A DNA stretch of 64,000 nt from positions 6,542,001 through 6,606,000 of the forward strand of contig NZ_CP127294.1 of assembly GCF_030285625.1 (NCBI RefSeq). The letters run 5' to 3'. Each line of letters starts with the position of its first letter. Position 1 is the first letter of the stretch. This document shows positions 1 through 64,000 of the stretch, one piece after another. The notes beneath the pieces were generated by a model that saw only the letters and a program-made list of their open reading frames with translations, did not search any database and was not told the DNA's origin. The stretch is from Amycolatopsis sp. 2-15 (GTDB taxonomy: Bacteria; Actinomycetota; Actinomycetes; Mycobacteriales; Pseudonocardiaceae). A program made the position numbers and the translations under genes.

Positions 1-354
1 CATGTGTGCTGCCCCCTAGCGTTCCTTCGCGTGCTGACCTGGCCACCGGGTGAGGTGAACCCGGGGGGATGCTAGCCAGGCCGCCCGGGATCCGTGCGCT
101 CAGGCCGGAATCCGGCGAAACCAGGGTTGGCGGCAGGGTCCGCGGGGTACCTGCACCGTGCTCGCTTCCGCCTGGTGGAACACGGCGTGACGGCCTCCGG
201 TGTCCGGGCACCGAATCGGCCGCTTGCGCATCCGTGACGACCGTGCTGAGCGGGTACGGAAATCGCGACGCGCCGATCTTGTGATGCGGAAAGGCCTTTT
301 CTTGTCGGTGATCGCCGGTACCGTGGAATGAAAAGCACTCCGAGGAGGTGCCCG
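1..354. other. Upstream region without a recognised gene
   Basis: No reading frame here has recognisable homology or a convincing start and ribosome site. The only clear signal is at the right end, a GAGGAGG at about 342-348 that belongs to the following ATPase gene. It could contain the promoter of that gene, but no strong -10/-35 pair was identified. Confidence 0.5.
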
Positions 355-2157
355 ATGCATCATGACCTTCCCGGAGGTCGGCGCGAGGAGGCCGACCCTT
401 CAGCAACAGGCGGAGCTGGGCTTACGGCGGAGCAACAAGCCCGGCAGATCCGTTTTCTCGAGGAGGAAGTGGCGCTCTTGCGTCGCAAACTCACCGATTC
501 GCCGCGGCAGAACCGAGTTCTCGAACAGCGCCTCGCCGAGGCGTCCGAACGGGTGAGCCAGCTCACCGAGCGCAACACGAAACTGGTCGAGACCCTGCGC
601 GAGGCGCGTGGTCAGCTGCTTGCCCTGCGCGAGGAGGTCGACAGACTGGCCCAGCCGCCGAGCGGCTACGGGGTCTTCGTCACCTCGTACGAGGACAACA
701 CGGTGGACGTCTTCACCGCGGGCCGCAAGATGCGGGTCTCGGTGTCGCCGGCCGTGGAGATCTCGTCGCTGCGCCGTGGTCAGGCGTTGCGTCTCAACGA
801 GGCACTCACCGTTGTCGAAGGCGGCGATTTCGAGCGCACCGGTGAGGTGTGCGCACTGCGTGAGGTGCTCGCACCCGAGGACGAGGGCGGCATTCCCCGT
901 GCCCTCGTGGTGGGGCACGCGGACGAGGAGCGGGTTGTCCTGCTCTCCGAACCGCTGGCCGAGCAGCCGCTCAAGCCGGGCGACTCGCTGCTCGTGGACA
1001 CGAAGGTCGGGTACGCGTACGAGCGGGTGCCCAAGGCCGAGGTCGAGGACCTGGTGCTGGAGGAGGTGCCCGACGTCCGCTACGAGGACATCGGTGGCCT
1101 GAGCAGGCAGATCGAGCAGATCCGCGACGCGGTGGAGCTGCCGTTCCTGCACGCCGATCTCTACCAGGAGTACCAGCTGCGGCCGCCGAAGGGCGTGCTG
1201 CTCTACGGGCCTCCGGGCTGCGGGAAGACGCTCATCGCCAAGGCGGTGGCCAACTCCCTGGCCAAGAAGGTCGCGCAGGCACGGGGCGACAAGGCGGACG
1301 GGAAGTCCTACTTCCTGAACATCAAGGGCCCCGAGCTGCTCAACAAGTTCGTCGGCGAGACCGAGCGGTCCATCCGCCTGATCTTCCAGCGGGCTCGGGA
1401 GAAGGCCTCCGAGGGCACTCCCGTCATCGTGTTCTTCGACGAGATGGACTCCATCTTCCGCACCCGTGGCTCGGGCGTGTCCTCCGACGTGGAGACCACG
1501 ATCGTGCCGCAGCTGCTGTCGGAGATCGACGGTGTGGAAGGGCTGGAGAACGTCATCGTCATCGGCGCCTCCAACCGTGAGGACATGATCGACCCGGCGA
1601 TCCTGCGGCCGGGCCGGCTCGACGTGAAGATCAAGATCGAGCGTCCGGACGCCGAAGGCGCGAAGGACATCTTCTCCAAGTACCTGGCCGAAGGCCTGCC
1701 GATCCACGCCGACGACCTGGCGGAGTTCGGCGGGGACCAGAAGGCCACGTTCGACGCGATGATCCAGCACACCGTCGAGCGCATGTACGAGGAGAGCGAC
1801 GAAAACCGGTTCCTCGAGGTGACCTACGCCAACGGGGACAAGGAAGTCCTGTACTTCCGCGACTTCAACTCGGGCGCGATGATCCAGAACATCGTGGACC
1901 GGGCGAAGAAGTCGGCGATCAAGTCGGTGCTGGAGACCCAGCAGCCCGGCTTGCGCGTGCAGCACCTGCTGGACGCGATCGTCGACGAGTTCGCGGAGAA
2001 CGAGGACCTGCCGAACACCACGAACCCGGACGACTGGGCCCGGATCTCCGGCAAGAAGGGTGAGCGGATCGTCTACATCCGCACGCTCGTCACCGGCAAG
2101 AACCAGGACTCGGGGCGGGCGATCGACACCGCCACGAACACGGGTCAGTACCTGTAA
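355..2157 (+). CDS. mpa: Proteasome-associated AAA+ ATPase (Mpa/ARC)
   Basis: This is the hexameric ATPase that recognises pupylated proteins, unfolds them and feeds them into the 20S proteasome. The 600-residue protein has an N-terminal coiled coil (roughly residues 35-85) that binds Pup, then OB-fold domains, then one AAA+ module with Walker A GPPGCGKT (285-292) and Walker B ending in FFDEMDS (D362, E363). The C-terminus is GQYL, the family tail whose penultimate tyrosine docks into the proteasome alpha ring. An upstream in-frame ATG at 328 exists, but the ATG at 355 follows GAGGAGG with 6-nt spacing and is preferred. A strong terminator follows the stop codon. Identification is firm; mpa and arc are names for the same family. 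Confidence 0.97.
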
Positions 2158-2166
2158 TCGGTTCGA

Positions 2167-2202
2167 AGCGTGGGGCCGCCGGTTCGCCGGCGGCCCCACG
2201 CT
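2167..2202 (+). terminator. Rho-independent terminator after mpa
   Basis: A perfect 16-bp stem with a TTCG tetraloop begins a few bases after the mpa stop codon and is followed by a T/C-rich tract. The converging pseudogene on the other strand ends just beyond it, so it could serve both strands. Confidence 0.9.
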
Positions 2203-2208
2203 TTCTTC

Positions 2209-2920
2209 TCAGGCCTTCACGACACCGCGACGGGGCGCGAGTTTCCCGTGCGAGGCGAGGATTCAGAGCACCACGAGCGCGGCGCCTGCGGGTTCGTTCC
2301 AGTGCATGGGCTCGTTAAGGACGAGGACGCCGAGCACCACGCCGACCACCGGTGTGAGGTAAGTCACCGAAGATGCGTGGGTGGCGCCTCAGGGCGCTAC
2401 TACGCGTGTGTTCCATACGCAGGCGATCCCCGTTGCCAGCACGCCGAGCGCGAGCATGCTGAAGACAACGGCGGCGCTGAGGCGCATCGGCTGGCTCGCC
2501 ACCACCGGCGCCAGCAGTAAGAGAGCAGCACCGTCGCGAAGCCGGCCTGCCCGAACGCCACTGTGTTGTCTGCCCCGGCTCCGCCGGGGCGTGCGAGATC
2601 GCCTTTGAGCCGGCTTGCCGGCGCGATCTCGCTGATGGGTCGACTCGACAGTGTGAGTGAGGCGGTACCACCCGCGGGGCGCCGATCTGCCATTGTGAGC
2701 AATGGCGTGGTCGCGTTGAAGATACTGGCCAGACTGGACGAAATGCGACGCTCACCCTGCTCATCCGCCTGGGGTTCAGCTACTCCACGTGCGAGATCGG
2801 CTCGAAGGCGATCTCGCACGCCCTGCCGGAGGCGGGGCAGACAACACCGAACAGGAAGCTCGCGCCCCACACCACTGCCAGTGCGACGAACCGCGCACCG
2901 ATACCGAGCCTCTCGGCCAT
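2209..2920 (-). pseudogene. Decayed EamA/DMT-family transporter
   Basis: The start is clear: ATG at 2920 after AAGGAGG, encoding MAERLGIG and then the typical first DMT helix (VVWGASFLFG). The frame then runs into a 285-bp repeat-bounded insertion. Downstream (2209-2560) scattered frames give the C-terminal half of an EamA domain, including LALGVLATGIA and SVTYLTPVVGVVLG, with at least one frameshift near 2515-2530 and an in-frame TGA near the end. About 120 residues of the middle are missing, so the insertion was accompanied or followed by a deletion. An intact member would be about 290-300 residues with ten helices. Confidence 0.85.
2563..2847. mobile_element. MITE-like element with 49-bp terminal inverted repeats
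   Basis: Positions 2563-2611 and 2799-2847 are inverted copies matching at 45 of 49 bases and starting GTGTTGTCTGCCCC. Each end also folds on itself, for example an 11-bp arm pair GTGCGAGATCG/CGATCTCGCAC at the right end. The 187-bp core has no credible coding frame. The element sits inside the DMT transporter gene directly after the codons for its first helix. No clean target-site duplication was seen, though CGAAC occurs on both sides. A non-autonomous element mobilised by a transposase elsewhere is the simplest reading. Confidence 0.7.
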
Positions 2921-3002
2921 GCTCCTCCTTGTCGTCACCGGTGAGTCAACGGTCCGCCACGCCGCGAGGCCAGCGGTTTTCGGCCATGTCACCGAACTCT
3001 GG

Positions 3003-3020
3003 TGTATAACGCCCTATACT
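3003..3020 (+). promoter_or_regulatory. Operator/promoter palindrome, copy 1
   Basis: TGTATA-N6-TATACT contains the inverted repeat GTATA/TATAC. The second half also reads as a -10 hexamer (TATACT, 3015-3020), 8 nt before the GTG start of the following gene. A related copy lies at the end of that gene. Confidence 0.65.
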
Positions 3021-3028
3021 TCCGGGCT

Positions 3029-3370
3029 GTGAGCACCGACGACACACCGCGCCCGCGCGCCCCGATCACCGAGGCCGACGTCCTCACCTGGCTGGAGACG
3101 ACCGCGGCCGCGGTCCAGGCGGGGGAGCTGAACGCCAACGACCTCATCGACCTGCTGGGGGAGCTGCGCCGCGCCTCCGCCGCCTGCGCCGACGCGTCCG
3201 ACTGGGCCTTGCTCGCCGCCCGAGAGGAAGGCGCCAGCCTCCGCCAAATCGCCCCCGTCTTCGGCAAAGGCTATGTCCGGGCACCCGCCGCGCGGCTGGA
3301 AAAACTCCACCGCCAAGCCCAGAACTCCGGACAATGGCTCGCCATCCTCCGACACAAACAAACTGTATAA
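3029..3370 (+). CDS. Small putative DNA-binding protein flanked by twin operators
   Basis: This is a 113-residue hydrophilic protein of no family I can name. Its C-terminal half contains a plausible helix-turn-helix stretch (EGASLRQIAPVFGKG), so a DNA-binding role is inferred. The start GTG at 3029 lies 8 nt after TATACT with no ribosome site, which suggests a leaderless mRNA. An earlier in-frame GTG at 3002 would place the start inside the operator and is less likely. The same palindrome type overlaps both its promoter and its own stop codon (3364-3381), so autoregulation plus control of the next gene is an attractive inference. Confidence 0.7.
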   Translation: MSTDDTPRPRAPITEADVLTWLETTAAAVQAGELNANDLIDLLGELRRASAACADASDWALLAAREEGASLRQIAPVFGKGYVRAPAARLEKLHRQAQNSGQWLAILRHKQTV

Positions 3371-3381
3371 CGACCTATACA
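3364..3381 (+). promoter_or_regulatory. Operator palindrome, copy 2
   Basis: TGTATA-N6-TATACA is a perfect 6+6 palindrome matching copy 1 in 15 of 18 positions. It overlaps the stop codon of the small DNA-binding protein and lies about 80 nt before the aldo/keto reductase start, so it may be that gene's promoter-operator. Confidence 0.65.
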
Positions 3382-3460
3382 GATGGCCATCCTCCAAAAA
3401 ATCCATGGTCGGCAGCGCATTCCACTCACCATCCAAAACCCGCACAGACAAGGACACCGA

Positions 3461-4384
3461 ATGGAGCGCATCGCGGTCGGGCTCGCCGCTCTCGGCCGGC
3501 CCGCGTACATCAACCTGGGCCGGGAGCTGCCGGGGACGCGGGACGTGCCGGCGATGCGCGCCGCGACCCACGAGGTGCTCGACGCGGCTTACGCGGCGGG
3601 GGTGCGCTGGGTCGATGTCGCGCGTTCCTACGGGCTGGCCGAGGACTTCCTCGCGAGCTGGCTCGCGGAGACCGGCCACGCCGACGTGATGGTGTCGAGC
3701 AAGTGGGGCTACCGCTACGTCGGCGAGTGGCGGCTCGACGCGCCGGTGCACGAGGTCAAGGAGCACTCGGCGGCGCGGTTCGCCGAGCAGTGGGCCGAGA
3801 CGCGGGCGTTGCTGGGCGACCACGTGAACCTGTACCAGGTGCATTCGCTCACTGTGGACAGTCCACTGTTCTCCGACGCGGCGCTGATCGACGCGCTCGC
3901 GGGGTTGTCCGATCAGGGGGTCGAGATCGGGTTCTCCACGTCCGGGCCGGCGCAGGCGGACGCCGTGCGGCGCGCGTTCGAGCTCGAAGCCGCGGGCCGG
4001 CCGGTGTTCTCGTCGGTGCAGTCCACTTGGAACGTCCTGGAGCCGTCGGTCGGCGGGGCGCTCGCCGAGGCGCACGCGGCGGGGAAACGGGTGCTGGTCA
4101 AGGAGACGCTGGCCAACGGGCGTCTGGTCGTGGAGGCGCCGGAGCCACTGAGGCGCATCGCCGCCGCGCACGGCGTGGGTCCGGACGCGGTCGCGGTGGC
4201 CGCGGTGCTGGCGAACGACTGGGTTTCGGCGGCTCTGGTGGGGCCGTCGAGCACGGTGCAGCTCGCGTCGAACCTGGCCGCCACGCGGGTTTCGCCGGTC
4301 GCGGACGAGGTGGCCGAGCTGGCGGGTCTGGCGGAGGAGCCGGAAGAGTACTGGCGGCACCGGTCCCACCTCGGGTGGGACTGA
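3461..4384 (+). CDS. Aldo/keto reductase
   Basis: This is a 307-residue member of the aldo/keto reductase superfamily, predicted to reduce aldehydes or ketones with NADPH. The catalytic tetrad is visible as the Asp of WVDVARSYG, the Tyr of the same motif, the Lys of SSKWGY and the His of YQVHSL. The family TIM barrel length fits. The chosen start ATG at 3461 follows AAGGA. An in-frame ATG at 3383 would add 26 residues unlike the family. The gene lies just downstream of the second operator copy, so co-regulation with the small DNA-binding protein is possible. The substrate is unknown. Confidence 0.9.
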   Translation: MERIAVGLAALGRPAYINLGRELPGTRDVPAMRAATHEVLDAAYAAGVRWVDVARSYGLAEDFLASWLAETGHADVMVSSKWGYRYVGEWRLDAPVHEVKEHSAARFAEQWAETRALLGDHVNLYQVHSLTVDSPLFSDAALIDALAGLSDQGVEIGFSTSGPAQADAVRRAFELEAAGRPVFSSVQSTWNVLEPSVGGALAEAHAAGKRVLVKETLANGRLVVEAPEPLRRIAAAHGVGPDAVAVAAVLANDWVSAALVGPSSTVQLASNLAATRVSPVADEVAELAGLAEEPEEYWRHRSHLGWD

Positions 4385-4460
4385 GGGGCTGCACTACCCT
4401 CGCTGCAGCGCGGGCCCGGCGGGTGGGCCGCGGTTCTCGGATCTTCCGGAGGGGCGGCAG

Positions 4461-5087
4461 GTGCGTCATCGGCAGGTGCTCGCGGTGGCGGCGGTCGCGC
4501 TGGCAGGGCTCACGACCGCGTGCGGCAACCGGCCCAATGACCTCGAGACGTATTACGACGACCCGACACCCGTGAGCGACGCGGCGTCGTCCGCGCCGGT
4601 GACTCCGCCGCATGTCGCGCCGCCGAGCACTTCCGCGTCGCCTTCGCCCGATCCTCGGGTCCTGGCCGCTGCGGCGGCTTCGGCGGCGTTGCTGTCCGAT
4701 GAGGACGTTGCGGAGGAGGGTGTGGCGCCGGGGCCGGGCAAGGCGTCGGGGTGCCTGTCGGGGCTGGCTCAGGGGGAGCGGCGGTCGGCGAGCTGGGTGT
4801 ATCCGAGTGGTTCGGGGATCACGCACGAGGTGACGGCGTACGCGGGTGGGTCGGGCGCGGATGTGGTGTCTGCCGCGGACTGTGCCGGTCAGGTGCTCGA
4901 GATTCCGCCGCAGCCGGGTGTTTCGCAGCAGCGGGCGTGGTGCGACGGGTCGACCTGCACGGTGCTGCTGGCGACGGGTGAGCTGGTGTCGGCGTTGAGT
5001 GTGGCGGCGAGCACGCCGGCGCGGGCGGCGGACGCGGCGAAGCGGTTGCTGCCGAGGATCGTGGCGAAGCTGGTTGCTCAGCCGTAG
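4461..5087 (+). CDS. Secreted lipoprotein of unknown function
   Basis: The 208-residue product starts with a lipoprotein signal peptide ending in the lipobox LTTAC, so it should be lipid-anchored outside the membrane. A Pro/Ser/Ala-rich linker (roughly residues 35-70) leads to a compact domain with four cysteines that could form two disulfides. The GTG start follows GGAGGGG at 6-nt spacing. The last 10 nt overlap the end of the convergent Nudix gene. I do not recognise the extracellular domain. Confidence 0.85.
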   Translation: MRHRQVLAVAAVALAGLTTACGNRPNDLETYYDDPTPVSDAASSAPVTPPHVAPPSTSASPSPDPRVLAAAAASAALLSDEDVAEEGVAPGPGKASGCLSGLAQGERRSASWVYPSGSGITHEVTAYAGGSGADVVSAADCAGQVLEIPPQPGVSQQRAWCDGSTCTVLLATGELVSALSVAASTPARAADAAKRLLPRIVAKLVAQP

Positions 5088-5590
5088 CGGCGGAACCACT
5101 CCTGGATGCCTTCGCGGCCGTCGGGGATGAAGGGGCTTTCGGGATCGTCGACCCAGGCGCGGAGTTCGGTCAGGGAGAGCCAGCGGCCTTCGACGATCTC
5201 TTCGGCTTGGTGTTGGATAGGGCCGTCCCAGCGGACTTCGTAGGCGAAGTTGTGGCAGCGGACGGTGTCCTGGTCGTAGATCTTGGTGAACAAGGGTCGC
5301 GGTTCCACTCCGTGGACGCCGAGCTCTTCGGCGAGCTCGCGGCGGGCGCAGTCTGCGGGGGTTTCGCCCGCGGCGACGACTCCGCCGGCCCAGCAGTCCC
5401 AGGTGGACGGGAAGATGTCCTTGTCCGCGGTGCGGAGGTGGACGTACACGGACTCGCCGTCGCCCGAACGGACGAGCACCACGCCGGCGGCGTGCCACAG
5501 TCCTTCGGCGCGGACGCGGGAGCGGGGTGCCTGGCCCACGACGTGGCCGGCGCGGTCATAGAGGGCAACGAGTTCGTCACTGCCTGGCAT
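5078..5590 (-). CDS. Nudix hydrolase
   Basis: This 170-residue enzyme carries a full Nudix box (G-x5-E-x7-REL-xEELG, seen as [18 protein letters not shown]). Its layout, with a WDCWAGGVV strand before the box, resembles the isopentenyl-diphosphate-isomerase-like Nudix subgroup, but the substrate cannot be told from sequence. It converges on the upstream lipoprotein gene with a 10-nt overlap and is divergent from dop, with starts about 40 nt apart. Confidence 0.93.
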
Positions 5591-5618
5591 GGGGGCATCG
5601 TCGCACGGCCTTACCCCG

Positions 5619-5624
5619 TAGGGT
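5619..5624 (+). promoter_or_regulatory. -10 element of a leaderless dop promoter
   Basis: TAGGGT ends 7 nt before the dop ATG, and no Shine-Dalgarno sequence lies between. This spacing puts the transcription start at or next to the A of the start codon. Confidence 0.7.
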
Positions 5625-5631
5625 GGTGGGT

Positions 5632-7134
5632 ATGCGTCGGATCATGGGAACCGAAGTCGAGTACGGCATCGCCGTGCCCGGGGACGCCACGGCGAACCCG
5701 GTGCTCACCTCGACTCAGGTTGTGCTCGCCTACGCGGCGGCTGCTGACATTCCGCGGGCTCGCCGGGCCCGGTGGGACTACGAGGTGGAGTCGCCGTTGC
5801 GCGACGCGCGCGGGTTCGACCTGACGGGTCCGGGCGGGCCGGGGCACGACCCGGACGTGGAGGACCTGGGCGCCGCGAACGTCATCCTGACGAACGGTGC
5901 GCGCCTGTATGTGGACCACGCGCACCCGGAGTACTCGGCGCCTGAGGTCACGAACGCGCGGGACGCGGTGATCTGGGACAAGGCCGGTGAGCGGGTGATG
6001 GAGGAGGCGGCGCTGAAGGCGGCGTCCGTGCCCGGTCAGCCGCCGTTGCAGCTGTACAAGAACAACGTGGACGGCAAGGGTGCGAGCTACGGTACGCACG
6101 AGAACTACCTGTGTTCGCGGTCGACGCCGTTCACGGCGATCATCGCCGGGTTGACGCCGTTTTTCGTGTCGCGGCAGGTGGTGACGGGTTCGGGACGCGT
6201 GGGAATCGGCCAGCAGAGCGAAGAGGCCGGTTTCCAGCTTTCGCAGCGGTCGGATTACATCGAGGTCGAGGTCGGCCTGGAGACGACGTTGAAGCGCGGG
6301 ATCATCAACACGCGCGACGAGCCGCACGCGGACGCGGACAAGTACCGGCGGCTGCACGTCATCGTCGGTGACGCGAACCTGTCGGAGTACTCGACCTACC
6401 TGAAGGTGGGTACGACGGCGCTGATCCTGGATCTCATCGAGTCGGGGATCCGGTTCGACGAGCTGAAGCTGGACGAGCCGGTGCGGGCGGTGCACAAGAT
6501 CAGCCACGACCCGACATTGAAGGTGAAGGTCGAGCTGGCGAACGGGAAGAAGTTCTCGGGGCTTGACCTGCAGTTCGCTTACCACGAGATCGCGTCGGCG
6601 AACCTCGAGCGCACGGGTGCGGACGAGGCGTCGAAGGAGGTTCTGCGGGTCTGGGGCGAGGTGCTCGACGCGCTGGCGCGGGATCCGCAGGAGTGTGCGG
6701 ACCGGTTGGACTGGCCGGCGAAGCTGCGGCTGCTGGAGGGGTACCGGGAGCGGGATCAGCTGGCGTGGGGTGCGCCGCGGTTGCGGCTGGTGGACCTGCA
6801 GTACTCGGATGTGCGGCTGGCGAAGGGCCTGTACAACCGGCTGGTCACGCGTGGGTCGATGAAGCGGCTGGTCACGGAGGAGGAGGTCCAGGCGGCGATC
6901 ACGACTCCGCCGTCGGACACGCGGGCGTACTTCCGGGGGCGGGCGTTGGAGAAGTACGCGACGTCGATCGCGGCCGCGTCGTGGGATTCGGTCATCTTCG
7001 ACGTGGGCAAGGAGTCGTTGGTGCGGATCCCGACGCTGGAGCCGCTGCGGGGCACGAAGGCGCACGTCGGGAAGCTGCTGGACGCGGCGGCGACGGCCGA
7101 GGAGCTGGTCGAGGCGATCACCGGTTCGGACTAG
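5632..7134 (+). CDS. dop: Depupylase/deamidase Dop
   Basis: Dop belongs to the glutamine-synthetase-like carboxylate-amine ligase fold shared with PafA. It hydrolyses the isopeptide bond between Pup and substrate lysines, and in species whose Pup ends in Gln it also deamidates that residue. The 500-residue length and the N-terminal signature MGTEVEYGI fit the family, as do the conserved NTRDEPHAD and HENYL motifs. The pup encoded next door already ends in Glu, so depupylation is probably the main task here. The ATG at 5632 is chosen from family alignment and the leaderless -10. The stop codon lies inside a 24-bp palindrome. Confidence 0.96.
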
Positions 7135-7144
7135 TCCGAACCGG
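7121..7144. repeat. 24-bp perfect palindrome over the dop stop codon
   Basis: CCGGTTCGGACT is followed immediately by its reverse complement, and the dop TAG lies at its centre. As RNA it would form a tight hairpin between dop and the pup promoter. It may limit read-through from dop into pup or bind a dimeric protein. Confidence 0.75.
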
Positions 7145-7195
7145 CACGGGGCTGATCGGGACCGCGGCGTTGCCCCGAATGTCGGGGCCGCTGGG

Positions 7196-7201
7196 TAGGC
7201 T
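7196..7201 (+). promoter_or_regulatory. Candidate -10 of the pup promoter
   Basis: TAGGCT lies about 30 nt before the pup ATG, giving a short leader that contains GGGAGG as ribosome site. Unlike dop and pafA, pup therefore appears to have a conventional leader, in keeping with a need for high translation. Confidence 0.5.
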
Positions 7202-7230
7202 AGGAATCATCGGCCACACCGGGAGGCGAT

Positions 7231-7425
7231 ATGGCGCAGGAGAAGATCGAGAAGCACGGCGGTGGGGACTCCGACGAGGAGTTCGAAGCCACCGGAGCGG
7301 CGGGCCAGGAGCGGCGCGAGAAGCTCGGCGAGGACGTCGACACGATCCTCGACGAGATCGACGACGTGCTGGAGGAGAACGCCGAGGACTTCGTTCGCGC
7401 CTACGTGCAGAAGGGCGGCGAGTAG
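7231..7425 (+). CDS. pup: Prokaryotic ubiquitin-like protein Pup
   Basis: Pup is the small, largely disordered protein tag ligated by PafA to lysines of proteasome substrates. The 64-residue product has the acidic helical region (residues ~34-56, with [16 protein letters not shown]) that binds the Mpa coiled coil and ends QKGGE. The gene-encoded terminal residue is Glu (codon GAG before TAG), so the protein is ready for ligation without deamidation. The RBS GGGAGG precedes the ATG. It lies between dop and prcBA in the canonical order, with a hairpin terminator after it. Confidence 0.97.
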
Positions 7426-7442
7426 TCGTTCGCGGCCGGTAG

Positions 7443-7466
7443 CCGCCCTCGGGTTTCCGGGGGCGG
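7443..7466 (+). terminator. Hairpin between pup and prcB
   Basis: A 10-bp stem (one G-U pair) with a GTTT loop lies 17 nt after the pup stop codon and is followed by TTGT. It could partly terminate transcription so that pup is made in excess over the proteasome subunits. The 211-nt gap up to prcB otherwise holds only a GGCAGAGTT direct repeat near 7520-7545. Confidence 0.6.
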
Positions 7467-7636
7467 TTGTCGGTTGGCGTGCCGCTGCACGAGTTCGGCG
7501 GTGCGGGGCGACATACTGCGCGGCAGAGTTTGCTACGGCAGAGTTCTGCTCTGGCACGGTTTCGCCTCGGCGCGGTGTCAGCACGCGGCCTCAGCGTTGT
7601 TTCTTCAGCCGATACAGATGGGAACCAAGAGCACGT

Positions 7637-8503
7637 ATGGACAACACCTTCCCTCGGGCGGGTTTTTCGGGACCCGGCCTGCCTGCTTCGTACTTCTCGC
7701 CGGCTTCGTCGTCGTTCGCGGACTTCGTGCGGGCGCAGGCGCCTGAGCTGTTGCCGGCGCGGCGGGTGCCGTCGTCCGGGGTGGGTGAGCTGGCGGTGCC
7801 GCACGGGACGACGATCGTGGCGCTGACGTTCGCCGGGGGTGTGCTGATCGCGGGTGACCGGCGGGCGACGTCGGGGAACCTGATCGCGAGCCGGGACATC
7901 GAGAAGGTGCACGTCACGGACGAGTACTCGGCGGTGGGGATCGCGGGTACCGCGGGTCTGGCCGTGGAGATGGTCCGGTTGTACGCGGTGGAGCTGGCGC
8001 ACTACGAGAAGATCGAGGGTGTGTCGCTGTCGCTGGACGGCAAGACGAACAAGCTGGCCGGGATGGTGAAGGCCAACCTGGACATGGCGATGGCCGGCCT
8101 GGCCGTGGTGCCGTTGTTCGTGGGCTACGACCTGGAGGCCGAGGACGCGAAGCGCGCCGGCCGGATCATCTCGTACGACGCCGCCGGTGGGCGCTACGAG
8201 GAGAACGCCGGGTATGCGGGTGTCGGTTCGGGTTCGCTGTTCGCGAAGTCGGCGCTGAAGAAGCTGTACGACCCTGACGCGGATGTTGATGCGGCGGTGC
8301 GGGCGGCCGTGGAGGCGTTGTACGACGCCGCGGACGACGACACCGCGAGTGGCGGGCCGGACCTGGTGCGGCGCATTTTCCCGAGCGTCGTCACGATCAC
8401 CGCCGAGACCGGTGCGGTGCAGCTGCCGTCGGAGCAGACGGCGGCGGTGGCGGAGGCCGTGGTGGCCGGCCGCGCCGAGCGCACGCACCACCGGCCGAGC
8501 TGA
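7637..8503 (+). CDS. prcB: Proteasome beta subunit PrcB
   Basis: This is the proteolytic subunit of the 20S core. The 288-residue precursor has a 57-residue propeptide ending PHG. Self-cleavage before T58 (in [11 protein letters not shown]) would expose the N-terminal nucleophile threonine. The Ntn-hydrolase lysine/aspartate context ([11 protein letters not shown]) follows. The ATG at 7637 gives a propeptide of normal length, although the ribosome site is weak. prcA follows after 68 nt, so the two are probably co-transcribed. The mature enzyme works inside the cytoplasm with PrcA and the Mpa ATPase. Confidence 0.97.
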
Positions 8504-8571
8504 TCGCCGGTGACTTTCCCGAACGCTGAACCTTCGACCGCCGGTACACCGGAGAACGTGGAGCCGACACC

Positions 8572-9345
8572 GTGACGATGCCGTTGTATGCCTCTCCCGA
8601 GCAGCTGATGCGGGAGCGTTCCGAGCTGGCGCGCAAGGGCATTGCGCGCGGCCGGAGCGTGGTGGTGCTGAAGTACTCCGGCGGGGTGCTGTTCGTGGCG
8701 GAGAACCCGTCGGCGACGTTGCACAAGGTGTCGGAGATCTACGACCGGATCGGGTTCGCCGCGGTGGGCCGGTACTCGGAGTTCGAGAACCTGCGGGTGG
8801 CGGGGATCCGGCACGCGGACTTGAAGGGCTACCAATACGACCGGCGTGACGTGAGTGCGCGGGCGCTGGCGAACGCTTACGCGGCGACGCTGGGCAGCAT
8901 CTTCACCGAGCAGCTGAAGCCGTTCGAGGTGGAGGTGTGTGTCGCCGAGGTCGGGGCGAACCAGTCGGAGGACCAGCTGTACCGGCTGACCTACGACGGG
9001 TCGATCTTCGACGAGTCGCCGTTCGTGGTGATGGGTGGGCAGACGGAGCCGATCAGCACGAAGCTGAAGGACACCGTCGACCCGGAGCACGATCTGGCGA
9101 CGGCGCTGGCGACGGCGATCGAGGGCTTGCGGACGACGGTCGCGGCGTCGGGCAACGGCAACGGGGCGGCGCAGCCGGATCAGATCAAGCTCGAGGTGGC
9201 GGTGCTGGACCGGGCGCGGCCGCGGCGGGCGTTCCGCCGGTTGACGGGGGCGGCGCTGGACGCGTTGCTGCCCGAGCCGCCGGCGGAGGACGAGGCCGAG
9301 AAGCCGGCCGAGGGTGACTCGGACGGTGGCTCCGCCAAGGAGTGA
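8572..9345 (+). CDS. prcA: Proteasome alpha subunit PrcA
   Basis: PrcA forms the outer gating rings of the 20S core and receives the C-terminal tail of Mpa. The 257-residue protein has the alpha-subunit N-terminus ([18 protein letters not shown]) and an inactive Ntn fold. Its acidic C-terminal tail is variable in length among actinobacteria. GTG at 8572 fits a GGAG at 8-nt spacing. An ATG two codons later is the alternative. A strong terminator follows 13 nt after the stop codon. Confidence 0.96.
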
Positions 9346-9358
9346 CGTGGTTGTGCGA

Positions 9359-9388
9359 GTGGGCCGTCCGGGTTTCCGGGCGGCCCAC
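9359..9388 (+). terminator. Rho-independent terminator after prcA
   Basis: Arms GTGGGCCGTCCGG and CCGGGCGGCCCAC form a 13-bp stem (one G-U pair) with a GTTT loop, followed by a TTTT tract at 9394. It closes the prcBA unit and may also stop the convergent esterase remnant. Confidence 0.85.
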
Positions 9389-9420
9389 AGTGCTTTTGAC
9401 GGCACTGCTTTCGGCGCTTC

Positions 9421-9786
9421 TCAGGAGGTCGGCGTGGGGCTGCGGAAGTTCTGGTCGGCGAAGGCCAGGAGGTAGGGCAGGGTCGCGCGGGCGATGTGCC
9501 AGGTGTGGTTGAAGCCGTGTTCGGCGTGGACGACAGCTTCCTGGCCGCGGCGGTGGAGCGCGTCGGCGATGCGGTGGGCCGTGGCGACGTCGGTGGGGGT
9601 ACCGGCGCCGGCTGCGAGGAGCGCGGAGATCGGTGCGGTGAACGTCATCGTCGGCAGGTAGTGGCGTGGTGTGTTCGCGGCGATGGCGGCGGGGTGGCCG
9701 TCGAGGACGCCGACGGAGTCGTTGAGGTCGTCGTACAAACGCACAAAGTCCCTGCCGTGAACGGAAGCGGACAGGGCCGCCCGCAC
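9421..9786 (-). pseudogene. C-terminal remnant of an esterase-type alpha/beta hydrolase
   Basis: The 121-residue frame looks like only the last third of an esterase-family alpha/beta hydrolase. It has a plausible acid residue in GAGTPTDVATAHRI and the catalytic-type histidine in GFNHTWHIARATLPYLL. No nucleophile G-x-S-x-G part is found upstream, where the sequence holds no matching frame. It starts with GTG lacking a good ribosome site. I infer a 5'-truncated, inactive gene. Confidence 0.6.
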
Positions 9787-9848
9787 CTGACGTGATCACG
9801 CTAGGGACGAGCCGCGGTGGATTCGCTTGTGAACGGGTAAAGCGCAGC

Positions 9849-11348
9849 TCAAACCCGGTTGTCGGGGTTGCGGTAGATCGTCAGGGCGCTGGGGCGGGCG
9901 CGGAAGGTGAACTCGTTGCCGAGTGGCCCGACCTCGCCGTCGGTGGCCACGCGGCGGTTTCCGCCGAGCAGCTTCACGCGCAGTTCCGGTAGGTCCAGCT
10001 GCTGGTAGACGTGGCTGGCGTTGAGGCTGTTGGTCACCATCGCGAGCAGGAACCTGGCGCGGGAGTAGGGCAGGTCGGCCCGCAGGTAGCGCACGTCGAG
10101 CAGGCCGGTGTCCAGAGCCGGGCGCCGTGACGGCGCGAAGCCCTTGGGGGAGTAGGTGCCGTTGCCGACGAAGATCAGCCAGACCTCGGCGGGCTCGTCG
10201 TTGAGTAGGATCGGCAGCGGTTTCGCACGGCGCAGCACACGGGCGAGCGCGAGCGCGGCCGAAGGCCACTTCGGGTGCTTCTGTTGCAGCTTCTCGCGCA
10301 GCCGCACCATCTCGGGGTAGCCGCCGAGGCTCGCGGTGTTCACGAACCAGCGGTGCTCCGGCTCGCCGGCGCCGTGGACCTCGACCTCGCCCAGGTCGAT
10401 GCCGACGGCGTTGCCGGCCTCGGTGGCCGCGTCGGCGTCGGGCATCGACCGCACGCCGACGTCACGCGCGAAGTGGTTGAGCGTGCCCGCGGGGATGAGC
10501 GCGAGCGGCAGGCCGCGTTCGGCGGCCACGGACGCGACCGCGGCGACCGTGCCGTCACCACCCGCGACGCCCAGCGCGCGCACGGAGCCGCCGCGGGCGT
10601 CGATCTCGGCGGCGAGCTGTTCGCGCAGGTCCTGGTGCGGGTCGGGGTAGAGCAGCGTCGCCTTGGGCCAGGCGTAGCGGACGTCCTCGGTCGGGTCCTG
10701 GCCGTCGACGCCGGAGTGCGGGTTGACCAGGGCCAGCATGTCCTCGCCGTCGCGCATCTCCGGTGCTTCGGCCGTGTGCGCGGTGCGGGCGGGCAGGTCG
10801 GGGTGCAGCGGCCACCAGTGCCGGGTCAGCGCGGCGACGCCGACGCCGATCACCAGGCCGGCGCCGACGTCGCTGGGCCAGTGGACACCGGTGTGGACCC
10901 GTGAGTAGGCCACGGCGCCCGCCAGGGGCGCGACGACGAGCCCGGCCTTCGGTGACTCCATCGCGACGGCCGTGGCGAACGCGGCCGCGGAGGCCGCGTG
11001 GCCGGAGGGGAACGAGGAGGACGTGGGCCGCTTGCGCAGCCGCCGGTGCTCGGGCACCTCGTCCTCGGCTGGGCGCCGGCGGGGGAACAGCGGCTTGCCG
11101 AGCAGGTTCGCGGCCGCGCTCGCCCCGGCGATGGCGACCATCCCGCGCAGCGCTCCCCGGCGCGTCGCACCCTTGCGGGCGGCCAGCGCGACGGCCACAA
11201 CCCACCACAGCCGCGACTTGTTCGCGGATTTCGAAAGCCCGCCGAGAACATCGTCGGCCCGGGTCCTCGGCAGGGCCGCGCTACGGCGGATCAGCGCCCG
11301 ATCGGTGCGCCCCACCTTCCGGAACGGGCGGCTGAGCTGGTGCAACAC
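9849..11348 (-). CDS. PAP2 phosphatase-diacylglycerol kinase fusion protein
   Basis: This two-domain protein (499 residues from the preferred start) joins a membrane-type PAP2 phosphatase to a lipid kinase. The PAP2 part shows the three phosphatase motifs [18 protein letters not shown] and [12 protein letters not shown]. The second half is a DAGK catalytic domain with [11 protein letters not shown] and [11 protein letters not shown]. Such fusions are frequent in actinobacteria and probably act on phosphatidate or undecaprenyl-type lipids, but the substrate is unknown. GTG at 11348 follows GAAGAGG. Upstream in-frame starts to 11468 would push translation into the pafA promoter region. It is divergent from pafA. 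Confidence 0.9.
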
Positions 11349-11482
11349 CGTCGTCGACCTCTTCTCCGTGCGGCGTGGGCTGCGTTGCGCCGTCGCCGGA
11401 TTCGCGCGATTTCTCACCACCCGCAACGTACCGACCGCGTGTCGCCGCCCGAACGGCGCACCGCTCAAGGGGGTGCAGCGCC

Positions 11483-11488
11483 TACTCT
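11483..11488 (+). promoter_or_regulatory. -10 element of a leaderless pafA promoter
   Basis: TACTCT ends 6 nt before the pafA ATG with no Shine-Dalgarno between, matching the dop arrangement. Confidence 0.65.
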
Positions 11489-11494
11489 GGTGAG

Positions 11495-12853
11495 ATGCAG
11501 CGGCGGATCTTTGGCATCGAGACCGAGTTCGGGGTCACGTGCACCTTCCACGGTCAGCGCAGGCTCTCGCCCGACGAGGTCGCGCGGTATCTCTTCCGGC
11601 GGGTCGTGTCCTGGGGACGCTCGTCGAACGTCTTCCTGTCCAACGGCTCCCGGCTCTACCTCGACGTGGGCTCGCACCCCGAGTACGCGACGGCCGAGTG
11701 CGACGACCTCACGCAGCTGGTCACGCACGACAAAGCCGGTGAGCGGATCCTCGAGGACCTGCTGGTCGACGCCGAGCGCCGGCTGGCCGACGAGGGCATC
11801 GGCGGCGACATCTTCCTGTTCAAGAACAACACCGACTCCGCGGGCAACTCCTACGGCTGCCACGAGAACTACCTCGTGACGCGCGCCGGTGAGTTCTCCC
11901 GGATCGCCGACGTGCTGCTGCCCTTCCTCGTGACCCGCCAGCTCATCTGCGGCGCGGGCAAGGTCCTGCAGACCCCGCGCGGCGCCGTGTACTGCCTCTC
12001 GCAGCGCGCGGAGCACATCTGGGAGGGCGTCTCCAGCGCCACCACGCGCTCGCGCCCCATCATCAACACCCGAGACGAGCCCCACGCCGACGCCGAGCGC
12101 TACCGGCGCCTGCACGTGATCGTGGGCGACTCGAACATGGCCGAGCCCACCACGATGCTCAAGATCGGGTCGGCGAACCTGGTGCTCGAGATGATCGAGG
12201 CGGGCGTGCAGTTCCGCGACTTCACCCTCGACAACCCGATCCGGGCGATCCGCGAGATCAGCCACGATCTCACCGGCCGCCGCCAGGTCCGCCTCGCCGG
12301 CGGACGCGAGGCCTCGGCGCTCGACATCCAGCGCGAGTACTACGCCCGCGCGGTGCAGCACCTCAAGGAGAACGGCTCCACCCCCGCCAACGAGCGTGTG
12401 GTCGAGCTGTGGGGCCGCGCCCTCGAGGCCGTCGAGCAGCAGGACTTCGCCAAGATCGACACCGAGATCGACTGGGCCATCAAGCACCGCCTGGTCGAGC
12501 GCTACCGCGCGAAGCACGACCTGGACCTGTCCAGCCCGCGGATCGCGCAGCTCGACCTCGCCTACCACGACATCCGCCGCGGCCGGGGCATCTTCGACCT
12601 GCTGCAGCGCAAGGGCCTGGTCAAGCGGGTCACCGACGACGGCGAGATCGAAGCCGCCAAGGACACCCCGCCCCAGACCACCCGCGCGAAGCTGCGCGGC
12701 GACTTCATCGCCGCCGCCCAGGCCGCCGGGCGTGACTTCACCGTCGACTGGGTCCACCTCAAGCTCAACGACCAGGCCCAGCGCACCGTGCTGTGCAAGG
12801 ACCCGTTCCGCTCGGTGGACGAGCGGGTGGAACGCCTGATCAGCTCGCTGTAA
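11495..12853 (+). CDS. pafA: Pup-protein ligase PafA
   Basis: PafA phosphorylates the C-terminal Glu of Pup with ATP and joins it to substrate lysines. The 452-residue length is normal for the family, and the sequence opens [14 protein letters not shown]. It shares with Dop the motifs HENYLV and [17 protein letters not shown] of the glutamine-synthetase-like fold. The start at 11495 is set by the family N-terminus and by a -10 that allows a leaderless mRNA. It is separated from prcA by the esterase remnant and the PAP2-DAGK gene and ends at a perfect 16-bp terminator. Confidence 0.97.
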
Positions 12854-12862
12854 GACGTATCG

Positions 12863-12899
12863 CCGGAGGGGCCGTCCCACATCGGGACGGCCCCTCCGG
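12863..12899 (+). terminator. Terminator after pafA
   Basis: A perfect 16-bp stem (CCGGAGGGGCCGTCCC and its complement) with a 5-nt loop starts 9 nt after the pafA stop codon. There is no long T-run, as is common in high-GC genomes. Confidence 0.85.
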
Positions 12900-12944
12900 T
12901 GTTCCCGACGAAAGTCGCCGTCCGGGTGCGGCAAGATCGGCCGC

Positions 12945-13988
12945 ATGCGGGTCGTGCGGGCGTTGGTGGTTCTGCTGGGTGCGGTGCTGCCGCTGGTGGC
13001 CGGTGGGGTGGCGGGCGCGGCTCAGCGGCTCCCGTCGTGGCAGCTCGCCCCGGCCGGGGTCACGGCGCAGTTCCGGGGGCTTTCGGCCGTCAGCGGGCGC
13101 GTGGCGTGGGTCAGCGGCACGCAGGGGACCGTCTTGCGCACCACGGACGGCGGCCGCACCTGGAGCCCCGTCGGGCCGTCCGGCACGGAGGCGCTCGAGT
13201 TCCGCGACATCGAGGCCTTCGACGCCGACCACGCCGTGGTGCTGTCCATCGGCCCGGGCGGGGACTCGCGGGTCTACCGCACCGACGACGCCGGCCGACA
13301 CTGGCGCCAGACGTTCGCCAACCCCGACCCGGCCGCGTTCTACGACTGCCTCGCCTTCTTCGACCCGTGGCGCGGCCTCGCGATGAGCGACCCCGTCGAC
13401 GGGAAGTTCCACGTGCAGGCCACCGCGGACGGCGGCCGCACCTGGCGGCAGATCCCCGACAGTGCGTTCCCGCCCGCGCTGCCCGGTGAAGCGGGCTTCG
13501 CGGCGAGCGGCCAGTGCGTGGCCACCTCGGGGCCGTTCGACGCGTGGCTCGCGATGGGCGGCGGCGCCCGCGCCCGCGTGCTGCACAGCGGCGACGCCGG
13601 GCACCACTGGACCGTCGCCGACACTCCGCTGCCCAGCAGCACGTCCGCCGGGGTGTTCGCACTCGCGTTCCGCACCCCATGGCAAGGCGTCGCGATCGGC
13701 GGGGACTTCGCGAACCCCACCGCGCCCGGCCCGGCCGTCGCGCTCAGCGGTGACCGCGGCCGCACCTGGCGCACCCCGGCGCAGTACCCCGCGGGCTACC
13801 GCTCCGGGCTCGCGTGGCTCGGCGGCTCGGTGATCGCCGTCGGCCCCGGCGGCAGTGACCTCAGCCCCGACGGCGGCCGCCACTGGACGCGGTTCGACAC
13901 CGGCAGCTTCGACACCGTCGACTGCACACCGCTGGGCGCCTGCTGGGCCAGTGGCACCGGCGGCCGCGTCGCCCGGCTGCAGCGTTAG
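12945..13988 (+). CDS. Secreted BNR-repeat beta-propeller protein
   Basis: The 347-residue product has a cleavable signal peptide (hydrophobic to about residue 26, ending GVAGA) and at least six BNR/Asp-box-like repeats such as TTDGGRTW, TADGGRTW, SGDRGRTW and SPDGGRHW. These place it with the Ycf48/sialidase-like seven-bladed propellers often annotated as oxidoreductases. No catalytic function can be read off. It lies just outside the cell and overlaps the convergent SDR gene by 4 nt at the stop codons. Confidence 0.85.
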   Translation: MRVVRALVVLLGAVLPLVAGGVAGAAQRLPSWQLAPAGVTAQFRGLSAVSGRVAWVSGTQGTVLRTTDGGRTWSPVGPSGTEALEFRDIEAFDADHAVVLSIGPGGDSRVYRTDDAGRHWRQTFANPDPAAFYDCLAFFDPWRGLAMSDPVDGKFHVQATADGGRTWRQIPDSAFPPALPGEAGFAASGQCVATSGPFDAWLAMGGGARARVLHSGDAGHHWTVADTPLPSSTSAGVFALAFRTPWQGVAIGGDFANPTAPGPAVALSGDRGRTWRTPAQYPAGYRSGLAWLGGSVIAVGPGGSDLSPDGGRHWTRFDTGSFDTVDCTPLGACWASGTGGRVARLQR

Positions 13989-14683
13989 AGGACCTGCCCG
14001 GTCGGGCGCACCATGATCTCGTTGACGTCCACCGTCGGCGGCTGCTCCAGCGCGTAAAGCACCGCGCGGGCGACGTCGTCGGCCTCGAGCTTCGGCTTGC
14101 GCCGCTGCTCGTCGGTGAGGATGTCGGTGTCGGTGATGCCGGGCTGCACCAACGTCACCCGAACCCCGGTTCCCACGGCCTCCTCCCGGATCCCCGCCGC
14201 CAGCCCGCTCACCGCCCACTTCGTCGCCGAATACAGGCTCCCCTTGCGCGGGTACCGGCCGGCGATCGAACCGGTCAGCACGAGATGACCGCTCGTGTCC
14301 GCCAACGCCGGCAGCACCGCACGCGCCGTGATCGCGGGGCCGTAGACGTTCGTCAGCACCAGATCCCGCCATTGCTCGGGCTCCGCGCCGCCGTCGCCGA
14401 AGAACGACACGCCCATGCCGATCCCGGCATTCGCGAAAGCCGCGTCCAGCCGCCCGAACCGCGCCAGCGTCGCCTCGACCGCGCCCGCCACGCTCGGCCA
14501 GTCGGTGACGTCCGCGGCCAGCGCCAGTGCGTTTTCCCCGCCCAGCTCGGCCACGAGCGGGGCCACGGCCTCGGCTTTCCGCGCCACGAGCGTCACCCGG
14601 AACCCCGCCGCGACCGCGCGCCTGGCCGTCGCCGCCCCGATCCCTCGCGACGCTCCGGTCACCAGCAGTACACGTTCAGCCAT
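13985..14683 (-). CDS. Short-chain dehydrogenase/reductase
   Basis: This 232-residue classical SDR is an NAD(P)-dependent oxidoreductase. It has the cofactor motif TGASRGIG near the N-terminus, the structural NAG (FANAGIG), a catalytic Ser in LTGSIAG and YSATK as the YxxxK motif. An Arg two residues after the TGASRGIG glycine pattern region favours NADP, but this is weak evidence. It is oriented opposite to pafB, and the two starts are about 75 nt apart. The substrate is unknown. Confidence 0.93.
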   Translation of the reverse strand: MAERVLLVTGASRGIGAATARRAVAAGFRVTLVARKAEAVAPLVAELGGENALALAADVTDWPSVAGAVEATLARFGRLDAAFANAGIGMGVSFFGDGGAEPEQWRDLVLTNVYGPAITARAVLPALADTSGHLVLTGSIAGRYPRKGSLYSATKWAVSGLAAGIREEAVGTGVRVTLVQPGITDTDILTDEQRRKPKLEADDVARAVLYALEQPPTVDVNEIMVRPTGQVL

Positions 14684-14745
14684 GCTTCCAGGCTAGGGCC
14701 GCGACGCGTTCGGGCAACCTCACGATCGGGGCGGACGAGGAGAGC

Positions 14746-14751
14746 TAGGGT
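14746..14751 (+). promoter_or_regulatory. -10 element of a leaderless pafBC promoter
   Basis: TAGGGT ends exactly 7 nt before the pafB GTG, the same hexamer and spacing as at dop. Confidence 0.7.
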
Positions 14752-14758
14752 TGTACGG

Positions 14759-15751
14759 GTGTCCACCGCACGCGCCGAACGGCTGGTCAACCTCGTGCTC
14801 GCCCTGCTGTCCACCCGGCAGTACCTCACCGCCGAGCGGATCCGTGGAATCGTGCCCGGGTACGCCGACGCGGCCAGCGACGAGGCCTTCTTCCGCACGT
14901 TCGAACGCGACAAAACGGAGCTGCGGGAGCTCGGCATTCCGCTGGAGACCGGCCGCAACTCCGCCTTCGACCCCGTCGAGGGCTACCGCATCGCCCGCCG
15001 CGACTACGAGCTCGGCGAGATCGACCTGGCCCCCGACGAAGCGGCCGCCGTCGGCCTCGCCGTGCGCCTGTGGGACTCACCCGAGCTGACCGGGCAAGCC
15101 CAGGGCGCGCTCGTGAAGCTGCGCGCCGCCGGCGTCGAGGTCGACGACCAGGCACCCACCGTGATCGAGCCCCGCGTGCGCGCCGAACCGGCGTTCGGGC
15201 CGCTGCTCGCCGCCGTGCAGAGCGGCCAGGCCGTGCGCTTCGAGTACCGCCGCAGCGGTTCCCCGGAACGCCGCATGCGCGAGCTCGAACCGTGGGGCGT
15301 CGTTTCCTGGCGCGCCCGCTGGTACGTCGTCGGGCACGACCGCGACCGCGGCGCCACCCGCTGCTTCCGGCTCTCCCGCGTCACCGGCAAAGTGACCCCG
15401 ATCGGCGAACCGGGCGCGGTGACGCGGCCCGAGGGCGTGAACCTGCTGCAGCTCGTGTCCGTCACCGGCGGTAGCGAAGAAGCCAGCCCCGTCACCACGG
15501 CCCGCCTCTGGGTCGCGGACGGACGCGCCGCCGGCGTGCGACGCCGCGGCGAGATCGTCGGCCGCGACACGATCGACGGCACCGACGGCGATCTCATCGA
15601 GATCGGCCTGTACTTCCCCGAGTCCGCCGCCGACTGGATCGCCGCCCAGGGACCCGACGTGCTCGTGCTCGAACCCGACGTGCTCGCCAAATCCGTGCAG
15701 CACCGCCTCGAAGCCGTCCTCGCCCGCGCCGAGCGGGGGAGCGGCCGATGA
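14759..15751 (+). CDS. pafB: PafB, WYL-domain transcription factor subunit
   Basis: PafB with PafC forms the activator of the LexA/RecA-independent DNA damage response in actinobacteria, where a WYL domain is thought to sense single-stranded DNA. The 330-residue protein has an N-terminal winged helix (to about residue 80), the WYL domain with WGVVSWRARWYVVGHD, and a WCX-type C-terminus. GTG at 14759 gives MSTARAERLVNLVLALLS, the normal family start. It overlaps pafC by ATGA, so the two are translationally coupled. Despite the name it is not itself part of pupylation. Confidence 0.93.
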   Translation: MSTARAERLVNLVLALLSTRQYLTAERIRGIVPGYADAASDEAFFRTFERDKTELRELGIPLETGRNSAFDPVEGYRIARRDYELGEIDLAPDEAAAVGLAVRLWDSPELTGQAQGALVKLRAAGVEVDDQAPTVIEPRVRAEPAFGPLLAAVQSGQAVRFEYRRSGSPERRMRELEPWGVVSWRARWYVVGHDRDRGATRCFRLSRVTGKVTPIGEPGAVTRPEGVNLLQLVSVTGGSEEASPVTTARLWVADGRAAGVRRRGEIVGRDTIDGTDGDLIEIGLYFPESAADWIAAQGPDVLVLEPDVLAKSVQHRLEAVLARAERGSGR

Positions 15752-16728
15752 GCGGCTCCACCGAACGCATGCCGCGCCTGCTCGCGCTCGTGCCCTACCT
15801 GCTCGCGCGCCCCGGGGTGCGCGTCGACGAGGCCGCCCACGACTTCGACGTCACGCCACGCCAGCTGCGCAAGGACCTCGAACTGTTGTGGATGTGCGGC
15901 CTGCCCGGCTACGGCCCCGGCGACCTCATCGACCTGTCCTTCGAAGGCGACACCATCGTCGTCACCCACGACGCCGGCATGAGCCGCCCCCTGCGCCTCA
16001 CCGGCAGCGAGGCGACCGCCCTGCTCGTGGCCCTGCGCGCGCTCGCGGACACCCCCGGCGTGGTCGACGGCGACGCCGTACGCCGCTCGATCGCCAAGAT
16101 CGAGGCCGCCGCGGGCCAGGCCCAGCCGGCCGGCGTCGTGGTCGGTGGCGGCGTGCGCGAGGGCAAGCGCGCCGCGAAGACGCGTGAGGAGGTCGCGGCC
16201 GCGCTGCAGGCCGGCCGGGCCCTGCGGATGCGCTACTACACCGCGTCCAAGGACCAGATGACCGAACGCACCGTGGACCCGATGCGGCTGCTCATCGTGC
16301 AGGCCGTCGGCTACCTCGAAGCCTGGTGCCGCCGCGTCGAGGACGTGCGGCTGTTCCGGCTCGACCGCATCGACGAGCTGACCGTGCTCGACGAACCCGC
16401 GGCGCCCCCGGCGCACGCGCGGCCCACCGACCTGTCCGACGGCGTGTTCTCCGCGCGGCCCGACCAGTGCGAGGCCGAGCTCGTGCTCGAACCCGACGCG
16501 CGCTGGGTCGCGGAGTACTACCCGTGCGAAGAGCTCGCGGAGCTCGACGGTGGCCGGCTGCGCATCCGGATGCGCTATGCGGACGAGTCCTGGATGGTCC
16601 GTTTGGTCCTCGGATTGGCCGGAGACGCGCAGGTGGAGAGCCCGGTCACACTGGCTGACGCGGTTCGACGACGAGCGGCCGACGCGGTGGCCCGATCCCG
16701 TCACCTACCGTCAACCTACGGCCGTTAA
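15748..16728 (+). CDS. pafC: PafC, WYL-domain transcription factor subunit
   Basis: PafC is the partner of PafB. The 326-residue protein repeats the same architecture: a helix-turn-helix region (VDEAAHDFDVTPRQLRKDLE), a WYL-like core (MRYYTASKDQMTERTVDPMR) and a WCX C-terminal domain. Its ATG overlaps the pafB stop as ATGA. Its own TAA stop codon forms the first bases of a -10 hexamer for the next gene. Confidence 0.93.
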   Translation: MSGSTERMPRLLALVPYLLARPGVRVDEAAHDFDVTPRQLRKDLELLWMCGLPGYGPGDLIDLSFEGDTIVVTHDAGMSRPLRLTGSEATALLVALRALADTPGVVDGDAVRRSIAKIEAAAGQAQPAGVVVGGGVREGKRAAKTREEVAAALQAGRALRMRYYTASKDQMTERTVDPMRLLIVQAVGYLEAWCRRVEDVRLFRLDRIDELTVLDEPAAPPAHARPTDLSDGVFSARPDQCEAELVLEPDARWVAEYYPCEELAELDGGRLRIRMRYADESWMVRLVLGLAGDAQVESPVTLADAVRRRAADAVARSRHLPSTYGR

Positions 16729-16731
16729 GGT
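16726..16731 (+). promoter_or_regulatory. -10 element overlapping the pafC stop codon
   Basis: TAAGGT, whose TAA is the pafC stop codon, ends 7 nt before the GTG of the small membrane protein gene. It would give that gene a leaderless transcript independent of pafBC. Confidence 0.55.
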
Positions 16732-16738
16732 AACCCAC

Positions 16739-16966
16739 GTGTCGTACCTGCCCACTTACGTAGTGCTCGCGGCGGGCCTGCTCGTCCTGATTCTCCTGGC
16801 AGTACGGACGATCAGAGTCTTGCGCCAGTTCCGCCGCACCCTGAGCATGGTGGCTACGAACACCCAGGACCGGACCGGACTCCTCCGCGCCCGGTCCGCA
16901 GCACTTCGCGTGGCCGTGGCGCAGCGCCGCGACGCACCGGAAACCAGTAACATCGGCAACGACTAA
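16739..16966 (+). CDS. Small single-span membrane protein
   Basis: This 75-residue protein has one N-terminal hydrophobic helix (YVVLAAGLLVLILLAV, residues about 7-22) followed by a basic cytoplasmic-type tail. It sits between pafC and tatA, separated from tatA by 21 nt, so it is probably co-transcribed with the Tat genes. I cannot assign a function; its location beside the translocase is the only hint. Confidence 0.75.
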   Translation: MSYLPTYVVLAAGLLVLILLAVRTIRVLRQFRRTLSMVATNTQDRTGLLRARSAALRVAVAQRRDAPETSNIGND

Positions 16967-16987
16967 AGAAACAAGGAGGCCACCGCC

Positions 16988-17287
16988 ATGAACGCGCTGC
17001 AGCCGTGGCACATCATCATCCTGGTGCTCGTCGTGGTTCTGCTGTTCGGGGCCAAGAGGCTTCCCGACGCGGCTCGCTCCATCGGCAAGTCCATGAAGAT
17101 CTTCAAGGCCGAGACCAAGGACCTCACGGGCGAGAAGATCGACGAGGCCGAGCAGGCCGAAACCCGCCAGATCCCGCCGGCCGCCACCCCGGCGCCGCAG
17201 GACCCGCAGGTCGCCGACCTTCAGCGCCAGCTCGACGAGCTCAAGAAGCAGCAGGCGGCCGACCAGCCGCAGAAGAACGCCAGCTGA
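16988..17287 (+). CDS. tatA: Sec-independent translocase protein TatA
   Basis: TatA oligomerises to let folded twin-arginine substrates through the membrane. The 99-residue protein has one N-terminal transmembrane helix ([19 protein letters not shown]), the conserved FGxxxLP hinge, an amphipathic helix and a charged Q/K-rich tail. AAGGAGG precedes the ATG at about 8-nt spacing, one of the strongest ribosome sites in the window, consistent with TatA being needed in excess over TatC. Confidence 0.95.
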
Positions 17288-17316
17288 GGCCCTTCACCAC
17301 CCGGTCCCTGGTCCAC

Positions 17317-17344
17317 GGAGCGCGCTGAACACGCAGCGCGCTCC
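17317..17344 (+). terminator. Hairpin between tatA and tatC
   Basis: GGAGCGCGCTG and CAGCGCGCTCC form a perfect 11-bp stem with a 6-nt loop in the 86-nt gap. There is no T-run, so it is more likely an attenuator or RNA-stability element that lowers tatC relative to tatA than a full terminator. Confidence 0.65.
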
Positions 17345-17373
17345 GGCGGGCTACGACGAGAACGGAACGACCA

Positions 17374-18339
17374 GTGGCGGAAGCCGCCAACGGCACAGGC
17401 GCGGTCCCCGGCAAGCGGGGTAAGCGCAGCCGCCGGAAAAACCCCGACGGCACGATGACGCTTATCGAGCACGTCTACGAGTTCCGGCGCCGGCTCGGGT
17501 TCGCCCTGCTGTTCATCGTCATCGGCGGCATCTTCGGCTGGATCTGGTTCGAACAGCACCTCGGCCCGATCCCGTCGCTCGGCAACATCATGAACGGGCC
17601 CTACTGCGCGATCCCCCCCTCGCAGCGGTTCGGCGGAGACATGGGCGGCTGCCGGCTCCTGCAGACGCAGCCGTTCGAGATCTTCATGGTCCGCCTGAAG
17701 GTCGGTGTCGCCGCGGGCGCCGTGGTGCTCTCCCCGTTCTGGCTCTACCAGTTCTGGGCGTTCATCGCCCCGGGCCTGTACTCGAAGGAACGCAAGTATG
17801 CGCTGACCTTCGTCGGCTTCGCCTCGGCCCTGTTCGCCGCCGGCGCCGTGCTCGCCTACTTTCTCGTGCCCCACGCGCTGGCTCTGCTCGCCGGCTTCGG
17901 CCAGGACCAGTTCGTCACCGCCCTCACGGCGGACAAGTACATCTCGTTCATCCTGTCGCTGCTGGTCATCTTCGGCGTCAGCTTCGAGCTCCCGCTCATC
18001 GTGGTGATGCTCAACCTGGTCGGGGTCGTGAAATACCAGCAGCTCAAACGCTGGCGCCGCGGCATCCTGTTCGCTCTGTTCGTGTTCGCCGCGTTCGCGA
18101 CCCCGGGCTCGGACCCGTTCTCGATGCTCGGCCTCGCCGCGGCACTCACCGTGCTGTTCGAGATCGCCATCCAGATCACGCGCTTCCACGACCGCAAGCT
18201 CGACAAGGTCCGCCAGGACGAGGGCTGGGACAAACTGTCCGACGACGAGGCCGCGCCGTTCGACTACACGCCGAGCACCGTCGAGGAAGACGAGCCCGCG
18301 ACCGCACCGCGCAGCCACTCGACCGACGACATCACCTAA
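17374..18339 (+). CDS. tatC: Sec-independent translocase protein TatC
   Basis: TatC is the polytopic receptor for twin-arginine signal peptides. The 321-residue protein shows the family opening (MTLIEHVYEFRRRLGFALLF), six hydrophobic segments and the conserved FIAPGLYSKERKY loop. The acidic C-terminal tail extends beyond the last helix as in other actinobacteria. The GTG start gives a basic 35-residue cytoplasmic N-tail. With tatA it supplies a TatA/TatC system; no tatB is in the window. Confidence 0.95.
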   Translation: MAEAANGTGAVPGKRGKRSRRKNPDGTMTLIEHVYEFRRRLGFALLFIVIGGIFGWIWFEQHLGPIPSLGNIMNGPYCAIPPSQRFGGDMGGCRLLQTQPFEIFMVRLKVGVAAGAVVLSPFWLYQFWAFIAPGLYSKERKYALTFVGFASALFAAGAVLAYFLVPHALALLAGFGQDQFVTALTADKYISFILSLLVIFGVSFELPLIVVMLNLVGVVKYQQLKRWRRGILFALFVFAAFATPGSDPFSMLGLAAALTVLFEIAIQITRFHDRKLDKVRQDEGWDKLSDDEAAPFDYTPSTVEEDEPATAPRSHSTDDIT

Positions 18340-18347
18340 GCCACCGG

Positions 18348-19256
18348 ATGGGGCTCAACGCGGCACTCGCCGTGCACCCGGCCTCCGGCCACGGAGCCGC
18401 CGGCCGGATTGCGGACACGGTGGCCGACCGGCTGCGCCCGGCCGTGGACCGGCTCGACGTCCTCGTCGCCACCAACGTCGACGAGTCCCGCACCCTCATG
18501 CGGTCGGCCCACGCCGAGGGCCTCGACGTGCTGATCGTCCTCGGCGGTGACGGCGCGGCCCACCAAGGCGTGCAGTTCTGCGCCGAGCACGAGGTCGCCC
18601 TCGGCCTCGTCCCCTCCGGCACCGGAAACGACTTCGCCCGCGCCCTCGGCACCCCACCCGACGCCCTCACCGCGGCCGACACCCTCGCCGAAGCCCTGCG
18701 AGCCGGCACCCGCCGCCGCCTCGACCTCGGCCGGGTCGAGAGGGGTGCGGCGGCGGGTGCCTGGTTCGCCACCGTCCTGTGCTCCGGCTTCGACGCCGCC
18801 GTCAACGCGCGCGCCAACAACCTCCGCTGGCCCGCCGGACCCCGCCGCTACGACGTGGCGATCCTCGCCGAGCTCGCCGCCTTCCGCCCCCGCCCCGTCA
18901 GCCTCCACACCGACGCCGGCACCCTCGAGCTCGACGCCACCCTCGTCGCCGTCGGCAACACCCCCTACTACGGCGGCGGCGTCCCCATCTGCCCCCAGGC
19001 GATCCCGGACGACGGGCTCTTCGACGTCACCGTCATCGGCGCCGCGGGCCGCCTGCAGCTGCTGCGCCTGCTACCCGGCCTGCGCACCGGCGCCCACCTC
19101 GAGCACCCTGCCGTCCACACCCTGCGCACCCGGAAGCTGAGCATCGAAACCGGCGCGACCTCCGGCTGGCCCGCCTACGCCGACGGCGAATCCCAAGGCA
19201 CCACCCCCATCTCCGCCACCTGCGTGCCCGGCGCACTCACCGTCGTCGCCCCGTAA
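18348..19256 (+). CDS. Diacylglycerol kinase family lipid kinase
   Basis: This soluble DAGK-family kinase of 302 residues transfers phosphate from ATP to a lipid alcohol, probably diacylglycerol. It shows GGDGAAHQGV and the PSGTGNDFARALG substrate-binding motif, with a C-terminal domain ending in DGES. It begins 8 nt after the tatC stop codon, so it is likely in the same transcript. It is separate from the PAP2-DAGK fusion found near pafA, so the window encodes two lipid kinases of this superfamily. Confidence 0.92.
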   Translation: MGLNAALAVHPASGHGAAGRIADTVADRLRPAVDRLDVLVATNVDESRTLMRSAHAEGLDVLIVLGGDGAAHQGVQFCAEHEVALGLVPSGTGNDFARALGTPPDALTAADTLAEALRAGTRRRLDLGRVERGAAAGAWFATVLCSGFDAAVNARANNLRWPAGPRRYDVAILAELAAFRPRPVSLHTDAGTLELDATLVAVGNTPYYGGGVPICPQAIPDDGLFDVTVIGAAGRLQLLRLLPGLRTGAHLEHPAVHTLRTRKLSIETGATSGWPAYADGESQGTTPISATCVPGALTVVAP

Positions 19257-19323
19257 CCGCACGGCCACACACCGGTCGGCACGCCGCGTGCGGACTGTCG
19301 GTGCCGTGTGGAACCCTGGGCAC

Positions 19324-22089
19324 GTGGCCACTAGCCCTTCACCTTCCCCGGCCGAGGCCTATGCGGTCTCACGCCGCCGCGCCAAGTACCCCCAGCTGAC
19401 GCGTTTCGCCGGCGAGGTGTCGTTCGAGTTCGACGACTTCCAGATCCGCGGCTGCGAGGCCCTCGAAGACGGCCACGGCGTGCTCGTGTGCGCGCCCACC
19501 GGCGCCGGCAAGACCGTGGTCGGCGAGTTCGCCGTGCACCTGGCGCTCGCCGAAGGCCGCAAATGCTTCTACACCACGCCCATCAAGGCGCTGTCCAACC
19601 AGAAGTACGCCGACCTCGTCGCCCGCTACGGCAACGACGCCGTCGGCCTGCTCACCGGCGACACCTCCATCAACGGCAACGCGCAGGTGGTCGTGATGAC
19701 CACCGAGGTGCTGCGCAACATGCTCTACGCCGGCAGCTCCGCCATCCCCGAGCTCGGCTACGTCGTGATGGACGAGGTCCACTACCTCGCCGACCGCTTC
19801 CGCGGCGCCGTGTGGGAGGAAGTGATCCTCCACCTGCCCGAACACGTCCGCGTCGTCGGGCTGTCCGCGACCGTGAGCAACGCCGAGGAGTTCGGCGAAT
19901 GGCTCGTCGAGGTCCGCGGCGACACCACCGTCGTCGTCGACGAGCACCGGCCCGTGCCACTGTGGCAGCACATGCTCATCGGCAACCGCCTGATGGACCT
20001 GTTCGCCGGCCAGGACGAAGCCGACCCGAACGCCGAGCTCAGCATCAACCCCGGCCTGCTGCGCCGCGCCGAAGAGCTCGGCCGCTTCGCCCCCGCCTCG
20101 ATGCGCGGCAACCGCGGAGGCCGCCGCGGCGCGCCCCGCCCGCAACGCTTCCGCCCGCCCTCGCGCGTCGACGTCGTCGAACGTCTCGACTCGGCCGGGC
20201 TGCTGCCCGCGATCGTGTTCATCTTCTCCCGCGCCGGCTGCGACGCCGCCGTCGCGCAATGCGTGCGCTCCGGCCTGCGACTCAACGGACCCGAGCAGGT
20301 CGAGGAGATCCGCCGCATCGTCGCCGAGCGCACTGCCGACCTGCCCGAGGGCGACCTGAGCGTGCTGGGCTACTGGGAGTGGCGCGAAGCGCTCGAACGC
20401 GGCTTCGCCGGCCACCACGCGGGCCTGCTGCCCGCGTTCAAGGAGACCGTCGAGGAACTGTTCCTCCGCGGCCTGGTCAAGGCCGTGTTCGCCACCGAGA
20501 CCCTCGCGCTGGGCATCAACATGCCCGCCCGCACCGTGGTGCTCGAACGGCTGGTCAAGTACAACGGCGAAGCCCACGTCGACCTCACCCCCGGCGAGTA
20601 CACGCAGCTCACCGGCCGCGCCGGGCGCCGCGGCATCGACGTCGAAGGCCACGCCGTGGTCGCGTGGCAGCCCGGCGTCGACCCCAAGCAGGTCGCAGGC
20701 CTCGCCTCCACGCGCACGTATCCGCTGCGCTCGTCGTTCCGGCCCGGCTACAACATGGCCGTGAACCTCGTCGCCCAGGTCGGCGCCGACTCCGCGCGCG
20801 AGTTGCTGGAACAGTCGTTCGCCCAGTTCCAGGCCGACCGGTCCGTGGTCGGCACCTCCCGGCGCATCGACCGCAACAAGGAAGCCCTCAAGGGCTACGC
20901 GAAGGCCGTCACCGGCGAGTTCGACGAGATGCTCGAATACGTCGAGCTGCGCGCCAAGATCTCCGCCCGCGAGAAGACGCTTTCCCGGCAGAACACCGCC
21001 ACCCGCCGCGCCGGCACCGCGGAATCGCTGGAGAAGCTGCGCAAGGGCGACGTCATCGCCGTACCCGCCGGACGCCGCGCAGGGCTGGCCGTGGTCGTCG
21101 ACCCCGGGCTGGACCCGATCCGCGAGCCGCGGCCCGTGGTCGTCACCGAGGACCGCTGGTCCGGGCCCCTGTCGGTCGCCGACTTCCCGGCCCCGGTCGA
21201 GCCGCTCGGCCACATCCGCCTGCCCAAGCACCTCGAGCTGCGCTCGCCCAAGACGCGCCGCGACATCGCCTCGGCCTTGCGCGACTCCGGCATCGCCCTG
21301 CCCGGGCGCCAGCGCCGCCGCACCAGCCAGGGCGACGACGCCGAGCTCAACGCCCTGCAGCGCGCCCTGCGTGCCCACCCCTGCCACGGCCTGGCCGAAC
21401 GCGAGGCCAACCTGCGCTGGGTCGAGCGCTACCAGCGCCTGCAGGCCGAAACCGAGCAGCTCGAACGCAAGGTCGCCGCCACCACCCACTCCCTGGCCCG
21501 CGCGTTCGACCGGATCCTCGCGCTGCTCGGCGAACGCGGCTACCTCGGCCCCGGCACCGGCGAGGACCGCGTCACCGAACACGGCCACCGCCTCGCCCGC
21601 CTCTACAGCGAGTCCGACCTGCTCGCCGCCGAGTGCATCCGCCACGGCGTGTGGGAAGGCCTCGGCGCGGCCGAGCTCGCCGCGGTGGTCTCCACGCTCG
21701 TGTTCGAGGCCCGCCGCGACACGGCGGGGGAGCCGCGCCTGCCCGGCGGCGCCGTGCCCAAAGCCTGGGAAGAGACCACGAAGCTGTGGGTCGACCTCAC
21801 CGAGGACGAACGCCGCCACCACCTCGACCGCACCCGCGAACCCGACGCCGGTTTCGCGTGGCCGGTGTACCGGTGGGCCCGCGGCGAATCGCTCGAGAAG
21901 GTCCTCACCGCCGCCGAGACCAACGGCCAGGAACTGTCCGCCGGCGACTTCGTCCGCTGGTCACGCCAGGTGATCGACCTGCTCGACCAGATCCGCGACG
22001 TCCTCGGCAAAGCCGACCCGGTCGGCGCCGCCGCCGCGGAAGCCGTGCGCGCCCTGCGCCGCGGCGTCGTCGCGGCCGGTGGGGCGTGA
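19324..22089 (+). CDS. helY: Ski2-like DEVH-box helicase HelY
   Basis: HelY is an ATP-dependent superfamily 2 helicase of the Ski2/Mtr4 type, found in actinobacteria next to tatC. The 921-residue protein has Walker A APTGAGKT (from about residue 57), DEVH (150-153), a motif VI with TGRAGRRG, and the C-terminal Ski2-like domain (DSHCT) with ARCH-type insert. GTG at 19324 gives a normal N-terminus; an in-frame ATG at 19288 is possible but lacks support. Its cellular substrate is probably RNA, but this is inferred from the family. Confidence 0.93.
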   Translation: MATSPSPSPAEAYAVSRRRAKYPQLTRFAGEVSFEFDDFQIRGCEALEDGHGVLVCAPTGAGKTVVGEFAVHLALAEGRKCFYTTPIKALSNQKYADLVARYGNDAVGLLTGDTSINGNAQVVVMTTEVLRNMLYAGSSAIPELGYVVMDEVHYLADRFRGAVWEEVILHLPEHVRVVGLSATVSNAEEFGEWLVEVRGDTTVVVDEHRPVPLWQHMLIGNRLMDLFAGQDEADPNAELSINPGLLRRAEELGRFAPASMRGNRGGRRGAPRPQRFRPPSRVDVVERLDSAGLLPAIVFIFSRAGCDAAVAQCVRSGLRLNGPEQVEEIRRIVAERTADLPEGDLSVLGYWEWREALERGFAGHHAGLLPAFKETVEELFLRGLVKAVFATETLALGINMPARTVVLERLVKYNGEAHVDLTPGEYTQLTGRAGRRGIDVEGHAVVAWQPGVDPKQVAGLASTRTYPLRSSFRPGYNMAVNLVAQVGADSARELLEQSFAQFQADRSVVGTSRRIDRNKEALKGYAKAVTGEFDEMLEYVELRAKISAREKTLSRQNTATRRAGTAESLEKLRKGDVIAVPAGRRAGLAVVVDPGLDPIREPRPVVVTEDRWSGPLSVADFPAPVEPLGHIRLPKHLELRSPKTRRDIASALRDSGIALPGRQRRRTSQGDDAELNALQRALRAHPCHGLAEREANLRWVERYQRLQAETEQLERKVAATTHSLARAFDRILALLGERGYLGPGTGEDRVTEHGHRLARLYSESDLLAAECIRHGVWEGLGAAELAAVVSTLVFEARRDTAGEPRLPGGAVPKAWEETTKLWVDLTEDERRHHLDRTREPDAGFAWPVYRWARGESLEKVLTAAETNGQELSAGDFVRWSRQVIDLLDQIRDVLGKADPVGAAAAEAVRALRRGVVAAGGA

Positions 22090-22276
22090 CTGAATTGCCT
22101 GAAGAGCGTGCCTCGGCCGCAGGGCGTTCACGGGCAGGTCGAGGTCACCGCTCGGACAGGGTGCGCGTGGACGCGTGTGCTCGGCCCCGACCTGTGGTTG
22201 GATCGCGCTCGACATCGTGGGCAGCGACCTCTCCCGAGGAGATCACTACCCCAGGCAATCAAGGCGGAGGCGAACG

Positions 22277-23149
22277 ATGAGCACGCCGTATGGCGGCAAC
22301 GACCCGCAGCAGCAGCCCCAGTACGGGCAGCAGCCGCAATACGGGCAACAGCCGGGCGGCGCCTACCCGCCGAGCGGGCCGCAGGAGCAGCAACAGCAGC
22401 CCTACAACCCGCAGCAGTACGGCCAGCAGCCCCAGCAGCCCCAGCAGCCCTACGACTCGCAGCCGACGCAGTGGGTCCAGCCCCAGCAGCAGCCCCAGTA
22501 CGGCCAGCAGCCCGGCGGCTACCCCCCACAGCAGCAGCCCCCGCAGCAGCCCCAGTCGCCGCAGCAGCCCCAGTGGGGCCAGCAGCCACCCCCGCAGCAG
22601 TACGGGCAGCCCTACGACCCGAACCGGCAGCAGCCGCCCCAGCAGTACGGGCAGCAGCCCGGCGGCGGATACCCGCAGAGCGGCCCGCAGCAGCAGCCGC
22701 TGTACGGCCAGCCGCAGACCGGCCCGCAGGCCCAGCAGCCCTACGGCCAGCCCGCCGGCAACCAGTACGACTACGGGCAGGCCACCGCCCTCACCCAGAC
22801 CGTCGGCGACCCCGGTGAAGAACCGAAGTCCAAGCGCGGCCTGTTCATCGGCATCGGTGCGCTCATCGTCGTGGTGGCCGTGGTCGCGATCCTCGGGTTC
22901 GTCGCCCCCGGCTTCTTCAAGACCGAGGTCTTCAACAACGCCCAGATGCAGACCGACGTCGCGAAGTTGCTCACCGACACCTACAAGATCGAAGGCGTCA
23001 CCGGCGTCACCTGCCCGGCCGAGCAGAAGGTCGAGGACGGCACGAAGTTCACGTGCACCGCGACCATCAACGGCAAACCGCAGCAGGTCCCGATCACCGT
23101 CAAGGGCAGCGACGGCAACTACGAGGTCTCGCCGCCCGCCGCCCCATGA
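22277..23149 (+). CDS. Gln/Pro-rich membrane protein with DUF4333 domain
   Basis: The 290-residue protein has a low-complexity Gln/Pro/Tyr-rich cytoplasmic N-terminus (residues 1-~175, with repeated YGQQP units). One transmembrane helix follows (GLFIGIGALIVVVAVVAIL), then an extracellular DUF4333 domain with two cysteines. It occupies the place of the membrane-protein gene after helY in mycobacteria. The DUF4333 part is clearly related to that of the lipoprotein at 24.5-24.9 kb. The function is unknown. Confidence 0.85.
   Translation: MSTPYGGNDPQQQPQYGQQPQYGQQPGGAYPPSGPQEQQQQPYNPQQYGQQPQQPQQPYDSQPTQWVQPQQQPQYGQQPGGYPPQQQPPQQPQSPQQPQWGQQPPPQQYGQPYDPNRQQPPQQYGQQPGGGYPQSGPQQQPLYGQPQTGPQAQQPYGQPAGNQYDYGQATALTQTVGDPGEEPKSKRGLFIGIGALIVVVAVVAILGFVAPGFFKTEVFNNAQMQTDVAKLLTDTYKIEGVTGVTCPAEQKVEDGTKFTCTATINGKPQQVPITVKGSDGNYEVSPPAAP
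22299..22780 (+). repeat. Low-complexity CAG/CCC-rich repeat tract within the coding region
   Basis: Imperfect tandem units encoding YGQQP and QQPQ (CAGCAGCCCCAGTACGGGC-like) make up nearly 480 bp. The tract is prone to slippage and could vary in length between strains. Confidence 0.75.
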
Positions 23150-23229
23150 CCGGCGCAGTGACCGTGCGTGAAAAGTGACGCCGCGTAAATCGGTGGCCCG
23201 CACCCCGCGGGCCACAGGATGATCCCGGC

Positions 23230-24432
23230 ATGAGCGACCACACCGTACGGCTCCTGTCCTCCGCCGACGAGCAGCGCGGGGCCTGGAACCTGTTCCGGAG
23301 CGCGCTGCACGTCAAGGCCGGCAGCGACGAGGAGTGGGAGCGGATCAGCGAGGCTCTGCAGGAGTCGCGCGTGTTCGCCGCGTTCGACCCCGAGCTGATC
23401 GGCACCGTGCGCGCCGCCGACCACGAGGTTCTCCTCCCCGGCGGCGCGCGCGTGCCGCTCGCGGCCGTGACCGGCGTCGGTGTCCGCGCCGGCCGCACGC
23501 GCCGCGGCGTGCTCAGCGCCCTGCAGACCGCGCAGCTGCAGGACTTTGCCGATCGCGGCGTGGTGCTGGCATCCCTGCACGCCACCGAAGGCGCGATCTA
23601 CGGCCGCTACGGCTACGGCGTCTCGACCCTGAGCCGCAACCTCGTCGTCGATCGCCGCCACGCGCGGCTACGCCCGGAAGCACCGGCCGGCGGCGAGGTC
23701 AGCGTGTTCGGCCTCGAGCAGGCCGTGCTGCACTGGCCCGATCTCTACGGCGCCACCGGCACCGTCCGCCCCGGCATGATCACCCGGCCCGCGCACTACT
23801 GGCCCATGAACGAGAACCAGGCCCGCCGCTCCGACAGCCCCGTCGAGACCGCGGTCCACCGCGGCCCGGACGGCGTCGACGGCTACCTCGTCTACCACGT
23901 CGAACGCGGCGACGCCGACCGGCAGAAACTCACCGTGTTCGAGTTCCACTACACCAACCCCGCCGCCTTCGCCGGACTGTGGCGGTTCCTGCTGTCGGTG
24001 GACCTCGTCGACGACATCTCCGTGATCGTCCGCCCGCTCGACGAACCCGTCGAACTGCTCTTCACCGACCCGCGCGCGGTGAAGGTCAAGGGCGTCGAGG
24101 ACGAGACGTGGTTGCGGGTGATCGACGTGCCCGCCGCACTCGCCGCCCGCACCTACGGCCCGGGCGAGCCGGTCGTCCTCGAAGTGACCGATCCGCTGCT
24201 GCCCGCCAACGACGGCCGCTACCGCGTCGGCCCCGACGGCGCCCACCGCACCGACGCCGCTCCCGCGCTGCGCCTCGACGTCACCTCGCTCGCGATGCTC
24301 TACTTCGGAGCGTGGCGCGCCTCGGCCCTGGCCGGCACCGGCCGCGTCGAAGTCCTCGACGACACCGCGGTGTCGCACGTGGACACCTTGTTCGGCACGC
24401 GCCGCGCGTCGTGGTGCGGTACTTTCTTCTGA
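23230..24432 (+). CDS. Eis-like GNAT N-acetyltransferase, copy 1
   Basis: This 400-residue protein has the three-part Eis architecture: N-terminal GNAT domain, second GNAT-like domain and a sterol-carrier-like C-terminal domain. The acetyl-CoA site is seen in VGVRAGRTRRGVLSAL. It ends WCGTFF, with the terminal Phe carboxylate that acts as general base in Eis. Eis proteins acetylate multiple amines of aminoglycosides and other substrates, so drug modification is possible but not shown. It lies between two DUF4333 genes and has a paralogue 700 nt downstream. Confidence 0.88.
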   Translation: MSDHTVRLLSSADEQRGAWNLFRSALHVKAGSDEEWERISEALQESRVFAAFDPELIGTVRAADHEVLLPGGARVPLAAVTGVGVRAGRTRRGVLSALQTAQLQDFADRGVVLASLHATEGAIYGRYGYGVSTLSRNLVVDRRHARLRPEAPAGGEVSVFGLEQAVLHWPDLYGATGTVRPGMITRPAHYWPMNENQARRSDSPVETAVHRGPDGVDGYLVYHVERGDADRQKLTVFEFHYTNPAAFAGLWRFLLSVDLVDDISVIVRPLDEPVELLFTDPRAVKVKGVEDETWLRVIDVPAALAARTYGPGEPVVLEVTDPLLPANDGRYRVGPDGAHRTDAAPALRLDVTSLAMLYFGAWRASALAGTGRVEVLDDTAVSHVDTLFGTRRASWCGTFF

Positions 24433-24478
24433 CCTTGACCAAGGGCCCTGAACCGGGCATCGGGGGACAGGAGCGGGA

Positions 24479-24892
24479 ATGCGCGCCGTGCTGGTGCTGG
24501 GTCTGTGCGGCCTCGGACTGCTGGTCGCCACCGGCTGTTCGACCAAGGCCGACCCGGCCGCGCCCGTCAAGACCGTCACGGTCACACCGTCCACCACGCC
24601 TTCGGACACCACGCCTTCCGACAGCTCGGCGGGCAGCTCGGGCGCGACGCCGGCGTCGGCCACCGGGCCCGGTCGGGTGTTCGACGCCAAGGCCATGGAC
24701 GCCGCCGTCGCCAAGATCCTCGCCGACACCTACAAGATCGACGGCGTCGGCGAGGTCAGCTGCCCCGACCGCCAGGCCGTCACCGACGGCTCCACCTTCC
24801 AGTGCGTCGTCGACATCGCGGGCGAGCAGAAACACGTGCCCATCACGGTCACCGGCACCGCGGGCGACTACCGCGTCGACGCCCCGAAGTAG
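24479..24892 (+). CDS. DUF4333 lipoprotein
   Basis: The 137-residue product has a lipoprotein signal peptide with lipobox VATGC, a Thr/Ser-rich linker, and a DUF4333 domain with the pattern DTYKIDG-C-C-HVPITVTG. That domain closely parallels the C-terminus of the membrane protein at 22.3-23.1 kb. AGGAG precedes the ATG. It is probably anchored on the outer face of the membrane. The function is unknown. Confidence 0.88.
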   Translation: MRAVLVLGLCGLGLLVATGCSTKADPAAPVKTVTVTPSTTPSDTTPSDSSAGSSGATPASATGPGRVFDAKAMDAAVAKILADTYKIDGVGEVSCPDRQAVTDGSTFQCVVDIAGEQKHVPITVTGTAGDYRVDAPK

Positions 24893-25120
24893 CCCCCGCC
24901 CGGACGGCCACTCGCCGTGCCCTCACGAACAGCCAGCGGACGGACGGCACGGGCACCCACTGCACGACCCAGCAGGCCGAAGACAGATTGTCGACCTTCC
25001 CCGGCTTCACCGTCGCCGTCGCTTCCCGCGTCGCGCACCACTTCGTCCACCCGCGCTGACCGGGGCGCCGCGGAAGTAAAACGCGTGGCACCCGCGGCGC
25101 GGGCTTGGTTGGATCGCGGC

Positions 25121-26338
25121 ATGACCGACTTCGTGGTACGCCCGATCACCGACGACGAGCGCCGGCCCACCTTCGACCTGCTGGGGCAAGCACTGCACAG
25201 CCCCCAGCTTTCGGACGAGACGTGGGCGCAGATCGGCGATTCCTGGGCCGCACCCGGCAAGTTCGGCGCGTTCGCCGACGACCGTCCAATCGGGATCACC
25301 AGCGGTTTCGCCACCACGATCGCCGTCCCCGGCGGCGCGGTCCTGCCCGCCGCCGCGGTCGACGGGGTCGGCGTGCGCGCCGACTGGACCCGCCGCGGCG
25401 TCGTCACGGCACTGATGAGCGCGCAGCTGAACGACCTCGCCGAACGCGGCACCTCGCTGGCCTGCCTGCACGCCAGCGAGGCCGTGATCTACGGCCGCTT
25501 CGGCTACGGCATCGCCACCTCCGGAGCCACCGTCCGCATCGACCACCCCGCGCGGCTGCGCGAGGGCGCCGAAGCCGGCGGTGCCGTCCGGCTGCTCGAC
25601 ACCGGCGAGGCCCGCGCGCAGCTTCCCGCGCTGTACCAACGGATCGGCCTGCACCGGCCGGGCATGATCGCCCGCCCCAGCCTCTGGTGGCCCATCGCCC
25701 TCAACCGCCGCCTGAGCCGCGAAGGCGGGTACCGGGTGGCCGTCCACACCGGACCGAACGGCGAGGACGACGCGTTCGCGATGTTCAAGAGCGTGGACCA
25801 GTCCACCGCCGCCGATCCCGAACGCGGTGTGCTGCTGGAAGTCCGCGACCTGCAGGGCGCGAACCCGGAGGCCATCGCCGCGCTGTGGCGGTTCCTGCTC
25901 TCCATCGACCTCGTCGCCACCGTGAGCAGCCGCTTCCGACCGGTCGACGAACCCCTCTCCGTGCTGCTCACCGACCCGCGCCGCGCGCGCACCACCGAAG
26001 TCGAGGACGACCTGTGGCTGCGGCTGGTCGACGTCGCCGGCGCCCTCGCCGCCCGCACCTACGGCCCGGGCGAACCCGTCGTGTTCGAAGTGGACGATCG
26101 GCTGCTGCCGGCCAACCGCGGGCGCTACCGCGTCGGCCCCGACGGAGCCGGACACACCGACGCCGGCGCGGACCTGCGCCTCGACGCCGACACCCTCGCC
26201 ATGCTCTACCTCGGCGAGTGGCGTGCCTCGACTCTCGCGCAGGCCGGCCGGATCACCGTGGTCGACCCGGCGGCGCCGGCCCGCGCCGACACCTTGTTCG
26301 CCACCGGCACGCGGCCGTGGTGTGGCACGTACTTCTGA
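25121..26338 (+). CDS. Eis-like GNAT N-acetyltransferase, copy 2
   Basis: This 405-residue paralogue of the Eis-like protein just upstream shares the same domain order and the motifs VGVRADWTRRGVVTALM and IYGRFGYGIA. It ends WCGTYF, again with a terminal Phe carboxylate. ATG at 25121 matches the N-terminus of copy 1 (RPITDDERRPTFDLLGQAL). The frame is open upstream to 24917, but that part has no family similarity. The 3' end lies 7 nt from the convergent exonuclease gene. Tandem duplication is the likely origin. Confidence 0.88.
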   Translation: MTDFVVRPITDDERRPTFDLLGQALHSPQLSDETWAQIGDSWAAPGKFGAFADDRPIGITSGFATTIAVPGGAVLPAAAVDGVGVRADWTRRGVVTALMSAQLNDLAERGTSLACLHASEAVIYGRFGYGIATSGATVRIDHPARLREGAEAGGAVRLLDTGEARAQLPALYQRIGLHRPGMIARPSLWWPIALNRRLSREGGYRVAVHTGPNGEDDAFAMFKSVDQSTAADPERGVLLEVRDLQGANPEAIAALWRFLLSIDLVATVSSRFRPVDEPLSVLLTDPRRARTTEVEDDLWLRLVDVAGALAARTYGPGEPVVFEVDDRLLPANRGRYRVGPDGAGHTDAGADLRLDADTLAMLYLGEWRASTLAQAGRITVVDPAAPARADTLFATGTRPWCGTYF

Positions 26339-26345
26339 GCCGCGC

Positions 26346-27296
26346 TCACGCCTTCGGCAGCGCCGCCAGCAACCGTTCGACCGAGCGGCCGAGGTTCCAC
26401 TGCTCGGCGAGCTCCGCGACCCGGTCCGGATCCGCGGGGCTCGCCGGCACGGCGTCCGAACCGGACTGCACCACCGGCGCGTCCACGGCCACCCGCACCA
26501 CGGTCGGGGCCACGGCGAGGTAGTCGGCGGCGTCCTTGAGGCGCAGCCGCGTCTTCAGCGGCAGCCGCGAGTCGCCCGACTGCGAAGCCACGATCAGCTC
26601 CTCCAGCGAGCCGAACTGCGTGATGAGCTTCGCCGCGGTCTTCTCGCCGATCCCGGCCACGCCGGGCAGCCCGTCGGACGGGTCACCCCGCAACGCGGAC
26701 ATGTCGGCGTAGGCGGGGCCCGCATGGTCGGCCGGCACGCCGTAGCGCTCGGCGATCTCGGCCTGCCCCAGCACCTCGGCCTTCGCCCAGCCCTTGCCCA
26801 CGTACACGACCGACGTCGGTGTCGGCGTCGCGCGCACGAGCTGGAACAGGTCACGGTCGCCGGTGATGACCTCGACCGGCGCGTCCTGCTCGTGGGTGGC
26901 CAGCGCGCCGATCACGTCGTCGGCCTCGTAACCCGCCGCCTCGGCCGTGGCGAACCCGAACGCGGCCAGCACGTCGAGGATCACCGGCACCTGCGGCGTG
27001 AGCGTGTCGGGCACCTCTTCGACGTCGGCCTCACCCTCGCCGTGTCCCGGCACCGCGACCCGGTGCGCCTTGTAGCTGGGCAGCAGGTCGGTGCGGAACT
27101 TCGGCCGCCAGTCCGCGTCCAGGCACGCCACCAGCCGTGCCGGGCGCCGGTCGGTGAGGATGCGCGCCAGCGTGTCGGTGAACCCGCGCACGGCGTTGAC
27201 CGGCGTCCCGTCGGGCGCGGTCATCGAGTCGGGCAGCGCGTAGTACGAGCGGAAGTAGAGGCTCGCGGAGTCGAGGAGGGCGAGTGGTCCGGTCAC
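26346..27296 (-). CDS. 5'-3' exonuclease (PolI N-terminal type)
   Basis: This 316-residue stand-alone flap-endonuclease-like protein corresponds to the PolI 5' nuclease domain. Metal-binding acidic residues appear in LDSASLYFRSYY, CLDADWRPKFRTDLLPSYKAHR, GYEADDVIG and ITGDRDLFQL. The helix-hairpin-helix DNA-binding motif DGLPGVAGIGEKTAAKLI follows. It occupies the syntenic place of the mycobacterial exonuclease between helY and pepE. It should trim RNA primers or flaps during replication and repair. Confidence 0.93.
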   Translation of the reverse strand: MTGPLALLDSASLYFRSYYALPDSMTAPDGTPVNAVRGFTDTLARILTDRRPARLVACLDADWRPKFRTDLLPSYKAHRVAVPGHGEGEADVEEVPDTLTPQVPVILDVLAAFGFATAEAAGYEADDVIGALATHEQDAPVEVITGDRDLFQLVRATPTPTSVVYVGKGWAKAEVLGQAEIAERYGVPADHAGPAYADMSALRGDPSDGLPGVAGIGEKTAAKLITQFGSLEELIVASQSGDSRLPLKTRLRLKDAADYLAVAPTVVRVAVDAPVVQSGSDAVPASPADPDRVAELAEQWNLGRSVERLLAALPKA

Positions 27297-27407
27297 GCGC
27301 CCAGCCTGCCACGTCCACCCGCGCAGTACCCCGCCTGACGCGCCGCCCGGTTTCCACCGCCGCGTCCCGGGTACCCCTGCCGGAAACGGGGAGAAGGGGA
27401 GTGGGGC

Positions 27408-28295
27408 GTGCGCGTACTCGTCACCGGGGCGTCGGGGTTCGTCGGGAGCCGGCTCGCCGAAGCACTGGCCGAAGGGGGCCATGACGTGCGGGCGATGACC
27501 CGCGAGCCGGCCGCCTACCGCGGCGCGGGGAGCGCCGTGCACGGCGACGTCGAGGACACCCGATCCCTGGAAAAGGCCCTCGCGGGTGTCGACGTGGCCT
27601 ACTACCTGGTGCACGCCCTCGACGCCCGCGACTTCGAACGCCGCGACGCCGCCGCGGCCCGCGCGTTCGCCCTCGCCGCGCGCACCGCCGGCACCGGCCG
27701 CATCGTCTACCTCGGCGGCCTCGGGGACGACTCCGACGACCTGTCCGCCCACCTGCGCAGCCGCCGCCAGGTCGAGTACCTGCTCGCCGGCACCGGCGTG
27801 CCCGTGACCGTGCTGCGCGCCGGCATCGTGATCGGCCACGGCGGCGTCTCGTGGGAGATCACCCGCCAGCTCGTGGAGCACCTGCCCGCGATGATCACTC
27901 CGCGCTGGGCCGCCACCCGCGCCCAGCCGATCGCGATCACCGACGTCGTGCGCTACCTCGTCGGCGTGCTCGACTCGCCGGCCGCGGAAGGCCGCACCTT
28001 CGAGATCGGCGGCAGCGAACAGCTGGCCTACCTGGACATGCTCCGCCGGCTGGCCCGTATCGAGGGCCGCAACCCGCTGATCGTGCCCGTGCCGCTGCTC
28101 TCGCCGCGGCTGTCGTCCTACTGGCTCGCGCTGGTGACCGACGTCGACGTGGCCACCGGCCGCACGCTCATCGACTCCATGGCCAACGAGGTGGTCGTGC
28201 GCGACCCCGCGATCCGCGCCGTCGTACCGTTCGAACCCATGGACTACGACTCCGCGGCTCTGGCGGCACTGGCCGAACGCGCGCGGGCGGCGTGA
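27408..28295 (+). CDS. NAD(P)-binding atypical SDR (NmrA-like)
   Basis: This 295-residue Rossmann protein starts with the cofactor motif VTGASGFVGSRLAEAL and lacks the classical YxxxK catalytic pair. That puts it with the NmrA/complex-I-39-kDa-like atypical SDRs. Conserved parts include YYLVHAL and GRIVYLGGL. The stop overlaps the next start by one base (TGATG), so the pair is probably co-transcribed. It may be a regulator or redox sensor rather than an enzyme. Confidence 0.85.
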   Translation: MRVLVTGASGFVGSRLAEALAEGGHDVRAMTREPAAYRGAGSAVHGDVEDTRSLEKALAGVDVAYYLVHALDARDFERRDAAAARAFALAARTAGTGRIVYLGGLGDDSDDLSAHLRSRRQVEYLLAGTGVPVTVLRAGIVIGHGGVSWEITRQLVEHLPAMITPRWAATRAQPIAITDVVRYLVGVLDSPAAEGRTFEIGGSEQLAYLDMLRRLARIEGRNPLIVPVPLLSPRLSSYWLALVTDVDVATGRTLIDSMANEVVVRDPAIRAVVPFEPMDYDSAALAALAERARAA

Positions 28296-28906
28296 TGCGG
28301 CGCGCGCTGCTCGGGCTGGTCACCGCGGCCGGCACCGGCCTGCTGGGCTGGTCGCTCTCGACGCCACCGGGTTCGGCCCGCTTCCACGGGCGCACGGGCG
28401 CCGTCGCCGCCGCCTGGGTAGCGGGCGGCCTGGCGGCGGGACCACCGCCGCGGGGCACCTCGCGCCATCCGGTCGCGGGGCCGGTGGCGGTCGCCGCCGG
28501 CGCGTTCGGCGCGTTCTACGGCGCCGCGCTCGTCGCCCGGCGCATCCCGCCGTTGTCGCGGGCGATCGCCGGGGTGCTCGCCTACGCCGACCGCGGTTCC
28601 GGGCCCGCCGTCTACGCGACGACGCTGATCACCGGCGCCGCCGAGGAGGTCTTCTTCCGCGGCGCCCTGCAAGGCTCCGTGACGCGCGCGCCGGTGGCGA
28701 CCTCGACGGCGGTCTACGCACTGTCCACCGTGGCCACTCGCAACCCGGCGCTGGTGCTGGCGTCGATCGTGATGGGGACGCTGTTCGGGCTGCAACGGCG
28801 CGCCACCGGCGGCATTCAGGCGCCGCTGCTGACCCATGTGGTCTGGTCCGCGTTGATGCTCACGGGGTTGCCGCCGCTGTTCGAAACTCCGGCCCCGCCC
28901 GGGTGA
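28295..28906 (+). CDS. CPBP-family intramembrane metalloprotease
   Basis: The 203-residue membrane protein contains the CAAX/bacteriocin-processing (ABI) motifs: EEVFFRG as motif EExxxR, a following helix with TLFGLQRRA, and THVVWSALML supplying the metal-site histidine. About six hydrophobic segments are seen. Members cleave within or near the membrane or act in bacteriocin self-immunity. The client is unknown. Its start codon shares a base with the upstream stop codon. Confidence 0.85.
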   Translation: MRRALLGLVTAAGTGLLGWSLSTPPGSARFHGRTGAVAAAWVAGGLAAGPPPRGTSRHPVAGPVAVAAGAFGAFYGAALVARRIPPLSRAIAGVLAYADRGSGPAVYATTLITGAAEEVFFRGALQGSVTRAPVATSTAVYALSTVATRNPALVLASIVMGTLFGLQRRATGGIQAPLLTHVVWSALMLTGLPPLFETPAPPG

Positions 28907-28929
28907 CGGGCGCCCGCGCGCGCCGGTAC

Positions 28930-28935
28930 TAGGCT
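28930..28935 (+). promoter_or_regulatory. -10 element of a leaderless M24 peptidase promoter
   Basis: TAGGCT ends 7 nt before the ATG at 28943 with no ribosome site between, matching the dop and pafB arrangement. Confidence 0.6.
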
Positions 28936-28942
28936 CAGCCGC

Positions 28943-30085
28943 ATGTCGCGCCGATCCCTCCACACGCCCGCCCCGGACGCCGCCGCGCTTCGCGCCCGCC
29001 TCGACCGCGCAGCGAAAGCGGCCGCCGCCGCGGACACCGACGCCCTGCTCATCGCCCCCGGCTCCGACCTGCGCTACCTGCTCGGCCAGGCGGGTGGCTC
29101 GTTCGAGCGCCTCACTACCCTCGTGGTGCCCGCCGACGGCGTGCCCGCGCTCGTCGTGCCCAAGCTGGAGGCCCCCGGCTACGCCGACGTGCCCACCGCC
29201 GAGCTCGGCGTCGAGGTCCTCACCTGGGTCGACGGCGACGACGCCTACCGGCTCGTGGCCGACCGGCTCGGCAAGGCCCGCCGCGTCGCCGTCAGCGACT
29301 TCACCCCGGCGCTGCACGTGCTCGCCCTGCGCGCCGCGCTCGGCGACGCCGAGCAGACGCTGGCCGGGCCGGTCGTGCGCGAGCTGCGGATGCGCAAGGA
29401 CGCCGCCGAGATCGCCGCGCTGCGCGCCGCGGGTGCCGCGATCGACCGCGTGCACGCCCGCGTGGGCGAATGGCTGCGCGCCGGCCGCACCGAGGCCGAG
29501 GTGGGCGCCGACATCGCCGCCGCGATCGTCGAGGAGGGCCACACGGTGGCCGACTTCGTGATCGTCGGCTCCGGCCCCAACGGTGCCAGCCCCCACCACG
29601 ACGTCTCCGACCGCGTGATCGCACGCGGCGACGTGGTCGTGGTCGACATCGGCGGCCCGCTGCCCGAGGGCTACAACTCCGACTCCACCCGCACCTATGC
29701 CGTCGGCGAACCGCGCGACGCGGACGTGGCCTCGACCTACGCCGTGCTGCAGCAGGCCCAGCAGTCCGCGGTCGACGCCGTGCGCCCCGGCGCCACCGCC
29801 GAGTCCATCGACGCCGCCGCGCGCGAGGTGATCGACGCCGCCGGCTTCGGCGAGTTCTTCATCCACCGCACCGGCCACGGCATCGGCCTCGACGTGCACG
29901 AGGAGCCCTACATCATCGGCGGCAACACGCTGCCGCTGGAGCCGGGCATGGCGTTCAGCGTCGAGCCGGGCATCTACCAGCCGGGCCGCTGGGGCGCCCG
30001 CATCGAAGACATCGTCGTGGTCACCGAGACCGGCGTCGAGGCCGTGAACACGCGGCCGCACGATCTTGTTGTGCTCGACGCATGA
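28943..30085 (+). CDS. pepE: M24 family Xaa-Pro aminopeptidase
   Basis: This 380-residue pita-bread metallopeptidase is predicted to remove N-terminal residues before proline. The five metal ligands are visible: Asp in VVVDIGG, Asp in NSDSTRTY, His in TGHGIGLDVHEEP, Glu in FSVEPGIY and Glu in RIEDIVVV. It has the creatinase-type N-terminal domain (residues 1-~150). It matches in position the pepE gene that follows helY and the exonuclease in mycobacteria. The Lrp-type regulator downstream overlaps it by ATGA. Confidence 0.92.
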   Translation: MSRRSLHTPAPDAAALRARLDRAAKAAAAADTDALLIAPGSDLRYLLGQAGGSFERLTTLVVPADGVPALVVPKLEAPGYADVPTAELGVEVLTWVDGDDAYRLVADRLGKARRVAVSDFTPALHVLALRAALGDAEQTLAGPVVRELRMRKDAAEIAALRAAGAAIDRVHARVGEWLRAGRTEAEVGADIAAAIVEEGHTVADFVIVGSGPNGASPHHDVSDRVIARGDVVVVDIGGPLPEGYNSDSTRTYAVGEPRDADVASTYAVLQQAQQSAVDAVRPGATAESIDAAAREVIDAAGFGEFFIHRTGHGIGLDVHEEPYIIGGNTLPLEPGMAFSVEPGIYQPGRWGARIEDIVVVTETGVEAVNTRPHDLVVLDA

Positions 30086-30534
30086 GCGGCCCCCTCGAGC
30101 CACTCGACCAGGCCATCGTGCAGGAGCTCGCCGCCGACGGCCGGCGCAGCTTCACCGACCTCGCCGAACGCGTCGGGCTGTCCGTGTCGGCCGTGCACCA
30201 GCGTGTGCGACGGCTGGAACAGCGCGGTGTGATCCTCGGCTACACCGCCCGCCTCGACGGCGAGCAGATCGGCCTCCCGCTCACCGCGCTGATCTCGCTG
30301 ACCCCCAACGACCCGGCCGCTCCCGACGACTACCCGCAGCGCATCCAGCACATCACGGAGATCGAGTCCTGCTACTCGGTCGCGGGGGACGAGTCGTACA
30401 TCCTGCTGGTGCGGGTCGCTTCGCCGCTCGGGCTGGAAGACCTGCTGCGCCGGATCCGGGAAGCGGCGAAGGTGTCGACCCGGACGACGGTGGTGCTGTC
30501 GACGCCGTTCGAGGGGCGTTCGCCGACGTTGTAG
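30082..30534 (+). CDS. Lrp/AsnC-family transcriptional regulator
   Basis: The 150-residue protein has an N-terminal helix-turn-helix (FTDLAERVGLSVSAVHQRVRRLEQRGVI) and a C-terminal RAM domain that would bind an amino acid. ATGA overlap with the M24 peptidase gene implies co-translation, which suggests control linked to peptide or amino-acid use. A terminator hairpin follows 6 nt after the stop codon. Confidence 0.92.
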   Translation: MSGPLEPLDQAIVQELAADGRRSFTDLAERVGLSVSAVHQRVRRLEQRGVILGYTARLDGEQIGLPLTALISLTPNDPAAPDDYPQRIQHITEIESCYSVAGDESYILLVRVASPLGLEDLLRRIREAAKVSTRTTVVLSTPFEGRSPTL

Positions 30535-30539
30535 GGATC

Positions 30540-30577
30540 GTGGTGGTGCCTTCGTTTCCCGGCGAGGGCACCACCAC
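30540..30577. terminator. Terminator between convergent genes
   Basis: GTGGTGGTGCC and GGCACCACCAC form an 11-bp stem around a 16-nt loop. It lies between the ends of the Lrp gene and the HxlR gene and could serve both strands. Confidence 0.75.
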
Positions 30578-30603
30578 CTCCCGTCGGTGGCCTGGCCGGG
30601 GAG

Positions 30604-31290
30604 TCACGGCCACTGCCGGCCGGGGCCGAGCGGGAACACCGCGATCGAGTCGAGCATCGTGCGGACGGCCCGGTCCTCGCCGGCCACCGACAGGTCGGTG
30701 AACTCGGTCTCGCGGGCCGCGGGCGGGCCGGTGAGGAACTTCGCCAGCGCCGGCCGCGTGGTCGTGACGGTCACGGCCGGGTCTTCGGTCTCGCCGCGGC
30801 TCAGCGTCCAGCGCTCACCGTCGAACCCGAGCACGAAGCTCTCCCCGCCGGCGACGCGAACCTGCCAGCGCGCGGGTTCGATGACGGCGCCGACGTCGTC
30901 GAGCATGATTCGCAGCGCCCACAGCAGGTGTTCCGGGTGGGTGGGCTCGGCGGGGCCGGGTGGCCGCACCGCGTTGCGCAGGCCCCAGAGCGCGAGCTGC
31001 TCCAGTGTCGGGACGAGGTCTCGCCCGGCGGGCGTCAGGCGGTACCAGACCTCACGCCGGCCCGGCTCACGGTCGGCGACGAGGATTCCGCGCTGCTCCA
31101 GCTCGCGCAGCCGCCGGGTGAGCGTGGTGGGCGTGATGCCGGCGAGCACGTCCACGAGGTCGGTGAACCGGCGAGGCCCGTGGACCAGGTCGCGTACGAC
31201 GAGCAGGGTCCACCGATCACCGAGCTGGTCGAGGGTCTGCGCCATGAGGCAGTAGTGCCCGTAGGTCTGGGTTCGGCTTTCGACATCCAC
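30604..31290 (-). CDS. HxlR-family regulator with C-terminal SCP2-like domain
   Basis: The 228-residue protein starts with an HxlR winged helix (GDRWTLLVVRDLVHGPRRFTDLV and TPTTLTRRLRELEQRGIL). A C-terminal domain of about 100 residues resembles sterol-carrier/SCP2 folds and might bind a small lipid-like ligand. TAAGAT lies 7 nt before the GTG start with no ribosome site, so a leaderless mRNA is likely. It is divergent from a methyltransferase pseudogene, and the shared 60-nt gap holds TATCT/AGATA repeats that are probably its operator. Confidence 0.88.
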   Translation of the reverse strand: MDVESRTQTYGHYCLMAQTLDQLGDRWTLLVVRDLVHGPRRFTDLVDVLAGITPTTLTRRLRELEQRGILVADREPGRREVWYRLTPAGRDLVPTLEQLALWGLRNAVRPPGPAEPTHPEHLLWALRIMLDDVGAVIEPARWQVRVAGGESFVLGFDGERWTLSRGETEDPAVTVTTTRPALAKFLTGPPAARETEFTDLSVAGEDRAVRTMLDSIAVFPLGPGRQWP

Positions 31291-31296
31291 AAAAGC

Positions 31297-31315
31297 TATC
31301 TTATAGATACTATCT
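31297..31315. promoter_or_regulatory. Candidate HxlR operator
   Basis: TATCT-TAT-AGATA (31297-31309) is followed by C and another TATCT, giving two overlapping inverted repeats. The site overlaps the -10 of the HxlR gene, as expected for autoregulation. Confidence 0.65.
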
Positions 31316-31352
31316 AGGAGATACCAATGCGTCCCGGGTGAAAGGCGTGCTC

Positions 31353-32151
31353 ATGACCGAAATCGACACCCAGTACTCCACCGGCCTGTCCCGGCCCAAT
31401 ATCGAGCAGGCACTCGTGGCCGCCGGCCAGGACCTCGACCACCTGGCCCCCGCGGACCTCGCCGGGCTCGAGGACTTCCACACCATGGGCCGACTCGCCA
31501 CGGGCGCCCTCGCCGACCTGGCGGCAGTGACCGCGACCGACACGGTGCTCGACGCGGGCAGCGGCATCGGCGGCACGGCCCGCTTCCTCGCCGACCGCTA
31601 AGGCTGCCGGGTCACCGCCGTCGACCTGACCGAGGAGTACTGCCGGACCGCCCAGTGGCTCAACGGGCTCGTCGGCCTGACCGGGATCGACGTGCACCAC
31701 GGTGACGTCACCCGCCTGCCCTTCCCCGACGCCGCGTTCACCGCGGTGTTCAGCCAGCACGTCCAGATGAACGTCGCCGACAAGCCCGCGCTCTACCACG
31801 AAGCCCACCGGGTACTCGCGCCGGGCGGGCGCCTGGCGATCTGGGACATCACCGCGGGCACGCCCGGGCCGCTCGACCACCCCCTGCCGTGGGCCGACCG
31901 GCCCGCCCACAGCCACCTGATCAGCGCCGACGACCTGCGCGCCACCGTGGAGTCGGCCGGCTTCACCGTCCGCCGCTGGACCGACCACACCGACACCGCA
32001 GCCACCGTCATGCAGGCCTTCCTCGCCCAACCGCCGAACCCGCTCGGCCTGCACACCTTCGTCCCCGCCTTCACTGACGAAGGCGGCCAACCTCGCCCGC
32101 GCCCTCGCCGATGGGCGCCTGCGGGCCATCCAGGCGGTCGCGACCGCCTGA
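31353..32151 (+). pseudogene. Class I SAM-dependent methyltransferase, nonsense and frameshift
   Basis: The frame from ATG 31353 (MTEIDTQYSTGLSRPN) contains the SAM-binding motif VLDAGSGIGGTARFLADR. It is then stopped by TAA at 31599-31601, exactly where relatives have a Tyr codon. The same frame continues with GCRVTAVDLTEEYC, LPFPDAAFTAVFSQHV and APGGRLAIWDI. Near 32072 it must shift by one base to reach a normal C-terminus (TKAANLARALADGRLRAIQA) ending at 32151. Two lesions make this an inactive copy. The unrelated 223 nt up to the next pseudogene show no gene. Confidence 0.85.
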
Positions 32152-32374
32152 TCACCCACCGCGGCACGTGATCGCTACGCTGGCCCCTCTTCTCGCGAAA
32201 GGCTCCTCGTGACACTCGGCATGGTGCTCGGCGACCGCTCCTCGCGCACTTCGGCGCCGAGGCGATAGCCGGATCCACCCCGCTTTCTCAACCCTCGGCC
32301 CGGTCAGGGGTTCTCTCGCTCGTGCACCGAAGTGCTCGTCGTGTACCCGCACGTCCGATCACGAGGAGCCCGAG

Positions 32375-33235
32375 ATGCCCCCGACCCAGCCGCCGTCGCG
32401 GCTCGTATCCGCCGACAACCGCTGCACCGCCGCCCTCGCCTGCCGCCACGCCGGCGAGGGCACGGCCCTGCTCTGACGCGGCGACTTCCCTCACGCCCGG
32501 CGCCTGCTCACGGCCATGGGCCGTCGCCTCGACCGGCGACCACCGCCCTCCCTCAACGACCCAGCCGAGACCTTCCACCGCCACCGCCAGGCGCGCCGGC
32601 ACCGCGCCCGCGTGCTGAGCCAGGTGCTCGTCGCTGTGGACGCGGACTACCACCTCGACTTGCGCGCGCTCCGGACATCCGGGAGGCTCGCCGCCAGGCG
32701 TACGGGGCCGCAAACGGCCCGGGCGTGCGCGCTGGGCGAGAGCTGCTCGGCGTCCTCGGCGCACACCAGCGGCGCGGCCGCGGCGTTCTCATCCCGGCGC
32801 TCGGCGCGCGCATCCACCCCCACTACGGCGTGTTCTCCCCGCCTCGAAGCGAGTACGTCGACCTCGTGGCCCAGGCGCCCCTGCCCGCGCGGACACGCAC
32901 CGCGTTCGACCTGGGCGCCGGCACCGGCGTTCTCGCCTCCGTGCTCGCCCGCCGCGGCGTCGCCCGTGTCACGGCCACCGACAGCAACCCCCGTGCCCTG
33001 ATCTGCGCCCGCAGCAACGCCGCGCGGCTGGGCCTCGCCGGCCGGATCGACGTGCCCGGCCCCGGCCTCTACCCCGGAGGGCGAGCGGACCTCGTCGTCT
33101 GCAACCCGCCGTGGCTGCCCGGCCGGCCGGTGTCCGACCTGGAGAAAGGCGTCTACGATCCCGGCAGCCCGTATGCTGCGTGACTTCCGCACGGCCTCGC
33201 CGGTCACCTCGAACCCGGCGGGGAAGGCTGGCCGC
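32375..33235 (+). pseudogene. Decayed methyltransferase with several lesions
   Basis: GAGGAG precedes an ATG at 32375. The frame reads to GEGTALL, meets TGA at 32474-32476 where a Trp codon is expected, and continues with RGDFPHARRLLTAMGRR. A frameshift near 32665 leads to the methyltransferase core (FDLGAGTGVLASVLARRGVARV and LVVCNPPWLPGRP). Further shifts near 33170 and 33195 give MLRDF and GLAGHLEPGGEGW, after which the gene ends in the promoter of the toxin-antitoxin pair. The NPPW motif fits an N-methyltransferase of the PrmC/RlmF type. It is clearly non-functional. Confidence 0.8.
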
Positions 33236-33276
33236 GGAGGTGATTTCGCTGTGGCGCCTGCAAGCCCGAGCGCTGG

Positions 33277-33282
33277 TACGAT
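33277..33282 (+). promoter_or_regulatory. -10 element of the antitoxin gene
   Basis: TACGAT ends 7 nt before the ATG at 33290. The intervening AAAAGGT could also act as a weak ribosome site. Confidence 0.55.
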
Positions 33283-33289
33283 AAAAGGT

Positions 33290-33517
33290 ATGGCAACACG
33301 TAAGGTCACCCTCTCTCTCGACAGTGGTGCGCTCGAGTTCGCCGAACGAGCTGCGAAAGCGCACGGGATCTCGGTCTCGTCCTGGTTGTCCAAGGCGGCC
33401 CGGCGGGAGGCGGTACGCACGGGCTACACGCCGCAGCAGGTGCCGGCCGCGCCGGCGGCCGAGGCGGACGAGGCGGAACGGACGGCGGCGGAAAAGGACA
33501 TGCGTGCGCAGGGGTGA
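33290..33517 (+). CDS. Antitoxin-like protein of a MazF-type module
   Basis: This 75-residue protein has a predicted ribbon-helix-helix-like N-terminus (RKVTLSLDSGALEFAERAAKAHGIS, read in two parts) and a charged Ala/Glu-rich C-terminus that could wrap a toxin. Size, order and the 14-nt overlap with the downstream toxin-like gene support a type II antitoxin. The neighbouring DNA to the left is decayed, so the pair may have arrived with, or outlived, lost genes. Confidence 0.75.
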   Translation: MATRKVTLSLDSGALEFAERAAKAHGISVSSWLSKAARREAVRTGYTPQQVPAAPAAEADEAERTAAEKDMRAQG

Positions 33518-33803
33518 GGTCTGGACGTACCACCCCCCGACCGAGCCGGCCCGGGAACGCACCGTGGTGCTCCTGTCGTCGGACGGGGTGAACGAGTCCG
33601 AGCGGCCCTGGCTGCTCGGCACGGAACTGCTCGACCGCGACCCGCAGGACATCCTGGGCGTCGCGGTCGACGCGCGGTACTGGGTGTCCACGCTCAACCT
33701 GACGCGGCTGTACCGGCCGTGGTTCGACGAGCGCATCGCCGAGATAGACCAGGAAGTACAGGAACAGATCGACGTCGCGCTGCGGGCCGCGCTCGACCTC
33801 TAG
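33504..33803 (+). CDS. MazF/PemK-like toxin
   Basis: The 99-residue protein opens VRRGEVWTYHPP and continues RTVVLLSSDGVN, the characteristic first strands of the MazF/PemK/CcdB fold. It is probably an mRNA interferase. The GTG at 33504 follows GAAAAGGA and overlaps the antitoxin by 14 nt in another frame, giving coupled translation. The C-terminal half is more divergent than canonical MazF, so activity is inferred. It ends 10 nt from the convergent hydrolase gene. Confidence 0.75.
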   Translation: MRRGEVWTYHPPTEPARERTVVLLSSDGVNESERPWLLGTELLDRDPQDILGVAVDARYWVSTLNLTRLYRPWFDERIAEIDQEVQEQIDVALRAALDL

Positions 33804-33813
33804 CGCTGCCGGG

Positions 33814-34893
33814 TCAGCGGTCGGCGACCTCGGGCACGGCGTGGAGCTTGCCGTCGGGCCCGGACAGGCACGCGGCGTTCCCGTCGCGCCCGGCGAGGAA
33901 CTCCGACAGGCAGTCGGCGATCGCTGCGTGCCCCGCGGCGTTGGGGTGGAACGACTCCTGCAGCGCGTGCTGCGCCCGGTCCGTCTGGCCCAGATCGTTC
34001 AGGTGCAGCGTCAGACGCGTGAACCACTCCGAAGCCGGGTTCGCCCCGCCGCTGCAGGCCTCGTGGTGCTCACCCGCGCGCGCCAGGTCGAGGAACCGCG
34101 CGCCGGACTGCACGGCGGCCTGCTTGAGGCCCGCCGAGAGCGTGGTGATGCCCGTGGTCGAGATCCACAGCAGGTCGTCGGTGCGGAACGGGCAGCCGTT
34201 GAGGTTCTGCAATCCCGGCGGGACGTCCGTGGCGACGGGCGTGGCATAGGACTGCAGCACGAGCTGGTAGTCGGCCGGCACGTAACCCGCCTGCGCCAGC
34301 ACCTTCTTCACATCGCCGACGGCGTTGACCACCTTCGGCACCATCGCGTCCACTTTGGACTGCCACGTCTTCTGCAGCGCCACGTTGCACGACGGCCCAC
34401 CCGCGGAGAACCACGCCTTGAAGCACTCGGACACCTGTGCGGAGAACTTCGGGTCGTCGTTGGCGCCGATCGCGATCACCACGGCGGCCACCCGGTGGTT
34501 CTTCACGACCGCGGCCAGCTGCTGCGCCTGCGACTGCTCACCCCACTGCTTCACGCCACCCAGCGACACCTGCTCCGCCGGCGCACCCGAACACGCCAGG
34601 TTCACCCGCGCCGTGACGTCCGGAATGCGTACCTTCTGCACGAACGCGTTGACCGACCGGTGGCACCAGTCGCCGTTGCGGCCGTCGGTGTCGGGGGTGT
34701 AGTCGCCGGCGCCCTCACCGGACACCGTGCTGTCGCCGATCGCCACCACCGTCAGCGGGCCCGTGCCGGGCGGCCCCTTGCGCGGCAGCGGCTGGCCGGG
34801 TTTGAGCCCGGGGCCGGAGAACGCGAAGAAGCCCGCGAGCACAGCCACGCAGGCGAGGACCAGGGCTCCCCACCACCACCGGAATCGTCGCAT
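33814..34893 (-). CDS. Membrane-anchored SGNH/GDSL hydrolase
   Basis: This is a 359-residue esterase-type enzyme with an N-terminal signal-anchor helix (WWWGALVLACVAVLAGFFAF). Its SGNH blocks are AIGDSTVSGEG (Ser), GAND (Gly/Asn) and ESFHPNAAGH (Asp-x-x-His type, with His). Several cysteines suggest disulfides outside the cell. It probably hydrolyses acyl esters at the cell surface. The substrate is unknown. Confidence 0.88.
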   Translation of the reverse strand: MRRFRWWWGALVLACVAVLAGFFAFSGPGLKPGQPLPRKGPPGTGPLTVVAIGDSTVSGEGAGDYTPDTDGRNGDWCHRSVNAFVQKVRIPDVTARVNLACSGAPAEQVSLGGVKQWGEQSQAQQLAAVVKNHRVAAVVIAIGANDDPKFSAQVSECFKAWFSAGGPSCNVALQKTWQSKVDAMVPKVVNAVGDVKKVLAQAGYVPADYQLVLQSYATPVATDVPPGLQNLNGCPFRTDDLLWISTTGITTLSAGLKQAAVQSGARFLDLARAGEHHEACSGGANPASEWFTRLTLHLNDLGQTDRAQHALQESFHPNAAGHAAIADCLSEFLAGRDGNAACLSGPDGKLHAVPEVADR

Positions 34894-34985
34894 CGCCGCC
34901 CGAGTCTAGCGAGCGAGCCCGGCTTTGGGGTTTTCCCCGGTCGCGCACTGGGACATTGGTCACCACCCGGAAGGGAGCGGATGCC

Positions 34986-35971
34986 ATGAACGGGCACGAG
35001 AAGGACGGACAGCGGCCGCACGAGGCCTTGACCCGCGACGCGGACAAGCGCGCCCGCTACGCGGCCGACACTACTTCCAGGAGTCGCTCGAGCACCTGCG
35101 CGCCCTCACCGGCGACGTCGGACGCTTCGCGAGCGGCCACGGCCTGCTGCTCAAACCCGACGCGATCGCCGCCCGCCGCATCATGTCCACAATGGACTGG
35201 CTGGCGGAGAACGGCTTCCGCGTCGTCGGCGCCCGCCGCGCGCGGCTCACCCCGGTGACCCTGCGGGCGCTGTGGTACTTCCAGTGGAACACGGCCACCC
35301 CGCAGCTGCGCCGCATCGCCGACCACTGCGCCGGCTGCACCGACTCGCTGCTGCTGGTCGCCGCCCCCGCCGGGGACCAGGGCCCGCTCGCGGACCTGCC
35401 CGTGCCGGTCCGGTTGACCGAGCTCGTCGGCCCCGGCGACCCCGCCGTCCGCGAACCGGGCCGCCTGCGCACCGAACTCGGCCGCTACGCGCTGCTCAAC
35501 GTCCTCCACCCCGCCGGCGACCCCGCCGACGTGGTGCGCGACCTCGGCATCGACTGCACCCCCGACGCCCGCGCCGAGCTCGTCGAACAGGTCCTCGCCG
35601 GCGCCGACCGCCAGGCCCTCGTGCGCGACCTCGCCCGCGACGTCTACGCCGACAGCCCCGCCCACGACCTCTCCGTCCCCGCCGCGAAAACCCGCCTGCG
35701 CCGCGAAGCCGAACGCCTCCTCGCCGGCCGCACCCTCACACCCGCCGCCGACGCGGCCCTGGCCCCGGCGTTGACGACCGGCGGCGACGAGGCCATCCGC
35801 ACCATCGTCGAGGCCACCTGGGCCCACCAACTGGCGCTGCCGACGTGGGACATCACGGTCGCGGCGGCCGACCTGTACCCGATGACGGTGCCGGGCGCCC
35901 GCCCGCTCGTGGCCCCGATGACGGCGGCGGCCTGGCGCCGAGCCGCCCTGCACGCGGTCCGCCACGCGTAG
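34986..35971 (+). pseudogene. NDK-like domain protein, frameshifted
   Basis: AGGGAG precedes ATG 34986, encoding MNGHEKDGQRPHEALTRDAD up to about 35068. The reading then has to move one base to continue as YFQESLEHLRALTGDVG. Restoring one base gives 328 residues. The first half resembles nucleoside-diphosphate kinase: LLLKPDAIAARRIM, then VGPGDPAVREPGRLRTELG, and NVLHPAGD, which keeps the position of the catalytic His in NVxH. The C-terminal half (from about residue 200) is unlike NDK and unrecognised. The lesion may be a real mutation or a missed C in a short run. Confidence 0.65.
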
Positions 35972-36022
35972 CGGTCCGCAGGCGTGCTCCCGCCGGACGA
36001 AGTGGTCATTCCGGCTCGCGCT

Positions 36023-36050
36023 GCCGGAGCTCGGCGCTCGGCGCTCCGGC
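36023..36050. terminator. Hairpin between convergent genes
   Basis: GCCGGAGC and GCTCCGGC form an 8-bp stem with a 12-nt loop between the NDK-like gene and the sigma factor gene. The 134-nt gap holds nothing else recognised. Confidence 0.55.
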
Positions 36051-36105
36051 CTCCCTTGTACCTGCGCCGACCACAGTCAGCGTTGGCGGGGCAGTCCGCG
36101 GCGGG

Positions 36106-37323
36106 CTATTCCTCGACGAGGGTGGCTCGCTTGCCTGCCAGCAGGGCTCGTTCGGCGGCGTTCTCCGCGAGCTCCACCGCCCGGTCGTAGGCGGCCACCG
36201 CCTCGCCGCGCCGGCCCGCGCGCGCCAGCAGGTCGGCCCGCACAGCGTGCAGCAGGTGGTAGCCGTCCAGATCCACGGAGTCCACCAGCGCCAGCGCCGC
36301 CTCCGGCCCGTCGACCTCCGCGACGGCGACCGCGCGGTGCAGCGCCACCACCGGGGTCGGCGTCAAAAGCAGCAAGTGGTCATAGAGTCGCACGATCTGG
36401 CGCCAGTCAGTCTCCCCGGCGGTGGCCGCGTCGCTGTGGACGGCGTTGATCGCGGCCTGCAGCTGGTAGGGCCCGGGCCGGTCACGGCGCAGGCAGCGGC
36501 GCACGAGGTCCTGCCCCTCGGAAACCAGGGCCCGATCCCACCGGCCCCGGTCCTGGTCGGGCAGCAGCACGACCGCGCCGCCGGGACCCGTGCGAGCCGG
36601 ACGGCGCGATTCGACCAGCAGCATCAGCGCCAGCAACCCCAGCACCTCAGGCTCGTCGGGCATCAGCGAAGCCAGTACCCGGCCCAGCCGGATCGCCTCG
36701 GCCGCGAGGTCGGGGCGGCCCAGCGAGGGACCGGACGTCGCCGTGTGGCCCTCGGTGAAGATCAGGTACACCACGGCCAGCACGGCACCGAGGCGGCCGG
36801 GCAGGTCGGCGTCGGCGGGGACGCGGTACGGGATGCCGGCGTCGCGGATCTTGGCTTTCGCGCGGGAGATGCGCTGCGCCATCGTGGGTTCCGGCACGAG
36901 GAACGCGTGTGCGATCTCGCCCGTCGTCAGACCGCCGAGCAACCGCAGGGTGAGCGCGACCCGGGCGTGCGGGGCGAGGGCCGGGTGGCAGCAGGTGAAG
37001 ATGAGGCGGAGCCGTTCGTCACGCACGGGGCCCTCCTCGAGCGGTTCCGGGCCGGCGTGCAGAAGGGCGGCTTGCGCGTGCCGGTCGGCGCGCGAGGCCT
37101 CGCGGCGCAGGCGATCCAGTGCCCGGCGACGAGCCGTGGTCACGAGCCAGCCCGCGGGGCTCGGCGGCAGTCCGTCGGCCGGCCAGCGGCTCGCGGCCAC
37201 CGCGAAGGCCTCCTGCACCGCTTCCTCGGCGACGTCGACGTCCCCGAACACCTTCACCAGCACCGCCACGGTCCGCCCGTACTCCGCGCGGAACACCCGG
37301 TCCAGAGCGTCCACAGTGGACAC
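36106..37323 (-). CDS. ECF sigma factor with C-terminal TPR-like extension (ECF42-like)
   Basis: The 405-residue protein has sigma region 2 ([19 protein letters not shown] and [15 protein letters not shown]) and region 4 ([25 protein letters not shown]). A roughly 200-residue helical extension (DUF6596/TPR-like) follows, as in the ECF42 group. These sigma factors lack a classical anti-sigma and instead neighbour DGPF/YCII proteins, as here: that gene ends 2 nt before this GTG start. The extension is needed for activity in studied members. Its regulon is unknown. Confidence 0.9.
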
Positions 37324-37325
37324 GC

Positions 37326-37673
37326 TCAGGCCTCGCCCTGGAACGGCCGGACCTCCACCGGCAGCGTGGTGATCTCGGCGATCCGCCCGGCCCAGCCGAG
37401 CGCGGCGTCGAGGTCCGGCGCGCGCACGATCGTGAACCCGCCCAGGTGCTCCTTGCCCTCGGTGAACGGGCCGTCGGTCATGAGCACGTCACCGTCCTCG
37501 GCCCGCACGACCGTCGCCGAGCCGGGGGCGTGCAGGCCGCCGGAGAACACCCACGCGCCGGCGGCCTTCAACTCGGCGTTGAGCGCGTCCAGCCGATCCA
37601 CGATCGTGTCGAGCTGTTCGGCCGGCGGCGTGGGTCCGTCGGGCTGGTAGACGCTGAGCAGGTACTGCTTCAT
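37326..37673 (-). CDS. YCII/DGPF-domain protein
   Basis: This 115-residue YCII-related protein of the DGPF type carries [15 protein letters not shown]. It is the usual partner gene of ECF42-type sigma factors and is translated just before the sigma gene, 2 nt away. Its biochemical role is not known; a small enzyme or signal-processing function has been proposed for the family. Confidence 0.9.
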
Positions 37674-37743
37674 GGCTCGATCCTTCCCTCTCGTCACCCG
37701 TTACACGAACGGCCGAAGGGCACTTCGACACTCGCACACGAAG

Positions 37744-37782
37744 AGGGCTCTTCGCCGGAGCGACGCCGGCGAAGAGCCCTCG
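37744..37782 (-). terminator. Terminator after the beta-helix protein gene
   Basis: A perfect 16-bp stem (GAGGGCTCTTCGCCGG) with a 7-nt loop lies 17 nt beyond the stop codon of the minus-strand gene at 37799. It also insulates the sigma/DGPF operon promoter. Confidence 0.8.
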
Positions 37783-37798
37783 TTCCCGTCGCGCGCCG

Positions 37799-39910
37799 CT
37801 ACGGGTAGCTGACCACGTTCACCGGCACCGTGCCGGACGGAGTCGCCGCGCCGGTCTCGTTGACGACGTGCGTGATGCTGCCCCGGGTGTTCAGCGACAC
37901 CGTGAGCAGGCTGTGCAACCGCACGCCGGGCGTGTTCGGCACCTCGAACGCGTGGTAGCTCGACACGGCGGGGTTGGGGTCGAAGAAGCAGTAGCTGCCC
38001 AGTCCCCACGCCTCGTGCGAGGTCACATTCGCCGCGACCTTGTAGGCCGCGTACCCGGCAACGCCCGAGGGCGCGTTCCACGACGCCTGGTCCGGCACGT
38101 CGTAGGGCATCTCGTTCTGGAAGAAGATCGTCCGTCCGCGCTGGCCGTTCCAGATCACCTGGTACTTCTGGTAGTGCTCCACGAACAGGCCGGTCGCGAG
38201 CACGTCGTCACCGTTGACCAGCAGGCCGGTGTCGGCGGTGTTGGTGGTCCAGCCGACCGTGCCGGGGTTGCCGTGGTCGGCGCGCCAGGCCCACGTGTGG
38301 TCGATGATCGTGTCGTCGCTGTTCACGACCAGGCTCGTGGTGGCCTTGCCCGCGACCTCACCGCCGACGCGGAAGAACACGTCCTGCAGCGTCGTCGGGT
38401 CCGCCGCGTGGTCGACGTGCGACCCGGCCGTGCCGACGGTCAGCAACGACTGTGAGTTCGTGGTGCCGGCGTCGAACAGCAGGCCCTTCACCCGCACACC
38501 GTTGACGTCCGCGACGTGCATGGCGTCGACCCCGTTGTCGGGGACCAGCGTCGGGTAGCCGATGCCGAGCACGACGGTGTCCGCGCGCGTGACGTTCAGC
38601 GTCTGGTCGAGGTGGTACACGCCGGGGGTGAAGAACAGGTTGCAGCCGGCGGCCAGCGAGCTGTTGACCGACGCCGCGGTGTCACCAGGCTTGACCACGC
38701 GGAACTGGCTCATCGGCAGCGACGTCCCCGGCGTGGAGCCGCCGGCCCAGCTCGGGCCCGACGCGTTGGTGCGCAGGGCGGGCAGGAACACGCGGTAGTT
38801 CGCGCCGTCGAGGTAGAGGTAGGGCACATCGCGCGAGACGGGCGTGGTGGCCAGCGTCGTCTCGGGCGGGTTCGGGAACGTGTTCGCCGGTGCACCGGTG
38901 GTGCCCGAGAAGACCATGTTCCACACACCGCCGTCCCAGCTGCCGAACGCCGAATCGCGCGTGTACCACTGCTGCTGCGAGATCGACGCGGTCTGCCCGG
39001 ACACGCGGGTGTCGGCCATGTAGCCGCCGCTGGCGAAGCCAAAGCTGGCCGGGTAGAGCTGCAGCCCACCGTGGATGTCCATCCGGCGGAACGGCGCGGC
39101 CTGCGCCACGGCCCACCGGTCGTTGCCACCCGACGGGTTCACGGCCATGTTCTCGGCCGAGCGCCAGAAGTTCTGCAGCGCCACCCCCTGGTCGGAGGCG
39201 TTGAACGCGTCGACGGTGACGTCGCCGTTGATCGTCACGTCGTCGGGGTCGCGCCCGAGGCCGGCGACGGAGGTGTAGAAGCCGACGTCGTCGTGCACCG
39301 CATAGGTGCCGGGCTTGAACAGGTGCGCCACGCGGCGGTCGGCGAACTGGGCGGTCTGCGTGTCCTTCTGGGCGTTGAAGTCGGCGTCGAGCTGCGCCTG
39401 GATCGACACGGCGGACATGCTCGGGTCGAAGATCCGCACGTTGGGGCCGAAGTCGGGCACGTCGGGCTGCGCCGGGCAGCCGGCCTGCGTGCCGCCACCC
39501 TGGGTGAACGTGAAGTGCGGGGTGTCGAACTGAGGCCCGTTCTTCTCGTAGGTGAACCAGTAGTCGAGCACGCTGCCGCTGCCGAGCCCGCCGACGGTGG
39601 TGCGCCAGGTGCCGCCGCCCTCGCTCATGCGCACGTTCTGCTGCCCGGCGCCGGGCCCGCCGGTGTAGTGCACGTCGACGTAGCGCGCCGGGCTTACCGG
39701 GGTGAAGGTGAGCTGCACCTGCTGTGCACCGGCCGCCGCCACGGCCTGCGTGTAGTCGCCGGCGGCCGAGGCCGGGGGAGCGGCGACCAGCCCGGCTCCC
39801 GCCAGCAGCGCGGCGGTGGCGAGCGCCCTGCGCCATCGCGCGCCGTGGGATCGGGGACTGCGGGACCGAAGGCTGGGGGATCGAAGGCTGCGGTCCGAGG
39901 TCCGGTTCAC
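37799..39910 (-). CDS. Secreted beta-helix protein with CBM56-like N-terminal module
   Basis: The 703-residue product has an Arg/Ser-rich n-region, a signal peptide (RALATAALLAGAGLVAAPPASA) and an N-terminal domain of about 85 residues resembling a CBM56-type carbohydrate module. A long right-handed beta-helix follows (NVRIFDPSM, FKPGTYAVHDDVGFYTSVAG, DDTIIDHTWAWRADH). Such proteins are often glucanase-like or polysaccharide-binding in actinomycetes, but no catalytic pair is evident. GTG at 39910 follows GGAGG; an earlier in-frame start at 39997 would run through the palindromic operator. Confidence 0.82.
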   Translation of the reverse strand: MNRTSDRSLRSPSLRSRSPRSHGARWRRALATAALLAGAGLVAAPPASAAGDYTQAVAAAGAQQVQLTFTPVSPARYVDVHYTGGPGAGQQNVRMSEGGGTWRTTVGGLGSGSVLDYWFTYEKNGPQFDTPHFTFTQGGGTQAGCPAQPDVPDFGPNVRIFDPSMSAVSIQAQLDADFNAQKDTQTAQFADRRVAHLFKPGTYAVHDDVGFYTSVAGLGRDPDDVTINGDVTVDAFNASDQGVALQNFWRSAENMAVNPSGGNDRWAVAQAAPFRRMDIHGGLQLYPASFGFASGGYMADTRVSGQTASISQQQWYTRDSAFGSWDGGVWNMVFSGTTGAPANTFPNPPETTLATTPVSRDVPYLYLDGANYRVFLPALRTNASGPSWAGGSTPGTSLPMSQFRVVKPGDTAASVNSSLAAGCNLFFTPGVYHLDQTLNVTRADTVVLGIGYPTLVPDNGVDAMHVADVNGVRVKGLLFDAGTTNSQSLLTVGTAGSHVDHAADPTTLQDVFFRVGGEVAGKATTSLVVNSDDTIIDHTWAWRADHGNPGTVGWTTNTADTGLLVNGDDVLATGLFVEHYQKYQVIWNGQRGRTIFFQNEMPYDVPDQASWNAPSGVAGYAAYKVAANVTSHEAWGLGSYCFFDPNPAVSSYHAFEVPNTPGVRLHSLLTVSLNTRGSITHVVNETGAATPSGTVPVNVVSYP

Positions 39911-39946
39911 GCCGTGACACCTCCGTCGGTGATTCACAGACACAGA

Positions 39947-39967
39947 TTTGTTGTAAGTCACAACAAA
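39947..39967. promoter_or_regulatory. Operator upstream of the beta-helix gene
   Basis: TTTGTTGT-N5-ACAACAAA is a perfect 8-bp inverted repeat about 37 nt before the preferred start of the minus-strand gene. Its AT-rich sequence stands out from the surrounding DNA. It is likely the binding site of a dimeric regulator, possibly for catabolite or substrate control. Confidence 0.65.
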
Positions 39968-40071
39968 GTAGCCGCCGGTCGGCGACCCGCGCGTCACGCC
40001 TTGGTAACAGTTGTCTGGACCAATCCTTTAACGCGAGCCATCCGGGAATGGCGGTGTGGAATTTCCCCTTA

Positions 40072-40256
40072 TCCCCCGTCGTCGCGGCGGTGTATGCGCT
40101 GGCCGGGAACTCCGCCACGGCCGGCGCGCCCCGATGGCCGGTTCGATGTGACCTCCGGCAGCAACGGCTCGTGTGGGGGTTCGTATCTCTGCACCGCCGG
40201 CGGGCTACGACGGCCCGACCGGTCTCGGCACGCCGAACGGCACCGCCGCTTTCTGA
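40072..40256 (+). pseudogene. C-terminal remnant of an S53 (sedolisin-type) peptidase
   Basis: Three short frames line up in order with the end of secreted S53 peptidases: SPVVAAVYALAGN (just after the catalytic Ser), FDVTSGSNGSCGGSYLCTAG and GYDGPTGLGTPNGTAAF followed by TGA at 40254-40256. The pattern includes the Ca-site-like GYDGPTGLGTPNG. Two frame changes and the loss of everything upstream mark it as debris. The rest of the 39.9-40.37 kb gap shows no other gene. Confidence 0.75.
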
Positions 40257-40365
40257 CCCGGGTGCGCCGTGAAATTCGCGGCGTTGTGACCCGCCGCGCC
40301 CAGGGGGAGGGTGAGAGGACCGGTGGCGTCACCGGGGCGCCGCCACGACCGGCGGGAGGTGGATC

Positions 40366-40986
40366 GTGTTCGCTCGCACCACGACGATCCAGCTGAAGCC
40401 GGCGTCGCTGGAGGACGCGGTTGCGCACGTGCGCGACATCGTCATGCCCGCGGCGCTGGCCACCGAGGGCAACGTGGGACTGTCGATGCTCGTAGGCCGC
40501 GAGGACAGCCGCACGATCGTGACCACGGCGTGGCGCTCGGCCGAGTTCATGCGCGAGAGCGCGCAGGCCATGACCGTGTTGCGGGAGCAGGTCGCGGAGA
40601 TGTTCGGTGGGCCGCCGCAGGTGGAGGAGTGGGAGATCGCGCTGCTGCACCGTGATCACCATTCCGGTGCCGGCGCGGCGGTGCGGGGCACGTGGCTGAA
40701 GGTGGCGCCCGAGCAGGTGGACGCCGTAATCGACGTGTTCAAGATGACCACGCTGCCAGGGCTGGCCGAGTTCGACGGGTTCTGCAGCGCGAGCCTGCTG
40801 GTGGACCGCACGAGCGGCCGGTGCGTGGCCTCGATCGGCTACGACAGCGCCGAGGCGCTCGGCCGCACCGCCGAGAAGGCCAATTCGTTGCGCGCGGCCA
40901 CCCTGGCCGCAGCGGGCGCCGAACGGCTCGACGTCCGCGAGTTCGACCTCGCCATCGCGCACCTGAACGTGCCCGAGATGGCGTGA
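40366..40986 (+). CDS. Tandem ABM-like (dimeric alpha/beta barrel) protein
   Basis: The 206-residue product looks like two ferredoxin-like repeats of the antibiotic-biosynthesis-monooxygenase type. The first half has TTIQLKPASLEDAVAHVRD and TAWRSAEFMRESAQAM, and the second half repeats this layout with LKVAPEQVDAVIDVFK and IGYDSAEALGRTAEKA. The GTG start follows GGGAGG at 6 nt. It could be a small oxygenase, heme-binding or stress protein; no partner gene indicates which. Confidence 0.75.
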   Translation: MFARTTTIQLKPASLEDAVAHVRDIVMPAALATEGNVGLSMLVGREDSRTIVTTAWRSAEFMRESAQAMTVLREQVAEMFGGPPQVEEWEIALLHRDHHSGAGAAVRGTWLKVAPEQVDAVIDVFKMTTLPGLAEFDGFCSASLLVDRTSGRCVASIGYDSAEALGRTAEKANSLRAATLAAAGAERLDVREFDLAIAHLNVPEMA

Positions 40987-41167
40987 GCGGTGTCCGGGCC
41001 GCCGGCGCGCGGGGAAGCGCACCGCTGGCCCGGCCCGTAATTCACCGCCGGGGGCGTGGACGCGCGGAATGCGCACCGGGGGAAGAGGGAACGATTCTCC
41101 GCCGTGCCGATTTCCGGGCGACGAAGAAACGTTAGGGCCGCGCATTTCCCGCGGTTACCGTGGTGCG

Positions 41168-42327
41168 ATGGTGATCTCCCGGCGCGCGATTCTCGCCCAA
41201 GCCACCCTCGCCGCGGCGGGCGGTCCCGTGTGGACAGCCGCCCCCGCCACAGCCACCGGGCGCCCCCGCGTCGAGGACTCGCTGCGCGCGGCGATCCGGC
41301 GGCTGCACGAAAGCCCCCACGGACCGCCGGCGGTCGTCGTCGCTATCGGCCGCGGGCCGGGCACTTCCCTCTACACGGCCGGAGTTCCCCAGCTCGGTGC
41401 CCGCCGCGACCCACGCGCGGGTGACCGCATGCGGGTCGCGAGCGTGGCCAAGGCGTTCAGCGGCGCGACGGCGCTGTCCCTCGTGAGCAGCGGCCGGCTG
41501 TCGCTCGACACCACGGTGGGCCGGACGGCGCGCGGGATGCCCCGCGAGTGGTCGGCCGTGACGTTGCGCCAGCTGCTCGGGCACACCAGCGGCATTCCCG
41601 ATTTCAGCGGCACCACCGAGTTCCGCGACACGCTGGTCGCGGATCTGCACGATCCGCCGCCGCCGCAGGAATTGCTGTCGTACGCCACCGATCCCGATTT
41701 GCTGTTCCGCCCGGGCAGCCGCTACGAGTATTCGAACTCCGACAACATCCTCGTCGCGCTGATGTGCGAGGCCGCCACCGGCCGGCGGTACGAGGACGTG
41801 CTCCGGCAGCGCGTGTTGCAGCCGCTGGGCCTGCGCGATACGAGCCTCCCGCGTGGTCCGGACCTGCCCGAACCGGCGCTGCACGGCTACGACACCACCG
41901 TCGCGGGCCCGCCCGAAGACGTGACGAGCGCCGTCGCGGCCGGCTGGAGCTGGGCCTCCGGCGGCATGGTGTCCGCCCCGGCCGACCTCGTGCGCTTCAT
42001 CCGCGGCTACGTCGGCGGCGACCTGATCGACCACAAGACCCGCGACGCCCGGTTCCGGTCCGCCCGGGTGGCTCCGAACCCTCCGGCCCGGGCACGAACG
42101 CAGCCGGCCTGGCCCTCTTCCGCTACGACACCCGCTACGGCCGCGTCTACGGCCACACCGGCAACACCCTCGGCTACACCCAGTTTCACCGCCGCCACCC
42201 CGGACGGCCGCGGCGGCGTGGCGGTGTCCATCACGGCCCAGATCACCCGACGACCGGGCCGCCGCTGTTCGGGCAGCTGCGGGAGGTCTTCGAGCTGGCC
42301 GTCGGAGTGCTGCTGGCGGATCGGTAA
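41168..42327 (+). pseudogene. Serine beta-lactamase-like hydrolase, frameshifted
   Basis: From ATG 41168 the protein has a Tat-like signal (ISRRAILAQATLAAAGG), then SVAK as the S-x-x-K nucleophile motif and YSN in YEYSNSDN. Near 42060 the frame must move to reach GTNAAGLALFRYDTRYG and YGHTGNT (the KTG/HTG-type third motif). It moves back near 42185 for FTAATPDGRGGVAVSITAQI, and again near 42260 for FGQLREVFELAVGVLL. Three shifts make it inactive unless the sequence is wrong. TACCGT lies 6 nt before the ATG, a leaderless-type promoter. The intact form would be a D,D-peptidase/esterase of about 386 residues. Confidence 0.8.
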
Positions 42328-42412
42328 CGGCCGGACGCGCGCCGGTCGGGTATTCGCTGCCGGCCGGCCTGTTGGTGGTACGGCGGCCAGGTGATGGTCT
42401 AGAACAGACGCC

Positions 42413-44268
42413 ATGGCCACGCCCGCGTTCGACGCCTACGGCTACAGCCTCGACGCGCACGGCCCGGGCGTCGACCGGTTCGTGGTGCTCAACGACGCGC
42501 CGCTGCGCGAAGGCGACGGCGCCGACCTGCTGGAGACGACCCGGGTCGCGCGCGGCCTCGCCGACCTCATCGTCGCATCGCGCGACGCCGCGCCGTTCGC
42601 GCTCGCCGTGGATGCCGCCTGGGGCATGGGCAAGAGCAGCCTGATGCGCGAACTGGAGTCGACGCTGGCCGCCGAGCCGGCGGTAGCGGTGGTGTGGTTC
42701 AACGCGTGGACGTCGGGGCAGGCCAGCGCGCTCGAAGGCCTGATCAAGTCCGTGCTACTGCGCTTCGATCGCAACCTCGTGCGGCGGGCCGTGCGGTCGA
42801 TCCAGCGGCGGACCCACCTGCTGGGGGTGCTGCGTGCGGCCGCGCTGGTGTCGGGCAGCGTGTTCGGCCTCGGCCGGCTGGTCGACGAGATCTGGCGGGC
42901 GCTCTCGCTCGATGCCCGGTCCCGCAACCAGATGAAGGGTGTGCTGCGCGACTTGTTCGCGGCCTGGTTGGCCAAGGGTGCGCAAGCGGGCGACCGCCGC
43001 CTGTTGGTGGTGTTCGTCGACGACCTCGACCGCTGTGCGGCCGAGCGCATCGTCGAGGTGTGCGAAGCGACCAAGCTGTACCTCGACGTGCCGGGTGTCG
43101 TGTTCGTGCTGGCCTGCGACCAGGCGGTGCTGTGGAAGGCCGTGCAAGGCGCGGCGGCCGACGACGAGCCGGCGGGCGCGGTCGAGTACCTGGAGAAGAT
43201 CATCCAGATCAACTACCGGATTCCGCCGCCGAGCACCGCGTCGGCGCTGCGGCTCGTCGACGGTTACCTGGAGATGTCGCGAACCGCGGGCCTGTTCGAC
43301 GAGTCGATGAAGAGCGTGATCATCGAACGTTCCGGCGGAACCCGCGGCGGATCAAGCGGCTCATCAACAGTTTCGTGCTGGAGTACCACCTGAACCGGTC
43401 GTGGGACGAGCTCGGCGTCGCCAACCTCGTCCGGGTCGTGCTGCTGCAGCACTTCTACCCGGCCTTCTACGGCATTCTGGTCAACCCGCGTGAGGCGGAC
43501 CCGATCCGGGACTTCCTGCGCTACCACGAGTTCCGCGCGCAGGTCCGGCACGGCGACGCCGAGGATCGCCACGACTGGCGGGAACTGTTCACGGACAAGC
43601 GACTCCGGCCGCCCGACCCCGCACAGCGGTCGCTCACGGAGTCGCTTGCCGAGCTGGAACGCGAGCTGCCGGCCCAGTTCCCGTTGCTGGTCGCGGACCG
43701 CGACTTCGTCGCGCTGCTCGAAAGCCTCGACGGGCCCGTCAATTCGGACCGGTTCCGGCCGCTCCTGCGCAAGCCGCTGACCGGTGGCCCCGCGCTGTCC
43801 CCGCCGGAGCCGGCGTACTTGGCGCCGTGGTCACAACCGCGGCAACCCCTGACGGCGACCGGCGACGACGTCGATCTCGCCGGCTTGCGAGTGCTGTGGA
43901 TCGACGACAACCCGGTCAGCAACCGCCGGGTGATCGAGCGGCTGTCGAACGCCGGGGCCGCCGTGACGACCGCGACGGACCGCACCTCGGATTTCGCCGC
44001 GGCACTGCGTGATGGTGAACCCGACGTCGTCCTCTCCGACTTCACCCGCGACGGCGACCCATTCAGGGGCGTCGACGACCTGGCCTACATCCGCGAGCGC
44101 GGCCTCTACCACGGGCCGGTGATCTTCTGCTCCGGTCAGCGGCTCCCGCAACTACTGCGCCGCGTCGAAGAGCCGGGTGCGATCGGCCCGACCAACGACG
44201 AGAACGAGATCGTCCGCTGGGTGGCGCGCATCGCGGCGCCGAAGGCCGCGCCACGTCCACCTGGCTAG
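42413..44268 (+). pseudogene. KAP-type P-loop NTPase fused to a receiver-like domain, frameshifted
   Basis: The N-terminal frame (42413 to about 43335) has KAP NTPase features: Walker A AAWGMGKSSLM, WFNAWTSGQAS and Walker B VVFVDDLDRC. Its reading must lose its place by one base near 43335 to continue as RRNPRRIKRLINSFVLEYHL, a KAP hallmark, and run to 44268. The restored protein is 618 residues. The last ~120 residues look like a response-regulator receiver: LRVLWIDDNPVSNRRV with acidic pocket, and DVVLSDFTRD with a phospho-acceptor-like Asp. The usual Lys near the end is not obvious. KAP NTPases often belong to defence or signalling systems. One missing G in a run would explain the shift. 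Confidence 0.8.
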
Positions 44269-44322
44269 CCGGTGGGCCACACCAGGTGATGGCGCGGCCC
44301 ACCGGACCGGGCTGATCATCGG

Positions 44323-46542
44323 TTACGGCTGACGTCCTGCCGTAGCCGGCGCCGCCAGTTCGGTGAGTCCCGTCAGCGCCACCGGCAACGGGCCGCGGTG
44401 CAGGACGCCGAGGCGCTGCGTCGCGCGGGTGAGCGCCACATACAGCTCGGCGGCGCCGCGGGGGCCGTCGTCGAGGATGCGGTCCGGGTCGACGACCAGG
44501 ACGGAGTCGAACTCCAGCCCCTTCGTCTCCGCGGCCGGCACCGCGCCGGGCACGTCCGCGGGCCCGATGACGACGCTGGTGCCCTCGCGCCCGGCCTCCT
44601 CCCGCGCGAACTCCTCCACCGCGGCGGGCAGTTCGGCCTCGGTGACGGGCCGGGACCACGGCTGGACCCCGTTGGCGCGCACCGACTCCGGTGGCCGGAT
44701 CCCCGGGGCGAACCCGGCGAGCACCGCGGCCGCGACGCTCATGATCTCCGCCGGCGTGCGGTAGTTGACCGTGAGGGAGCGGTACACCCAGCGGTCGCTC
44801 ACGTAGCGCTCCAGCATCGAGGCCCACGACGTCGCCCCGGCTGCCGAGCGGCGTTGCGCGAGGTCGCCGACGACGGTGAAGGAGCGGCCCGGGCAGCGGC
44901 GCATCAGCACGCGCCAGTCCATTTCGGACAGTTCCTGGGCCTCGTCGACCACCACGTGGCGGTAGGTCCAGTCGCGGTCGGCGGCGGCGCGTTCGACGAG
45001 GTCGCGGGTGTCGCGTTCGGTGAACCGGTCGGCGAGGTCCTCGGCGTAGAGCAGGTCCTTGGCGAGCAGGCCGACGTCGTCGTTGAGGTCCTCGCGTTCG
45101 ATGAGCGAGTCGAGCACGTTGGCAGCGTAGGCGGCCTGGGTCCTGCGCTCCCGCTCGGCGGCCTGCTCGGCCCGGGCGTCGGCGGCCTTGTCGCGGCCCA
45201 GCAGGTCGACGAGCTCGTCGAGCAGCGGCACGTCCGACACCGTCCAGGCCTCGCCGTCTTCACGCAGCAGCGCCGCGTCGGCGCCGGCCGCGCGCAGCCG
45301 CTCCGGTGACTCGTAGAGCGACGCCAGCAGGCCTTGCGGCGTGAGGATGGGCCACAGCTCGTCGACGGCGGCGACGAACCGCGGGTTGCCGGCGAGGTCC
45401 TTGACGAGGGTGCGCTTGAGGTCGTCACGTTCCTCGCGGTCGTCGCGGCCCAGCCAGCCGCGGCCGATGCGGTTGATCGCTCGCTCGGTGAGCACGTAGG
45501 TGACGATCTCGGTGAACACGTCGCGGGCCTCGTTGTGCGGCAGCCCGCTCGCGCGCGCCTCTTCGACGGCCCACTGCGCGGTCTCGGCGTCGATGCGCAC
45601 GGTGACGTCGCCGACCGTGATCGGCACCGGCTCCTCCGGCGTCCGCTGCCGGTCGGCGATCGCGGCGGCCAGCACGTCGAGGATCTTCAGCTCACCCTTC
45701 AGCCGCGCCGCCTCCGGCCCATCCTCGGCGGTCACGTGCAGGCCGGGCACGAAACCGCCGGTGGTCGTGAACACCACGTCCGTCTCGCCCAGCGACGGCA
45801 GCACGCGCCCGATGTGGTTCAGGAACGCCGGGTTCGGCCCGACGACCAGCGCGCCGTGGCGTTCCATCCGCTCGCGCTGCGTGTAGAGCAGGTAGGCGAC
45901 GCGGTGCAGCGCCACCACGGTCTTCCCGGTGCCCGGGCCGCCCTCGATCACCAGCACGCCGGGATGGTCGAGCCGGATGATCTCGTCCTGCTCGGCCTGG
46001 ATCGTCGCCACGATGTCGCGCATGCCCTCGCCGCGCGGCGCGTTGACGGCCGCCAGCAGCGCCGCGTCGTCGGCGTCGGCGTCACTGTGCTCGCCGGAGG
46101 CAGGCCGGCCGAGCACCTCGTCGGTGAACTCGATGACCCGCCGCCCGCGCGTGTGGAACTGGCGCCGCCGGCGCACGTTCTCCGGGTTCGCCCCGGTCGC
46201 GGTGTAGAACGGGCGCGCCGCGGGCGCCCGCCAGTCGAGCAGCACGGGCCGGTACTCGTCCTCCTCGTCGAACAACCCGATGCGGCCGATGTAGGACACG
46301 TCGGCGTCGAGCGCGTCCAGGCGGCCGAAGCACAGGCCGTTGTCCACCACGTCCAGCCTTCGCACCTCCCTGCCCAGCGCGCGCACGCGGACGTCGCGCT
46401 CCATGGGCGTCCCGCCGTTTTCCCCCAGCGCCGCCTCGTACTCGCCCTTCACCCGCGCCCGTTCCCCGTCGAGCCGCGTGTAAAGCCCGGCGACGTACGC
46501 GCGCTCGGACTGCAATTCCTGTTCGTACCCCTCGGCCGACAC
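44323..46542 (-). CDS. helR: HelR/HelD-type RNA polymerase-associated UvrD-like ATPase
   Basis: This 739-residue superfamily 1 protein has an N-terminal coiled coil (EQELQSERAYVAGLYTRLDGE), P-loop GGPGTGKT (201-208), DEAQELSEMDW and a C-terminal helicase motif ALTRATQRLG. Actinobacterial HelD proteins of this size remove stalled RNA polymerase from DNA, and the HelR subgroup dislodges rifamycins from the enzyme. The 19-bp inverted repeat 73 nt upstream resembles the rifamycin-associated element and supports the HelR assignment. GTG at 46542 follows AAGGGG. If no rifamycin response is found, the broader HelD label stands. Confidence 0.85.
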   Translation of the reverse strand: MSAEGYEQELQSERAYVAGLYTRLDGERARVKGEYEAALGENGGTPMERDVRVRALGREVRRLDVVDNGLCFGRLDALDADVSYIGRIGLFDEEDEYRPVLLDWRAPAARPFYTATGANPENVRRRRQFHTRGRRVIEFTDEVLGRPASGEHSDADADDAALLAAVNAPRGEGMRDIVATIQAEQDEIIRLDHPGVLVIEGGPGTGKTVVALHRVAYLLYTQRERMERHGALVVGPNPAFLNHIGRVLPSLGETDVVFTTTGGFVPGLHVTAEDGPEAARLKGELKILDVLAAAIADRQRTPEEPVPITVGDVTVRIDAETAQWAVEEARASGLPHNEARDVFTEIVTYVLTERAINRIGRGWLGRDDREERDDLKRTLVKDLAGNPRFVAAVDELWPILTPQGLLASLYESPERLRAAGADAALLREDGEAWTVSDVPLLDELVDLLGRDKAADARAEQAAERERRTQAAYAANVLDSLIEREDLNDDVGLLAKDLLYAEDLADRFTERDTRDLVERAAADRDWTYRHVVVDEAQELSEMDWRVLMRRCPGRSFTVVGDLAQRRSAAGATSWASMLERYVSDRWVYRSLTVNYRTPAEIMSVAAAVLAGFAPGIRPPESVRANGVQPWSRPVTEAELPAAVEEFAREEAGREGTSVVIGPADVPGAVPAAETKGLEFDSVLVVDPDRILDDGPRGAAELYVALTRATQRLGVLHRGPLPVALTGLTELAAPATAGRQP

Positions 46543-46614
46543 AGATCCCCTTCACCATTTCTGCCGCGTTTTCGCAGGTCGCAGCTTCAGGATCGCGATT
46601 GTGCGGCATGACCC

Positions 46615-46633
46615 GGGTCTTGCCGCAAGCCCC
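46615..46633 (-). promoter_or_regulatory. Rifamycin-associated-element-like inverted repeat
   Basis: On the minus strand it reads GGGGCTTGCGGCAAGACCC, a near-perfect 19-bp inverted repeat of the kind described as the RAE upstream of rifamycin-resistance genes. A TATAAC -10 lies at 46641-46646, so transcription would start next to or within the repeat. Recall of the RAE consensus is from memory. Confidence 0.75.
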
Positions 46634-46866
46634 GGGCTGCGTTATAAGTTGATAGTGGCGGGGGGAGTGTGTTTTCCTTCCCGCCGTCCCCCGGCCTCGA
46701 GATCTCACTCGTACAGGTGAGCCGGACCTTCCTCTTCGTGTTCATGCCGTGTTCGCGCACGCGGCGACACCACTTCTTCCCGCGATGATCGGGTGGGTTT
46801 GTCACACCCATCTCGGCGATCGCGTCGCCTTCTGGCGTGCTGGTCGCGGCGAACCCAGGAGGACGG

Positions 46867-47853
46867 ATGCGCAGATTCTCGGCGGTGGCGGCGATGGTGG
46901 AAACCGCGGTGGCCGTCGTGGCACTGGTGGCCGCGGTCCCGTCGGTGGCCGACGCCGCACCCGCGGGATCGGGCACCCCGATCGTGATCACCGAGCAGGG
47001 CTTCGACCAGATCGACATCCTCGACGCGACCGACGCCGCCTTCGGCGCGGCCAAGACGCTGTGGACGTGGAAACCGACGGCGGCCAACGGCTTCGCGGAC
47101 CTGACCACCGCGTGGGGACTGCCCGACGAGGCCCAGCTGCGCCACCTCGGCACCCAGCAGTACCTGCTCACCACCGACTCCTACGGCCTGGCCGCGGTCG
47201 TGTCCTACCCGCAGGGCACCGGCTCCTACTGGGCCGCGAACGTCGGCGCTTCGAACAACCCGCACAGCGCCGAGCTGCTGCCCGACGGGAACGTCGCGGT
47301 GACCGCCAGCAACGGCGGTTTCGTCCGCGTCTACACCGCTTCGCAGGGCAACCGCTCCACCACCTACGCCCAGTTCGACCTGCCCGGCGCCCACGGCGTC
47401 TACTACGACCCCACCACGCGCCTGCTCTGGGCCGTCGGCAACGGCGACCTCGTCGGACTCGACGTCGCCGGCACCCCGGCGGCCCCGACGCTGGGCAAGG
47501 TCGTGGACACGCCCCTGCCCGCCGGCCCCACCTCCTACGGCCACGACGTCTACCCGGTCCGCGGCAACGCCGACCGCCTGTGGGTCACCACCGTCGCTGG
47601 CGTGTTCCAGTACTCGCTCTCGGCCCACACGTTCACCAAGGACTTCGCCGGCCAGGCCACCATCGACCGCCCCGACGTCAAGAGCATCGGCGACGCCCCG
47701 GTCACCGGGCAGGTCGTGACCTCGGCCATCCAGCCGGGCAACGCCTGCCCCTGGTGCACCGACACGGTGGACCTGTACCGGCCGCAGCACGCTCTGGAGC
47801 TGCACGGTGGGCAGATCTACAAGGCGCGGTGGTGGCTGGATCCGCGTCCGTGA
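46867..47853 (+). CDS. Secreted beta-propeller protein (DUF6528-like)
   Basis: The 328-residue product has a signal peptide (VAVVALVAAVPSVADAA) and a repetitive beta-rich body with GSYWAANVGASNNPHSAELLP, HGVYYDPTTRLLWAVGN and YGHDVYPV. This is typical of an extracellular propeller of the DUF6528 type. AGGAGG precedes the ATG. Its function is unknown; binding of a carbohydrate or protein is a guess. The 324-nt gap to helR carries the RAE-like element and otherwise nothing recognised. Confidence 0.8.
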   Translation: MRRFSAVAAMVETAVAVVALVAAVPSVADAAPAGSGTPIVITEQGFDQIDILDATDAAFGAAKTLWTWKPTAANGFADLTTAWGLPDEAQLRHLGTQQYLLTTDSYGLAAVVSYPQGTGSYWAANVGASNNPHSAELLPDGNVAVTASNGGFVRVYTASQGNRSTTYAQFDLPGAHGVYYDPTTRLLWAVGNGDLVGLDVAGTPAAPTLGKVVDTPLPAGPTSYGHDVYPVRGNADRLWVTTVAGVFQYSLSAHTFTKDFAGQATIDRPDVKSIGDAPVTGQVVTSAIQPGNACPWCTDTVDLYRPQHALELHGGQIYKARWWLDPRP

Positions 47854-47870
47854 CCCGAGCCTGACGGGAC

Positions 47871-50800
47871 TCAGAGGTTGTCGGGCGCGCGACGTGCACG
47901 CTCGACAACCTCGTCCTCGGTCAGCGGTCCGTCGTGGTGGCTGAGGCAGAGGGGTACGTCGATCCGGACATAAGCGGTTCCCTCGCCAGCGGCGTAGAAG
48001 CTGCCGCGGCTGAGGGAACCGGGCTCACCGATGATCGAGTTCCGCGCGGCTGCCATCGCCTTGACGGCCTCCACCTGGGCGGCCGCCGTGACCCTGCCGA
48101 CGAACTGGTTGGCCGTGTTCCCCAACGCCTGGTTGTGGATTCCCTTCGGCGCTTGGGACGCGAGCACGATTCCCAGACCATACTTCCGGACCTGACGGAT
48201 CAGGTCCACCGTGCTGTCAGTGCTGGGGTTGGACGCACCGGACGGCACGAAATTCTGCGCCTCGTCGAGAATCAGCAGGCCGCCCAGCGTGCCGCCCGTG
48301 GCGGGGTGTGCCTTGAACCACGAGAACAAGGCGGCCTGCAGGCGGTTGACGAACTGTGTCGGTGCGTCGCCCGACAGCCCGGCGAAGCTGATCACCGAAA
48401 CCCGAGCCCGGTTGCCCGGCGACGGCGTCAGGAGGACACCCGGGTCGACGGACCGGCCCGAGTCGTCGAGGAGCGGGTCCGTGTCGAGCGCGGCTTCGAG
48501 GGTGTGTCCGCCATACTGTCGGCCAGCTTGCGGGTCCGCGCGTTCACCATGTCACTCGGCGGTTCGGCAAGCAGTTCCACGAGGCCCCTCAAGTTTCGTC
48601 CGCCCTCACGGGCGTAGTGGACGAGGGCGCGGCGCAGGACGCCCCGCTGCTGGGTGGCCCGGGCAGAGGCGCCGCGGATGCCGACGTGCGGTGCGAGGGT
48701 GTTCACCGTCGAGGTGAGCAGCCCTCTGAAGTCGTCCGCGTCGTCGAGGACCGGACCGAAGTCGGGCAGGGGGTTGAAGAACAGCGGATGGCCACGGATG
48801 AGGCCCGGTGTCCACACGACCACCTCGGTGCTGGAGAAGTACCGCTCCGCTTCGGCAGCCTGGCCTTCGTGCCACGCCGGCGGCGATGTCGGCCAGGGAT
48901 CGCCGAGCCGGGCGAGATCGTCGTTCGGATCAAGGACGATGCTCGAAACGCCGCGCAGCGCACACTGCTCCACGATCCGCTTCAGCAGCACGGTCTTCCC
49001 CGAACCGGCAGCGCCGATCACCACTGTGTGCATCCGGAGCTGCTCCAGAGAAGCGTCGAAGAACCGACCACCTCGCCGGCTCGTGCCGAACGTGATGGTC
49101 GGCGCGAAGTCCTCGGCATGCCGAGAAGCTGACTCCTCGAGAGGCTCCTCCGGATTCATTGTGCCGCCGGGATCGCCGAGATACTGGTGCAGTTGGGCGA
49201 CGAGCGAGGAGAACACCTCGGTCCGGGAGGCGGGCCGTGTCCGTCGCAGCCATCCGCCGAAGCCCGGCATGCCCTCGTCGAGCATCCGCCGCAATGCCGC
49301 CAACGTCCGCAGATCGTCACCGCTGATCGGGACGGACCGGCCCCCTCGGGCTTCGAAATCGGCCTTGATTTCCCCGGTCTTGCGGCCCGATGGATAGCGG
49401 GTGTTGCGCAACAGCGACAGGTGCCGGCTCACCACACCTGGCTCGAGCCCGGCCTCGGTCATCGCGTTGCGCATCTGCGACTGCGCGGAGAGAGCGTTGC
49501 CTGTGGCTACGCCACGGAAGGACCACCGGACGTCGTTCTCGATTGCCTCGTCGAGGACGAGCCGCAACTGTGCGTGCAGCGCGGCCCTGCGCCCGAAGCC
49601 GGCCTCGACCACAAACCGGGATTCGTCCACCGCGAATTCGGTCATCAAGCACTTGAGCCCCGCGCTCACCAGGCCAGGCATGAGCCGGTCTTCGGTTGCC
49701 TTGTCGAGCGGCATCTCCGGATCCGCCTCGCTCCGCAGCGCCTCGAACCGCTCGGTAAGCGCTTCGTCTCCGGAACGGTCCTCGCTGACCGATGCGATGC
49801 TGACCGTAGTGGCGGCCGCCTTCGTGTCACTCAGCGTGGTCAGTTCGACCACGTGCCCGGAATCCAGGCAGGACTTGACGTGCTGGGCCACCCGTTGCAG
49901 GAGCCGGCGGACCGTATAGCGCCGCGGCGCTTCCGCGAGTGCGGTCGTGGTGATTGGGAAAGTCGGGCACGGCGGGGTGAACCCAGTCGACGCGTAGGTC
50001 TCGCGCAGACGGCTCGCGACGATCGCGGCGGCCGTTGCATTGTCCGGGATCGCCCCGAGTTCCGGAAGGAGATCGAACCGGTCCAGCGCCGAGCCCATGG
50101 CCGCTTGAGAGATCTTGTGCCAGGTGTCCGGCTGGCAGGCGACAACCATCAGCGTGCGGCGGGTCTCTTCCCGAAGGTCCATCAGCCCGTCGGCGATGTC
50201 CCCGCTCAGGCGCCTGGCGGCCCGGCGCTCGCCCGACGAAGGCGTGGTGAGCGACGAACTCTCGGACACGGCCACGAGGTTGTCGAGCTGGTCAAACGCG
50301 AAGACCAACGGGCCGACGAGGGCGAACAGCCGGGTCAGATCGCGCAGCACACGCTGGGCCGGGGTCGCGCCGGAAGGCAAACCCCACACGGCGCGCTGGC
50401 CCAGCTCGTCATCGTTGAGCGCAAAGTACGAGGTGCCGGCCGCCACGGCATCGTCCCGTGCGGCAGCGACCAGTGCCAGCGCGCGAGCGGTGTCGCGAGC
50501 CTCGTTGCCCACTTGCCGGTCCAGCCGGCGGATCCCACCGATGAAGGTGTCGAGGTCGGCAGGCGTCACGTCGCGTTCGCCAGTGACGGCGCCACACGTC
50601 GCGTCATCGAGCCCCGCCGCTCGCGAAAGTTCGCGCAGCAGGTGCAGCAGTTGCTCCTGTCCTCCCTCGTCTTTGCGGTAGAGGCTGTCGACCAGGCTGC
50701 CCGTGGCGCTGCGCCAGAAGTCGTGGCCGTTCACGAGCTTGATGTAGAAGAAGAACCCGCCTCGGCTCTGGATCTCCTCACGGGTCCAGCTGAGCAGGTG

Positions 50801-51007
50801 GGTCTTCCCGGCCCCGGTTTCGCCCTGGATCACGGCCGCGGTCGGAGCGCGATCGTCGCTGACTACGGCCATCGCCGCGAGGAGCCGCCGTGATACGTGG
50901 GGGTGGAGGCTTTCGACATGGTATGGCGAGACCGAGTCCCACACCTCGTCCTGCGTCGGCGCCGTGCCGAGGTGCAGCCGGCTGAGGGCTTCCAGCTCCC
51001 CGTTCAC
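47871..51007 (-). pseudogene. Double P-loop ATPase with HerA-like C-terminus, one frameshift
   Basis: From ATG 51007 the frame encodes an N-terminal NTPase with GETGAGKT (62-69) and LVFAFDQLD (234-242), and a HerA/FtsK-like module with GAAGSGKT (665-672) and VLDPNDDL. At about 48501-48507, in a GTGTGT run, the frame shifts. It resumes with LEAALDTDPLL, VSVISFAGL, GLLILDEAQNF (Walker B) and GLGIVLASQAPKG, and ends at 47871. Removing two bases restores 1044 residues. HerA-like ATPases pair with nucleases in DNA processing and phage defence, matching the nuclease two genes upstream. A DNA-translocating role is inferred. The start overlaps the upstream gene by ATGA. Confidence 0.8.
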
Positions 51008-51615
51008 TCTGCCTCGATCTTCAGCAGGTGACGTGCCTGTCCTCCGATGTCAACCGCTGCGTCGTTCTCCTCGTCGGTCAGCGACTTCCGGTTCAGTTCG
51101 GCCATCAGCCGCACGTCGGGCTGCTCGATCATCCGATCGAGCTCGGCATCGACCACCTCCCTTGGGATGTTTTCGAGCCAGGGGCGGACCGTCGATAGCT
51201 TGACCCAGCTCCCCGGCGGTCGGCGCACCGTCAGCTCCGTGTACACCGCGCGGATCCAGCCCTCGAGATCGGGCTTGAAGAACTCGCCGAACTTGATGTC
51301 CGATCGCGCGAGGAATTGCCCGACGGTCTCCATCGCGGCGTAGAGGGCGCCCGCGGGGAACTTCGCACCGTCCGGGCGGCCGGCCGCGAGCGCCGACTCA
51401 CACCAGCTTCGGCCCTCTGCCGTGAGCCGATGAGTGTTGACCGCCCCGCGCTTCGTGGTCGAAATGAGTTCGACTTCCTGATTGGCCCGCGCGCGGACGG
51501 CCGCGGTGATCTCGAGGCCGGCGAGGTCGCGCAGCTCCCGGTTCGTCACCGGCCGCGCCACCATCATCAGCGTGAACAGCGAAACCTGGTCGCGTACGGT
51601 CATCTCGGTTGCCAC
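51004..51615 (-). CDS. Winged-helix-like protein of the ATPase operon
   Basis: The 203-residue protein has an N-terminal winged-helix-like region (VTNRELRDLAGLEITAAVR and the RLTAEGRSWCE wing), followed by a helical domain. I know no named family. GTG at 51615 follows GGAGG at 6 nt; longer in-frame starts overlap the upstream gene. Its stop overlaps the ATPase start (ATGA), so it is translated together with it. It may recruit the ATPase to DNA or be an adaptor. Confidence 0.75.
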   Translation of the reverse strand: MATEMTVRDQVSLFTLMMVARPVTNRELRDLAGLEITAAVRARANQEVELISTTKRGAVNTHRLTAEGRSWCESALAAGRPDGAKFPAGALYAAMETVGQFLARSDIKFGEFFKPDLEGWIRAVYTELTVRRPPGSWVKLSTVRPWLENIPREVVDAELDRMIEQPDVRLMAELNRKSLTDEENDAAVDIGGQARHLLKIEAE

Positions 51616-51640
51616 GGTCGTCCTCCGGATTCGGATCGGT

Positions 51641-52729
51641 TCAGATCTCGAGGTCCCGGCCGGGTACCAGCTCCACCCGGCCGGTCGTGCTGGACAGTTC
51701 GCCGGACACGCTGACCTGGCGGTGCTCGCGATGAGCGGCGATCGCGCGGTCGTAGGTGTTCTGGTCGGGCAGACGGACCCAAACCGATTTCCGGGGTGAC
51801 TGGCGGTCGTGTTCGGTTCGCAGGGTGCCGGCCACCTTGATGCGCCACCGGTCGCCGCCGGCATCGTCGTCGTGCAGCCCGCTGATGGTCCCGGCGACCG
51901 AGGCCGGGCCGGACGCGTTGAGTCCGCGCAACCTGGCTGCCGCCGCCTTCAACAGTGGTTCCGCGTGAGCGGGGAATGCCAGCGCCGACGTCGGTGCGTC
52001 GTGAGGCCGAGCGCGAGCCCACCGGAACGTGACTTCGAACGGTTCGCCGCCGGAACCGGACAGGCCGCTCAACGCGGTGCACAGATCGGCTGAGACGCCG
52101 GCGGTGACGGCTTCGTCGAAGGCGGCCGGCCGGTCGGTCAGCACGGCGGTCTGGGCCGCCGCGACAGCTTCGTGGAGTTGTACGAGCACCATTCGCCCGT
52201 CAAACTGCTCCTCCGGCGTTGCCCGGGCCGTCGCGTTCGCCGCCAACCGGACTTCGATGACGTAGCTGCCCGCCCTGGCAGGCCCGAGTTCCGCGGCCCG
52301 CACGAGATCACCGACTGCGGCAGGTGACCGCCCGGCGAACGCAAAGTGCGGTCCCTGCAGCGCTGTCCGGGCCGCCGTCGCGAGAAGGTCACGTACGCCC
52401 TTCACCGCCTGAAGACCGGATTCCAGTGAGGTATAACCGGAGTCGTGTTCGGCCGGGAAGGTGCGGAAGAGCTGCTTGTCCAGGTCGGGACGGGAGATTT
52501 CCTGCGTGACGTCGGGTATCGGGCGGTCTTCCACCTCCGCCAGGCACCTGAGGATCTCGCGGACCCTGCGTTCGCCGTCGCCCATGCCGTCGCGGATGGG
52601 CACTGATACCTCGAAGTCGTCGGGGTGGTGCCAGGTGCTCGTTCCCCGCAGGTCGTGCGGATCCTGTTCTTCCCAGCCCGTCTGGGCGAGGTAGCTGATG
52701 ATGTCGGCGACGTTCAGCGGCGTTGGCAC
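51641..52729 (-). CDS. Unknown protein of the ATPase-nuclease operon
   Basis: This 362-residue protein begins MPTPLNVADIISYLAQTGWEE. Its C-terminal ~100 residues (ASVAGTISGLHDDDAGG, VWVRLPDQNTYDRAI, VSVSGELSSTTGRVEL) look like an OB-fold-type beta domain. No catalytic motif is visible. It starts 7 nt after the nuclease stop codon and ends 25 nt before the winged-helix gene, so it belongs to the same transcript. It may be a sensor or nucleic-acid-binding subunit. Confidence 0.7.
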   Translation of the reverse strand: MPTPLNVADIISYLAQTGWEEQDPHDLRGTSTWHHPDDFEVSVPIRDGMGDGERRVREILRCLAEVEDRPIPDVTQEISRPDLDKQLFRTFPAEHDSGYTSLESGLQAVKGVRDLLATAARTALQGPHFAFAGRSPAAVGDLVRAAELGPARAGSYVIEVRLAANATARATPEEQFDGRMVLVQLHEAVAAAQTAVLTDRPAAFDEAVTAGVSADLCTALSGLSGSGGEPFEVTFRWARARPHDAPTSALAFPAHAEPLLKAAAARLRGLNASGPASVAGTISGLHDDDAGGDRWRIKVAGTLRTEHDRQSPRKSVWVRLPDQNTYDRAIAAHREHRQVSVSGELSSTTGRVELVPGRDLEI

Positions 52730-52736
52730 CTGTGGC

Positions 52737-53240
52737 TCACCAGACCGATCGAGTCTCGGTGAGCCGGCGCAGCGTGGTGGCGGTCAGCACGTTGGCGGTG
52801 GGAACCTTGACCGGGCGTTTCTTGTGCTTGTCGGGGTTCGCGATCGGCTGTTCGGCGTGCAGGGAGACGAAGTAGCCGAGGTGGCGTAACAGCACGCCCT
52901 CCGTCAGGGACGCGGCGTAGGAGGCACTGTCGGACGGGACGCAGATCACGAAGAGGAACCGGGGGATCGAGAAGTCGGGTCCGGCGAGCTTGTTGAATTG
53001 CCATTCGCTGAGGCCACGGTAGATCAAGTTCCCCGACGATTGCCGCGGGGCCGACCATGTCTTGATCTGTGCCTCGATGGTGGGCGAGAAGACTTTTCCG
53101 TACTGCCCGGTGGCACGGAATCCGAGATCGATACCGTCGACGTCGAGATCTTCTTTCAGCACGAGCAACCCGGCGGCCGAGGCGAGCACCCGGACGTAGT
53201 CCTCTCCGAACTTGCCCTGGTGCTGCTTGGCATCGAGCAT
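52737..53240 (-). CDS. DUF4365-family PD-(D/E)XK nuclease-like protein
   Basis: This 167-residue protein has the DUF4365 pattern: GKFGEDYVRVLA at the start, VDGIDLGF and EAQIKTW. D38 and the Q58-x-K60 (or E56-x-x-x-K60) arrangement fit a PD-(D/E)XK active site, so DNA cleavage is predicted. ATG at 53240 follows GGGAGG. It is the first gene of the four-gene minus-strand operon, and a TACGCT -10 lies about 40 nt upstream. DUF4365 proteins are commonly found among restriction and defence genes. Confidence 0.8.
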   Translation of the reverse strand: MLDAKQHQGKFGEDYVRVLASAAGLLVLKEDLDVDGIDLGFRATGQYGKVFSPTIEAQIKTWSAPRQSSGNLIYRGLSEWQFNKLAGPDFSIPRFLFVICVPSDSASYAASLTEGVLLRHLGYFVSLHAEQPIANPDKHKKRPVKVPTANVLTATTLRRLTETRSVW

Positions 53241-53279
53241 GTCGTTGCCCTCCCCGAGCGTGAACGTGCCGCGTGGGGG

Positions 53280-53285
53280 AGCGTA
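53280..53285 (-). promoter_or_regulatory. Candidate -10 of the nuclease-ATPase operon
   Basis: TACGCT on the minus strand would give a leader of about 33 nt containing the GGGAGG ribosome site of the DUF4365 gene. Confidence 0.4.
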
Positions 53286-53388
53286 TTGGCGGTGCCGGGG
53301 TCTGTCTGTACGGCAACGTGTTGATTCACCGGTCGGCATTCGTCGCCGTCGATGACGCGCAAGGGCGCAGACGTGTGATTTTTCAGGT

Positions 53389-53443
53389 GGTTTCCGAGAA
53401 ACCAGGTGAGTCCCGATTTCGGGCGGTCAGGGCTCACCTGGTT
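53389..53443 (-). terminator. Compound hairpin after kamA-like gene
   Basis: AACCAGGTGAG (53400-53410) and CTCACCTGGTT (53433-53443) pair over 11 bp around an inner CCCGATTTCGGG hairpin. A second small hairpin, GGTTTC-CGA-GAAACC, follows at 53389-53403. It lies just after the stop codon of the minus-strand aminomutase gene and before the promoter of the nuclease operon. Confidence 0.7.
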
Positions 53444-53460
53444 CCGAGAACGTGGAGAAC

Positions 53461-54846
53461 TCAGCCGTTCTGCTCAGCCCACCACTTCCGCCCGCTCTCC
53501 GGCAGCGTGGAAATCGGGTCGTAGTACGGATACTGCCGCTGCAACGCTTCCGGGTCCGCGTGCTCGATGCCGGTGCGGTAGTTCTTCGTCCAGTAGGAGA
53601 TGCCGCGCTCGCGGTCGTAGTCGGCGAGCTGGTGGACCCAGCGCTTGCCGACGTAGGGCACGTCGCACACGATGCGCGGGGTCGCATACCCCGGCAGGTA
53701 GCCCATGATCGCGTGCTGCAGTTCCTGGGCTTCCCACACGGCGACGCGCCAGTGTTCGGCGTTGGGGATCATGTCGCACATGTAGAAGTAGTACGGCAGG
53801 ATGTTCGCCTCGCCCTGCAGGGCGAGGCACAGGTCCAGCAGTGCGGCGGGGGTGGCGTTGACGCCGCGCATGAGCACGCCCTGGTTGCGCACGTCGCGCA
53901 CGCCGACCTCCAACGCCGTCCGCGCGGCTTCGGCGACCAGGGGCGTCACGGACTGCGCGTGGTTGACGTGCGTGTGGATGGCGAGGTTCACCCCACGCCG
54001 CTGGGCGGTGACGGCGACGCGCTCGAGGCCTTCGGTCACCTTCGGCTGCAGCCAGTGCTGCGGCAGCGCCGCGAGTGCCTTGGTGGCGAGGCGGATGTCG
54101 CGGACGGTCTCGATGTCCATCAGGCGCATGAGGAACGACTCGAGCTGCGGCCACGGCACGTTGGCCACATCCCCGCCGGAGACCACGACGTCACGCACGC
54201 CCGGGGTGCGCTTGAGGTAGTCGATCATCGCGTCCTGGCGGTCGACCGGCTTGAGCGTGAGCTTGTGCTTCTCGACCTGCTCGGTCGAGTTCCCGACGAG
54301 GTCCATGCGCGTGCAGTGCCCGCAGTACTGGGGGCACGTCGAGATCATCTCCGCGAGCACCTTGGTCGGGTACCGGTGCGTGAGGCCCTCGGCGACCCAC
54401 ATCTCCGCCTCGTGCAGCGAGTCGCGCTCCGAGTGCGGGTGGCTGGGCCACGCGAGGTCGCGGTCGCTGCGCACGGGCAGCATGTAGCGGCGGATCGGGT
54501 CGGCGTAGAACGCCTCGGTGACCTTCACCGGGTCGCTGCCGGCGGAGGCGGCCATCGTGTTGAGCATCTGCGGGGGCAGCAGCATCGACATCGTGGCCAT
54601 TTCCCGCTGGTCGGCGAGCAGGTCCTCGTAGAACCGCTCCTCGAGCAGATCACCCATCAGCGCGCGCAGCTGCTTGACATTGCGCACGCAATGCACCCGC
54701 TGCCACTGGGCGTCGCGCCACTCCGCGTCGGTCACGTCGTGCCAGCCGGGGAAGCGGCGCCAGTCCGGTTCCACCAGCTCGGTGCGGGCGTACTCGTACG
54801 GCTGGTCGTGGGCGGCAGGCGGCACAGGTTCCTGGATCGCAGTCAT
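53461..54846 (-). CDS. kamA: KamA-family radical SAM lysine 2,3-aminomutase
   Basis: This 461-residue radical SAM enzyme has the cluster motif CPQYCGHC (C171, C175, C178), then MDLVGNSTEQVEKH and the PLP lysine region near the C-terminus. KamA converts L-lysine to beta-lysine in a PLP- and SAM-dependent manner. Relatives act on other amino acids or on EF-P lysines, so the substrate is not certain. ATG at 54846 follows GGAG; in-frame starts further upstream lack a ribosome site. It stands alone between terminators. Confidence 0.88.
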   Translation of the reverse strand: MTAIQEPVPPAAHDQPYEYARTELVEPDWRRFPGWHDVTDAEWRDAQWQRVHCVRNVKQLRALMGDLLEERFYEDLLADQREMATMSMLLPPQMLNTMAASAGSDPVKVTEAFYADPIRRYMLPVRSDRDLAWPSHPHSERDSLHEAEMWVAEGLTHRYPTKVLAEMISTCPQYCGHCTRMDLVGNSTEQVEKHKLTLKPVDRQDAMIDYLKRTPGVRDVVVSGGDVANVPWPQLESFLMRLMDIETVRDIRLATKALAALPQHWLQPKVTEGLERVAVTAQRRGVNLAIHTHVNHAQSVTPLVAEAARTALEVGVRDVRNQGVLMRGVNATPAALLDLCLALQGEANILPYYFYMCDMIPNAEHWRVAVWEAQELQHAIMGYLPGYATPRIVCDVPYVGKRWVHQLADYDRERGISYWTKNYRTGIEHADPEALQRQYPYYDPISTLPESGRKWWAEQNG

Positions 54847-54944
54847 CTGTACTCCAGTCATTCGTGCTTCAATTCGTCGGGAACGCGTTAAATTATCCTG
54901 CCATAACGTTCTCACGACGTAAATCTTCTTGCACGGTGACTGTT

Positions 54945-54976
54945 CGTGCCGCAGCGGTCGAGGCCGCTGCGGCACG
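54945..54976 (-). terminator. Terminator after the FAD oxidoreductase gene
   Basis: CGTGCCGCAGCGG and its complement form a perfect 13-bp stem with a 6-nt loop, 6 nt beyond the stop codon of the minus-strand gene at 54982. Confidence 0.85.
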
Positions 54977-54981
54977 CGTTC

Positions 54982-56400
54982 TCAGGCGGCCGGACGGATG
55001 TTGTGGTTCACGCGGAACAGGTTGCCCGGGTCGTAGACGTGCTTCACCGCGGCGAGCCGGTCGTAGCGCTCCGGCCCGTAGATCGCGCGCACCGCGGCGG
55101 CCGACGAGCCCTCGTCGACCGAGAGGAAGTTCGGCGACTGCCGCTCGGCCGACCACGGCTCCAGCGCACCGACAACGTTGTCGAGGGCCACGCGCAGCTG
55201 CCCGGCGCGTTCGGGGCCGCCGACGCCGAGCGCGAACAGCAGAAACGGCACCCCGCGCACGGGCACCGCGTTCGGCGCCGCGGGCTCGCGGTCCAGCGCG
55301 CCGCCCAGGGCACGCAGCTCGACACCCAGCAGCGGACAGTCCGAGTCCGGTCCGGTGAGCTCGACGAGCGTGTCGATCGTCTCGGCGGTGACCTCGCGCA
55401 GGCTGGTGGTGCGGTCGTAGTACGGGAGCGGGTCGGCCGGGTCGAGGTGGATCTCGCCGATCGCGCTGAACGGCTTGTCCTCCACCAGGTCCAGCAGCAC
55501 CGGGGCGACGTCGCGCAGTGGCGCGAGGAGCCGTTCGGCGTCGGCGGGCGAGCCGAGGTGGGCGAAGCGCAGGTGCACCACGAACGCGCCGCGCAGCACG
55601 TCGGGTAGTTCGGGTACCGGCGGCAGCCGCTGCACCATCACCGACGTCGTGGCCTCCTCCGGCAGCAGCGGCACCCACTGGCGCCACGCGTGCAGCACCG
55701 CGGCGAGGTCCTCGCCCGCGTAGTAGAGGCCGCCGCCGTAGAAGCGGGTCACGGGGAACAGGTCGAATTCGAGCGCGGTGACCACGCCGAAGTTGCCCTT
55801 GCCGCCGCGCAGCGCCCAGAACAGGTCGCGCTCGGTCTCGGCCGTCACGGTCCGGTGCGCGCCGTCGGCGGTCACGACTTCGATGAGCCGCACGTGGTCG
55901 GCGGCGTAGCCGCGGGTCCGCCCGATCACGGGGCTGAGGCCGCCGCCGAGCGTGTAGCCGACGACGCCGACGCCCGGCGCGGACCCGGCCAGCGGTGCCA
56001 GCCCGTGCTCGGCGGCGGCGTCGAGGACCTGCTGCCAGCGGGCACCGGCCTCGACGCGGGCGGTGCGCCGGCGCGGGTCGACGGTCACGCCGGTCATTCC
56101 GCTCGTGGTGATCAGCACCGCGCCGTGCGCCGGAACCGCGACCTGGTGAGCCGTGGCCTTGATCGCTACGGGCAGTGATCGGCGCCGCGCGAACCGGACG
56201 GCGTTCTGCACGTCGGCTGCCGACGCCGCGGCGACGACGAGCGCGGGTTCGAGCGGGTTGTTGAAGTTGAAGGCGGCGCACTCGGCGGCGTACCCGTGCT
56301 CGCCCGGCAGCAGCACCTCGCCTTCGGTCACGGCGACGAGGTCGGTGATGTCTTCGGCCTGGATGAGCCCGGTCACCGGGCTCGCGACGATCTGGTGCAT
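54982..56400 (-). CDS. BBE-type FAD-linked oxidase
   Basis: The 472-residue flavoprotein has the VAO/PCMH FAD domain (VVAAASAADVQNAVRFARRRS and GYTLGGGLSPVIGRTRG, with RGGKGNFGVVTALEF) and the C-terminal berberine-bridge segment YDPGNLFRVNHNI. A His in the KATAHQVAVPAHG region could be a covalent flavin site. It likely oxidises a secondary metabolite or sugar. No Tat or Sec signal is present, so it is cytoplasmic. The substrate is unknown. Confidence 0.9.
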   Translation of the reverse strand: MHQIVASPVTGLIQAEDITDLVAVTEGEVLLPGEHGYAAECAAFNFNNPLEPALVVAAASAADVQNAVRFARRRSLPVAIKATAHQVAVPAHGAVLITTSGMTGVTVDPRRRTARVEAGARWQQVLDAAAEHGLAPLAGSAPGVGVVGYTLGGGLSPVIGRTRGYAADHVRLIEVVTADGAHRTVTAETERDLFWALRGGKGNFGVVTALEFDLFPVTRFYGGGLYYAGEDLAAVLHAWRQWVPLLPEEATTSVMVQRLPPVPELPDVLRGAFVVHLRFAHLGSPADAERLLAPLRDVAPVLLDLVEDKPFSAIGEIHLDPADPLPYYDRTTSLREVTAETIDTLVELTGPDSDCPLLGVELRALGGALDREPAAPNAVPVRGVPFLLFALGVGGPERAGQLRVALDNVVGALEPWSAERQSPNFLSVDEGSSAAAVRAIYGPERYDRLAAVKHVYDPGNLFRVNHNIRPAA

Positions 56401-56613
56401 CGAAGTCCCCTGTCTCCCGCCCGGCCGGTCACCCGCACCGCGCGTCCCCTTCGGCGGCCACCTGGCGGCGGCGCTCCCTCACGGACCAAGCACGTGCCGA
56501 TCCGCCTGCCCGTTCAGGTGACCTGGCTCATAGGGGCGAAATCGTGTTCACGCGGAGTGAGGAAAACCGACCCCGGGCGGTCGGCGGACGGGACGCGGGG
56601 GAGACTCGACACC

Positions 56614-58230
56614 GTGACGAACGACAGCACGACGCTCCTGCTCGGCGGCAGGATCTACACCCCGTCTTCCCCCGACGCGACGGCGCTCGCCGTCTCCGGC
56701 GGCACCGTGGTCTGGGTGGGCCAGGACGCCCCCGCCCGCGCGCTGCACCCGGACGCGATGGTGGTCGACCTCGACGGCGCGTTCGTCGCCCCCGCGTTCG
56801 TCGACGCCCACGTGCACGCCACCGCCACCGGCCTGCACCTGACCGGTCTCGACCTCACACGCGTGCGCGGCGCCGGCGAGCTGCTGGCCGCCGTCCGCAC
56901 CACCGTCGCCACCGCCCCGGGCCGGGTGCTGCTCGCGCACGGCTGGGACGAGTCGGCCTGGACCGACCCGCGCCTGCCCAGCCGCGCCGAGCTCGACGCC
57001 GCCGCCGGCCCGACGCCGGTGTACCTCAGCCGCGTCGACGTGCACTCCGCGCTCGTGTCCACCGCGTTGATCGACCTCGCCCCCGAAGCCCGCGTCGGCG
57101 AAGGCTTCTCCGCCGACGGACCGCTCACCCGCGACGCCCACCACAAGGTCCGCGCGGCCGCGCGCGCCGCGATCACCCCGCAGCAGCGCACCGCAGCGCA
57201 GCGCGCGTTCCTCGCCGAGGCCGCCGCGCGCGGGATCGTCGGCGTGCACGAGTGCGGCGGCCCGGACATCGCCGGCCAGGACGACTTCACGGGACTGCTC
57301 ACCCTCGCCGCCGAACCCGGCCTGCCCGAGGTCGTCGGCTACTGGGGCGAGCTCGGCGGCCTCGACACCGCCCGCACCCTCGGTGCGCACGGCGTGGCCG
57401 GCGACCTGTTCGTCGACGGCGCGCTCGGCTCCCACACCGCCGCGCTGAGCAGCCCGTACGCCGACGAGCCGGGCACCTCCGGCGCCCTCTACGCCGACGC
57501 CGCCGGCATCGGCGAGCACCTCGCCGCGTGCACCGAGGCCGGGCTGCAGGCCGGGTTCCACGTGATCGGCGACGCGGCCGTCGCGGAGGTCGTCGAAGGC
57601 TTCCGGCTCGCCGAGAAGGAGGTGGGCCAGCGCGCGCTCGCCGCCCGCCACCACCGGCTCGAGCACCTGGAGATGGTCACCGCCGACCAAGCCCGCGCCC
57701 TCGCCGGCTGGGGAGTGGTCGCCTCGGCGCAGCCGCTGTTCGACGACGCCTGGGGCGGCGACGCGGGCATGTACGCCGAGCGCCTCGGCACCGACCGCGC
57801 CGCCGGGCTCAACCCGTTCGCCGCCCTGGCCGCCGAGGGGGTGGTGCTCGCCTTCGGCTCCGACTCCCCGGTGACGGCACTCGACCCGTGGGCCGCCGTC
57901 CGCGCGGCCGTGCACCACCACACTCCGGCCGCCCGGCTCTCGGCGCGCGCCGCCTTCACCGCCCACACCCGTGCGGGCCATCGCGCCGCCGGCGTCAACG
58001 ACGGGGTGACCGGCAGCCTCGTGCCCGGTGCGCCGGCGCACTACGCGATCTGGGACGCGACCGACCTCGTCGTCGCCACGGCCGACAGCCGCGTGCAGCG
58101 CTGGTCCACCGATCCGCGCTCCGGGGTGCCGCCGCTGCCGCGCCTCGACCCGGGCGCGCCGCTGCCGAAGTGCCTGCGGACGGTGCGCGGGGGCACGGTC
58201 ATCTACGACCAGTTCACCTCCGCCTCCTAG
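56614..58230 (+). CDS. YtcJ-type amidohydrolase
   Basis: The 538-residue protein belongs to the metal-dependent amidohydrolase superfamily of the YtcJ/AepA type: FVDAHVHATATGLHLTGLD near the start (HxH metal site), HVIGDAAV, HRLEHLEMV and FGSDSPVTALDPWAAV. GTG at 56614 gives TLLLGGRIYTP at the expected place; the frame is open upstream without family similarity. It ends just where the leaderless promoter of lnt begins. The substrate is unknown. Confidence 0.9.
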   Translation: MTNDSTTLLLGGRIYTPSSPDATALAVSGGTVVWVGQDAPARALHPDAMVVDLDGAFVAPAFVDAHVHATATGLHLTGLDLTRVRGAGELLAAVRTTVATAPGRVLLAHGWDESAWTDPRLPSRAELDAAAGPTPVYLSRVDVHSALVSTALIDLAPEARVGEGFSADGPLTRDAHHKVRAAARAAITPQQRTAAQRAFLAEAAARGIVGVHECGGPDIAGQDDFTGLLTLAAEPGLPEVVGYWGELGGLDTARTLGAHGVAGDLFVDGALGSHTAALSSPYADEPGTSGALYADAAGIGEHLAACTEAGLQAGFHVIGDAAVAEVVEGFRLAEKEVGQRALAARHHRLEHLEMVTADQARALAGWGVVASAQPLFDDAWGGDAGMYAERLGTDRAAGLNPFAALAAEGVVLAFGSDSPVTALDPWAAVRAAVHHHTPAARLSARAAFTAHTRAGHRAAGVNDGVTGSLVPGAPAHYAIWDATDLVVATADSRVQRWSTDPRSGVPPLPRLDPGAPLPKCLRTVRGGTVIYDQFTSAS

Positions 58231-58233
58231 AGT
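58228..58233 (+). promoter_or_regulatory. -10 element of a leaderless lnt promoter
   Basis: TAGAGT starts at the TAG stop codon of the amidohydrolase and ends 7 nt before the lnt GTG. Confidence 0.6.
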
Positions 58234-58240
58234 TCGGGGC

Positions 58241-59866
58241 GTGGCAGTGACTGTCGCGGACCCCGAACCGGGCGCTCCGCACGAAACGACCTCCAAGCGG
58301 CGGAAACGACCGCGGTTCTCCCGCGCGTGGCTGGTCCGGCTCGTCGCCGCCGGCGCCACGGGCTACCTGTACTACCTCAGCTTCGCGCCGAGACCGCTGT
58401 GGTGGCTCGCGCCGATCGCGTTCGCCGGCTTCGCGCTCGTCCTTCGTGGACGGTCGCTGCGCGGCGCGTTCGGCTACGGCTTCGTCTACGGCGTGGCGTT
58501 CTTCCTCGCGTTGCTGGTGTGGCTGCAGGACTTCCTCGGCCGCGAGTTCGGGCCGTGGCCGTGGCTGGGCCTGTCGTGCGCGCTGTCGCTCTACTTCGGA
58601 CTCGCCGGGGTCTTGATCCGCGTCGTGTCCCGGCTGCCGCTCGCGCCGCTGTGGGGGGCGCTGGTGTTCGTCGCGCTGGAGACGCCGCGGGCGTGGTTCC
58701 CGCTCGGCGGCTTCCCGTGGGGCCGCGTCGCGTTCAGCCAGCCCGAAGGTGCGTACCTGTCGCTGGCCTCGGTGGGCGGCGCGCCGCTCGTCGGGCTCGC
58801 CGTGGTGCTCAGCGGCTTCGGACTCGCCGCCCTGGCCGCCCGCTGGTGGGAACAGCGCAAGCTGCGTGACCGCCGGCTCATCGCGCCCCTGGTGCTCACG
58901 TTCCTGCCGGTCGTCGCCGGGCTCGCCGTGTGGCCGACGGTCGCCACCGGCGCACAGGACGGCTCGCTGACCGTTGCCGCCGTGCAGGGCAACGCGCCCG
59001 ACATCGGCATCGCGCTCGAAGGGCAGCGGGACGTGCTGCGCCAGAACCACCTCGCCGAGAGCGCGAAGCTGCTCGGGCAGATCCAAGCGGGCAAGGTGCC
59101 CAAGCCCGACCTGCTCGTGTGGCCCGAGACCGCCACCGCGGTCGACGGCGACGACCCGGCCGTGGACCAGATGGTGAACTCCTACGGGGTGCCCGCCATC
59201 ATCGGCGCGCTCTACCGGCTGCCCGACGGCACCGCCCAGAACTCCGCGATCGTGTGGGACCCGAAGACCGGGCAGGGCCAGCGCTACGCCAAGCAGCAGC
59301 TCGTGCCCTTCGGCGAGTACGTGCCCGCCCGCGACATCGCGCGGCTGGTCACCCCGTTCGTCGACGACACCGCCGACATGCGCACGGGCGACGGCAGCAA
59401 CGCGGCCCTGTCGGTCGCGGGCACCAAGGTCGGCGTGTTCATCTGCTACGAGACCGCGTTCGACTACCCCGCGCGCGAAGCGACCGCCGACGGCGGCGAA
59501 CTGCTCGTCGTGCCCACCAACAACGCGTGGTACGGGCCGGGGGAGATGAGCTACCAGCAGCTGGCGATGTCGCGGCTGCGCGCGGTCGAGCACAGCCGGG
59601 CTGTTGTGGTCTCCGCGACGTCCGGCGTGAGCGCCCTGGTGGCCCCGGACGGGACGATCACCAGCTCAACCGGCCTTTTCACCGCAGACGCCCTGGTCGG
59701 CCGCATGCCGTTGCGGACGCAGACTACGCTGTCGGATCGACTCGGTGCGTGGACGGAGTACGGACTGCTGGCACTGGCGATCGCCGGTGTCGCCGGCGGG
59801 TTCGTACTCCGTTTTCGCACTCGGCGCGCGAGCGCCGGCACGACATCAGGGGACGCGGCGGGCTGA
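58241..59866 (+). CDS. lnt: Apolipoprotein N-acyltransferase
   Basis: Lnt adds the third acyl chain to the N-terminal cysteine of lipoproteins. The 541-residue protein has about six N-terminal membrane helices and a periplasmic nitrilase-type domain with the Glu-Lys-Cys triad at E296 (LLVWPETAT), K351 ([13 protein letters not shown]) and C402 ([11 protein letters not shown]). GTG at 58241 is leaderless. It is followed 23 nt later by the mannosyltransferase gene; in M. tuberculosis the two are one fused protein, here they are separate. Confidence 0.93.
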
Positions 59867-59889
59867 ACCGCCGGATTCGGAGGAGACGG

Positions 59890-60657
59890 ATGGCGCAGGC
59901 GCCGCGGGGGGCCGAAGGAATCGAGCCGGTGCTGGTGGTGATCCCGACCTACAACGAGCGGGAGAACCTGGGCCCGGTTCTGGACCGGCTCCACAAGGCA
60001 CTCCCGGACGTCCACGCGCTCGTCGTCGACGACGGCAGCCCGGACGGCACTGGTGAGCTCGCCGACGAGCGGGCCGCCGCCGACGAGCGCGTCCACGTGC
60101 TCCACCGCAGGGAGAAGGCCGGGCTGGGCAAGGCCTACATCGCCGGGTTCCGCTGGGGCCTGGCGCAGGGCTACGCCACGTTCGTCGAGATGGACGCCGA
60201 CGGCTCGCACGCCCCGGAGGACCTGCCGCGGATCCTGGACGCCGTCGCGGACACCGACCTGTCCATCGGCTCGCGCTACGTACCCGGCGGCAGCACAGTC
60301 AACTGGCCGCTGAGCCGGCAGCTGCTCTCGCGCGGCGCGAACCTGTACTCGCGCATCGCGCTGGGCCTCAAGGTCTCCGACATGACGGCCGGCTTCCGCG
60401 CCTACCGCCGCCCGGTGCTGGAGAAGCTCGAGCTCGACGAGATCGCCTCCCACGGCTACTGCTTCCAGATCGACCTCACCCGCCGCACCGCCGACGCGGG
60501 CTTCGACATCGTCGAGGTCCCCATCACCTTCACCGACCGCGAGATCGGCCAGTCGAAGATGAGCGGCGACATCATGCGCGAGGCCTTCTTCCGTGTCGCG
60601 GAGTGGGGCGTGAAGCGGCGGCTCGAGCAGGTCAAGCGTCTGCTCGGCCGCCACTGA
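59890..60657 (+). CDS. ppm1: Polyprenol-phosphate mannosyltransferase (Ppm1/DPM1 type)
   Basis: This GT2-family enzyme of 255 residues transfers mannose from GDP-mannose to polyprenol phosphate, the donor for lipoglycan and protein mannosylation. Motifs are [47 protein letters not shown] (DxD) and [12 protein letters not shown]. It lacks the C-terminal membrane part of eukaryotic-type DPM1. GGAGG precedes the ATG. Linkage with lnt is a known actinobacterial arrangement. Confidence 0.95.
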
Positions 60658-60678
60658 CCTGCGCCAGTACCCGGGAAG

Positions 60679-60703
60679 CCCGATGATCGCGCAGAACATC
60701 GGG
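60679..60703 (+). terminator. Weak hairpin after ppm1
   Basis: CCCGATG and CATCGGG pair over 7 bp with an 11-nt loop, 21 nt after the stop codon and just before the convergent MerR-type gene ends. Confidence 0.45.
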
Positions 60704-60710
60704 TGAGGGT

Positions 60711-61495
60711 TCAGCGCGCGCCTGGCCTGGGGATGTGGACGCCGGCGGCGAGGAGTCGGGCTTCGAGGAGCGCCGTCAGCCGGGCCGCTGCCGATTCGCG
60801 CTGTTCGCGGTGGTGGGCGACCAGCCGGTACCGGGTCGCGGCTTCGGTGCGCGCTTGCAGGCCGGTCACGATACTCAGCTGCGCTCGGTTGGCGAGGTAG
60901 TGCTCGGCGAGGTCGGCAGCCAGTTCGGCGACGCGAGGGTCGTCGGGCTCCCAGCCGGCCAGCTCGACGGTGCGCCTGGTCAGTTCGACGAAGCGCGGGT
61001 CTTGCAGAGCGTGTTCGATGTCGGTGAGGTGTTCGTCGAAACCTTCGGGGACCAGGGCCTTGGCGAGCACGAAGGACTCCCGGCGGTCTGCACATCGTAG
61101 GGGGTGAAGCCGAGGGTGGGCATTCCCTCCAGCATGGCCACGGCGCGGTCGGGCAGCAGGGTCCGGTCGCCGGAGGCGAGCCGGTGGAGCGTGTCCCGGC
61201 GCTCGGTCAGCTCGGCGATCCGCTCGGTGAGGTGCTGCTCGACGTCGACGAGGGCGGCGGCGAACGACGCGGCGTCGGAGTCGAGCAGCGGGCCGATGTC
61301 GGCCAGCGGCATCCCGGCGGCGGCCAACGTCCGGACCTGCACCAGCCGCAACAGCTCGGCCGAGCCGTATCGCCGGTAGCCCGAGCTGTCGCGCGCGGGC
61401 TCGTCGACCAGGCCGACCTTGTGGTAGTGCCGCATCGTTTTGATCGTGATGCCGGCGAACGCGGCTGCCTGGCCGATGGTCACCCCGTCCGTCAT
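60711..61495 (-). pseudogene. MerR-family regulator with TipAS-like domain, frameshifted
   Basis: From ATG 61495 the frame encodes a MerR helix-turn-helix (VTIGQAAAFAGITIKTMRHYHKVGLV) and coiled-coil dimerisation helix, then GFTPYDVQT. One base is missing near 61090, after which ESFVLAKALVPEGFDEHL continues to the C-terminal ligand-type domain ending at 60711. The restored protein is 261 residues. CCC to CC contraction would explain the shift. It lies beside the frameshifted alpha/beta-hydrolase gene on the same strand. Confidence 0.78.
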
Positions 61496-61499
61496 CGCC

Positions 61500-62289
61500 T
61501 CAGCGCACCTGGTGACCGTGCGCGTCGGCGGTCTCCCGCACGGCGGCGGCGACCGCCCGGAAGTCCTTGCGCAGGATCTGCGTGTGGTTGCTCCCGACCT
61601 TCGCGCTGACCCGCAGATTCGGGTTCCGGTTGGGGACCGGATCGAGAGAGGCCCGCATCTCCTCCGCGCCGCCACCGAGGTTCGCGCCCGTGGCGAGAAC
61701 GTAGCGCACCGGACAGGTCAGCCGGTCCAGGACCGGTTCGAGGGCCGCGCAGACTTCGTTGATCTCAATGTTGACCTCGGCGTGCTGAGCGGCACTCATC
61801 GACGCGGCCAGCCCGAACGGACGCGCGAGCGGCAGATCCGGCGCATCTTGCGGAAGATGCGCCGGATCTGCTCCCGGCCTTCCTCCCCGGTGTGCCCCCA
61901 CGGCACTGCGCCGTCGAGCGAGACCGCGCCGGCGACCCGGTCCGGGTGACGATCGGCCCAGTGCACTGCGAGCGCGGCGCCGTAGGACAGCCGACCAGGA
62001 GAGGCCGGTCGACCCCGGTCGCCTCGACAACCGCGTCGACGTCGCGAAGACACCCCTCGAAGGAGTAGTCCGCCGAGCGCTTCGACCGGCCGCGCGCCCG
62101 TTCGTCGTAGGTGATGCGCCGCCAGCCGGGGCCGAGCTCGGCGATCACGCGCCGCCACGACCGCTGGGCGGCGAAAGAGCCATTGAGGAAAACAACAGGA
62201 CGACCGGGGCCGCGGGTATCGGTCACGAACAGTGCGGTGTCGTCGACGGGCACCATGCCCGACCACGGTGAAGTGTGCGAAAGGGTCAT
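61500..62289 (-). pseudogene. Alpha/beta hydrolase, two frameshifts
   Basis: ATG 62289 starts MTLSHTSPWSGMVPVDD with VVFLNGSFAAQRSW (oxyanion strand) and YDERARGRS. A shift near 61990, inside the nucleophile motif, leads from LLVG to SYGAALAVHWADRHPDRV (G-x-S-x-G). Another near 61815 leads to FGLAASMSAAQHAEV and the C-terminal His region NHTQILRKDF. Both shifts fit a single-base loss in GG or CC. The restored length is 263 residues. Confidence 0.78.
61833..61870. repeat. 17-bp inverted repeat inside the hydrolase coding region
   Basis: CAGATCCGGCGCATCTT is followed 4 nt later by its exact reverse complement. It lies in the codons of EQIRRIFRKMRRI, next to the second frameshift. Confidence 0.7.
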
Positions 62290-62291
62290 CA

Positions 62292-62334
62292 GGGCACCAT
62301 CCGCCTTGACCTCGGGACAAGGCGGATGGTGCCC
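62292..62334. repeat. 17-bp inverted repeat immediately before the hydrolase start
   Basis: GGGCACCATCCGCCTTG and its exact complement flank a 9-nt loop and end 2 nt before the ATG of the minus-strand hydrolase gene. The position suggests an operator or a leader hairpin hiding the start codon rather than a terminator. Confidence 0.7.
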
Positions 62335-62362
62335 GGGAGTAACCGCCCCCGGACATGCGAAA

Positions 62363-62391
62363 GGCCCCCGTGGAGGGAGGTCACGGGGGCC
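62363..62391 (-). terminator. Terminator after rbpA
   Basis: GGCCCCCGTG and CACGGGGGCC pair over 10 bp with a 9-nt loop, 42 nt beyond the rbpA stop codon on the minus strand. Confidence 0.75.
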
Positions 62392-62433
62392 GATCGATCG
62401 GGGGATGGGTGGTAGCCAGCTACTGGCCGAGAC

Positions 62434-62781
62434 TCACGCGGACCGGCTGGTCCGGCGTCCCTTGAGCTCGGCGAGACGTTCGTTCAGCAGGTCCTCGAGC
62501 TCGGGAATGGAGCGGCGCTCCAGAAGCATGTCCCAGTGCGTCCTGGGGGGCTTGGTCTTCTTCTGCTCGGGCTGCCCGCCGTCGACGATCTCACTCTCGC
62601 TGCCGTGCAAGCGGCATTCCCAGACGGTCGGGATCTCGGCGTCGTCGGAGAACGGCACCTCGAACTCGTGGTTCTTGGGGCACGCGTAGCGCACGGTGCG
62701 GCGTGGAGCGAGGTCGTGATTGCGGTCGGTCTCGTAGCTGACCGCTCCCAGCCGGCTTCCACGGAGAACACGGTCGGCCAT
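62434..62781 (-). CDS. rbpA: RNA polymerase-binding protein RbpA
   Basis: RbpA binds the principal sigma factor and stabilises the open promoter complex in actinobacteria, and influences rifampicin sensitivity. The 115-residue protein has the conserved N-terminal tail (VLRGSRLGAVSYETDRN), a zinc-ribbon-like core with YACPKNHEFEVPF and WECRLHG, and the C-terminal sigma-interaction domain RTHWDMLLERRSIPELEDLL. AAGGA precedes the ATG. A sigma-R-type promoter lies about 60-80 nt upstream. Confidence 0.96.
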   Translation of the reverse strand: MADRVLRGSRLGAVSYETDRNHDLAPRRTVRYACPKNHEFEVPFSDDAEIPTVWECRLHGSESEIVDGGQPEQKKTKPPRTHWDMLLERRSIPELEDLLNERLAELKGRRTSRSA

Positions 62782-62836
62782 GATGGGGTCCTTTCAGTCA
62801 GCTCCGGGTGGAGCCAGGGTGTTGCTCACCCTATGC

Positions 62837-62862
62837 AACGAACGCGGCGTCCGGGGGATTCC
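62837..62862 (-). promoter_or_regulatory. Sigma-R/SigH-type promoter of rbpA
   Basis: The minus strand carries GGAAT (62862-62858), exactly 18 nt, then GTT (62839-62837). This is the GGAAT-N18-GTT consensus of the oxidative/disulfide-stress sigma factor SigR/SigH. A TAGGGT at 62833-62828 may add a housekeeping promoter. Confidence 0.8.
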
Positions 62863-63006
62863 CCGGTAACCATGTCGTTGCTCACGATGAGCTGTGTCAC
62901 CCTTCGGCATCAGCTTCCTCTACTGGGACAGGTTTCGCGCTCCGGCGTGACGCAGACACCGCCTTCCAAGTGCGGATATCCCCCAGTTGGGCTACTGGCG
63001 CTCCGT

Positions 63007-63753
63007 TCACGACAACCGTAACTGACCGTGGTGGGCCGTGGCGGGGCCCAAGTCACCCAACCGGAAGTGTCGGCGGCACAATACCTGATAACGGACCGTA
63101 GTGGATTCAGCATCGGAACGTGCCGAAGCTGAAGATTCAACTACAGACTGTTCGGTATCTGCTACTACAACGGTGTCACCCTCACGGAGTATTTCGTCGT
63201 CCCGCACGCGCGCGTTGAACCGGCCCGGCAGGCCGCACCAGCACAGCACCTCGACCTGCACCGGCTGCAGCTCGTCGGCCAGTTCGAACAGCCGGCCCGC
63301 ACCCGGGAACAGGCGGCTGCGGAAGTCGGTGGCGATACCGAAGCAGTACACGTCGATGCCGGCCTCGTCGGCCAGTTCCGCCAGCTGGTCGACCTGCGCG
63401 GGGGAGAGGAACTGCGCCTCGTCGACGATGATGTAGTCCACGTGCTGCCCGGCGGCCCAGCGCTCGCGCACCAGGTCCCGCACGTCCGTGCGCGTGCCGA
63501 CCTCCGTGGCGCGGCGCGTGATCCCGATCCGGCTGCTGATCTGGGGCGCCCCGGACCGGTCGTGGCGCACCAGCACCAGCCCGCGCCGGCCCTGCCGCGC
63601 GTGGTTGTGGTCGATCTGCAGCGCCAGCGTCGACTTCCCGCAGTCCATCGGGCCGTAGCAGAACTTCAGGCGGCCGCCCCGGGCGCGCGCGGCGGGGACC
63701 GGGGACAGCGCGTCGGTGGGATCGTCGGGAACGGCTTCTTCGAGGGCAGTCAC
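63007..63753 (-). CDS. tdk: Type II thymidine kinase
   Basis: This enzyme phosphorylates thymidine in the salvage pathway. The 248-residue protein has the P-loop GPMDCGKSTLALQID, the DEAQFL Walker-B-type motif and a C-terminal zinc site using VLCWCGLPG and a later CRRH pair. The GTG start gives a 25-residue N-terminal extension before the P-loop domain. It stands alone on the minus strand, with rbpA 225 nt downstream. Confidence 0.93.
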   Translation of the reverse strand: MTALEEAVPDDPTDALSPVPAARARGGRLKFCYGPMDCGKSTLALQIDHNHARQGRRGLVLVRHDRSGAPQISSRIGITRRATEVGTRTDVRDLVRERWAAGQHVDYIIVDEAQFLSPAQVDQLAELADEAGIDVYCFGIATDFRSRLFPGAGRLFELADELQPVQVEVLCWCGLPGRFNARVRDDEILREGDTVVVADTEQSVVESSASARSDAESTTVRYQVLCRRHFRLGDLGPATAHHGQLRLS

Positions 63754-63787
63754 GACGATCGACCCTATCCGGCCCCGGCCCGCCCGC

Positions 63788-64000
63788 TCACAGCACGGCG
63801 GGCGGACGGTTCCCGGCCGCCACGATCGCCCGCCGCACCGGCACCAGCGCCACGAAGACGAACCCGAGGACGAAGAAGATCACCAGCGCGACGATCGCCA
63901 GCCGGAACGAGCCCGTCGCCTGCCCGACGGCCGCGAACACCAGCGGACCCAGCCACGACGTGCCCTTCTCGCCCACGACGTAGAGGGAGTAGTACTGCGC
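63788..64000 (-). CDS. MFS transporter (Atg22/UMF1-like), C-terminal part
   Basis: The frame runs from the window edge to the stop at 63788 and encodes two hydrophobic helices (WLGPLVFAAVGQATGSFRLA and LVIFFVLGFVFVALVPV). This matches the C-terminal end of a major-facilitator transporter of the vacuole-effluxer-like group. Most of the gene lies outside the window, so the family assignment is tentative. Confidence 0.6.
   Translation of the reverse strand, partial: AQYYSLYVVGEKGTSWLGPLVFAAVGQATGSFRLAIVALVIFFVLGFVFVALVPVRRAIVAAGNRPPAVL

What the first reader, a model, noticed from the sequence alone, without database searches (positions are those of the whole stretch)
47871..53240. Four-gene DUF4365 nuclease / unknown / winged-helix / HerA-like double-ATPase operon: candidate undescribed defence system
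Four minus-strand genes are packed with a 7-nt gap, a 25-nt gap and an ATGA overlap, after one promoter-ribosome-site region. The first encodes a PD-(D/E)XK-type DUF4365 protein and the last a protein with two P-loop NTPase modules, the second HerA-like. HerA-nuclease pairing is known from several antiphage systems, but I do not recall one with this gene order or with this 362-residue protein and winged-helix partner. It lies in the accessory half of the window, next to another KAP NTPase gene. The ATPase gene carries one frameshift, so the strain's copy may be inactive.
Basis: partly seen in the sequence, partly recalled or inferred. Interest (0 to 1): 0.8.

Follow-up and report, generated by a model that had tools for sequence, protein, structure and literature searches.

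The report
Modular HerA defence operon, nuclease version
Four neighbouring bacterial genes look like an immune system against foreign DNA in which a shared DNA-motor pair is combined, in different soil bacteria, with different killing proteins; here the killing part is a predicted DNA-cutting enzyme, and the motor gene is broken in this strain's assembled genome.

The parts
52737..53240 (-). A: DUF4365 protein, 167 aa, predicted PD-(D/E)XK nuclease; Q58-I-K60 motif present
   Evidence: Pfam PF14280 E 4.1e-11; PADLOC PDC-M02A E 3.7e-88; alignment A3; Q and K named as potential active-site residues of a DUF4365 nuclease in PMC10810196 (passages)
51641..52729 (-). B: 362-aa partner; model shows a HicA-like N-terminal unit (about 1-78) and a C-terminal OB fold (about 273-362)
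51004..51615 (-). C: 203-aa protein without family match, constant partner of D; winged-helix adaptor (inferred)
   Evidence: No Pfam/PADLOC/NCBIfam match; within 60 nt upstream of D in 80 of 80 D-selected loci; plasmid proteins matching its C-terminal half are annotated helix-turn-helix
48428..51007 (-). D, first piece (859 aa as assembled): AAA-type ATPase, middle domain, HerA part with Walker A
   Evidence: AAA_16 E 3.8e-11, DUF87/HerA E 5.4e-6; fold of a full-length homologue, L049
47871..48503 (-). D, second piece after the frameshift: HerA part with the DEAQ Walker B-like motif and the C-terminus
   Evidence: translation; PADLOC HerA E 8.4e-9 and mad8 E 7.4e-9
46760..53459 (.). about 6.7-kb stretch with the operon and a DUF6528 gene, absent from two close relatives whose flanks are collinear
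   Evidence: blastn of the window against L189 (G051) and L190 (G049), which have 834 and 64 bases there instead; GC 0.66-0.68 over 48-54 kb, lower than most of the window, though the first 10 kb are also partly that low

Best explanation
The locus is a four-gene anti-invader (phage/plasmid) system of actinobacteria: a nuclease-armed variant of the 'HerA/FtsK capture' type. C and D form the sensing and motor core: D carries an AAA-type ATPase, a middle domain of restriction-endonuclease-like topology without an evident catalytic motif, and a HerA translocase; C is a small DNA-binding adaptor. The core recognises or is loaded on foreign DNA, HerA pumps it, and the coupled effector is unleashed. 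In this version the effector is A (DUF4365 nuclease), positioned by B, whose HicA-like and OB folds suggest nucleic-acid binding. In relatives the same core drives other effectors (TIR, DUF559, perhaps AIPR). Shown here: gene co-occurrence, exchange of modules, fold of HerA and of B's ends, QxK motif in A, island context of some loci. Inferred: complex formation, DNA sensing and pumping, DNA cutting, protection from phage, C's fold. In this strain the system is probably inactive or partial because D is broken, unless the frameshift is a sequencing error.
Against: No experiment links any of these proteins to protection. At 7 of the 10 A+B loci I verified no known defence gene among the neighbours, and of the 10 flanking window proteins scanned only a KAP protein matches PADLOC well (about 1e-25). 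The catalytic lysine of A is replaced in 3 of 10 aligned class II members (QxR in L013 and L047, QxG in L050). The TIR version is present in at least 31 of 60 genus genomes, more like a resident function than a patchy defence system. A+B does without C-D in many genomes. The middle domain of D has no detectable sequence relation to A or to the DUF559 proteins, and C's fold was not predicted. D is broken here.
Confidence: 0.6

Rival explanations
1. A-B is a self-sufficient defence pair (PDC-M02) that merely travels with an independent C-D unit; the four genes do not work as one machine.
For: Of 10 genus genomes with B, 4 have A-B without C or D in the 16-17 kb fetched. In a genus taken to be Streptomyces, of 30 B loci examined 2 have A-B-C-D and 28 show neither C nor D in the flanks held, 25 of these 28 with a match to A.
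Against: Tight operon spacing; A, B and D distances correlate in class II loci; in class I and III another module takes the same place before C.
Confidence: 0.17
2. The C-D core with its effectors is a regulated suicide or stress-response system of multicellular actinobacteria, not primarily antiviral.
For: MinD/ParA, TIR, SEFIR and CATASP domains in class I recall the conflict systems of multicellular bacteria (PMC7159879, passages; CATRA itself from recall and one passage); class I is in at least 31 of 60 genus genomes.
Against: B is found in 10 of 80 genus genomes and A-B-C-D in 6 of them; the window's operon sits in a stretch missing from close relatives; Wadjet/DISARM genes lie beside some A+B loci.
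Confidence: 0.13
3. Housekeeping DNA repair or chromosome-maintenance module of HerA-nuclease (HerA-NurA) type.
Against: The effector module is exchanged for TIR; patchy distribution (C matched in 6 of 396 genomes of the phylum, own included); absent from close relatives.
Confidence: 0.05
4. Conjugation or plasmid-transfer module (HerA/VirB4/TrwB-like coupling ATPase).
Against: Apart from the HerA-like domain itself, no relaxase or transfer gene among the window proteins scanned with Pfam; B matched 4 and C 7 plasmid records of 72,556.
Confidence: 0.05

Closest known systems
PADLOC candidate PDC-M02 (A+B)
   Same: A and B match its two protein families over nearly full length; adjacent and in the same order.
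   Different: Only A- and B-type models of PDC-M02 appeared among the matches; here C and D follow in the same operon. No paper with 'PDC-M02' was found in the library.
'HerA/FtsK capture' systems with Orc/CDC6 ATPase (PMC10853773)
   Same: HerA/FtsK translocase + AAA-type ATPase + small putative DNA-binding protein + nuclease in one operon; the paper says the domains combine in single or multiple polypeptides (section 22).
   Different: AAA and HerA in one chain; the nuclease is DUF4365 with a HicA/OB partner; in relatives TIR+MinD, DUF559 or AIPR stand in its place. The main text of that paper holds neither 'DUF4365' nor 'MinD'.
HerA-DUF4297 and SIR2/HerA antiphage complexes
   Different: Their effectors are DUF4297 or SIR2; here DUF4365, and the motor carries an extra N-terminal ATPase and a constant small partner C.
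SPARDA-type short Argonaute with DUF4365-APAZ (PMC10810196)
   Same: DUF4365 nuclease as effector; Q and K of QxK named as potential active-site residues (passages).
   Different: No Argonaute or APAZ protein among the matches of the four genes.
MADS defence system (mad8)
   Same: D's HerA part gives its best PADLOC score to mad8 (E 4.4e-12; down to 7e-22 in a relative).
   Different: Other mad genes are not in the operon.

Membership tests
PADLOC PDC-M02 | Protein of PDC-M02A family | tested here: met
   E 3.7e-88
PADLOC PDC-M02 | Protein of PDC-M02B family adjacent to it | tested here: met
   E 3.4e-127, 7-nt gap
PADLOC PDC-M02 | Antiphage activity | not testable with these tools
   No experiment found in the papers searched
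HerA/FtsK capture systems (Orc/CDC6 type) | HerA/FtsK ATPase domain | tested here: met
HerA/FtsK capture systems (Orc/CDC6 type) | Orc/CDC6-family AAA+ ATPase | tested here: inconclusive
   AAA_16 E 3.8e-11; orc1/cdc6 model only E 0.048; best PDB sequence match E 0.023
HerA/FtsK capture systems (Orc/CDC6 type) | Inactive REase domain between the AAA+ core and a wHTH | tested here: inconclusive
   Order of helices and strands at 446-565 of the D model fits; no sequence support; domain not folded alone
HerA/FtsK capture systems (Orc/CDC6 type) | wHTH protein | tested here: inconclusive
   C has no family match; plasmid relatives of its C-terminal half annotated helix-turn-helix
HerA/FtsK capture systems (Orc/CDC6 type) | Active REase of one of the two families named there (one shared with AbiJ) | tested here: inconclusive
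   A is DUF4365 with QxK; whether that is one of the two families was not resolved
HerA-DUF4297 / SIR2-HerA two-gene systems | DUF4297 or SIR2 effector | tested here: not met
   A matches only DUF4365 in Pfam; B and C none
SPARDA short Argonaute | Short pAgo and APAZ domain | tested here: not met
   None among the Pfam and PADLOC matches of the four genes (for D 25 of 39 Pfam and 22 of 22 PADLOC rows were shown)
MADS | Set of mad genes beside mad8 | tested here: not met
   Of 15 window proteins or pieces scanned with PADLOC only the two D pieces, a helicase (mad8, E 9.8e-7) and a distant MerR gene (mad1, E 3.2e-8) match any mad model

The most novel reading that the evidence does not exclude
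C-D is a common immune chassis of actinobacteria: one DNA-sensing motor pair onto which unrelated effectors have been plugged in evolution (NAD-consuming TIR with a MinD/ParA-like switch, DUF559 nuclease, DUF4365 nuclease with a HicA/OB partner, possibly AIPR), so that one trigger can lead either to DNA cutting or to NAD+ depletion.
Probability: 0.5. Interest if true: 0.75.

Novelty: new variant of a known kind. Interest (0 to 1): 0.6.

Why it matters
If true, it links an unnamed candidate pair (PDC-M02) and a widespread TIR operon of the same bacteria through one shared motor pair, showing that nuclease-type and NAD-depleting immunity can share a sensor. The effector exchange makes an open question testable: whether HerA motors are generic invader detectors and the effector decides between DNA clearance and abortive infection. 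It would also give function to C and to B, for which Pfam and NCBIfam have no model.

Tried and rejected

Limits: the 80 D-selected loci are the best-scoring of at least 562 relatives, not a random sample. The two locus sets overlap (for example L013 and L049 are the same place). The island test used a home-made gene caller that misses low-GC3 genes, counts families rather than genes (models of one gene are counted several times), and has 10 loci a side, of which 5 test loci have A-B-C-D and 5 A-B only; single verification covers 9 proteins of 3 loci, 8 of which matched. Control matches: mad3 (2 proteins), PDC-M42C and CARF5 (1 each); mad3 also matched 4 test proteins. Loci dropped: L024 (D truncated); L024, L051 and L115, because no D gene was called there. 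The tree is a quick one (LG+G4) with long branches meeting, among them the window's clade with L029. Mantel p does not correct for shared host history, and used 10 of 15 class II loci known to me. Contig lengths shared between B, C and D homologues (35 of 59 D contigs over 6 kb share a length with a B or C hit) were used only as a rough check. The name Streptomyces for the genus searched is inferred, and the name Amycolatopsis for the host.

Full report
What is there. Four minus-strand genes lie at 53240-47871: A (167 aa), B (362 aa), C (203 aa) and D, which is split by a frameshift into an 859-aa ORF and a second open stretch. Spacing is 7 nt, 25 nt and a GTGA overlap. The window is part of a single 10.05-Mb contig. 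The nearest relatives of B and D found are in Amycolatopsis rhabdoformis (94% and 88% identity), whose D is one 1040-aa protein.

Families. A is DUF4365 (Pfam E 4.1e-11). PADLOC-DB gives A as PDC-M02A (E 3.7e-88) and B as PDC-M02B (E 3.4e-127). C has no match in Pfam, PADLOC or NCBIfam; D matches generic AAA models, HerA and, best in PADLOC, mad8. So A and B are already listed as a phage-defence candidate, without a paper that I could find.

Relatives. C was searched in 100 genomes: 51 match, namely 46 of 60 of the genus (own included) and 5 of 40 of the order, some by its C-terminal half only. Forty loci around C matches and 80 loci found by D were compared. In the 80 D-selected loci C is within 60 nt upstream of D in all 80; the module before C is TIR + MinD-type protein in 29, the DUF559-type protein in 33, A+B in 8 and other or none in 10. 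In the 39 usable C-selected loci the counts are 31, 1, 3 and 4, with C adjacent in 39. Module I, scanned in L011, is a TIR protein and a MinD/ParA-TIR-CATASP protein; in 43 loci a roughly 320-aa gene stands before it (cluster 3), which is a SEFIR protein in the one scanned. Module III carries a C-terminal DUF559 domain in 3 of 3 scanned. L037 and L044 have a 576-aa gene after D, AIPR/AbiU in the one scanned. Five loci have a divergent 1.3-kaa gene beside C-D; the one scanned has WD40 repeats.

Reciprocal view. B occurs in 10 of 80 genus genomes, own included. Six of the ten have A-B-C-D (window, L013, L029, L047; G508 and G505, these two with unbroken D) and four have A-B without C or D in the stretches fetched. 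In a genus taken to be Streptomyces, B occurs in 36 of 295 genomes; of 30 loci examined 2 have A-B-C-D, the two with B most like the window's (65-67%), and 28 show neither C nor D within the flanks held, 25 of them with a match to A.

Evolution. In a quick tree of 113 D proteins, class I is one side of a branch (SH-aLRT 100), class II needs three changes even if only starred branches are trusted, and all labels together need 8 changes (shuffled mean 49.6). Forcing class II into one clade is rejected (p-AU 0.00013). Within class II, distances correlate over 10 loci: A-B r 0.85, A-D 0.73, B-D 0.68. The simplest reading is an old A-B-C-D unit in which A-B was later replaced by TIR-MinD or by DUF559 proteins; repeated gain is not excluded, because the tree has no root.

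Active site. The QxK motif that PMC10810196 (passages) names for a DUF4365 nuclease is kept in the window (Q58, K60). Of 10 aligned A proteins, L013 and L047 have QxR and L050 has QxG.

Context. Around 10 A-B loci, 110 neighbour proteins match 74 PADLOC families at E<=1e-20; 145 proteins from elsewhere in the same genomes match 3. Verified: L029's A-B-C-D lies between JetA/JetB and JetC/JetD of a Wadjet type II set; L141's A-B is next to DrmB and DrmA; L175's A-B is flanked by an Orf5/HEC-06 match and DrmD. The other seven loci were not shown to have known defence neighbours. In the window the operon and a DUF6528 gene lie in a stretch (about 46760-53459) missing from G051 and G049, the two genomes nearest in a flanking gene (98% and 95%), whose flanks are collinear at 91-98% and 75-92% DNA identity; 42446-44338 with the KAP gene is a second such stretch.

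Mechanism. I propose that C-D detect and translocate foreign DNA and activate the coupled effector; with A-B this means DNA cleavage near the motor. Every functional step is inferred from domain content and from the published model of HerA/FtsK capture systems (PMC10853773, passages and section 22). In this strain the break separates HerA's Walker A (first piece) from its DEAQ motif (second piece), so the unit is probably not working as assembled.

Verdict. A real, recurring operon; half of it catalogued as PDC-M02, the whole best seen as a new variant of HerA-type capture systems with exchangeable effectors. The exchange is the interesting part.

Noticed in passing
L011 5459-12573 and 30 further C-selected loci: A TIR + MinD/ParA-TIR-CATASP + C + D operon, often with a divergent roughly 320-aa (SEFIR-NPCBM in L011) gene, is present in at least 31 of 60 genus genomes; in L011 PADLOC gives only bSEFIR, PDC-M28B and mad8/HerA matches.
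   Followed up: partly
window 42413-44268: KAP NTPase gene (PADLOC QatA/PifA/PDC-S20 about 1e-25) with a response-regulator-like gene, in a second stretch absent from G051 and G049.
   Followed up: partly
window 44323-46542: Large UvrD-like helicase gene (739 aa) with weak GajB similarity (E 1.6e-10), collinear in close relatives.
   Followed up: no
L013 and L047: A proteins are 96% identical while B and D are only 62% and 61% identical, and both carry QxR instead of QxK: recent exchange of A or unusual constraint.
   Followed up: no
L029 618-17571: A-B-C-D lies between the two halves (JetA/JetB and JetC/JetD) of a Wadjet type II set.
   Followed up: partly
L139 1-2276 and 4023-9333: A class II operon and part of a second D gene lie within 2 kb of each other.
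   Followed up: no
C residues 114-202; L186 5530-6312, L187 3818-4252: The C-terminal half of C recurs alone in other genomes and in plasmid proteins annotated helix-turn-helix.
   Followed up: partly
L112 517-4488 and L081, L094, L097, L128: Divergent 1.3-kaa gene beside C-D, with WD40 repeats in the one scanned.
   Followed up: no
L093 9132-9314: A 61-residue remnant of A upstream of C-D without B: a decayed class II locus.
   Followed up: no
window 54982-56400: FAD-dependent oxidoreductase close to BagK/FevA models but below their cut-off.
   Followed up: no
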